From: a virus
DNA: 33,345 bases
IMG/VR virus record: IMGVR_UViG_3300044846_001967
Coordinates: 1 to 33,345 of that record
Direction: 5' to 3' (one strand)
The first letter of the stretch is position 1; each line of letters starts with the position of its first letter. The notes below the pieces were generated by a model, which saw only the letters and a list, made by a program, of their open reading frames with translations, ran no database searches and was not told the DNA's origin. This document shows, piece after piece, positions 1-33,345 of this stretch. A program made the translations under genes and the position numbers.

Positions 1-122
1 AGCGCAGTTGCCGTGAGTCCTGTTTTGATTTCAGTGAGCGCATCCTTTAGGCCACCGAGGGCGCCCATAGCATCCGCCAAACCTGCTAAGGCCTGTAATT
101 GTTGTATGTTTTTTAGTGTATC
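1..122. repeat. Terminal overlap, left copy
   Basis: Same sequence as 33224-33345 with three substitutions, at window positions 8, 9 and 17. It lies inside the tape-measure gene, and fusing the two copies keeps the reading frame. This is best read as the overlap of a circular or circularly permuted genome. Confidence 0.93.
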
Positions 123-1043
123 CTTATCCTCGACTCCCAATAGTTGCATGGTAGATACCACTCCCTGAACACCTCGGGTAGCCAATTCACCTGCACGGGC
201 AAATGCTTTTCCGAAATTTTCCACGGCGCTCCCTGCGGTTGCTTGAATCACTGCCTTTGTATCCTGCATCCTGTCTCTCAATTCCCCTGCCCTCGTTGCC
301 AGTGCTTGGAATCTCGGGTCCGCCTCATCCATGTTCATCATCTCCTGAGTCAATTTTCTTAACTCGGCTTTGAGATTGGTTACGGCGCCCTCATAGTTAC
401 CTACATTCCTGTAGTTATCCCCCACAACTTTGTCAAGGGATTTGAGTTGTTTATCCATTTTTTGAGCCTCCGCAGTGGTCTCAAAGTATTGTTGGGATAG
501 ATTGTTGTATTCGGCGCTATTTCGTTTGCCTGATTGCTCCAATTTGAGTAACTCGGCGCCTAATTGCTTTGACTCGTTTTTCAGGTCTCTCGCTTTCTTT
601 TCTAATTGCTTGTATGCGTTGCCCTCATTCTCAGCAATCTTAGCGAGTTTGGCCTGTTCCTGAGCCTGTTTTTTTGCAGCCTGTTCCTGAGCCTGTCTCG
701 CTTTGAGTTGAGCCTGTTCAGTTTTCAATCTTTGCTGCGCTATTTTTTCCTTTTCCTGCTCGGCCTTTGCGATTTGTTGGTCGGCCTGTGCTTTCATTTT
801 TTCAATCTTAACCGATTCGGTCATTAATTGATTGGCCTGTTTCGTAGCGTTGATAAACTCGTTTACTGATTTTGTCGAGTCAAATTTCGCACCCCCGAGT
901 GATGATTTCATGGATTGAGCGATACCCTTAAACTCGGCATCGAGTTGATTCAGTTGCTCAATAGTTTTTTGTGCTGATTGGCGTATCCCCTCAAAAATAT
1001 CCTCTTTGTCAAATAGGTCGCTGCTACTTATTTTCTTGGCCAT
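1..1043 (-). CDS. Tape measure protein, N-terminal part (continues at 33345)
   Basis: The first 347 codons of the tail-length ruler, which also acts as a scaffold for tail-tube assembly. The ATG at 1043 overlaps the end of the preceding tail-chaperone frame by 20 nt, a usual tight arrangement. The frame is open to the window edge and continues without a break into the frame at 33345 once the 122-nt overlap is removed, giving about 1128 residues in all. Residues about 75-130 are Gln/Ala/Lys/Glu-rich with repeated QAQEQA-like segments and should form coiled coil. The family is recognised by position after the chaperone, length, coiled coil and the C-terminal half. It carries no start of its own near the window edge, so a gene caller that does not treat the sequence as circular may miss it. 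Confidence 0.9.
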   Translation of the reverse strand, partial: MAKKISSSDLFDKEDIFEGIRQSAQKTIEQLNQLDAEFKGIAQSMKSSLGGAKFDSTKSVNEFINATKQANQLMTESVKIEKMKAQADQQIAKAEQEKEKIAQQRLKTEQAQLKARQAQEQAAKKQAQEQAKLAKIAENEGNAYKQLEKKARDLKNESKQLGAELLKLEQSGKRNSAEYNNLSQQYFETTAEAQKMDKQLKSLDKVVGDNYRNVGNYEGAVTNLKAELRKLTQEMMNMDEADPRFQALATRAGELRDRMQDTKAVIQATAGSAVENFGKAFARAGELATRGVQGVVSTMQLLGVEDKDTLKNIQQLQALAGLADAMGALGGLKDALTEIKTGLTATA

Positions 1044-1623
1044 TTTGCATTTTGTTAATTCGTTTATATTCGTCTAATAGCGTAAAGTATTCCCCTGCGC
1101 TTATCTCCTTTGCCCGTATAAAATACCCTACAAATTTTGACAAGTGTACCAATGTTTGCTCAATCGACATTCCGTGGCCGCTATTGCTTAACATTATTTT
1201 GAGATTTTCTTCCTCTATCTCTAACAAAGTTAGTGAGAATTTGTCTTTTTTGATGATATATTCGAGTTCAATATCCGCTTTCTTTTTCAGGACCTTGAGT
1301 AATTCGATGTATTGTTTGTTCAGTCCATACCTTTGCAGGTATTTATCATATATTTTTTCCCATGCAAGTGCATCATTTTGCTCATCACCTGTGCCATCAA
1401 TTCGGGTATGCGTTAAATCACCCTCGAGGCATCTCATCCAATTATACAACGGCAGGTCATCAACTGATTGATAATACCCTGATGATTTCGTGTCGGTATT
1501 TTTCGGCGATTTCCTTGGTGACCTTTTCCAAATTTTCCTCAGTAAGGCCGATAATGTTTTCGCCATACTTGTAAAATAAATTGTCCTGTTCGCCTTGTTG
1601 ATTTGTTTTGATTGGGTCCGCAT
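1024..1623 (-). CDS. Tail assembly chaperone second frame (GT-like), probably reached by frameshift
   Basis: An open frame that overlaps the last 164 nt of the chaperone gene and ends 20 nt inside the tape-measure start. Only the part after about residue 42 looks protein-like: SGYYQSVDDLPLYNWMRC, then WEKIYDKYLQRYGL and a helical stretch. I recall similar LPLYNW proteins before tape measures of Bacteroidota phages. The order chaperone, overlapping second frame, tape measure is that of lambda G/GT. The frames differ by +1 (equal to -2), and a run of five A at 1499-1503 would allow a -2 slip. The coordinates give the maximal open frame; independent starts at 1566 or 1437 are possible. Confidence 0.7.
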   Translation of the reverse strand: MRTQSKQINKANRTIYFTSMAKTLSALLRKIWKRSPRKSPKNTDTKSSGYYQSVDDLPLYNWMRCLEGDLTHTRIDGTGDEQNDALAWEKIYDKYLQRYGLNKQYIELLKVLKKKADIELEYIIKKDKFSLTLLEIEEENLKIMLSNSGHGMSIEQTLVHLSKFVGYFIRAKEISAGEYFTLLDEYKRINKMQNGQENK

Positions 1624-1930
1624 CTATCTCAATATAATTTTTGTAAATGTAAATAATCATCGATTTGTAAAACTCCCCAGTGTCTCTCAACGTGTACGGA
1701 GTCCCTGCGACTTTTTCAGGATTCATCATCTCGGTCCACTCCGAATAATACCCGATTATGTCACCATCCGAGTCGATGCCTTTTTCAAAAAGTTGGTCGT
1801 TTCGGATGAGGTCGAGAATGTAATTTTTGAAATCAGGGTCGCTAAAAGTTTGGCGCCAAAATATTTCCTCCGTGAGTAGGTTTACCTTGCGTAATTGGGT
1901 CCCTAAAATCGTGTCCATGAGTGATGCCAT
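1460..1930 (-). CDS. Tail assembly chaperone (G-like)
   Basis: A 156-residue acidic, mostly helical protein lying between the major tail protein and the tape measure, where siphoviruses encode the chaperone that coats the tape measure before tube assembly. I chose ATG 1930 over a TTG at 1936, because a TAnnTTTG promoter box at 1934-1941 places the transcript start at about 1930. ATG 1918 is another option. Internal segments such as WTEMMNPEKVAGTPYTLRDT and FYKSMIIYIYKNYIEIDADP look like real coding sequence. Function is inferred from position and from the overlapping second frame; no catalytic motif is visible. Confidence 0.75.
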   Translation of the reverse strand: MASLMDTILGTQLRKVNLLTEEIFWRQTFSDPDFKNYILDLIRNDQLFEKGIDSDGDIIGYYSEWTEMMNPEKVAGTPYTLRDTGEFYKSMIIYIYKNYIEIDADPIKTNQQGEQDNLFYKYGENIIGLTEENLEKVTKEIAEKYRHEIIRVLSIS

Positions 1931-1933
1931 GCT

Positions 1934-1941
1934 CAAAGATA
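1934..1941 (-). promoter_or_regulatory. Bacteroidota-type -7 box (TATCTTTG) of the tail operon
   Basis: A perfect TAnnTTTG match directly upstream of the chaperone ATG. The -33 region is TTTC about 20 nt upstream, inside the conserved end of intergenic repeat copy A. The expected transcript start falls on or next to the ATG, so this mRNA may be leaderless. Confidence 0.5.
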
Positions 1942-1957
1942 GTCATTTTTTTTGCCC

Positions 1958-2070
1958 CTCGGAAACCCTATGCCACATAGCGAAACGCGTTTCTCCAAAT
2001 TTTAATACTTGGATATAGCAAAAGGGGTAAAGTCGCTTAAATCGCACGAAATAGGCCTCAAATCGCATTT
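1958..2070 (-). repeat. Intergenic regulatory repeat, copy A
   Basis: One of three long copies (A, B and C) that align without gaps over about 110 nt at roughly three quarters identity by hand count. On the minus strand it reads, in order: an 11-nt periodic part with GCGATTTAA, a CTTTACCCC block, an AT-rich block ending GGAG, then GCGTTTCG and a small dyad CTATG-TGG-CATAG, then TTTCCGAGGGG. It sits between the tail-tube terminator and the promoter of the tail operon. Confidence 0.8.
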
Positions 2071-2081
2071 GCCATTTTGGC

Positions 2082-2147
2082 TATTTTTTCAGTTTTTAGC
2101 CTGATTTTATGCCGTATTTTTTCAGTTTTTACCCTGATTTTATGTCG
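2082..2147. repeat. 33-nt tandem repeat, two units
   Basis: Units 2082-2114 and 2115-2147 match except at two bases. They are T-rich on the plus strand and lie between the terminator and repeat copy A. Role unknown; possibly part of the upstream promoter region. Confidence 0.8.
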
Positions 2148-2180
2148 CAAATACCTCCTAAATTGGCGACAAAATTTACA

Positions 2181-2206
2181 AAAAAAGGGGAGCAAATCGC
2201 CCCCCT
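2181..2206 (-). terminator. Intrinsic terminator after the major tail protein
   Basis: On the minus strand a stem of about 7-8 bp (AGGGGGGC with GCTCCCCT, one G-T pair) around a GATTT loop, followed by a run of T, 25 nt after the stop of the tail-tube gene. It separates the head/tail-tube unit from the tail operon. Confidence 0.85.
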
Positions 2207-2231
2207 TTCGGTAGTAGATTGAGTTCAAAAA

Positions 2232-3134
2232 TTACACCGCAGTGAAAGTCAATGAACCTGTGAAACCTGCTTTTGTCACACTCAAAGTGTATGAGTCACC
2301 TGTAACCAATGCCGACAATAAAATGTACGTTCCATCGGTAGGCTCACTTACCGCAGTGATTGTAAATGGTGCAGCGTTGGTATTGTCATACAAATCGAAA
2401 TCGGCTAATACCGCCCCTTTGAATTTCAACGGATTCAATGCAGTTCCGTAGTCAAATGTCGCATCAACTTGGATGGATGTATTTGCTACCTGAACAGGAT
2501 TGATTAGATTCACGTCAAGTAAACCTTTCAAGTCATTGAAATTTTGAGATGCCTCATCCGCAGTAATCATCCACAAAGTTGACTCGTCAAAATAACGATT
2601 CCAATCAAATCCTAACATGATTTTTTGGATAGTTGAATCAGTCGCAAACATCAATTTAGGGTCCCATGATTGGTTATCCACAGGGATTGGGTACAAGTAG
2701 TTGCCTACCTTGCTACCAATTAATGACCCGTTGATGTCTACCACGTAGATACCAAAATCAACACATCGACCGCTTGACAATTTACCTAAAAATTGAGGGG
2801 TAGAATCATACGCCCACAACTCACCTGTAAATGAGCGCTTTCCTTGACGTAGGTAAGCCATACGCCCTGAATTTGCCTCCTCGAAAATCGTATCCGCTTT
2901 TGGTAATTCAACGTTTTCAAACGTTGGTAACGGGTACCATCTTTGAGATTCATCCGTCTCGTTGATTAAGTTTGCCCATACAGGTAAAGCCGCTTGTAAA
3001 TCGATTCGATTATACGCACCTGCGTTGTCCTGTAAAGGGACTAAAATTAATTTGCTTGTCACTGATTGCAGTGGTAAGCAATTCGGTCTCCCAGTGTTTG
3101 ATAGACCCATATCGCAATTACATCCTATTGCCAT
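2232..3134 (-). CDS. Major tail (tube) protein with C-terminal Ig-like domain
   Basis: A 300-residue structural protein between the head-tail joining genes and the tail chaperone, the normal place for the siphovirus tube protein. It starts MAIGCNCDMGLSNTGRPNC, a Cys-rich N-terminus that I associate with tail proteins of Bacteroidota phages. Residues to about 205 form the presumed tube domain. The last 85 or so (from NPLKFKGAV, through SYTLSVTKAGFTGSLTFTAV) read as a beta-sandwich, a common surface decoration on tube proteins. The ATG at 3134 has an A-rich upstream region without Shine-Dalgarno. A strong terminator follows. Confidence 0.8.
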   Translation of the reverse strand: MAIGCNCDMGLSNTGRPNCLPLQSVTSKLILVPLQDNAGAYNRIDLQAALPVWANLINETDESQRWYPLPTFENVELPKADTIFEEANSGRMAYLRQGKRSFTGELWAYDSTPQFLGKLSSGRCVDFGIYVVDINGSLIGSKVGNYLYPIPVDNQSWDPKLMFATDSTIQKIMLGFDWNRYFDESTLWMITADEASQNFNDLKGLLDVNLINPVQVANTSIQVDATFDYGTALNPLKFKGAVLADFDLYDNTNAAPFTITAVSEPTDGTYILLSALVTGDSYTLSVTKAGFTGSLTFTAV

Positions 3135-3167
3135 TTTTTCTAAGTTTTTTAAAGTAAATAAATTTTG

Positions 3168-3857
3168 TTAACATATACAATTCGCCTTGTATTTCACTAA
3201 CCTGATACGCAATTCAACCCCACTCAAATTGGCATCAAGGATGTTCGCAAACATCCCATCTCGTTGCTCAGTTCCAAATCGGCTAAAGGTTATCAATTCG
3301 TAGTCATCATATCGAACAAATCGCGCATCATTCTCCACGCTATTCAGGAACTCATAGCATAATTTTTCCATCGGATACATGACCTTTTCCCTATGGTCCG
3401 CAGTGTAAAATTGGGCGGCATTGGTTTCATCTAAGAAAAACACTCGTATATCAGCCTCAAAATCGTATGAACTTTCCATCCCAAATTTTCTCATCCTGAT
3501 TACCTCCAATAACCACACTAATGGTAATTTGGCGCTCAGGTTATTTCCTGCGATGGTCCACTCTCGATTTGTGGCTAATTGGGTCCCTGTAATCCAAAAC
3601 GGCTCGGGTAGTGTTATCACCCCCTCAAGGTCATTTTGATTTGTTGGGTCCAATGGGAGCCATGTGATGTACTCATCATACACGATGGTAACGATTCGAT
3701 ACAAATCACCATTGGAATCCTCCACGATTTGTCCGACTCTCATCCATTTGGTATTACAAATGTCGGTCCGATTATTCACCACATCGTACACGCCATACAC
3801 CGAGTTATCGATGGATGTACAAATCCCTTTGATGATATTTGATACCTCGTTTGTCAT
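3168..3857 (-). CDS. Probable tail completion / tail terminator-type protein
   Basis: A 229-residue protein between the gp6-like connector and the tail-tube gene, where head-tail joining and tail-terminator proteins are encoded. ATG 3857 overlaps the connector stop as ATGA, which is why I preferred it to an upstream TTG in the same frame. It contains LPLVWLLEVIRMRKFG and DFEADIRVFFLDE segments and ends in a short C-terminal NCIC. I assign the role from position only; no diagnostic motif is visible. Confidence 0.6.
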   Translation of the reverse strand: MTNEVSNIIKGICTSIDNSVYGVYDVVNNRTDICNTKWMRVGQIVEDSNGDLYRIVTIVYDEYITWLPLDPTNQNDLEGVITLPEPFWITGTQLATNREWTIAGNNLSAKLPLVWLLEVIRMRKFGMESSYDFEADIRVFFLDETNAAQFYTADHREKVMYPMEKLCYEFLNSVENDARFVRYDDYELITFSRFGTEQRDGMFANILDANLSGVELRIRLVKYKANCIC

Positions 3858-5116
3858 ATCCAATATGCCATTAGTTTCTCCCTCCCGTTATACTGAGTGA
3901 TGTCCCCTACACCCACATAATCAAGTTCAAACGTACAGGCGCCGTCTCCATCATTCAGGATTCCGAATGTATCCCCGACCTTGTATCCTGTACCCTGATT
4001 ATTTAACTGCACCAATATGAAATCCACCTCACCATTCAGGATGTTTGCCACCATGAATGTCGCATCCTGATTCCCTGCATCTATGGTCAAAGTATCCCCT
4101 ACCTGATAGTTGATGCCTCCATCAAAAATCGTCATGGATAGGACCCCACCTGCGCCATCATCCTGTATATTTACGATACATCCACTACCTGCGCCGCCAG
4201 TGGTAGGGATTTGAGTTCCCGTGGTGTATCCCGTTCCTGCAGTGAGTAACGTTTGCCCCACGATTTCACCTATCCCCTGAGCCGTGTATATGATTTTTAA
4301 ACCTGACCCTGTGATGATTTGAGTCGCCGTGTCGATGGTCAAAGTTGCATCGTCATTTCCATCTAAAATGGTAACGATGTCGCCTACCTTGTACCCATCC
4401 CCTCCGTTCACTATTGTGATGGTATTCACGCCGCCTGAGCCGTCATCAGTGTAGTCGATAATCATACCTGTACCTGACCCACCTGAAACCGACACGCCGT
4501 TGTTTGATGCGTATCCTGTACCTGCTGAGTTTACACTCGCAGTCAGTACGAATCCTGACAAAGGAGTCGGAGTCACATTGGATGCGCCCGTGTATCCTGT
4601 TCCTGCGTTTGTGATGGTGATTTCGCCGTCAATGGCTTGGCCTAATGGCATATCATTCCAATGCAGGAAAATGTAGTCACGAATCGCAGTAAAGGTCTTA
4701 ATGGCCGTATTGTATCGCGTATACATCAACGTGGTTAATGTAGTGGTTTGCTTGGATAGTTCGCTCCGTGCGATGGTGTTCCCAAAGGGAGTCATCATGT
4801 TCATCAGGTCCTTTGAATACTCAAAGTAAATGAATCCGATTAGCATCTCCTTGATACCATCCGAAACCAACATCCTGTAGAGATACACATCCTCCGCAAA
4901 TGGATTGAATAAAAAAGTAAAGTTAGGCGATTTGGGTACGTACTGACCGCCCACAAGGTGTAGGTCGTTGTAAAATTCCGTGTACAAGGTCGCCCCGAAA
5001 AGTTCCCTCAGGTACGTAGGCTCATATTTGTCTATGTATGCCTGTAGTTTGTTTGCATCGTATATACCCGTATGCAGTTCGTATTTACCCGTAAAATCGC
5101 CTATACTTACTATCAT
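3854..5116 (-). CDS. Head-tail connector (gp6-like) with inserted glycine-rich beta repeats
   Basis: A 420-residue protein. Residues 1-160 are helical and resemble the adaptor that docks beneath the portal, with segments such as DKYEPTYLRELFGATLY and LIGFIYFEY. The last 20 or so (DITQYNGREKLMAYWI) resemble the usual C-terminal end of this family. Between them, residues about 163-403 are Gly/Thr/Asp-rich beta repeats with recurring GTGY, GYKVGD or NYQVGD, and DGxGGV units; two long units of about 75-90 residues can be lined up. Such adaptors are normally about 170-200 residues, so the insert is unusual. The stop overlaps the next start (ATGA) and the start overlaps the preceding gene. Confidence 0.7.
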   Translation of the reverse strand: MIVSIGDFTGKYELHTGIYDANKLQAYIDKYEPTYLRELFGATLYTEFYNDLHLVGGQYVPKSPNFTFLFNPFAEDVYLYRMLVSDGIKEMLIGFIYFEYSKDLMNMMTPFGNTIARSELSKQTTTLTTLMYTRYNTAIKTFTAIRDYIFLHWNDMPLGQAIDGEITITNAGTGYTGASNVTPTPLSGFVLTASVNSAGTGYASNNGVSVSGGSGTGMIIDYTDDGSGGVNTITIVNGGDGYKVGDIVTILDGNDDATLTIDTATQIITGSGLKIIYTAQGIGEIVGQTLLTAGTGYTTGTQIPTTGGAGSGCIVNIQDDGAGGVLSMTIFDGGINYQVGDTLTIDAGNQDATFMVANILNGEVDFILVQLNNQGTGYKVGDTFGILNDGDGACTFELDYVGVGDITQYNGREKLMAYWI

Positions 5117-5433
5117 TTTTTACCCTTTAGATTTGCTATTCCTTTGCGCATAAAGATTTTCAGCAATTCGCCAGTGACCCTCCAAATGGTACCCTTAGGC
5201 ATAGTCGGATTCACACCCGTTGCGATTGCCTCATACTCTTTTTTGTCATCGATTTCCACCTCGATTGAGAATCTATCCTCGGTCTTTTCCACGTGGATGT
5301 CGACTCGTTTTGAATCTAAATCCGCAGTGAATCCGTCCTCGGTTTTTTTGATTTCCAAATCAACATTTGGGGTATCAATTATGACGTCTACATTTTTCGC
5401 TTTTCGACCACGTTTTTTGATTTCCTGTGCCAT
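5113..5433 (-). CDS. Small head-proximal protein with an internal repeat, unknown function
   Basis: A 106-residue charged protein between the capsid and connector genes. The N-terminus is basic (KKRGRKAK). Two consecutive beta-like units follow, VDLEIKKTEDGFTADLD and VDIHVEKTEDRFSIEVE, which look like an internal duplication, and then a tail with NPTMPKGTIWRVTGELLKIF. The position suggests a head or neck component, for example a capsid-associated protein, but no family is recognised. The stop region overlaps the connector start by 4 nt. Confidence 0.7.
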   Translation of the reverse strand: MAQEIKKRGRKAKNVDVIIDTPNVDLEIKKTEDGFTADLDSKRVDIHVEKTEDRFSIEVEIDDKKEYEAIATGVNPTMPKGTIWRVTGELLKIFMRKGIANLKGKK

Positions 5434-5466
5434 GTGAGTGAGATTAAATTTGTATTTCAGTTAGTA

Positions 5467-6666
5467 TTATAATGCAGCGATTGCAGTTGTAAAGTCACCT
5501 GTTACGAAAGCGGTCACATCGTTTTGCTTAACGAATGAACACAAACGTGCCTCAGCCAAGATTGAAACCATGTTCCGAGCGAAATCGTCACCCTCATATC
5601 CTACCTGAATGTTTACACCCTCGCGTACACGTACGTTGAATTTTGTAAAGTCACCAACAAGGAAATTATCTGCAGCGATGTTCGTGGATGAAATGATTAC
5701 CAATCCGCTTAACTGCATGTTAGGCGCCATGCCTACTGCAAAGTTTGGATATGTGTACTCACCTGTAGTGGTTTTTGTCATCTCAATTCGAGCCACATCA
5801 TCAGGATGTAAAACGATATGAGTTGGGGTAAAGTTAGCGCCCTCAATTTGAGCCTTAGCCACTCGTAATACATCGATTACCGATGGATTCGTAACTGCAC
5901 CTGCGAATATACCTGCGGCCCATGGAGTCGCTTGGTTGATAACTCCGTCAATGTTGTTACCTGCGCCGTTTCCGTTCAATAATTGGTCATCCATATTTTG
6001 CTCGATTGACAACATCAAATCGTTGTTGATTTCAGCCTGAACAAATGAAAGGTCACCTAACATCTCTTTGGAAACTTTGATGAATCCTGCTACCTTTTTA
6101 ACGGCTACGGATACCTCAGTGTATTGTACTTGTCCGTTCGCTTTTGTACCTGCCTCATTGATGAATCCTGTAGTGGATTGAGTATCCTGAGCGATATAAG
6201 TCACGAATTTGCTTGACGTAGTACCCACGTTTGAAATCTCCATGATTCGGCGGATAGGTCGAGCGATTTTGTTTACCCCTGCCTCTAAAGTTGTTAGGGC
6301 ATAAGTTCCCGTATAGTCACCAGTGATGGTAGTGTCGGTTTTCACATCCATGTTGAATTTGTTTCCTTTTTCGATTGAGTCAAGGATTTCAGCATGTTTT
6401 GCAGCCACCTCCATACGGATAGCCTGAGAAATGTTTGCAGCAACTTTCTCATTAGATTTTTTTGCAGTTTCTTTTACTGCCTCGAGGTTAGCCTCGAATT
6501 TTGCGATAGCGCTCTCGATTGCTGCGCTTTTTTCCTCAAGTGAGTTTAATTTGCTTAACTCGCTTTTGATTGAGTTGATGTCCTCGGATGTAGCCATCCC
6601 TTTTGTTTTTTCAGCAAATAGTCCGTTCAATTTTTCGACTACCTGCTCAGGTGTTAAATTTTCCAC
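5467..6666 (-). CDS. HK97-fold major capsid protein
   Basis: A 399-residue protein following the protease. Residues about 1-105 are helical and rich in Lys/Glu/Ala, like the scaffold-like delta domain removed by the protease. From about residue 115 the HK97-type body begins (SNVGTTSSKFVTYIAQDTQ, FINEAGTKANGQVQYTEV, VKKVAGFIKVSKEMLGDL). The C-terminal part includes TPTHIVLHPDDVARIEMTK and a VNIQVGYEGDDFARNMVSIL ending typical of the family. The start is GTG at 6666, preceded by an AT-rich leader with no Shine-Dalgarno. It builds the icosahedral shell. Confidence 0.93.
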   Translation of the reverse strand: MENLTPEQVVEKLNGLFAEKTKGMATSEDINSIKSELSKLNSLEEKSAAIESAIAKFEANLEAVKETAKKSNEKVAANISQAIRMEVAAKHAEILDSIEKGNKFNMDVKTDTTITGDYTGTYALTTLEAGVNKIARPIRRIMEISNVGTTSSKFVTYIAQDTQSTTGFINEAGTKANGQVQYTEVSVAVKKVAGFIKVSKEMLGDLSFVQAEINNDLMLSIEQNMDDQLLNGNGAGNNIDGVINQATPWAAGIFAGAVTNPSVIDVLRVAKAQIEGANFTPTHIVLHPDDVARIEMTKTTTGEYTYPNFAVGMAPNMQLSGLVIISSTNIAADNFLVGDFTKFNVRVREGVNIQVGYEGDDFARNMVSILAEARLCSFVKQNDVTAFVTGDFTTAIAAL

Positions 6667-6691
6667 GTTATTATGTGTTAAAGTTATGCAA

Positions 6692-7444
6692 TTACTTGTT
6701 GGTGAATTGCTTGACCACTAAACCCCAATCGAACTCGATTGATGGCTCTTTTTTTTCCAAGTGTTCGGATTTATCGAACGGCTCGGATGTAGAGAGTATC
6801 ATGAATTGATTTTGGAGCCATTTTAAGCGCATCTCAAGGGCGTAACCCCTCTCGTCAGTGTATTCCCCTGTCGTGAGTGATTTGATGACGTTCTCGATGC
6901 TCTTTGATACCTCGATGAGTTTCGCCTGTTTATCCTCGGCCGATTTGACCTCCACCACGGGAGTCATCTCATTGGCTCCGAATGTCACTGCGGACCCCTC
7001 GAAAAGTTTGACCTCAGTAATGTCGTAGTACCCTCCTGATGGGAGCGATTTGTCCTCGACAAATTTGATTTTATCCTGAATGTATTGAAATCCGATTGAA
7101 TGCTCTCGGATGATTCCCATTTTGTAGTCCTCCCATGCATCATTTGCGATGCTTGAATTACCCATTTGACCCACGCCAAAAAGACCAAATTCATCCTCCT
7201 GTAAAGTGAGCCATTTGCCAATCGGTTGCTGCCAATCGTGGTGACGTAAAAAGGCTATTTTTCGATTGCTCGTTGAGTTCACTCCGCGCTCCATGAGCGA
7301 TTTGCTGAATGCTCCACGGCGAATCACATCGGAATCCGAATCGATATTGTCGAATTTTGATAGGTAGACCGCTACCTGTCGCTTTTCCGAGTCCATGTCT
7401 TTGATGACATCAAACGATTTGGTATTGTATAGATTTCCTTTCAT
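6692..7444 (-). CDS. HK97-type prohead maturation protease (S78/U35)
   Basis: A 250-residue serine protease, located between portal and capsid as is standard. The catalytic His is in FLRHHDW (H68 or H69) and the Ser in REHSIGF (S116). The fold also shows the DSDSDVIRRGAF and FEGSAVTFGANE segments found in the family. The last 80 residues are charged and helical. It would cleave the capsid delta domain and itself during maturation. Confidence 0.93.
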   Translation of the reverse strand: MKGNLYNTKSFDVIKDMDSEKRQVAVYLSKFDNIDSDSDVIRRGAFSKSLMERGVNSTSNRKIAFLRHHDWQQPIGKWLTLQEDEFGLFGVGQMGNSSIANDAWEDYKMGIIREHSIGFQYIQDKIKFVEDKSLPSGGYYDITEVKLFEGSAVTFGANEMTPVVEVKSAEDKQAKLIEVSKSIENVIKSLTTGEYTDERGYALEMRLKWLQNQFMILSTSEPFDKSEHLEKKEPSIEFDWGLVVKQFTNK

Positions 7445-7453
7445 AGTGTAAAG

Positions 7454-8896
7454 TTAATTATTCCCGTTGATTTGTTGCACAGGTTGTGTTATCATTTGTT
7501 GGGCGATATTGGCCTCGTATCCGTAGTAATTCACCAACGTTGCGATGGCCACATCACGTGATATTTGACCTGCTCCCACCGCAGTGTTGAGGCTGATGAT
7601 TCCATCGAGTCCACCAATGGTCCCCCTGAGTTGAGTTTGTGCGTTGATAAGTCCCTCCGCCTGTGCTTGGGATTTGTCGATAGCCTCCAAAGTGATGCCA
7701 AATTCATCAGCATATTGTTGCTTGGAAATCACCCCATCTCTCAGCATGATTGAATACGCCTCGACTTTTGTCTTGACCACTTGTTGAGATGCCACCTCAT
7801 CATCCTGCATGATTGGTAGATGTGAGAAATCAGCCTCCAAATAGTACCCCTGTTCATGGAGTCCCCACTGCCTCATCATGGAGTCATACATCGATTGAGT
7901 TTCAGGGATGATTGTATCCGTGTAAATCATTCGGATGGAGTCCCTCACGTTTGAGAATGTCGCCCCATCCACGGATGAGAATATGTTTGCGTTTAAGCCG
8001 TATGCATCAAACAGGGCCAATTTATCCGCAGTCAGTTCCTCAAACAACATCAGGTCCTTGGTAGGGTAACTCATTGGGGTCCAATTTACCTTTGCCTCGG
8101 TGATGATTAATTCATCCTTTTGGCGCTTGTACCAATCCCTTTGGATTTGAGTTTTTTCCTCAGGAGTCATTGGGATGGTCCCTGCCATATCCGAGTTTTC
8201 AGCGCTCAGGATTCCGATGGCTCCGATGTTTTCAAGTAACACATTCCGTTTGTGGTATTGTGCCTTGATATTGGATAGCGGATAGCGCAGGGTCTCGATA
8301 CGGCTCACAGGCTTGATGATATTCATCCCATCATCCGTGGTGAAATACAACATATCCTCCCAAAGGATGTCCTCGAGGTCCCCTGTATCGTACTTAAATG
8401 TGAACTTATCGACCATATCCTCAGCATCCATTTGCTTGAGTTTTTTGCCGCTGAGATTCATTCGGACCTTATCCGCAGGTAATGGCACGATTAAGTTCCT
8501 GATTCCTGCGGTGCGATTTGGCGCATACGCAAATGCGTTGTTATACAAACCATCCTGTACGCTGATTGAGTATACCACATCGGCCCATGATTGGATTGCA
8601 TTTGGATGGTCGATTAGGTCGAGTAGCCAGTGTTTCTCAACTATCTCACCCTTGTCGTTAAATAGCCTCGGGTGATTTGATGACATCATTTGCGCTCTCT
8701 TATCGATTACCGCCCTGAGTTCAGGGATTTCGATGTATAGCCGCCATGCATCATTTACGTCAATCCATACGGCCTCCTTTTTGCCCCAAATTTGAGATTG
8801 ATTGAACGGCATCAGGGTACGCATCTCATCGATATATCGACCCATCGGATTAAAGTTGACACCGAAAAACGACTGCCAAAAGTTGATTAAATCCAT
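7454..8896 (-). CDS. Portal protein
   Basis: A 480-residue protein forming the DNA entry and exit ring. I chose ATG 8896 (MDLINFWQSFFG), because the longer frame reading upstream would overlap the terminase. Family-like segments include PNAIQSWADVVYSISVQDGL, NAFAYAPN, PLPADKVRMNLS and DAYGLNANIFSSVDGATFSN. The C-terminal region (LRDGVISKQQYADEFGI, then a Gln-rich tail) resembles HK97-type portals. It lies between the large terminase and the protease. Confidence 0.93.
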   Translation of the reverse strand: MDLINFWQSFFGVNFNPMGRYIDEMRTLMPFNQSQIWGKKEAVWIDVNDAWRLYIEIPELRAVIDKRAQMMSSNHPRLFNDKGEIVEKHWLLDLIDHPNAIQSWADVVYSISVQDGLYNNAFAYAPNRTAGIRNLIVPLPADKVRMNLSGKKLKQMDAEDMVDKFTFKYDTGDLEDILWEDMLYFTTDDGMNIIKPVSRIETLRYPLSNIKAQYHKRNVLLENIGAIGILSAENSDMAGTIPMTPEEKTQIQRDWYKRQKDELIITEAKVNWTPMSYPTKDLMLFEELTADKLALFDAYGLNANIFSSVDGATFSNVRDSIRMIYTDTIIPETQSMYDSMMRQWGLHEQGYYLEADFSHLPIMQDDEVASQQVVKTKVEAYSIMLRDGVISKQQYADEFGITLEAIDKSQAQAEGLINAQTQLRGTIGGLDGIISLNTAVGAGQISRDVAIATLVNYYGYEANIAQQMITQPVQQINGNN

Positions 8897-8922
8897 AGTG
8901 TAGTTTTCATTGTGTAAAGTTA

Positions 8923-10293
8923 TTAAACATTTTTGAATAATGACTGCATAAAAATTGATAGACCTGCTAAACAATCAGGGGCATCATCGTGTTTATTTTT
9001 CCCCTCCTTTGAGTATGACAATACGTTTTGAACAAACAGGATTCCTTGAGGGTCATGCTCTCGTTTGACGAATGTGAGGCGATTTTGGATGTATACCGAC
9101 TGCATAATGATTCGGGTCATTTTGTTCACCTGATTGGCTACCTGTAGGATTTTACATTGGGTCAGTCCCTGTAGTTGACGGGCAAACATCGCACCCATGG
9201 AATTTGATTCGACCCTGCAGTATTTCACATCCCATTTGTTCAGGAGTTGAGCGCACATCGGGAGGGTCACATCCGTGTTGTCCTTGGTGAATACATAGTC
9301 CAAAATGTAAACAGAATTGTTTACCAATCCTGCGACTGCCATGGCCGTAAAATCAGCGCCTTGGTCCGCCACATCGATGTACGCGATGGCCCCGTCTAAT
9401 GGCCTGTTTTTAATCAGTTCATTGAACTCATCCTCGCTGATGTATTTGAGTTCGTTGAATAGGCGCCCTTTGATGTCGACAGGTTGCTGCATGTACTCGG
9501 CCTCCCATATCTCAGGTGATGTCTTTTTCCTTTTCTCGAGAAACTCATCCGTACTCATCACGGCCTCGCAAAACGATTTCCCATCGCCAGTGAGCGCAGG
9601 GACTACGATTGATTTGTCGTATGATTTTTCCTCCATGTTACGGCCTATCACATCGTTGAGGCTCCATCGAGTTCCGATGTCGACCCGAGCGCATCCCGTC
9701 TCAAATCGTGAGTCGTGTGTCGATTGTTTCCACTGATGGATTCGGTCATTAATCGTATCACTGAGGGCATCCTCGATACCTCGGTAAAGGTCATCGGTGA
9801 TGGCTACCTTTGTGGCCCCAAAACCAATGATGGTACCCCCTACACCTGCCCCGAAATACGATACCTGTCGAGCCGTGTTTGTGTTCCATCCCTGTAGATT
9901 CTTTTTGTCATCGGATAGGCGCACCTCGGTGAATACCTGTTTGTACTTGGTCGACTGAATTACGGCCCTCACATCGTATGAAAATTTGACGTACAGGGTC
10001 GCAGTACATGTGTTTCTCATGATTGATTCAGTCGGATTCCTACCGATTACCCATGCGCAAAACAGGGATGTGATGTAGGATTTTCCTGCCCTTGGTGGCA
10101 TCGATACGGATAGCGATTTAATTTGACCTCTCTCGATTTCCTCCATGGCATCAGCGACCTCCTTGAGAAACGGGCGCTCAGTGAAAAACTGCGTATCCAT
10201 GTAGAGACAAAACTGCCATAGTGACCGCCTTGCGAGTTCCCTGCGCATCAGTTCCCTGAGGAAATCCTTGTCCCTTTGTGATACCTTATTCAT
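8923..10293 (-). CDS. terL: Terminase large subunit
   Basis: A 456-residue packaging motor. From ATG 10293 (overlapping the end of the small subunit) the ATPase carries Walker A SMPPRAGKS at about 64-72 and Walker B VAITDD at 163-168. The nuclease carries YIDVADQGADFTA with D307, VESN with E362, and HDDAPDCLAGL with D437 and D440. All catalytic acids expected for a terminase RNase H-like nuclease are present. I shortened the frame, which is open further upstream, because the upstream part lies inside the small-subunit gene. Confidence 0.97.
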   Translation of the reverse strand: MNKVSQRDKDFLRELMRRELARRSLWQFCLYMDTQFFTERPFLKEVADAMEEIERGQIKSLSVSMPPRAGKSYITSLFCAWVIGRNPTESIMRNTCTATLYVKFSYDVRAVIQSTKYKQVFTEVRLSDDKKNLQGWNTNTARQVSYFGAGVGGTIIGFGATKVAITDDLYRGIEDALSDTINDRIHQWKQSTHDSRFETGCARVDIGTRWSLNDVIGRNMEEKSYDKSIVVPALTGDGKSFCEAVMSTDEFLEKRKKTSPEIWEAEYMQQPVDIKGRLFNELKYISEDEFNELIKNRPLDGAIAYIDVADQGADFTAMAVAGLVNNSVYILDYVFTKDNTDVTLPMCAQLLNKWDVKYCRVESNSMGAMFARQLQGLTQCKILQVANQVNKMTRIIMQSVYIQNRLTFVKREHDPQGILFVQNVLSYSKEGKNKHDDAPDCLAGLSIFMQSLFKNV

Positions 10294-10720
10294 TACCCAA
10301 TAGGTCCATGAGTTCGTGAGTAGATAGGCCACTGAAATCAGGCGTTTTGATGGTAGTTTCGACCTCCTGTTTTTCAACGTATCCTCGTTTTTTCCCTTTG
10401 GTTTTCAGGAAAAATATGATACATGCCGTGTTCCCGTTGAGTATCTCCTGATGGAGTTTGCTCTCAGCCAAATCGAGCGCCATCCCCTCGATGTTTTCGA
10501 TGGCCCTCCTGTAGTCATCATCCTCCCTCAAATATCGGTAGTGAGTATCCCGAGAGATTCCCACGCTACGACACGCCGTGGTAACGATGCCGAGTGATTT
10601 CTCCATGGCCTCAATCATTTTTAACTTTTGGACCGCCATGCTTTGGCGTTGTGTTGTTTTTTTAGTGTCTCCTTTTGTAAGAGAGACCCCCTCATTTTCC
10701 TGTGATTTTGTTGCTTTCAT
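10286..10720 (-). CDS. terS: Terminase small subunit
   Basis: A 144-residue DNA-recognition subunit of the packaging complex. Residues about 45-70 (GIVTTACRSVGISRDTHYRY) form a helix-turn-helix of the type seen in small terminases, followed by helices and the FLKTKGKKRGY segment typical of this group. The C-terminal tail ends ELMDLLGNE and overlaps the start of terL by 8 nt. The packaging site is probably near this gene, but I cannot locate it. Confidence 0.9.
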   Translation of the reverse strand: MKATKSQENEGVSLTKGDTKKTTQRQSMAVQKLKMIEAMEKSLGIVTTACRSVGISRDTHYRYLREDDDYRRAIENIEGMALDLAESKLHQEILNGNTACIIFFLKTKGKKRGYVEKQEVETTIKTPDFSGLSTHELMDLLGNE

Positions 10721-10728
10721 TTTGATGC

Positions 10729-10944
10729 TTATTGTGTATCGCGATTCTCGATATATGTTTCGTTATAGTATTTTTCTGCCGTTGAATATGGTTTATCTCT
10801 TAATAAAAATGATGTGTTATAAGCCTTAATTATGTTCTCTCTCTCCATCTCTTTGGCCTGTCTCAGTACGATGTAGCAATCCAATTTGTCATCGGGCATG
10901 TTCAATAGTTGGTCGAATAGCCATTCAACTGCTGATTGTCTCAT
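10729..10944 (-). CDS. Small conserved phage protein (AVEW/YYNET type), copy 1
   Basis: A 71-residue protein with the pattern SAVEWLFDQL, QAKEMERENIIKAY and KYYNETYIE. I recall similar small proteins in many Bacteroidota phages, without a known function. A paralogue lies at 15936-16196. ATG 10944 overlaps the stop of the metallophosphoesterase (ATGA), and the small terminase follows after 8 nt. Confidence 0.75.
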   Translation of the reverse strand: MRQSAVEWLFDQLLNMPDDKLDCYIVLRQAKEMERENIIKAYNTSFLLRDKPYSTAEKYYNETYIENRDTQ

Positions 10945-11807
10945 ATCATGATTTTACTTGAGTCAACGTATTTGTGGGTCCGTTCCTTTTCCCTGACTAC
11001 CTTGATGCGTAGTATACGACCTCCGATTGGTTTGGGAGGCGCTCCCCTTTCAATGTGCCATCCGACCGCTCCATCTCCGTACTCCTCCTTGTATGTACCT
11101 GTAATCATCATATGTATTGGTCTTAGGTAGGTTTCGTACCCTGTTTTGGAGTTGTGTTTGGTTGTTTCTCGCATATCATTACGGGATGAGTTCTCATGGA
11201 TATGGCCCATAGTAAATACATCCATGTCCTCGTACATTTCAAGCGCTCTCGTTAGGTTTAGGGCGCCCTTTGTAACGATTCCACCTCCCCCACTGCCGTG
11301 CATATACTTGACCTTGGTACTGACTATGACATTTGTGTGATAGGTTTGGCGTATTATGAGCCATCCCCCGTATCCTCCTGTTTGTACCGATGTGCCACAT
11401 TTGAGATTCAGGAGGTCAACGAATCTTTGCAGGATGTCGGTCTCCTGATATTTTATCACCCCTGTTTCGTGGTTTCCGTATCCGATGAGTTTGATTATAT
11501 CCGCGTATGGAGTAAACCACTCGACTGCGGTTTCCACGATTGAATCGAGATACCTCGCATTATTGTGTTCGGGCCTAATGTCCGATTTGTTGCGGCGATT
11601 ATCTCCGCGCCCCTGCATCAGGCAAAAAAAGTCCCCATTTACTACTACGGGGATGTTATGCTCCTTAAAATGGTCCAAATGTTTTTTGAGTAGGTCCCAA
11701 TCGCAGTGGGGATTGTCCCAGTGTAAGTCACTCAACATGGCGATTTGAACATCACTCCCATTGATTGTGAGTTCGTGTACGTTCCTTTGGTGTCGAATTA
11801 TATTCAT
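10941..11807 (-). CDS. Calcineurin-like metallophosphoesterase
   Basis: A 288-residue protein with the metal-binding motifs of the family in order: SDLHW (D27, H29), NGDF (N57, D59), GYGNHE (N112, H113), MHGSG (H170) and GHIH (201-204). Substrates in the family include nucleotides, nucleic acids and phosphoproteins, and nothing here tells which applies. It heads the packaging operon, 25 nt or so after a likely transcript start. A role in nucleic-acid processing or in modification chemistry is speculation. Confidence 0.9.
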   Translation of the reverse strand: MNIIRHQRNVHELTINGSDVQIAMLSDLHWDNPHCDWDLLKKHLDHFKEHNIPVVVNGDFFCLMQGRGDNRRNKSDIRPEHNNARYLDSIVETAVEWFTPYADIIKLIGYGNHETGVIKYQETDILQRFVDLLNLKCGTSVQTGGYGGWLIIRQTYHTNVIVSTKVKYMHGSGGGGIVTKGALNLTRALEMYEDMDVFTMGHIHENSSRNDMRETTKHNSKTGYETYLRPIHMMITGTYKEEYGDGAVGWHIERGAPPKPIGGRILRIKVVREKERTHKYVDSSKIMI

Positions 11808-11835
11808 TTTGTACGTTTTAAGGTTGTTTTGTATT

Positions 11836-11843
11836 CAAAGGTA
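11836..11843 (-). promoter_or_regulatory. -7 box (TACCTTTG) upstream of the packaging operon
   Basis: A perfect TAnnTTTG match with the expected start about 25 nt before the metallophosphoesterase ATG. No clear TTTG is seen at -33. The box overlaps one arm of an inverted repeat (11841-11847 with 11887-11893). Confidence 0.45.
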
Positions 11844-11893
11844 TAGGTTTCTATCACATCGCGTATGAAAATGCGTTAAAATCGCTCCTATAC
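11841..11893. repeat. Inverted repeat overlapping the packaging promoter
   Basis: GTATAGG at 11841-11847 pairs perfectly with CCTATAC at 11887-11893, with 39 nt between them. Within it, GCGTAT (11861-11866) and ATACGC (11890-11895) offer an alternative pairing. The minus-strand segment AGCGATTTTAACGCATTTT resembles the GCGATTTAA part of the intergenic repeats, so this is a possible partial copy (E). Possible operator. Confidence 0.5.
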
Positions 11894-11927
11894 GCTATTT
11901 TTTATGATTATCAAGTAAATAAAATGA

Positions 11928-12482
11928 CTAATTTTTTACACGAGCCATATCATCGTTGAAATCATAGGGCATATCAGTCAATGTGCTATCCTTGGTGACT
12001 ATGGTATGTTTGAGACCATACTCCGAGATGAGTCCATCATGTTTACCGCCGTATGAGGCCGTGAGGGTCAAGTTTGACGGGATGGATGAGATTCGATTCA
12101 CCCAATAGTTGATTGATTTGGTGTAGGCCCACATTTCGACCTCAGGATTTTCCCTCGCGATTTCGAGCCACATGTCAAAATATGCTTGACTGAAAAAATC
12201 ACCCGAGGCATGAATACGAATCGCCTTGACCCCTTTCGGTAAGGTCGGTTTATTGCCATTTTTGACCCATTCAAAATTTGCCCATCGATGATTTCGGACC
12301 GCAGGAAATCGCTCGGGAGCCGATGCATAGCACCGATATTTTGTCGACTTATTTTCAAATTTTCCTGTCTCTCGATTCACCTTGACAAGGCACTCAAGTG
12401 CAAAGGGACAGGTGTGACCAGTGGGCAAATTCCACTCATAAACGACCCCTGAATAATACCTCGAATTTTTGACAAATTTCAT
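11928..12482 (-). CDS. Gp88-like protein (possible metal or Fe-S binding)
   Basis: A 184-residue protein resembling the phage gene product 88 family. The N-terminus has LPTGHTCPFALEC (C25, C31) and YRCYAS (C51), a Cys layout that could hold a metal or Fe-S cluster. The conserved-looking core includes IRIHASGDFFSQAYFDMWLE and EMWAYTKSINYWVNR. The biochemical function of the family is not established to my knowledge. The gene stands alone between repeat copy B and a gap with a promoter, downstream of the ParB and dioxygenase genes. Related proteins I recall continue further at the C-terminus, so this one may be slightly short. Confidence 0.65.
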   Translation of the reverse strand: MKFVKNSRYYSGVVYEWNLPTGHTCPFALECLVKVNRETGKFENKSTKYRCYASAPERFPAVRNHRWANFEWVKNGNKPTLPKGVKAIRIHASGDFFSQAYFDMWLEIARENPEVEMWAYTKSINYWVNRISSIPSNLTLTASYGGKHDGLISEYGLKHTIVTKDSTLTDMPYDFNDDMARVKN

Positions 12483-12527
12483 GTGTTTTTGGTTTGATTG
12501 TTTATTTTTAGATTAAATTTTTACCCC

Positions 12528-12640
12528 CTCGCAATCCCTATGCTGCATAGCGAAACGCACATCTCCTTTTTTTAATATGCTGATATAGGAAAAGGGTCAA
12601 AGTGTCTTAAATCGCTTAAAAATGGCCTTAAAATCGATTT
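12528..12640 (-). repeat. Intergenic regulatory repeat, copy B
   Basis: Aligns without gaps with copy A (1958-2070) over 113 nt with 84 identities by hand count. The dyad reads CTATG-CAG-CATAG, keeping the stem while the loop changes. It fills most of the 208-nt gap upstream of the Gp88-like gene. The rest of the gap holds A-rich AAAAAATGA repeats and no clear terminator. Confidence 0.8.
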
Positions 12641-12690
12641 CGCTTTTTTCATAATTTTAGGTTTTTTGGGGTCATTTTTTGGCTCATTTT

Positions 12691-13509
12691 TTACTCCGAA
12701 ATGAACGCTTTTAGAGGGTAAAATACGAGTGAATTTCGGTACCCTCCATCATGGGTCGGGACTATCGGTGTGACCCCGTGAACATTTTTCCAAGCAGGAT
12801 AAACCAACATCGAATTGTCACAGGAATCGATGGTCGCTCCGTAATCAGGTATGGTCGTATTTCCACCCGTTGCGTTTTGTTTTTTTGCGATAATTACATT
12901 AACACATCCGATGATATTTTTTGCATCCCGATGAAATGGAGCCGATATGTTAAAGTTTGAAATCGAGGATGTCCACAGGTTTCCGAATCTCCATTCCTCG
13001 GGTACTTGCTTTTGAATAATCTCGTATTGGTGATGCCATACGTTAGGGGTGATTAGCCTGATGATTTTCTCACTCTCATTGGCCAACATCAACATGGCCT
13101 TGATAAAAGTTTGAGCGCTCTTGACCTGATGTACCTGACTGATGGTTGGGTACGGCCTCCTTACCAATGGATTTGGGGGTATACCGCCAATGATTGTACT
13201 ATATTGTGAACATCCCCTACCCTCGGCCATTATTTGCTTAGGACTTTTACCCTCCTCCACTGCTTTCCTGACCACATCAGGCCTATCCATAGTTTTTTTC
13301 GGTACTCTTTTACTCCTGAACTCAATATCACATATATTGGCGAGTTTTGCCGCTCTATCCGAGTATTTGGATATATCCCTGATATAAAATCCTATCGGGA
13401 CCCCATCCTCGTAGAAAATCGTGTCCTCGGTGATGTTCGGCTCAATGTGTCCGCATTTCTCGCCTAATTTAACGTTATGGGGTATTTTGATTAGGTCAAC
13501 TCGTTTCAT
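12691..13509 (-). CDS. Putative 2-oxoglutarate/Fe(II) dioxygenase, TET/JBP-like
   Basis: A 272-residue protein. The C-terminal third has the double-stranded beta-helix signature of TET/JBP enzymes: HRD (H193, D195), GGNTTIPDYG at 215-224, WKNVHGV with H244, and YRNSLVFYPL with R258 as the likely 2-oxoglutarate-binding Arg. The family oxidises 5-methylcytosine or the thymine methyl group in DNA, and phage members belong to base-modification pathways. Residues 1-110 are less clear and contain EEGKSPKQIMAEGRGCSQY. The start overlaps the ParB-like stop (ATGA), indicating translational coupling. No methyltransferase is seen in this genome, so the substrate is uncertain: thymine, host-methylated DNA or a nucleotide. 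Confidence 0.7.
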   Translation of the reverse strand: MKRVDLIKIPHNVKLGEKCGHIEPNITEDTIFYEDGVPIGFYIRDISKYSDRAAKLANICDIEFRSKRVPKKTMDRPDVVRKAVEEGKSPKQIMAEGRGCSQYSTIIGGIPPNPLVRRPYPTISQVHQVKSAQTFIKAMLMLANESEKIIRLITPNVWHHQYEIIQKQVPEEWRFGNLWTSSISNFNISAPFHRDAKNIIGCVNVIIAKKQNATGGNTTIPDYGATIDSCDNSMLVYPAWKNVHGVTPIVPTHDGGYRNSLVFYPLKAFISE

Positions 13510-14090
13510 ATCTTATCTTTTTCCTCCTTTAGTTTTTCTATCAAAAATCCTCCGAGATATAGGTCTTGAGACCTCCAAAATTTTACGAGTTCAGTGGCCT
13601 CATCATAATGCTCAAACTCAAACTCGATTTGAATCGCTTTTTTAATTCCGCCTGTAAGTGCATCGAGTTTATCATCCAAATCCTCATCATCCAAAATGGA
13701 GTAGTCCTCGGTATCCATGAACTTTGGTATATCCATGCCCCAATCAGTGAGTAGGTCCTCATCCCATGTGTTCGCTAAGTCATCCCAGTCCCAATCACCA
13801 AAGCCTACATTATCCTTTATTAGAAACTCGTTTTTTTGTTCCTCGGTCCATTCATCCGCGATGATTACAGGAATGTCCTCAAAATTTAACTCTTTGAGCG
13901 CTTTTAAGCGCATATTACCCCCAAGGACTACGAATTTACCATCCGAGTCGGTAAAAACGATTAGAGGGCGTTTATTTAGCATGTCAGGGAACTCCTGAAT
14001 GCTTTTGACTAACTTTTTGAACTTAAAATCCTTGATGGTCCGTGGATTCCTCGGATTCGGTTTGATTTGGTTGATTTTTACTATTTGCAT
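13506..14090 (-). CDS. ParB-like domain protein
   Basis: A 194-residue protein. The N-terminal ParB/sulfiredoxin-like domain is clear: VKINQIKPNPRNPR, then RPLIVFTDSDGKFVVLGGNM with GGNMRLKAL at 57-65. The middle (DWDWDDLANTWDEDLL) is acidic and matches the linker often seen in phage ParB proteins that accompany DNA-modifying enzymes. The last 40 residues are charged helices. In phages such domains are found with methyltransferases or hypermodification enzymes, and here the next gene is the dioxygenase, with overlapping stop and start. It may guide or couple the modification; that is inference. Confidence 0.85.
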   Translation of the reverse strand: MQIVKINQIKPNPRNPRTIKDFKFKKLVKSIQEFPDMLNKRPLIVFTDSDGKFVVLGGNMRLKALKELNFEDIPVIIADEWTEEQKNEFLIKDNVGFGDWDWDDLANTWDEDLLTDWGMDIPKFMDTEDYSILDDEDLDDKLDALTGGIKKAIQIEFEFEHYDEATELVKFWRSQDLYLGGFLIEKLKEEKDKI

Positions 14091-14226
14091 TTTGATTGTT
14101 TACGTATATGTATTCGCACATGGCGTATGCCTGAGCCACGTTTGATGCAGTTCCCTCACTCATGACAAATGGGATGCATCGACCAATGAAATCCTCCTGA
14201 GATTCGGTTTGATTTGGCGTAGGCAT
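14023..14226 (-). CDS. Small conserved phage protein, ESQEDFIGRC type
   Basis: A 67-residue protein with PTPNQTESQEDFIGRCIPFV and a later SNVAQAYAMCEYIY. The pattern P-x-P-x4-ES-x2-DFI-x-RC followed by an A-x-C segment is one I recall in small proteins of many phages, often near head genes, with no known role. The C-terminal 22 residues are Asn/Gln/Glu-rich and overlap the ParB-like start by 68 nt. It starts at a TAATG junction with the upstream membrane protein. Confidence 0.7.
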   Translation of the reverse strand: MPTPNQTESQEDFIGRCIPFVMSEGTASNVAQAYAMCEYIYVNNQNANSKNQPNQTESEESTDHQGF

Positions 14227-14447
14227 TAAAAAAATGATGAGATGATGAGATAAAGTCCTATCGATATACCGAAAATCACCACGCGAATGAGTGAATGCGC
14301 CTGTGCTTTGCTATCGAACATCCATTCACCTATCGTGTGTATTTTGGCCAATGGAAAGGCAATCGTAATGACCCTATCCAAAAAATACATGCTCAAAAAA
14401 AACGGGAGCGCTAAAATCGTTAACGCTATTTTCATTTTACGGCTCAT
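14226..14447 (-). CDS. Small membrane protein, two hydrophobic segments
   Basis: A 73-residue protein with hydrophobic segments at about 6-22 (IALTILALPFFLSMYFL) and 54-72 (RVVIFGISIGLYLIISSFF), probably an inner-membrane protein with both ends on the same side. The start overlaps the preceding regulator stop (ATGA), and the stop overlaps the next start (TAATG). Function unknown; possibly a superinfection-exclusion or holin-like protein, but nothing in the sequence decides this. Confidence 0.65.
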   Translation of the reverse strand: MSRKMKIALTILALPFFLSMYFLDRVITIAFPLAKIHTIGEWMFDSKAQAHSLIRVVIFGISIGLYLIISSFF

Positions 14448-14692
14448 TGGTTTGATTGGTTTAATATGATTTTTGTTTCGTGGATGGATTCGACCTCCAC
14501 GCGATTGTACATGAGAAATTTGGCAAACGTCTCAATGCTCCTGTTTGCGATTTCGGATTTGTAATAAATGACCGATTTTCCGACCCCATACGCATCACTG
14601 AACGCCAGTGCATGTCGATTCACACCAAGTACATCAGCGAGTTTATAAATCATTCGCTGAGTAGGAAATCCGTTCTCATATTCTCGAGTCAT
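14444..14692 (-). CDS. Small putative regulator (helix-turn-helix-like)
   Basis: An 82-residue protein from ATG 14692. The frame is open 20 codons further upstream, but that extension crosses the promoter and a terminator. It contains PTQRMIYKLADVLGVNRHAL and SVIYYKSEIANRSIETFAKF, which could be a helix-turn-helix with supporting helices; the match is weak. A TATATTTG box ends 6 nt before the ATG, so the mRNA would be nearly leaderless. As the first gene of the ParB/dioxygenase unit it may control that unit. Confidence 0.55.
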   Translation of the reverse strand: MTREYENGFPTQRMIYKLADVLGVNRHALAFSDAYGVGKSVIYYKSEIANRSIETFAKFLMYNRVEVESIHETKIILNQSNQ

Positions 14693-14697
14693 CACTA

Positions 14698-14705
14698 CAA
14701 ATATA
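14698..14705 (-). promoter_or_regulatory. -7 box (TATATTTG) of the ParB/dioxygenase unit
   Basis: A perfect TAnnTTTG box just downstream of the terminator at 14736-14765. The expected transcript start is within about 2 nt of the ATG at 14692. No good -33 element is seen. Confidence 0.5.
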
Positions 14706-14735
14706 GTATAATTGTAATAAATTGAAATTTTAAGC

Positions 14736-14765
14736 AAAAAAAAAGGGGCCACATGGACCCCTCTC
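14736..14765 (-). terminator. Intrinsic terminator ending the early operon
   Basis: On the minus strand GGGG-T-CC pairs with GG-CCCC around an ATGT loop, followed by nine T. It lies 10 nt after the XRE-like gene. Confidence 0.85.
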
Positions 14766-14774
14766 GGTTAAACG

Positions 14775-14987
14775 TTAAAACTGAGCCAAATATCGGCCGA
14801 TTTTTTCAAGGGTCCCCGAATGGAGTCCCTTTGCCTCATCACCTGAATACAGGTAGAGCCAAAGTTGATTTTGGTGTACCCCTGCCTGTTTGCTGAAATA
14901 ATTGAGAGTTACATCGTATCGCTCCATGTGTTTCAGGATTTTTTCCCTAATGATTTGGTTGATGTTTGCTAATTCCTTGGTAGTCAT
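14775..14987 (-). CDS. XRE/Cro-type DNA-binding protein
   Basis: A 70-residue protein that is almost entirely one helix-turn-helix domain: REKILKHMERYDVTLNYFSK, then QAGVHQNQLWLYLYSGDEA and TLEKIGRYLAQF. The layout (helix, turn, recognition helix around VHQNQLWLYL, C-terminal helices) fits Cro/C1-type repressors, which bind operators as dimers. It is the last gene of the early operon, directly before a terminator, so it may act on one of the nearby promoters. Confidence 0.75.
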   Translation of the reverse strand: MTTKELANINQIIREKILKHMERYDVTLNYFSKQAGVHQNQLWLYLYSGDEAKGLHSGTLEKIGRYLAQF

Positions 14988-14990
14988 AAT

Positions 14991-15239
14991 CTAAAATGGT
15001 AAATCATCATCCATACTATCCCCCATTGGTCTACGTTCAGGTGTCTCAGTTTTTTCCGATACATACGGCTCACTGATTGATACGCTGAAATACTTGATTC
15101 CTTTTTCGGACTCTCTGAGCCACAGGGCCACATCTAACTCCTGTCCGTTTACGTTAATGCCCCCTTTGTAATCGGGATGCGTTTGAGCGGTTTTTTTGTC
15201 GTTTTTGAAAATCGCTCCTTTGTTTGGTTTGTTTTGCAT
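14991..15239 (-). CDS. SSB-like small protein with acidic C-terminal tip
   Basis: An 82-residue protein with one compact domain (NKGAIFKNDKKTAQTHPDYK, then NVNGQELDVALWLRESEKG) resembling the DUF736-type fold, a linker, and a terminal DDDLPF. That ending mimics the acidic tip of bacterial single-stranded DNA-binding protein, which recruits repair and replication enzymes. Its place in the recombination/replication operon fits an ssDNA-binding or SSB-mimic role. The stop and the next start are separated by 3 nt. Confidence 0.6.
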   Translation of the reverse strand: MQNKPNKGAIFKNDKKTAQTHPDYKGGINVNGQELDVALWLRESEKGIKYFSVSISEPYVSEKTETPERRPMGDSMDDDLPF

Positions 15240-15240
15240 A

Positions 15241-15492
15241 TTACTGAATTAAAAAGATTACTATAAAACTGCCTATCATGTAGCCGATGGATAGCGCTAA
15301 GGCCATGTGAATGCGCTCCATCCAATTTTTGGACTCAATCATGTACCCTGCAAAAGGTAACGATAAAAATGGCCCTATCCCTGCGAAAAACAACATGCCT
15401 ATGATATTTTTTTCCGCCACGTAGGTGATGTAAAACGTGCTACCCACCTCGAGTATAAGGGCGCTCAGTCCGATGATTAGATATTTTTTCAT
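15241..15492 (-). CDS. Small membrane protein, three hydrophobic segments
   Basis: An 83-residue protein with hydrophobic stretches at about 4-24, 29-52 and 63-82, separated by a short charged turn (IESKNWMER). Segments such as GPFLSLPFAGYMIES look familiar from small membrane proteins of Bacteroidota phages, but I know no function. The start overlaps the stop of the preceding winged-helix gene (ATGA). Confidence 0.65.
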   Translation of the reverse strand: MKKYLIIGLSALILEVGSTFYITYVAEKNIIGMLFFAGIGPFLSLPFAGYMIESKNWMERIHMALALSIGYMIGSFIVIFLIQ

Positions 15493-15905
15493 ATCCCAAT
15501 ATATGACAGGTCCATATTTTCCTCGGATTTCAAGGCTTTGATTGTATCCACGCTCATCAGGTCATCGTATTCGCTGAGGCCACGTTCAATCCACTGCCTG
15601 AACTTTTCCTGTTTGCGTTTTTGGGCGATTTCCTTTCGGGCGCTTTCATTCGCCACGTACATGTAAATCGTGTACCATGATGAGTTGATTTGAAATTGAC
15701 CTGCCTCAAATACCAATCCCTCATCCGCGATTTGCGAGATGGTCGCGGTTAGTGTTTGATGGCTCATTCCCAGTGCATCCCTCATTTCGTAAATGGATGT
15801 ACCTGCTATCCCCGAATCCTGAACATATTTCAGGACCCGAGTGATGTTTGATTTTACGGCTCCGATTCGTATTTGTTCGAGCCATGTTTCTACTTTTGCT
15901 TTCAT
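15489..15905 (-). CDS. Winged-helix DNA-binding protein (MarR-like)
   Basis: A 138-residue protein. Residues 20-70 form a winged helix: RVLKYVQDSGIAGTSIYEM, then ALGMSHQTLTATISQIADEG as recognition helix and LVFEAGQF as wing. A charged helix (ARKEIAQKRKQEKFRQWIER) follows. Likely a phage transcription regulator or replication accessory. It lies between small early genes and overlaps the membrane-protein start. Confidence 0.65.
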   Translation of the reverse strand: MKAKVETWLEQIRIGAVKSNITRVLKYVQDSGIAGTSIYEMRDALGMSHQTLTATISQIADEGLVFEAGQFQINSSWYTIYMYVANESARKEIAQKRKQEKFRQWIERGLSEYDDLMSVDTIKALKSEENMDLSYIGI

Positions 15906-15935
15906 ATCATTTTCATTTAGTTAATGGGGTAAAAA

Positions 15936-16196
15936 TTACCCCTTATTCTTTATTGATTTGTTAAAGGTTTCGTTGTAGTATTGTTCTCCATCATCTTTTA
16001 TTTCATCACAATTTGGGTCATAATAATATGCATCCATCATCTGCTCTTTCTCCATCTCTTTGGCTTGCTTTAAAACATTAGATAATTCATTAAGCATTTG
16101 ATAAACTGATATATTACCTTTTGTTTTTTTTATTTCTAATCGCATTGCTTCTTCAGCATACCACTCTACTGCTGTTTGTTGTTTTTCTGTTTTCAT
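15936..16196 (-). CDS. Small conserved phage protein (AVEW/YYNET type), copy 2
   Basis: An 86-residue protein with QTAVEWYAEEAM, QAKEMEKEQMMDAY and EQYYNETFNKS. It is a clear paralogue of the protein at 10729-10944, sharing the AVEW start, the QAKEME centre and the YYNET end. Function unknown. The region around it is more AT-rich than its neighbours, which may point to separate acquisition. Confidence 0.75.
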   Translation of the reverse strand: MKTEKQQTAVEWYAEEAMRLEIKKTKGNISVYQMLNELSNVLKQAKEMEKEQMMDAYYYDPNCDEIKDDGEQYYNETFNKSIKNKG

Positions 16197-16225
16197 TGTT
16201 CTTGTTGTTTATTGTTTAATTTGGT

Positions 16226-16444
16226 TTAATTAATTACTATTTCGTACTCGTTTAATATATCAAAAAATCGGTTTTGCATTGATTCAACGGCCTTGTACTC
16301 GGACTCGTTTAATTCGCCGTATTTCAGGGCGTTTCGCAGTTCCTTTTTGATGTCCCAAAGTGCATTATACATCTCATTCGCTTTGACTGAGTTCCTGTAT
16401 TCGTACTCATCCTCGGGTAGGTTAAATTCAATTATTACTTTCAT
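16226..16444 (-). CDS. Small helical protein, unknown function
   Basis: A 72-residue acidic protein with MKVIIEFNLPEDEYEY, AMYNALWDIKKELRN-like helices and a C-terminal FFDILNEYEIVIN. I chose ATG 16444, since the 12 upstream codons lie inside the zinc-ribbon gene; a 17-nt overlap remains. The start resembles that of other small phage proteins (VIIEFNLPED), but no function can be assigned. Confidence 0.65.
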   Translation of the reverse strand: MKVIIEFNLPEDEYEYRNSVKANEMYNALWDIKKELRNALKYGELNESEYKAVESMQNRFFDILNEYEIVIN

Positions 16445-16613
16445 CTCTCTCGTTTTTTGGTTTACAACTTGTATACACATTCACTCCAATCACTCCGCAC
16501 TCCTGATTTGGGCAATCCAAAATTGACACGATGCCCTCCTCATCTAAAAAATACTCATCAAAATCGGCATCGCTTTGCCATATTAACTCGCTTTCGCAGT
16601 TGTAACATTTCAT
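16428..16613 (-). CDS. Small zinc-ribbon-like protein
   Basis: A 61-residue protein with two Cys pairs, CYNC at 3-6 and CPNQEC at 34-39, the spacing of a small zinc ribbon, and an acidic middle (DADFDEYFLDEE). The start overlaps the exonuclease stop (ATGA), so it is co-translated with the recombination genes. Function unknown; small zinc ribbons commonly bind nucleic acid or protein. Confidence 0.65.
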   Translation of the reverse strand: MKCYNCESELIWQSDADFDEYFLDEEGIVSILDCPNQECGVIGVNVYTSCKPKNERDESNN

Positions 16614-17335
16614 ATCCGTTGATTTAAGTTGGTTAAATACTCGTCATAAATTTTACGGGCCTCCTCGACCCTGCGCTGAATGTCCTCGATTACTGCCTCG
16701 TTTCGTTCTATCCTAAAAATCCTTATGCGTTTTTCCTCAGGTATGGAGTCAAATACAAGTTGATTTTGCGCCTTTTCCTCTCCGATTTCCAACATCTCAT
16801 CAAATGATTTTCCGTGGTATGCAGGTAACGGATGCAGGTTGTATGCAATTTTTTCCGCCTCCTTGTATACCATGTGCGATGGAGCCGATGTCAAGGTATA
16901 AATCAGGTACGAGAATTTGTACCCACTCAACCACATGTATGTTTGCAGTTGGTGATAGTAATCCATATTTGTGACCCCATCATTAAACCAAGGAAAAGTT
17001 GTCCCATCCCATGAATTTTTTACATCGATTAGATACCCGTTATCAAGTACATCAGGCTCACCCGTCACCCATTGATTTGTGAGACGTTTTTTCGGCTTTT
17101 GCAGGTCGATTTCCCATCCTGTTACCCGTTTAATCATCTCAAGTGATTCGGCCTCGTTTATGATGCCCTTTTCGATGTGTTTTGATGTCACATGTTTGTT
17201 GATTCCGAACTCATTAAACAGGACCGCATCCTGAATACATTTAAGGGCCGTTTGTCCCCAATCCTCCTTACCTCTACCCTTTGTCATGAGCGCCCCAACT
17301 TGAGACGCCCTGACTAACCAATTTTGACCACTCAT
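16610..17335 (-). CDS. YqaJ-like recombination exonuclease
   Basis: A 241-residue PD-(D/E)xK nuclease. The motifs are INEAE (E61), VTGEPDVL (D95), YLIDVKNSWD (D104, K106) and a downstream YYHQLQTYMW with Gln, all expected for YqaJ/lambda-exonuclease proteins. It would degrade one strand at double-strand ends and load the annealing protein encoded directly upstream (stop and start overlap, ATGA). The C-terminal 60 residues are helical. Confidence 0.9.
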   Translation of the reverse strand: MSGQNWLVRASQVGALMTKGRGKEDWGQTALKCIQDAVLFNEFGINKHVTSKHIEKGIINEAESLEMIKRVTGWEIDLQKPKKRLTNQWVTGEPDVLDNGYLIDVKNSWDGTTFPWFNDGVTNMDYYHQLQTYMWLSGYKFSYLIYTLTSAPSHMVYKEAEKIAYNLHPLPAYHGKSFDEMLEIGEEKAQNQLVFDSIPEEKRIRIFRIERNEAVIEDIQRRVEEARKIYDEYLTNLNQRI

Positions 17336-17934
17336 ATCGATGCGATTGTGTCGATTTGACTTGATGTGAGCGCATATTTCGATTTGGCCTCATCTACCGA
17401 AATTGTACCTCCGTTGATGGCTCCGCATAACCGAATGAACTCCGCATCATTCAATGACCTTTTGGATGTCGTTTTGATTTGCTCACCTGATGCATCCGTG
17501 TCCTTGTCAGTCACTATCCCCAAAATCGATGAGATGGAATACCTGCGCAAATAACTAATCGCCGACCCGAGGACCTGAAAATCATTCATACCCTTTAGGA
17601 CCACTCCCTCAGGGATGTCGATGCTCGATTCGAGGGTCTCGCCAGTGTCGATGTGAAAAACAATCGTACGGACTTTGTTCCCATCCAATGGCTGAGAGAA
17701 TCCCAATCGGTATTTGGCCAATATCGGATTGATTATGTTCAGGATAGTCGGTAGGTCCGCGTAGGTGTACCCGTACCCTTTTGTTTGTTGCGCTATTACA
17801 GGGCATTCCTGCTGAAATCCTGCAATGGCTTGTTTGATGTTTGTCGGAGCCGTTTGCTCGATAAATGGCACCGCCACCTCGCGCATAGGGTCATGCTCCT
17901 GTACCCTCTCTACTTGTTGCTTTGTTCTACTCAT
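17332..17934 (-). CDS. erf: ERF-family single-strand annealing protein
   Basis: A 200-residue recombinase. Family features: YTYADLPTILNIINPILAKY, LGFSQPL, and the conserved LGSAISYLRRYSISSILGIV followed by DKDTDASG. It anneals complementary single strands together with the YqaJ exonuclease that follows. The C-terminal 50 residues are a linker and a small helical end. A TAAATTTG box at 17958-17965 lies 24 nt upstream. Confidence 0.9.
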   Translation of the reverse strand: MSRTKQQVERVQEHDPMREVAVPFIEQTAPTNIKQAIAGFQQECPVIAQQTKGYGYTYADLPTILNIINPILAKYRLGFSQPLDGNKVRTIVFHIDTGETLESSIDIPEGVVLKGMNDFQVLGSAISYLRRYSISSILGIVTDKDTDASGEQIKTTSKRSLNDAEFIRLCGAINGGTISVDEAKSKYALTSSQIDTIASI

Positions 17935-17957
17935 GATTATGAATTAATTAATTATTA

Positions 17958-17965
17958 CAAATTTA
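17958..17965 (-). promoter_or_regulatory. Possible -7 box (TAAATTTG) before erf
   Basis: A perfect TAnnTTTG match at the end of the ninG-like gene, with an expected start about 20 nt before the erf ATG. It overlaps the ninG stop, has no -33 element and could be chance. Confidence 0.3.
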
Positions 17966-18520
17966 ACTTTTTTTCGTTAATGCTCTACATTTTACCCTAT
18001 ATTTTGTATAGATTTCGAGCAATTCATCCCGTGTAAATTTACGGGTCTCATTTGACTGCGAATCGAGTCGGTCGAGTTCGTCAGGTCCGATGCGTTGTGT
18101 GATGTTTTTCCTATACTCCAATAGGTTTCCGTGTAAGTCACGATTACAACGTACGCACTGCCCGTGTACATTCGACTCGTCAAATCGTAGCGCCCAATGG
18201 TTATTTGCATTGTAAAAATGCCCTGCATCAAATTTTCTCCCTGCCAGTGAGGTACCGCAGGATACACATCCCTGATTCTCATCCCTAAGGCGTATGAACT
18301 GATTGAAAATCACCTGAGCCTTTTTGACCCAATCCTGAATCGTCATAAGGTCGTTTTTTATTGTTTTGAACCTTTTACGCTGATTTTTGGCCTCATTTGC
18401 TTTGATTTGCCGTAGTTTCTCGAGTGCCTCTAGGTATTTGCACTCCTGACCCCAACAAACGCGCTCTAATCGGCTAAAACGAGGCTCAAATTCATTTTTG
18501 CATATCTTACACCGCTTCAT
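17963..18520 (-). CDS. ninG: NinG/Rap-like recombination protein
   Basis: A 185-residue protein. N-terminal zinc site: CKIC (C4, C7) with C22 and C27. After a Lys/Arg-rich helix comes the nuclease-like core CVSCGT (C85, C88), FDAGHFYNANN (H101), LRFDESNVHGQCVRCNRDLH (C122, C125) and GNLLEYR. These match lambda NinG (Rap), a Holliday-junction endonuclease with a zinc-finger/HNH-type site. It sits between the helicase and the annealing protein in a compact operon. Confidence 0.93.
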   Translation of the reverse strand: MKRCKICKNEFEPRFSRLERVCWGQECKYLEALEKLRQIKANEAKNQRKRFKTIKNDLMTIQDWVKKAQVIFNQFIRLRDENQGCVSCGTSLAGRKFDAGHFYNANNHWALRFDESNVHGQCVRCNRDLHGNLLEYRKNITQRIGPDELDRLDSQSNETRKFTRDELLEIYTKYRVKCRALTKKS

Positions 18521-18819
18521 AATGTGATTTTTTCCATCAAAGATGCGTTTTTTTGCCTTAACTCCCTCACCTCGGCCTCGAGTTTGATGGTAGCCAAATG
18601 ATTTGCGCTGAGGGTCCGTTCAAGGATTCCCCATTCATCGCGGACCAATCGGATAAACTCACACGCCTCGAGTGAAATCCTTTGCGCCTCGGTCATGGAT
18701 TTTATCAGGTCCTTTCGGTTTGGATGATTTTCCTCAATTTCCTCCTTACTCATTTTGATGCGATGGAATAAAAAATCCGTTTGCATTTGGATTCTCAACA
18801 TGTACAATTCTCTATCCAT
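18517..18819 (-). CDS. Small helical protein next to the helicase
   Basis: A 100-residue, almost fully helical protein with a C-terminal coiled coil (LATIKLEAEVRELRQKNASL). It is encoded directly after the helicase (2 nt gap) and overlaps the ninG-like start (ATGA). It could be a helicase partner or loader, but no family is recognised. Confidence 0.7.
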   Translation of the reverse strand: MDRELYMLRIQMQTDFLFHRIKMSKEEIEENHPNRKDLIKSMTEAQRISLEACEFIRLVRDEWGILERTLSANHLATIKLEAEVRELRQKNASLMEKITL

Positions 18820-18821
18820 GA

Positions 18822-19709
18822 TTAAAATTTGAATGTGTTTAGTGTTTGTCTTTTTGGCCTGTACGTTGCCAGTGCATCTATCCCCTGAATTACAAATCCG
18901 AGGCCCTTATTGAACTCGCACAAAATTGGCTCATTCAATCGATTGATGGCGCCCCCTGTTTCCGTGTCCTTGATTTTTTCGGCGCTGAACATGGTGTAGT
19001 ATTTCATCGATTCATGTTTGATTAATCGGTGAATAATGAACATATCGTCACACCTGTTCAAAAACGCCTTGCCTCCCTCAATATGGTCCTTGAGGGGCGG
19101 TTTGAGATGCCCTTTCCAATCTCCATCCGTGTACAGGTTTCCTCCCCTCCCTGATTCCGATGTCGGATGCGTATTGATGTAGATGGTTTTTCCCGTGCGA
19201 TTACAAAAATCACGGGCCATATTCAAAAATCGGTAGTTACCCTCATACGTCATATCGCGGTCCAATCCTGTAAATGGGTCGATGAGACAGGCATCCGCCT
19301 CCGACTCCGAAAAAACTCTCAGGAGCGCATCAGGTTTGTACAGGAGTTTATTGTCAACGAACTCGAAAAACTGCTCGATGTAAATTGATGTCGATATGAT
19401 TTCCTGTTCGGTCAAATCGGTGAACTTTACACCCCGATACATTTGAATCATATCCCTAAGAATTTGCCCCTTGGAATTTTCTCCCATCCACAAAATGAAC
19501 TTGAGGTCATGTGCTATGGCCAGTGTCAAAAAGTACCATGTAATAAAGTACGATTTTCCCACGTTATCATGACCGAGAATGATGTTCATTTGTGAGCGCT
19601 TGAATCGGATGTGTTCATCGATTGCACATCCTATCCCGAGGCCCTGTTTTATACGCCCGTTTTTGACATCCAAAAGATAGTCAGTGACGTCACCTGCTTT
19701 TTGAATCAT
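18822..19709 (-). CDS. RecA-fold ATPase, probable replicative helicase (RepA/DnaB-like)
   Basis: A 295-residue ATPase. Walker A GHDNVGKS at 46-53, Walker B ACLIDPFTGLD from 140, and a further conserved INTHPTSE at 178-185. The fold matches AAA_25/RepA-type hexameric helicases that unwind DNA at phage origins. It lies directly after a replication initiator-like gene, overlapping it by 20 nt. A C-terminal tail (PKRQTLNTFKF) could bind partners. Confidence 0.85.
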   Translation of the reverse strand: MIQKAGDVTDYLLDVKNGRIKQGLGIGCAIDEHIRFKRSQMNIILGHDNVGKSYFITWYFLTLAIAHDLKFILWMGENSKGQILRDMIQMYRGVKFTDLTEQEIISTSIYIEQFFEFVDNKLLYKPDALLRVFSESEADACLIDPFTGLDRDMTYEGNYRFLNMARDFCNRTGKTIYINTHPTSESGRGGNLYTDGDWKGHLKPPLKDHIEGGKAFLNRCDDMFIIHRLIKHESMKYYTMFSAEKIKDTETGGAINRLNEPILCEFNKGLGFVIQGIDALATYRPKRQTLNTFKF

Positions 19710-20361
19710 TGATTTGTTTCATTACGTTGTTATACAAATCATCCGATGTATCCTGAGTCGTTTGTTTGGGTCCTGAGAATTTGTTTTGATTCCGTTCCCA
19801 TGTGTTCAGGCGCCTCGCCATGTCGAATACCTTTTCCATCTCAAATCGCATCCTGTCGGACTTGAGTGATTTTTCGGTCCAATAGAGATAAAAATCATTA
19901 CACATCGCTTTGTTTTCAGGAGTCACAAATTTGGAAAGTTCATCTATAAATATATTCTTTCTTTCTTTATATTCTTTAGATGAATTTTTTTGCGATTTTT
20001 CTGCTATTTTTTCTCGATTTTTTGGCGATTTCACATTTGCCTCAATCCCTTGGTAGTCCTCGTAATTAGCGATTTTTATACGAGTCGCTATTTTTTCATT
20101 GATTATGACCACCATTCCATCCGCCTCAAGTAGGCCCAAAAATGACCTCGCCTTGGTATACGAGCAATTCCATCTACGTGCCAAGGTTTGATAACTGCGC
20201 AGGATTTCACCTCGCTCCACGGCAAATAATTGATTATTGATTACGCACCTGCTCGGCTCGTAATTAGCCATGCCAATCAAGTCAATCCATGCCTTAAAAT
20301 ACCACGGGTCATCAAATACCCAATGGTTAAAAATCCGCCTATCTAATTTGATAAAACTCAT
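19690..20361 (-). CDS. Replication initiator-like protein (DnaD/replisome organiser type)
   Basis: A 223-residue protein. Residues 1-95 look like the N-terminal winged helix of phage replisome organisers: LDRRIFNHWVFDDPWYFKAW, RGEILRSYQTLARRWN, SYTKARSFLGLLEADGMV. A Lys/Glu/Asn-rich linker (110-135) and a C-terminal helical part follow. Such proteins bind the origin and load the helicase, which here is the next gene. The origin often lies inside this type of gene; I see no convincing iterons. Confidence 0.8.
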   Translation of the reverse strand: MSFIKLDRRIFNHWVFDDPWYFKAWIDLIGMANYEPSRCVINNQLFAVERGEILRSYQTLARRWNCSYTKARSFLGLLEADGMVVIINEKIATRIKIANYEDYQGIEANVKSPKNREKIAEKSQKNSSKEYKERKNIFIDELSKFVTPENKAMCNDFYLYWTEKSLKSDRMRFEMEKVFDMARRLNTWERNQNKFSGPKQTTQDTSDDLYNNVMKQINDSKSR

Positions 20362-20588
20362 GACATTTTTGATTTGTGAATGAATACTATTCGGTCCTTT
20401 TCGTACCTGATTTTAGCGCCCTTTCGGACAGGCATGTGTACGTGATAATTATAATCGGCTTTTTTGAAATTTGTGGCCCTTGATTGTACCCCTTTTTGCA
20501 GGTAGTGACTAATGTCCTTTAGCACGTATTCAAGATACACAAAATCATTCAGGTCGATTTCCACCTCAATTTTGATTCGTGTCCTCAT
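20358..20588 (-). CDS. Small protein, unknown function
   Basis: A 76-residue basic protein (TRIKIEVEIDLNDFVYLEYV, then VRKGAKIRYEKDRIVFIHKS). The stop overlaps the start of the initiator-like gene (ATGA) and its start overlaps the previous gene by 23 nt. An alpha/beta fold is likely; no family recognised. Confidence 0.65.
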   Translation of the reverse strand: MRTRIKIEVEIDLNDFVYLEYVLKDISHYLQKGVQSRATNFKKADYNYHVHMPVRKGAKIRYEKDRIVFIHKSKMS

Positions 20589-20766
20589 CCGTAACGATTT
20601 TGAATGTCATCACCTCGCCAGTGCCACGATGTTTTTTTGTCTCGATGATTACATCGATTTGCTTGTCATCCCAATAGATGATTGTACCGAATTTACGGCC
20701 GTTTCTTTTACATTCTTGAGTATCCTTATCGAATGTGAACTTGTTTGGTTGCTTGGTTTGTTTCAT
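20566..20766 (-). CDS. Small protein, unknown function
   Basis: A 66-residue Lys/Asp-rich protein with KFGTIIYWDDKQIDVIIETK and EVMTFKIVTDEDTNQN, suggesting a small beta fold. It overlaps the following gene by 23 nt and is read from ATG 20766. Function unknown. Confidence 0.6.
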   Translation of the reverse strand: MKQTKQPNKFTFDKDTQECKRNGRKFGTIIYWDDKQIDVIIETKKHRGTGEVMTFKIVTDEDTNQN

Positions 20767-20911
20767 GTCGTTTTGCTTTACAAATTAATAAATAGAGGCC
20801 CACATTAAATGAGCCTCCTTTGTCGTGAGTGAATGATTGGCGCTCCCACCATGCCACCATATCCCCAAGGGTCATGTGACTTGATTTTCCGTGTTTATAT
20901 GCCGTTGGCAT
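20726..20911 (-). CDS. Small protein, doubtful extent
   Basis: An open frame of about 61 residues overlapping both neighbours. The middle (MTLGDMVAWWERQSFTHDKG, then GSFNVGLYLLICKAK) looks like protein, while the last part overlaps the next gene and may be fortuitous. Starts at 20911 or 20875 are equally possible. Without it there would be a 128-nt gap. Confidence 0.4.
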   Translation of the reverse strand: MPTAYKHGKSSHMTLGDMVAWWERQSFTHDKGGSFNVGLYLLICKAKRHETNQATKQVHIR

Positions 20912-21215
20912 CGTTGTACAATTCATCGCTTATGTATTTGATTAGATTTAATATCGTTGAGCCGTTAAAATATGGGATGGGTAAAATTCCGAATTTTTCA
21001 TGAACTATCTTGACCAAAGATACATTTATCGGATGATATTCGTATCCTGATTCAACCACATATCCGCCCTCGGAAATTTCGACCCACTCCCGATGGAGGT
21101 CATATTCAAATTGGATGCTGATTCCCCCCTGTTCATCCACCGCCTCCAAATTGCACAATCTCACATCGATTGATAATACATCCATCTCGTTATACGCATA
21201 ATCTCGCTTTTCCAT
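20895..21215 (-). CDS. Hypothetical early protein
   Basis: A 106-residue acidic protein with VLSIDVRLCNLEAVDEQG, WVEISEGGYVVESGYEYHP and LIKYISDELYND. Beta-rich N-terminal half and helical end; no family recognised. It lies in the row of small early genes, 17 nt after the preceding gene. Confidence 0.65.
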   Translation of the reverse strand: MEKRDYAYNEMDVLSIDVRLCNLEAVDEQGGISIQFEYDLHREWVEISEGGYVVESGYEYHPINVSLVKIVHEKFGILPIPYFNGSTILNLIKYISDELYNDANGI

Positions 21216-21232
21216 GACTTTCTCGGTGTTAG

Positions 21233-21694
21233 TTAGTAGATTCCATCTAAATCGGGTCCAACGTCTCCCTGAGAGCCTGAAATCGCCTCCTGTGACTCCT
21301 CGGCTTTTGACCGCTCAATCTCCTCAGCGTATTTGATTTCGTTATTTACCTCATCGATGGCCGATTGTAGGTTGTTCCTGAGTCCTTTTCCGAGGTTATA
21401 ACCATCTAAATGGATACTCTCCAAATGTATCTCGTTATTGTACCTGATGCTGAACTCGGCCGAGTCATAATCGATGGGGTCATAATCCTCAATGCAGTCG
21501 ACTAAGTTGTCAAGGAAATGCTCGACCCATTCATCAGGGATGTGAGCGCGATTCATGGTAGGCTCAGGCATCTCGATGCTTTGCAGGATTTTAATCACAT
21601 CCTGAGGGGTGAATAATGATGCCGTCAATGGTGACGGATTTGAGGCGATTTCAGTCATCACCTCGATTGCTTTGGTTAACGTGTATTTTTCCAT
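21233..21694 (-). CDS. Hypothetical early acidic protein
   Basis: A 153-residue acidic protein from ATG 21694. An in-frame open stretch extends to 21730 but lies in the leader hairpin described at 21712-21730. It contains LTKAIEVMTEIASNPSPL, PDEWVEHFLDNLVDCIEDYD and a helical, Glu-rich end. A low-complexity tail (SGSQGDVGPDLDGIY) closes it. Function unknown. Confidence 0.65.
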   Translation of the reverse strand: MEKYTLTKAIEVMTEIASNPSPLTASLFTPQDVIKILQSIEMPEPTMNRAHIPDEWVEHFLDNLVDCIEDYDPIDYDSAEFSIRYNNEIHLESIHLDGYNLGKGLRNNLQSAIDEVNNEIKYAEEIERSKAEESQEAISGSQGDVGPDLDGIY

Positions 21695-21711
21695 TTTGAT
21701 TTTGTTTTTGT

Positions 21712-21735
21712 ATGCGTTACGGATGCGCATCCCCC
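21712..21735 (-). promoter_or_regulatory. Leader hairpin, copy 2
   Basis: On the minus strand a G run, then ATGCG (21730-21726), a 9-nt loop CATCCGTAA, and CGCAT (21716-21712), ending 17 nt before the ATG at 21694. It matches the hairpin at 22121-22139 with a changed but still paired closing base pair. Confidence 0.55.
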
Positions 21736-21763
21736 TGTTTAATTAATGTTTGGTTTTAATCTC

Positions 21764-21994
21764 CTAAAAAATATACTTAATGTTTTTATGTGCTTTGAGT
21801 AGCATCCTGACCGCCACAACTTGGCATCGGAGCGCCTCTAATTTATCGAATTTCCCCTCATCTAATTGCTCCCTGTATCCAATGATGTCAAAATGCATGT
21901 CATTGTGATGAATCGTGGTAAATTCCAATAAGTGATATTTGATGCTATTGTACTCCTTGATGAGTTCCTCCATTTCGTGTTTAATTGAGTCCAT
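21764..21994 (-). CDS. Hypothetical early helical protein
   Basis: A 76-residue helical protein with His-rich FTTIHHNDMHFDIIGYREQL, then LEALRCQVVAVRMLLKAHKN. The ATG at 21994 follows the previous stop by 4 nt. Function unknown. Confidence 0.65.
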   Translation of the reverse strand: MDSIKHEMEELIKEYNSIKYHLLEFTTIHHNDMHFDIIGYREQLDEGKFDKLEALRCQVVAVRMLLKAHKNIKYIF

Positions 21995-21998
21995 AAGA

Positions 21999-22100
21999 TT
22001 AAAAATTTAAGATTAAGTAAGTGATTAAATTGTAGGCCCCTGCTCCAAGGATGACAAGGCCCAAAAAGTCGCGTATCGCTTTGATAAATTCCTGTTTCAT
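21999..22100 (-). CDS. Short membrane peptide
   Basis: A 33-codon frame: a charged amphipathic start (MKQEFIKAIRDF) and one hydrophobic segment (LGLVILGAGAYNLITYLIL). It exactly fills the space between two other genes, 20 nt after a leader hairpin. The single-pass form and the fit to the gap support it. Function unknown. Confidence 0.55.
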   Translation of the reverse strand: MKQEFIKAIRDFLGLVILGAGAYNLITYLILNF

Positions 22101-22120
22101 GTTGCTTTGATTAAAAAAAT

Positions 22121-22145
22121 GTGCGTTATGGATGCGCACCCCCCG
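22121..22145 (-). promoter_or_regulatory. Leader hairpin, copy 1
   Basis: On the minus strand a G run, then GTGCG (22139-22135), a 9-nt loop CATCCATAA, and CGCAC (22125-22121), 20 nt before the ATG at 22100. See copy 2 at 21712-21735. Confidence 0.55.
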
Positions 22146-22150
22146 TGTTA

Positions 22151-22651
22151 TTAAAATTCCCAATCGTAATGATAATTACACACCCCGAAAATGATATTGA
22201 TTTTTTTGTACTGAGTTTTGATTTTGCTCACCCCATCAAGTAATCGCAAACATCCGTTCTCATCCCATAGTTGACTTTCAATAGGCTCTATAAATTTATC
22301 AAATCGTTGTCCTGATTCCTGATATTTTTTATACCACACATCATCAAATACAATATCCTGAATCACCTCTCTCCATGCTCCCTGACGATATACCAAATTT
22401 CGGGTGTATCCTGATGGACTATGCTCCCACGACTGATGGCCCATTTGTAAGTTTTCACCGACTCCAATCGTGGTATAATCCTCGATTACGATTTTTTTGC
22501 AGTCCTTGGATACCTCGACTACCTTGGCCACATGTCTATCCGAGTAGAGGCAAATCGTGGCCCATTCTCCGACCACTGGGATAGTTGAATTATTGCTCAT
22601 TAGAAAATTAAATACTGAGCCTGAGTTTTTGAGTTTTAATGTTTGTTTCAT
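22151..22651 (-). CDS. Conserved early phage protein, unknown function
   Basis: A 166-residue protein starting at ATG 22651; the frame is open upstream, but that part overlaps the 41-aa gene. It has VVGEWATICLYSDRHVAKVV, EVSKDCKKIVIEDYT, a WEHSPSGYTRNLVYRQGAWR segment and a YHYDWEF end. I recall a widespread small phage family with the same order (VG-x-GAT, SDRHPATV, V-EVS, a Tyr/Asp-Phe end). No function is known. It lies near the head of the early operon, where host-takeover genes are often found. Confidence 0.7.
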   Translation of the reverse strand: MKQTLKLKNSGSVFNFLMSNNSTIPVVGEWATICLYSDRHVAKVVEVSKDCKKIVIEDYTTIGVGENLQMGHQSWEHSPSGYTRNLVYRQGAWREVIQDIVFDDVWYKKYQESGQRFDKFIEPIESQLWDENGCLRLLDGVSKIKTQYKKINIIFGVCNYHYDWEF

Positions 22652-22677
22652 GATTCCTGATTTTTTATGGTTATTAA

Positions 22678-22803
22678 TTATTTGCTTAAAAGGTTGTTTA
22701 ACTTGATTCGTAATTGGATGGCTTGATTTGAGTTCCATCCGTGTTTTGCCGTTGCCTCAGCATGTTGCATTTTTGTTTTTTCGATTCTTACTGCTTTTTT
22801 CAT
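22678..22803 (-). CDS. Short early protein, 41 aa
   Basis: A 41-residue basic helical peptide (MKKAVRIEKTKMQHAEATAK, then QAIQLRIKLNNLL). It is the first frame after the leader terminator, 35 nt downstream of the T run, with 26 nt between its stop and the next ATG. Short helical proteins of this kind are common in Bacteroidota phages; its function is unknown. Confidence 0.5.
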   Translation of the reverse strand: MKKAVRIEKTKMQHAEATAKHGWNSNQAIQLRIKLNNLLSK

Positions 22804-22837
22804 TTTTCAAAATTTAAGTGGTTATACTATATAAAAC

Positions 22838-22868
22838 AAAAAAGGGGTGAATCTCTCGACCCACCCCC
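22838..22868 (-). terminator. Intrinsic terminator or attenuator before the early genes
   Basis: On the minus strand GGGGTG (22867-22862, read as CACCCC on plus) pairs with CACCCC (22849-22844) around a 12-nt loop, followed by six T. It lies between the promoter at 23019 and the first early gene. Confidence 0.75.
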
Positions 22869-23015
22869 TGAATTTTGTTTTGCTTAATGTTCACCCTTTG
22901 TCACCGATGTAGGCTCCCGAAATGGGCATGTACAATCGGTGTGAACTTGTTTCCGTGATTTCAATGAACGCTCCCTCTCACCCCACCGCCACAATCACCC
23001 CCCTCAACCATCGAC
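22838..23015 (-). ncRNA. Candidate structured small RNA or leader (attenuator) of the early operon
   Basis: About 175 nt between a consensus promoter and an intrinsic terminator, with no supported gene. From 5' to 3': a G-rich segment; GTGATT (22998-22993) paired with AATCAC (22960-22955); a long hairpin with GTTCAC (22946-22941) paired to GTGAAC (22894-22889) and ACCGAT (22940-22935) to ATCGGT (22908-22903), continuing TGTA/TACA and CCC/GGG with an ATTTC loop and an 8-nt one-sided bulge; then the terminator. It could be a stand-alone phage RNA or an attenuating leader for the early genes. Confidence 0.6.
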
Positions 23016-23018
23016 CCA

Positions 23019-23051
23019 CAAATATATGTTATAATAAATTTAATTTCCAAA
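23019..23051 (-). promoter_or_regulatory. Consensus Bacteroidota promoter, TTTG-N21-TATATTTG
   Basis: TTTG and a perfect TAnnTTTG box separated by 21 nt, the spacing expected for the primary Bacteroidota sigma factor. It is the best promoter match in the window. The expected start is at about 23015, giving the structured leader. Confidence 0.75.
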
Positions 23052-23079
23052 CACTATTTTCAATTATTTTTGATTTTGC

Positions 23080-23144
23080 CTCGGAATCCCCTATAAACAT
23101 AGGCGAAAATTTTTTGAAATTTTTTTTTGAGGGTATAAATGGCC
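23080..23144 (-). repeat. Intergenic regulatory repeat, partial copy D
   Basis: Keeps the end of the element: TTCCGAGG and a dyad CCTAT-GTTT-ATAGG in place of CTATG-TGG-CATAG, followed upstream by TACCCTC. It directly abuts copy C and lies about 30 nt upstream of the -33 box of the early promoter. Confidence 0.6.
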
Positions 23145-23162
23145 CAGTGTGTAAGATGGTCG

Positions 23163-23275
23163 CTCGGAAACCCTAGCCCACATAGCAAAACGCACATCTC
23201 CAATTTTTAATGGTGTTACCTATGCGAAGGGGTAAAGTGCGTTAAATCGCCTTAAAATGGCCTTAAATCAAATCG
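23163..23275 (-). repeat. Intergenic regulatory repeat, copy C
   Basis: Aligns without gaps with copies A and B; 81 of 110 positions match copy A by hand count. Three 11-nt units on the minus strand (TTAAGGCCATT, TTAAGGCGATT, TTAACGCACTT) give one-turn periodicity. The hairpin part is weaker than in the other copies. The 583-nt gap from 22804 to 23386 also holds copy D, the early promoter, the structured RNA and two terminators. Confidence 0.8.
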
Positions 23276-23306
23276 TACATTTTTGAATTTCGGCAAAAAT
23301 AGGGGC

Positions 23307-23347
23307 AAAAAAAAGAGGTCGGACAAAGCAGAAACCGACCCCTTTTT
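23307..23347 (-). terminator. Intrinsic terminator after the lysis genes
   Basis: On the minus strand a 9-bp stem (AGGGGTCGG with CCGACCTCT, one G-T pair) around a 12-nt loop, followed by a run of eight T, 40 nt after the endolysin stop. Confidence 0.9.
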
Positions 23348-23386
23348 AACCAAATTTTGAAAAGATACGAGGGTAAAATTAGTAAA

Positions 23387-23974
23387 TTAAAACTCCTTTA
23401 GCAAACAATATGAGACCGATTTTCCACTTTGCATCGAAAAATATTTCATCAATACAACGTATTTTTGGGTGTCATTTATGACCTGACATCCTGCACTCCA
23501 CCCCTCAATTTTCTCCCTGATGGTCGTGTTTGTCATGTCATAAGTGTTCGCATGGAGGTTAATTCCAAAGTATCCTGAGACCTCTTTTCCGAGTTCCTCC
23601 GACTTGACATCGCCGTCACCATCCCTGAAAATTGTCACAGGCGCCCCAATTTGTACAAGGGCATTCATGCGTTTTTTGTGCTTACCATACCTCCAAATGT
23701 TGTGATGCCACATGTCACTTTTGAGTATTGCGGCCCCCATTGGATTGTATGATTTGTATCCTCCGCGCAGGATTGATGATGCAGGATTTGTGGTACCAGT
23801 GACCATCATCAAAAACTGCTCACCTTTGTAAAGGTATATTTTATCATCAAACTCATCAGGTAGGTCCGCTTTTGACCTCACTCCGATGAGCCATAGTGAC
23901 TCAGGTATCCCCTTAAATGTTGGTAGTGATTTTACCCTGTCGAGTAGTTCCTTATCCGTGTATTTTCGTACCAT
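23387..23974 (-). CDS. Putative endolysin (YkuD/L,D-transpeptidase-like)
   Basis: A 195-residue protein in the lysis position, after a holin candidate. The C-terminal part has NLHANTYD (H141) and GWSAGCQVIND (S160, C163), resembling the His and S-x-G-C motif of YkuD-fold enzymes. I recall phage proteins with an INxHRxxx...SAGCQV pattern annotated as peptidoglycan hydrolases. No signal peptide is present, so release would depend on the holin. The start overlaps the preceding membrane protein, and a strong terminator follows. Confidence 0.6.
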   Translation of the reverse strand: MVRKYTDKELLDRVKSLPTFKGIPESLWLIGVRSKADLPDEFDDKIYLYKGEQFLMMVTGTTNPASSILRGGYKSYNPMGAAILKSDMWHHNIWRYGKHKKRMNALVQIGAPVTIFRDGDGDVKSEELGKEVSGYFGINLHANTYDMTNTTIREKIEGWSAGCQVINDTQKYVVLMKYFSMQSGKSVSYCLLKEF

Positions 23975-24194
23975 CTTTTTTGTTCTTTTTTCGCCTGTTT
24001 AATATACTGATTATTACGATTATGAGAGAAACGATTGTAATATATACAGGAGCCATGTCATGGCCTTTGAGGTCATCGCTAATCTTATCGTAGCGATGTA
24101 GGACCTCCTCAACCAACGTACTATCGTTGACCTTTGAAATGTCTTTTTCAACATATACAAAAATCGTGTCATGAATGGTGTCCCTATTTTCCAT
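23952..24194 (-). CDS. Single-pass membrane protein of the lysis cassette
   Basis: An 80-residue protein with a charged soluble N-terminal part, one hydrophobic segment at about 48-65 (APVYITIVSLIIVIISIL) and a basic tail (NRRKKNKKDG). Found between the holin candidate and the endolysin and overlapping both, it may be a spanin-like or holin-accessory protein; nothing proves this. Confidence 0.65.
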   Translation of the reverse strand: MENRDTIHDTIFVYVEKDISKVNDSTLVEEVLHRYDKISDDLKGHDMAPVYITIVSLIIVIISILNRRKKNKKDGTKIHG

Positions 24195-24495
24195 ATTTAT
24201 TCCTTAACCATGTGATGAAAATCTCGTACAGGTCCCCGATGAGTTCATCAAGTACATCCGTAAACTCATTGGCCACCCACCCTATGCAGAATGAAATCAA
24301 AACTATCACCTTCGGATTCACATCCGCATAAAAGTAGGCCACCAATCCTGTGACCGAATAGGTCAAAATACCTGCTATCAACATCGACAAAATGATGGTA
24401 GTCACGCGAAATTTACGCTTGATACCTTTCAACATGGCTCCGACCATACCGACCCCCATGGATATGAAATCCAAAAACTGCTCCATGCCTTTCAT
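24184..24495 (-). CDS. Holin candidate
   Basis: A 103-residue membrane protein from ATG 24495, which overlaps the preceding stop as TAATG; a longer frame to 24534 lies inside that gene. After an amphipathic start come hydrophobic segments at about 31-53 (TTIILSMLIAGILTYSVTGL) and 57-75 (VIVLISFCIGWVANEF). With the single-pass protein and endolysin that follow, this is the best holin candidate. Confidence 0.6.
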   Translation of the reverse strand: MKGMEQFLDFISMGVGMVGAMLKGIKRKFRVTTIILSMLIAGILTYSVTGLVAYFYADVNPKVIVLISFCIGWVANEFTDVLDELIGDLYEIFITWLRNKYGK

Positions 24496-24854
24496 TACCT
24501 TGGAATGTTTGTACCTGTGTTCATGTATAACCAAATCACGAAATCATCAAAGGATACGTATTCACTATTGATTTGGAATGAATTGTCTATCCAAATATCC
24601 TGACCATCAGGAGCCTCGCTCATCATTTTTGCGCGAATGTTTATTCGCTTGTATGGTGAATCACATGTAATAGCCACGCCAGTGTTCATGATTTCATTTG
24701 ATGTCAAATCCTTGTATCCGATAAACGATGTTTTATGTACAGGGAAATCAAACTGCCCTGTGTAGTTTCTTTGTCCTGATTCGATGTCTATCCATCCTGT
24801 CGTAATTACGTTGTAATTACCTTTTTGCTCTACGTTGATAAAGTTTTGTGTCAT
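24495..24854 (-). CDS. Small tail-associated protein, unknown function
   Basis: A 119-residue beta-rich protein with a Gly/Asn/Thr-rich start (QKGNYNVITTGWIDIESGQR) and DFVIWLYMNTGTNIPR at the end. It lies between the fibre-like genes and the lysis cassette, suggesting a minor tail component. The stop overlaps the holin start. Confidence 0.65.
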   Translation of the reverse strand: MTQNFINVEQKGNYNVITTGWIDIESGQRNYTGQFDFPVHKTSFIGYKDLTSNEIMNTGVAITCDSPYKRINIRAKMMSEAPDGQDIWIDNSFQINSEYVSFDDFVIWLYMNTGTNIPR

Positions 24855-24864
24855 GGTTTGTGTT

Positions 24865-26028
24865 TTAGTAGTATGTACGTTTGGTTTTGAATTTGTCGGA
24901 TACCTTACATTTTAGGGATGCTTTTCGGCTGAAATCTTTGTAATCAATCTCAGGCGATTCCTCCACGATGACAGGTAAATCGTTGTATCTATATGAATGG
25001 TTATGTGCGTTGTAATCACTGATAAAAAGTTGGTTTTCACTCAGCAAATATATCTCGGTAATTGGTTTAATGATACACTCATCCAATGGGTCCGTGATGA
25101 TTTCATACGAGTATAGATTCTCTCTAATGACCCGTTTCATCTCGCGGTTGCCATAAATGATGTTGTCGATTTCGGTATTTGGTTGACGATTTCCAATGTA
25201 CCCGTAAAATCTCATATCGGATACCACATCGGCCCCCGTGAAATCGATTCCATCGGCCTCCTGAATGCCGTTAAATACGGCCCTGATTCGCGCCGTGCTA
25301 ATCGCATTTTGGATGGTATATGGTTTCAATTTGAAATTACCTACGTTGATGGTCCCGATGATTCCTGAGATATTGAAATCGATGGAAAAATTGTAGCATC
25401 CTGACCCATCCTGTAAAAGTACCTGATGCCAATCAATGGTCGAATAAAATGCGTTTGTCTCATTCGGAAAAGGTACAGGAGTCGGTACGTAGTTAGTCGG
25501 ATTCCCATCCTTTGTCAATTTGAATGTACACGTATCTAATGCATCGCTTAATTTGACCCATCCGCTCGATTTGTCGCTCTCCCATGATTCCCCTGCCGAT
25601 GCGAGTACTAATTGCTCACAACAACAATCTTTTAGGCCCCTGTCAGGCTCAACAAAATCCTGAGGGATTGAAATCGATTTGAATGACCACTGCATCCTAT
25701 CCTCTCGACCGCACTCATTCGGGCAATCAACACCCATCGTGTCGATGGTCAAGGCTCCGACCAACATATCCCACGGGAAACCTGCCAAAACACTATCAGG
25801 GCAATCGCCTGAGTAATTTAATACGGCTAAGTAAAACGCAGGATTTGTAAAATCAGGATTTAGGCCTATAATCCATTTCATCGCTAAGGGGTCATACCAC
25901 AAAGTCCAATCGGACCCGTTGAATGTAAATTCGTAGTAATTTACGCCGTTCATCTCACCCACCGCCTGTAGCGTTTGGGTAGTGATGTCCCCATCTAAAT
26001 TAAACGATATTTGTAGGCACTGACACAT
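24865..26028 (-). CDS. Putative tail or baseplate protein, Cys-rich
   Basis: A 387-residue beta-rich protein. Cys clusters stand out: MCQC at the start, CPNECGRED near 95, and DCCCEQLV near 135. Segments such as WTLWYDPLAMKWIIGLNPDF and GIDFTGADVVSDMRFYGYIG suggest a host-contact or baseplate role. The start overlaps the stop of the preceding fibre-like gene (TAATG). No family recognised with certainty. Confidence 0.6.
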   Translation of the reverse strand: MCQCLQISFNLDGDITTQTLQAVGEMNGVNYYEFTFNGSDWTLWYDPLAMKWIIGLNPDFTNPAFYLAVLNYSGDCPDSVLAGFPWDMLVGALTIDTMGVDCPNECGREDRMQWSFKSISIPQDFVEPDRGLKDCCCEQLVLASAGESWESDKSSGWVKLSDALDTCTFKLTKDGNPTNYVPTPVPFPNETNAFYSTIDWHQVLLQDGSGCYNFSIDFNISGIIGTINVGNFKLKPYTIQNAISTARIRAVFNGIQEADGIDFTGADVVSDMRFYGYIGNRQPNTEIDNIIYGNREMKRVIRENLYSYEIITDPLDECIIKPITEIYLLSENQLFISDYNAHNHSYRYNDLPVIVEESPEIDYKDFSRKASLKCKVSDKFKTKRTYY

Positions 26029-26675
26029 TAGTATGATTTTTCAAGGTGAGCCAATCTCGACTGAATATGGTTTGATGCGTTTGTGCTTGACCACTGCGCA
26101 GTCAACACCAGTGTGTTCGGGATAGTCGTATCAAAAGTTGAATTATTCACGGCTATCCAATTTTGACCCTCGAATATGTTTGCGCTTGATTTGTTCCAAG
26201 TCATCGTTGTGTTTGTGATGATGGATGCTACCATTTGAGGTCCAATCGCTCGTATGGTGAAATTTGCCTCAAGTTCAAATGTTTCGGACCCAATCGATGG
26301 CATCACTATTGCAGGTGATACACTCAGTTCCGTGGCCCCTGATTTTATGCGGATAGTCAATGTATCGTTGTTATGCGCTCCGATTACTCCGCATATTTTT
26401 AGCCTGAATGAATCTCCTACCTGAAATGCGTTTGCAGGTACACTCAGTGTCCCCATGTATGACCCATCCATGAAATCGAGTTCCGTGGTCGTACCCCCTA
26501 CGATGCTTGAATCAGTTATCATCGTGTACATCCCTGCCTTGAGTTGAGATTTCAAACTCAAACCGAGAATCTTTGACGAGTCGTATCCTGCGCCGTTAAA
26601 ATAGTCAACATCCAAGTAGTCGTTGTCCCCTATTGTGTATATCTCTAATGGATAATTGTGTATTTCGTTTGCCAT
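26028..26675 (-). CDS. Putative tail fibre-like protein
   Basis: A 215-residue beta-sandwich-like protein rich in Thr, Ser and Asn (ELSVSPAIVMPSIGSETFEL, ASIITNTTMTWNKSSANIF). The N-terminus MANEIHNYPLEIYTIGDNDY resembles attachment segments of tail-tip proteins. It lies among the baseplate genes; receptor binding is possible but unproven. Confidence 0.55.
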   Translation of the reverse strand: MANEIHNYPLEIYTIGDNDYLDVDYFNGAGYDSSKILGLSLKSQLKAGMYTMITDSSIVGGTTTELDFMDGSYMGTLSVPANAFQVGDSFRLKICGVIGAHNNDTLTIRIKSGATELSVSPAIVMPSIGSETFELEANFTIRAIGPQMVASIITNTTMTWNKSSANIFEGQNWIAVNNSTFDTTIPNTLVLTAQWSSTNASNHIQSRLAHLEKSY

Positions 26676-26684
26676 ATTTTTGTT

Positions 26685-28928
26685 TTAACTAAGTTCTTTA
26701 TATCCTCCTGATGTTGTTTGCTTGATTGCTCCCCAAGTTGTGTACTTAAATTTAGGTCGAATCGTGGTTGAACATCCCTTGATTTTAGATGTAAATTTAC
26801 AACCATTTTGCAGATTAATTTTGCTCGGGTCAAAAAAACAGGTCAATTTAACCTGATTAAAATTTGGAAATGTGATGTCACAAAAACTGCCCGTCAATGG
26901 GGTCAACGGATTGAGGCCGTTTCCATCAAATGGGACCGCCGTGCTACACCACCACCTTGGTGACGTTTCAGTAGGCTCAATCGTAATTTGTCCCCATACG
27001 TTCGGAGTCCAAAATGTACCATCATTCAGGGTGTGGATGCACTCGACTCGCATGAGTCCTCCCTCTACGACCACATTCACAGGTTGATTTGTTGAATCAA
27101 CGTATAATTGGATGCTTTGGTCGATGGTAGGGTCCGAGTCATAATCTTTGATTCTCACATCGTAATCATGCCACCAAAGTACGCCATCTCTCAGGAGTTC
27201 AAATCGTACTTGTAATTGCCACGGAATTGTATTCCCGTATGGTACATAATTCATGGTTTGCTGATTCGGATAAAAATCGGAATCCGCATTCAGTTGTTGG
27301 AGCCAGTATTCCCACCTGAACAGGAAAGGAAAATATATCTCCACACCATACTCACCCGTAGTGTCGTAGGTCGCATTTAATTTCAGGAGCGCAGTTCGTT
27401 TGACTGAATTTGAATCGAACTGAGGCCATAAATTTGCGCTCTCGTTAAGTATGTATTTACCTCCTACCTGAGGGATAGATGCGAATGAAAAAAATGCCGT
27501 TTGCAGGTCAAATGATTCGCCTGAAATTGGATTGTAGGCCCTTAATTTTGCCGTAAACGAGTTAATGATTTCGCTATCAGTTAACCTGAATGCTCCGTAA
27601 AATGCCAAATCATCCTCCACGTTCGCCTCGTATGACGTTTCAGGTAGCGATGGAGTACCTACATAATTCTCGGAATGGTCCGTAAAATCCTCGGCTAACA
27701 TTGGAATGATTCCGCCGTATACAGGGGTCTCCTGTAATTGGTCCGAGTATACGAGTAAATTCATACTCCCAATTTTACACCATACATAAAATAGGCGGTC
27801 AAATTCAGGTTTATTGGTCATGAAATTTGTATAGCCAGTGTCAGGGGTGAACTTGACATCAAAGGTCCAAATAGTACCTACCTGAGATGCGCTCAATAAC
27901 TCGAATGACATCGTACCTCCATTTGGTAACGCAAAGCCACTGATGGTCCCCAATGAGTTATCCGATGACATCATCCCCGATAAGGTCGATTGATTCGGGA
28001 ATACGTTTTTGAAATACGTATCATCCTGCGGAATGTATGAGAATCCGAATGCGTAGTCAGTAGATGCGGAATCAACCACGATTTGAGCGATGGTAGGGGC
28101 ATCGTATCCGATATATGAAATCCCTTGCACCAACGTGGCATCGACTGCCCCAAGGTTATACGGCTCATCAAACCATCCTGTGTCGGCATCCTCGCTGATG
28201 ATAGTATCATCGTTTGCGTATGGCTCACCGAGTAAACTTTGCCATGATATTTTTGCGTATAACTTGAGGCAATTTGCCGATGTAAACCATGAGGAATCAT
28301 ATATCCCCGAGTTGATAAAATCGATGGTCAAATCGTAGTACCTGTAAATACCACTCGTACCCGTCAAAACCATGGCGGCATCCCACCAAAATTGGCCCGA
28401 CTGCCTTGATACCAATGTGACAGGAAAAGGGGTCGACCCTGTGAGGTCAAATGTTCCTTGAGTTGCCTCCCCATCGATGAGGCTCAGTTGATTTCCGATG
28501 GCTCCATTTTGAACATGATTGAGCGATAATCGAGCGCCCTCACGACCTCGGCTCCTGACTCCAATTTGGATGATTTCTCCCTGTGTCGGGTCATACCATC
28601 CGAGTAGCGTTGAGATTTTAAACGTGTTACCTGTGACCCATACGACATTCGCAAGATATGTATTCAAAACGGCTCCCGTTGAGTCCCAAATGGTCACCTG
28701 AATCACATCACCTGAACGGAATCCCTCATCCTCAAAATCGCCACCTAACCAAGTGACCTCGTATAGTGGGATATTCACCTGTAAATTGATGGTCGCCGAT
28801 GAGGTCACCGAGATTGATTCCTCGAGTTGAAATCTCACTCGTTGCCTGTCACCTGCGTTGCCTTTGTAAAAGGTACGTGATGCGCCAAAAAGGTCTAAAT
28901 AAGTTCTATTTGTCAGTATGATTGGCAT
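26685..28928 (-). CDS. Large tail-tip / baseplate protein
   Basis: A 747-residue beta-rich protein after the distal-tail gene. It contains repeated domain-like stretches (DDEIINSFTAKLRAY-type strands, aromatic-rich LFRWEYWLQQLNADSDFYPN) and ends in a Cys-containing GCKFTSKIKGCSTTIRPKFK. Size and position suggest the central fibre or a baseplate component. The start overlaps the preceding small gene by 23 nt. No enzymatic motif is seen. Confidence 0.6.
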   Translation of the reverse strand: MPIILTNRTYLDLFGASRTFYKGNAGDRQRVRFQLEESISVTSSATINLQVNIPLYEVTWLGGDFEDEGFRSGDVIQVTIWDSTGAVLNTYLANVVWVTGNTFKISTLLGWYDPTQGEIIQIGVRSRGREGARLSLNHVQNGAIGNQLSLIDGEATQGTFDLTGSTPFPVTLVSRQSGQFWWDAAMVLTGTSGIYRYYDLTIDFINSGIYDSSWFTSANCLKLYAKISWQSLLGEPYANDDTIISEDADTGWFDEPYNLGAVDATLVQGISYIGYDAPTIAQIVVDSASTDYAFGFSYIPQDDTYFKNVFPNQSTLSGMMSSDNSLGTISGFALPNGGTMSFELLSASQVGTIWTFDVKFTPDTGYTNFMTNKPEFDRLFYVWCKIGSMNLLVYSDQLQETPVYGGIIPMLAEDFTDHSENYVGTPSLPETSYEANVEDDLAFYGAFRLTDSEIINSFTAKLRAYNPISGESFDLQTAFFSFASIPQVGGKYILNESANLWPQFDSNSVKRTALLKLNATYDTTGEYGVEIYFPFLFRWEYWLQQLNADSDFYPNQQTMNYVPYGNTIPWQLQVRFELLRDGVLWWHDYDVRIKDYDSDPTIDQSIQLYVDSTNQPVNVVVEGGLMRVECIHTLNDGTFWTPNVWGQITIEPTETSPRWWCSTAVPFDGNGLNPLTPLTGSFCDITFPNFNQVKLTCFFDPSKINLQNGCKFTSKIKGCSTTIRPKFKYTTWGAIKQTTSGGYKELS

Positions 28929-29124
28929 ATCGCTCGTATATTTGATTGATTCGGTCTATATCGTTGTTTTTCATGGCCTTAATGGTGTCATTTACATCCC
29001 TCATGATTTGGTCCGCGAGTTCAGGTTTTTCACTGCTTAAAATTTGGAGGATTTTTTCATTTTCCATGAGCAATTTTTCCATATTTTCGGTGATTGCTTT
29101 GGTGTACGTTTCGATGCTATCCAT
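28906..29124 (-). CDS. Small helical tail protein
   Basis: A 72-residue helical protein from ATG 29124, one base after the stop of the preceding gene; the longer frame to 29208 overlaps that gene and is less likely. It has MDSIETYTKAITENMEKLLM, then LADQIMRDVNDTIKAMKNND. It could be an assembly factor for the neighbouring tail-tip proteins. Confidence 0.65.
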   Translation of the reverse strand: MDSIETYTKAITENMEKLLMENEKILQILSSEKPELADQIMRDVNDTIKAMKNNDIDRINQIYERYANHTDK

Positions 29125-29125
29125 T

Positions 29126-30883
29126 TTAATTGATTTTTTGAATGTATGTTTTGCCGTTTGCCCAATTTCCACGGGTCCTGTATGAGATTTGCGCCCATGA
29201 TTTCTCATCTATCCACTCGATTTTTAAAATCTCGACAGGCACCCCATCCAATATCACGAAATTATTGCCCTGTAAAGTTACAAAATCCTGCGCATTTAGG
29301 CGCACTCTTACGTTCTCTCTTAGTATCCAATCATTTTGCGCCACATCGTTGATAAAATGGTAGTTTTGCCATAGCGCATCGGCTCCGCAAAAGTTCAAAT
29401 AATCGGAGCGCTGCACAAATCCACCTGTTTGAAACTCACCCTCCTCCGCATACATGACCTTGGTCACTGCAAAAAATTGCTGAGATATACGAATCGCATC
29501 CTTTCGCGAGTTGATTTGAGCCACAAATGATGTACCCCCTCCAAATACTCCCGTAACTGCATCCACGACCGCTAAAAGTCCCTTAGCCAAGGCCTCCACG
29601 ATGGTGAGTTTGTCCTTTCGCCTTGCCAGTGCAAATGGGATGTTCACATCATTGAGTCCACGGATGGTCAAAAGTTGAGAATCAGTAACAGGAAATAGAG
29701 GCTCCGTGCTATATTCAACGTCATGCGCCCCATATACCTCACCCTCGCAGGTGTGTAGGTCAGTGAAATCGGTTTGATAGTGGATGTAGTATCGTTTCCA
29801 TACCTCTCCACTATCGGTTAAATACGAGTATTCATCATCCCTATCCGACTGCAAACTGAGCGATGGAATCAAGTTCGCCGTGGATTGATTTTGGAGCCAA
29901 TCTCGGCGCTCAATTCGTACGTGATTATTTTGCACGATTAATCGGGCGTTAAACATGATTTCAAGGGCCTCAATTAGGGTCCCAAGGGTAGGCGTAGTAT
30001 CACTCGCAGTGGGGTATCCTTTGTTATATGCAGGTGATGCGGCGGTCACTACCTTGTCAAATATCGAATCCGCATCCCGAATCAGTGGCACAGGGCAAAT
30101 CACCCATCTCCTGTCGATTGTTGATGAGTCATAAGTGTATCCCATGTACTCGCATGATTTTCTCATCAGTTCGTTGATACGGGTCCCGAGTAGATTCCTT
30201 TTCGGAGGGAACATGGTCGCCAAAATTTGACCCCCCAATTTGATGACCGCTACCAATAAGGCCGCCGTATAAACTACCTGAGCCACCGCCAAAAGTGAGG
30301 CGCGAATAATCGCTCCGATATTATACGAAATTACAGGGCCTGTCGGGCCAAGGCCAGTGATGGGAGTCGCACTCTCGATGACATTGGCTATCGCCGTGGC
30401 CGTGTCTCTGATTGCTTGTATCAGTTCCTTTGTCATGATGTACGTCACGATAGCGAGTTGTAAAGTTTGCTCTAATTGGTTATCCTTTACGATGAAATAT
30501 GGCACCTGCCTAATGGGATATTGAACTCCCTGAGATACCATGTATTCAAATGATAGGCCATTTGCCTGAGTCCTAAAATCATCGATGTACCTGCGCCGTT
30601 TGAGTCGGACCTCGATTTCATGTTGACGTACTTTCACCCCATCAGTTAGGTCGACAAAGTAATCCAATGACACCCCACCATCCATGGTCACCTTGTATGG
30701 GATTCCTTGGAATAATCCGACCGATGCGATGTGTTGGTCCACTATATCCTTTGCCTCCCTTGGTAGGATAATTGTCTCAGTATTCAGGGATAATTCATCA
30801 GGATTTCCACTGAAATCCGAAATTAGACCTATTTCCGTGCGATTTCTCGGCGTTATTTGGATGTTGTTAAGGTAATGTATCAC
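29126..30883 (-). CDS. Distal tail / baseplate hub-like protein
   Basis: A 585-residue protein directly after the tape measure, where distal-tail and tail-hub proteins are encoded. The GTG start at 30883 overlaps the tape-measure stop (GTGA). The N-terminus (ITPRNRTEIGLISDFSGNPD) and an RRRYIDD segment precede a hydrophobic region at about 150-230 (AIIRASLLAVAQVVYTAALL). The C-terminus (VPVEILKIEWIDEKSWAQIS) reads as a beta domain. Role from position; moderate certainty. Confidence 0.65.
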   Translation of the reverse strand: MIHYLNNIQITPRNRTEIGLISDFSGNPDELSLNTETIILPREAKDIVDQHIASVGLFQGIPYKVTMDGGVSLDYFVDLTDGVKVRQHEIEVRLKRRRYIDDFRTQANGLSFEYMVSQGVQYPIRQVPYFIVKDNQLEQTLQLAIVTYIMTKELIQAIRDTATAIANVIESATPITGLGPTGPVISYNIGAIIRASLLAVAQVVYTAALLVAVIKLGGQILATMFPPKRNLLGTRINELMRKSCEYMGYTYDSSTIDRRWVICPVPLIRDADSIFDKVVTAASPAYNKGYPTASDTTPTLGTLIEALEIMFNARLIVQNNHVRIERRDWLQNQSTANLIPSLSLQSDRDDEYSYLTDSGEVWKRYYIHYQTDFTDLHTCEGEVYGAHDVEYSTEPLFPVTDSQLLTIRGLNDVNIPFALARRKDKLTIVEALAKGLLAVVDAVTGVFGGGTSFVAQINSRKDAIRISQQFFAVTKVMYAEEGEFQTGGFVQRSDYLNFCGADALWQNYHFINDVAQNDWILRENVRVRLNAQDFVTLQGNNFVILDGVPVEILKIEWIDEKSWAQISYRTRGNWANGKTYIQKIN

Positions 30884-33345
30884 TTACGTACTTTAAATCG
30901 ATTAAACGTCACGGAATTGCCTCTCACGCGCTTTTCCACTATCTCTACCATGGATTGAGTTATCTCACCCAATCCGATTGATGTCTCAGGTTTTTCCTTA
31001 ATTACCTGTTTCAAATCTCGCATCTCATTAATCAGGAGTGAAAACTCCAAAGCGGATGCGGACTGAGTTGCCCCATCCATCGCCCGACCATTTTGGTACT
31101 CCTGAGCCACCTTGGCCAATTCAACATTGGATAGCGCTCCGATTTTTTCATTTAGGTTTTTAGGTATCACTCTCTCATTGGGATGGAGGACCGCATGAAA
31201 TCCACCTTTGCCATCCACTCCGCGACCATTCACGCCAGTGTCCTCAGTACCCTCAAGGAATGTGGGTAGGGATGATATAAACTGCTGCAATAGGGTCGTG
31301 TCCCTGATGGTTTCCGCTAATGGATTTTTACTCCCTGATTCCAATTTTTGCGAATACGTTGAGTAGATGGATTCCGCTAATTTTATCCTTTGTTGCCGCT
31401 TTTGTTCTCTCTCCTTTTTTAGGTTTGCCTCATCAATGATTCGTTGTTGCTCCGCGAGTGATTGCTGCGCAGTAATGTTTCCATCCTTGGCTAATTGTTC
31501 TAATCGGTCCTGTTCTTTTTCAGCCGCCGCGATTTCCTTGTCGATTTGATTGATTCGATTTTCGGATATTTTATTGAATACATCCGCAGTCGCTTTGATG
31601 ATTTCCCGTTTTTGTTTCTCGCTTTCCTTTAGCAAATCCAATTCCGATTTGGCGGTCTTTTCCGAGTCCTCGAGTAGGTCCTTATTTCGGCTTTTTTGGC
31701 TATTCAAAAGGTCATCATTTGTCGAATCGATAAACTCGATTTTTTCGCGCTCCAATTCCATGATGTTGTTTGTCGCCTCCTTGGCTACGATTAGATTTTC
31801 TGAGTTCAAATCGGCATATATTTTAGCCTCATCCTGAGTGAGTTTTTCCTGTGCCTTTTTGTAATTATCATCGATTATCTTTTTTGCCTCGGCATTACCC
31901 TCCGCCGCTTTCAGTAATTGAGCGTATTCGTCATCGAGCGCCTTTTTCCTGTCGATTTTATCCTGTTCGTACGTGAGTAAATTTTGCTCCTGTTCAAAGT
32001 CGGCTAATTTCAAAATTCTCTCGACCTCAAGTTTGTATTTTTCCTCTACCAATGCATTAAAATTGGTCAAGTCATATTCACCCGTTTGGTCTACTTTTTC
32101 GTTTTGTAATTCGACCTCATCCTTGATGGCATCCGATAGGATTTTGATTTTTCGTTTGTTCTCAATATCGGACAATTTGTTGAGCAATTCAGCCTGTTTG
32201 CTGATGTAATCATTACCCTTTTCAAATTGGGTATTCAATTCCTCTAATGATTTTGCTTGGTCGATATTTGAATCGGTATTATTATCGGATGATAAAAAGT
32301 ATTTTTGTCCTCCATTGGTCAAATCATCCAAACGGCCCTCCGCATTTTGCATCGCCAAAGCGTAACCATCAAACCTGTTTTTAGTAAATTCAAGTTCCTT
32401 TTGTAACTCCGCCTGTTTTCTACGTGCATCCGCAGCCGCCCCCATTCGACCCGTTGCCGTTTCACCCTGAATCGTCATGTTTAATTTTTGGATTTCGTTC
32501 TCGAGTTGCATTTGTTTATTGAAATTGTTTTGCATCGCCTCATTTAGAGATTGTGCTTTGAATTTCAGTTTTAATGCTGCTATGTATTTCTTTACCTCAT
32601 TATTAATCGAGTTTTGAAAATTAGCCTCATCCCTCATGTTTTTTAAGGTAGTCCCATACTTGCCATTTATCTCACTAATCAGTTTGCTCCTTTCCTTAGT
32701 CCCTGCATTGGTTTGTTTTAGTTGACTTGCCAATTTAAGGAACTCCACTCCCTCCTTTGCCACATATTCGGCCTGTGCTTTTTGAGATTTTAATCGAGCC
32801 GCATTGATTTCCTTATTACGTTGCTGCGCCTCATTTACTTTTTGTTGACGGGAGTATAAGGCATACAAAGCGATACCCAATGCGGTAACACCTGCGACCA
32901 CTAACATCACAGGATTTGCGAGTAATGCCGTATTGAATGCATACTGCGCACCTGTAGCCACCTCGGTAGCCGTTGCCTCAGCGATTGTGGCCCCCGTGTT
33001 TGCGATTGTTGCGGCCGTTTCCTCAGTCGTAGCCAATGCGTTTGCCTCAGTAAGCAAAACACCCTCAGCATCCACCAAATTACCTCCCTCGTTTGCTGCG
33101 ATATTGGCCTCAGTTGCGATGGTATTTGCCGTGACTGATGCAGTGTTTTGATTCTCAGCGATGGTTTGTGCCGTTGTGGCCGCTACATCCTGAGTTTTTA
33201 CCTGTACCAAAATACCTGATTTCAGCGCAGCCGCCGTGATTCCTGTTTTGATTTCAGTGAGCGCATCCTTTAGGCCACCGAGGGCGCCCATAGCATCCGC
33301 CAAACCTGCTAAGGCCTGTAATTGTTGTATGTTTTTTAGTGTATC
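30880..33345 (-). CDS. Tape measure protein, C-terminal part (continued from 1)
   Basis: The remaining roughly 820 codons of the tape measure. An internal Met at 33303 mimics a start, but the frame is open through it to the window edge. An Ala/Thr/Asn-rich stretch is followed by one strongly hydrophobic segment (around ANPVMLVVAGVTALGIAL), long Lys/Glu/Gln-rich coiled coil, and a C-terminal section with the GVDGKGGFHAVLHPNERVIP signature that I associate with tape measures of Bacteroidota phages. The TGA stop overlaps the GTG start of the next gene (GTGA). At about 1.5 angstrom per residue the full protein suggests a tail near 170 nm; that figure is inference from the general ruler rule. Confidence 0.92.
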   Translation of the reverse strand, partial: DTLKNIQQLQALAGLADAMGALGGLKDALTEIKTGITAAALKSGILVQVKTQDVAATTAQTIAENQNTASVTANTIATEANIAANEGGNLVDAEGVLLTEANALATTEETAATIANTGATIAEATATEVATGAQYAFNTALLANPVMLVVAGVTALGIALYALYSRQQKVNEAQQRNKEINAARLKSQKAQAEYVAKEGVEFLKLASQLKQTNAGTKERSKLISEINGKYGTTLKNMRDEANFQNSINNEVKKYIAALKLKFKAQSLNEAMQNNFNKQMQLENEIQKLNMTIQGETATGRMGAAADARRKQAELQKELEFTKNRFDGYALAMQNAEGRLDDLTNGGQKYFLSSDNNTDSNIDQAKSLEELNTQFEKGNDYISKQAELLNKLSDIENKRKIKILSDAIKDEVELQNEKVDQTGEYDLTNFNALVEEKYKLEVERILKLADFEQEQNLLTYEQDKIDRKKALDDEYAQLLKAAEGNAEAKKIIDDNYKKAQEKLTQDEAKIYADLNSENLIVAKEATNNIMELEREKIEFIDSTNDDLLNSQKSRNKDLLEDSEKTAKSELDLLKESEKQKREIIKATADVFNKISENRINQIDKEIAAAEKEQDRLEQLAKDGNITAQQSLAEQQRIIDEANLKKEREQKRQQRIKLAESIYSTYSQKLESGSKNPLAETIRDTTLLQQFISSLPTFLEGTEDTGVNGRGVDGKGGFHAVLHPNERVIPKNLNEKIGALSNVELAKVAQEYQNGRAMDGATQSASALEFSLLINEMRDLKQVIKEKPETSIGLGEITQSMVEIVEKRVRGNSVTFNRFKVRK
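33224..33345. repeat. Terminal overlap, right copy
   Basis: Second copy of the sequence at 1-122. The three differences change two tape-measure residues (Ile and Ala here, Leu and Thr in the left copy). All three fall in the 17 bases furthest from the shared join, as expected when assembly stops at a site that varies in the phage population. Confidence 0.93.

Follow-up and report, generated by a model that had tools for sequence, protein, structure and literature searches.

The window, by which we mean the whole 33,345-base virus record analysed here, carries all of its named genes on the minus strand. Bases 21-120 are a direct repeat of bases 33244-33343, so that the two ends share about 100 bases, and the genome is therefore probably complete, circular or terminally redundant; taken together with the common strand of the named genes, this repeat makes it probable that the complete genome is read from the leader region described below. 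Following the minus strand from 22803, small early genes give way to a DnaD-like helicase loader, a helicase, NinG, Erf, an exonuclease and ParB, then to terminase, portal, protease and major head protein and, across the ends of the window, to tape measure, tail proteins and an endolysin-like protein ending at 23387. Among named phages, one large protein of the window has relatives in Flavobacterium phages only, and the window is a Bacteroidota phage. Searches found no relatives of the downstream 195-aa protein, and no endolysin in the genomes in which one was looked for. Within the gene array, terminator-like hairpins with T runs occur at 14765-14741, 11653-11632 and 2205-2188 (minus strand), with no consensus promoter recognised after them; processive antitermination may act on them.

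The endolysin gene and the first early gene are separated by a stretch that holds a Bacteroidota-type promoter, TTTG-N21-TATATTTG (23051-23019, minus strand), with TTTG at 23051-23048 and TATATTTG at 23026-23019. This promoter class lies outside the coverage of the sigma-70-type promoter scan and was read directly, as in the original prediction, and a promoter of the same type occupies the same place in the related phages L002-L008, L056, L057 and L363. Upstream of the promoter, a noncoding block at 23105-23230 (minus strand; TGCTATGTGGGCTAGGG in the window) resembles the sequence at the same place in L002, L006-L008, L056 and L057, among phages both with and without the RNA described below, and could be an operator, an origin or a packaging site.

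A predicted structured leader RNA ending in a terminator

The promoter leads into a predicted leader RNA, or small RNA, of ~178 nt (22836-23015, minus strand), both ends of which are inferred: the start lies a few nt past the -7 element and the end was placed in the T run. About 175 nt had been predicted to lack a supported gene, and the stretch indeed holds no minus-strand ORF of at least 40 aa; an 84-aa ORF that crosses it on the plus strand was rejected, being broken in the closest relative and not conserved. The 5' part of the leader (22971-23014, minus strand), common to the window and L002 only, is rich in G and might form a G-quadruplex.

Further into the RNA lies a compound hairpin (22946-22889, minus strand) with all the arms that had been named in advance, GTTCAC/GTGAAC, (C)ACCGAT/ATCGGT(G), TGTA/TACA and CCC/GGG, and with a conserved 4x4 internal loop, CATG/AGCC. 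When the 13 pairs of the inner hairpin were compared between the window and L002, every one of the four variable pairs had changed on both sides (A-T to C-G, T-A to C-G, C-G to G-C and C-G to T-A, window to L002) and none was broken or left unpaired, the remaining difference being one loop base. The outer GTTCAC/GTGAAC stem is identical in the window and L002 and is thus uninformative on covariation. In the more distant phage L056 the apical stem and the internal-loop letters ACATG/AGCCT recur. These compensatory changes and this recurrence indicate that the compound hairpin is a real RNA structure, a claim that energy alone would not carry, since the 181 nt as a whole fold with an unremarkable energy (z = -1.08). 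A separate 6-bp stem, also proposed originally, found no support.

The RNA matches none of the 4227 Rfam families scanned, GOLLD and 6S included, above gathering threshold anywhere in the window, and sub-threshold matches at relaxed settings were at chance level. A DNA similarity search of the region in named phages returned one chance match, and in IMG/VR the exact hairpin string and a degenerate hairpin pattern retrieved only L002, L056 and one chance match in apparent coding DNA. L003, L004 and L005 carry a different RNA, in which a long helix surrounds a common core, CCAACCAANGC/GCAGGCGGG; by eye and without a formal count, the letters of this helix are quite different in L004 and L005, yet paired in both.

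The leader ends in an intrinsic terminator (22838-22869, minus strand), AGGGGGTGGGTC-GAGA-GATTCACCCCTT followed by a T run, in agreement with the six T foreseen (22843-22838); its stem of 12 pairs is the longest among the terminator-like sites found in the window. The first gene past it, ORF1 (22678-22803, minus strand), encodes a basic protein of 41 aa and starts with an ATG at 22803, 34 nt after the T run, where about 35 nt had been estimated. Promoter, RNA signal and terminator thus stand before the operon. A consensus search of the phages that share this arrangement recognised no other promoter between the terminator and ORF1, nor farther downstream in the operon direction over the stretch searched, which leaves the absence of another ORF1 promoter unproven because the consensus is loose (control counts for the bare pattern are similar). 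In L006 and L008 the extended promoter sequence is repeated at a second promoter ~1 kb downstream, and no such second promoter was found in the phages that carry the leader.

A boxA signal shared with host rRNA leaders

The most informative part of the leader, missed in the original prediction, is a boxA, CGTTCATTGAAATC (22957-22970, minus strand). We derived a boxA profile from 80 Bacteroidota-type 16S loci, 75 of which had leaders long enough and 67 of which gave a site (consensus AGTTCATTGACATA); scores above 9 bits were reached by 85% of real 16S leaders and by 2.4% of shuffled ones. The best match to this profile on either strand of the whole 33-kb window falls at 22970-22957, with 16.9 bits, a score like those of host rRNA-leader boxAs and one reached by 0 of 2000 shuffled leaders. 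For the window and L002-L004, 0-1 of 2000 shuffles reached the score of the phage's own boxA, compared with 4 for L005 and 39/2000 for L056, whose boxA is the weakest at 10.4 bits. The element is not predicted to be especially unpaired.

All six phages show G[TCG]TC[AT]TTGAAAT after the promoter; boxA is kept in L002, L003, L004, L005 and L056, in RNAs that otherwise differ. These sites are also close to the E. coli and gammaproteobacterial boxA consensus, GYTCTTTAANA (PMC5725501). Judging by its letters, then, the leader carries the boxA signal that the host uses in rRNA transcription.

Presence of boxA goes together with that of the terminator. The window and five related phages (L002, L003, L004, L005 and L056) have both, with promoter, boxA, structured RNA and terminator in front of the same ORF, whereas L006, L007, L008, L057 and L363 have neither, and only some 25-40 nt separate their promoter from the first ORF; because the phages are related, these are not eleven independent events. 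In relatives that lack the leader RNA, ORF1 directly follows the promoter, and ORF1 is therefore not tied to the leader. Position, recurrence in relatives and compensatory changes thus support the original description of this segment: a structured RNA that opens the early operon and has a promoter and terminator of its own.

A model for antitermination at the head of the operon

We propose that this segment is a promoter-proximal, nut- or put-like antitermination leader that uses host Nus factors, a reading to which we give a probability of roughly one half and which we favour because boxA sits between the only recognisable promoter and the terminator guarding the first gene. Host RNA polymerase would start at the Bacteroidota-type promoter and transcribe boxA ~45 nt into the RNA, where host NusB and S10 (NusE), with other Nus factors, would bind in the same manner as on rRNA leaders and make the polymerase resistant to termination. 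The converted enzyme would read through the strong intrinsic terminator in front of ORF1 and remain processive over the one-directional gene array of ~33 kb, and polymerase that escapes conversion would stop and release a short RNA of ~178 nt. The phage would in this way probably borrow the host read-through machinery to switch on its genes.

In E. coli, antitermination by boxA alone acts mainly against Rho-dependent termination and not against strong intrinsic terminators, and read-through at this locus would therefore need extra RNA structure or a phage protein. The Rho part of the E. coli mechanism is described in PMC5725501. As for a phage protein, we looked for a NusG-like antiterminator gene and found none, and identified no other antitermination protein. 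The structured RNA between boxA and terminator, which is rapidly exchanged among the phages, may provide contacts that boxA alone lacks, comparable to those of boxB or the put stem-loops. Promoter, boxA match, covarying hairpin, terminator, gene order and the joint occurrence of boxA and terminator are observed, whereas Nus binding, read-through and the part played by the hairpin are inferred.

Promoter plus boxA across viral contigs, and alternative explanations

Searching IMG/VR for the promoter followed by GTTC[AT]TTGAAAT gave at least 120 matches, 80 of which were fetched. Only 20 of these 80 lie within ORFs of at least 300 nt and 13 have a tRNA or tmRNA within 700 nt, while a scrambled-boxA control over the whole collection gave 45 matches, 40 in ORFs and none near a tRNA or tmRNA. 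Since the control is almost all coding, promoter plus boxA marks a real transcription-unit head in these viruses. Among the matches listed, GOLLD lies on the same strand in 11 of the 32 loci scanned, and about eight of the fetched matches lead, by eye, straight into an ORF. In phage contigs, promoter plus boxA therefore heads mostly noncoding RNAs and sometimes mRNAs. The strict pattern occurs once, at an uncharacterised site, in six host genomes. There is as yet no cultured example, as crAss001, B40-8, FCL-2, the part of DAC16 searched and Fpv5 all lack a match.

Several groups of matches deserve mention in their own right. GOLLD RNAs with a Bacteroidota-type promoter and boxA were seen in L190, L196-L199, L206, L209, L212, L223, L234 and L247; the GOLLD model starts 405-470 nt after boxA in 10 of the 11 loci, a near-constant distance that suggests a 5' end for these RNAs. 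An apparent structured-RNA family (AGTAGCAAACGAATCTTAAATATAGGAAACTAGACGCGCACCCTAGCG...) directly follows promoter plus boxA in L204, L218, L220 and L226, with no Rfam match in L218 or L220, and a second apparent family (ATTGTTTAAAAGCAATTCACACAGGGAAACAAAACGC...), likewise without an Rfam match, does so in L202 and L261. In L200, L215 and L259, promoter and boxA directly precede a conserved small ORF with no terminator between, which places boxA in the predicted 5' end of a phage mRNA. A group of similar architecture (L201, L207, L224, L232 and L236) was left out because it seems to show Shine-Dalgarno and sigma-70-like features of a non-Bacteroidota phage.

This census speaks against an antitermination leader insofar as promoter plus boxA elsewhere in phage contigs heads noncoding RNAs more often than mRNAs. 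The segment might accordingly be an RNA gene, encoding a discrete, abundant structured RNA of ~178 nt that acts in trans and carries boxA because Bacteroidota phages put boxA at the head of untranslated RNAs, with the operon living on terminator leakage or on a promoter that escaped detection. Its own promoter and terminator, its covarying hairpin and the GOLLD, tmRNA and tRNA-array loci among the matches listed all fit such a gene. Its place, after the one promoter that can be recognised and before the first gene, does not, nor does the finding that close relatives have quite different RNAs here and others none, which is unusual for a defined role in trans; an RNA of 178 nt would also presumably need little protection from Rho. 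We regard an RNA gene, which would be the abundant small RNA of the original prediction, as the main rival: possible, if on balance unlikely. The two are in any case compatible, as polymerase that escapes the terminator would make the operon and polymerase that does not would make the short RNA.

The original prediction also raised an attenuator or a riboswitch-like leader. In such a device the RNA would switch between alternative pairings in response to a ligand or protein, and the pairing adopted would determine if the terminator can fold. The position before a terminator suits this device, and the covarying hairpin has an invariant internal loop that could bind such a ligand or protein, but pairing of the upstream RNA with the 5' arm of the terminator was no better than in shuffled sequences in all six phages (in the best case 31 of 300 shuffles did as well), and Rfam gave no riboswitch or leader match. 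That the segment decides entry into early transcription is still plausible; a device of this kind is improbable, and antitermination by Nus factors through boxA is the likelier one. Least credible of all is a decoy, a short terminated RNA whose boxA, with a score like that of host rRNA leaders, would titrate host NusB/S10 and lower rRNA synthesis during infection, for each transcript would offer a single boxA to host factors that are abundant, and the position before ORF1 would be left unexplained.

With antitermination as the preferred reading, a wider proposal can be made, though tentatively and as one we think more doubtful than the leader itself: Bacteroidota phages may mimic host rRNA transcription, with the rRNA boxA heading early operons as well as GOLLD, tmRNA, tRNA arrays and unnamed structured RNAs, and with exchangeable RNA modules letting polymerase read through intrinsic terminators with no specialised antiterminator protein from the phage. 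Because boxA is recognisable in sequence, it makes the question of how these phages hold polymerase on long gene arrays open to experiment; as a search key, promoter plus boxA finds both known phage noncoding RNAs, GOLLD among them, and unnamed ones.

Comparison with known systems

To our knowledge, antitermination signals have not been described in Bacteroidota phages, and a literature search found no description either: judged by titles and abstracts, with subscription literature outside the scope, nothing relevant turned up for boxA with Bacteroidetes, Bacteroides or tmRNA, or for crAssphage antitermination. The lambda PR'-6S RNA-tR' leader resembles the window in its order of promoter, short RNA of similar size, intrinsic terminator and operon, but it is controlled by Q at a DNA site with no involvement of boxA. 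HK022 put RNA is likewise a structured leader where early transcription begins, and one that may need no phage protein; put, however, has two stem-loops and no boxA, where the window has boxA and one compound hairpin. For put, the RNA alone suffices (PMC9378689).

Lambdoid nut sites (boxA plus boxB, with N protein) share with the window a boxA and then a hairpin near the early promoter, followed by a terminator. In place of a boxB of ~15 nt just after boxA, the window has a large hairpin with a 4x4 internal loop that spans 58 nt and starts ~11 nt after boxA; no N-like protein was recognised in it, and ORF1, small and basic, is found in phages without boxA as well. GOLLD RNA genes of Bacteroidota-type phages are, in the contigs retrieved, also headed by promoter plus boxA, though the window RNA is far smaller and has no GOLLD match; boxA goes unmentioned in the paper on the GOLLD structure (PMC12286853). 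Regulation by boxA outside rRNA is known, in work that, by its authors' own account, left noncoding RNAs out of consideration (PMC5725501). With rrn boxA antitermination, in which NusB/NusE act on rRNA leaders, the window has in common a promoter-proximal boxA in an untranslated leader and a sequence that matches the Bacteroidota 16S profile; here, however, boxA heads a phage early operon and is followed not by rRNA but by a covarying hairpin and an intrinsic terminator.
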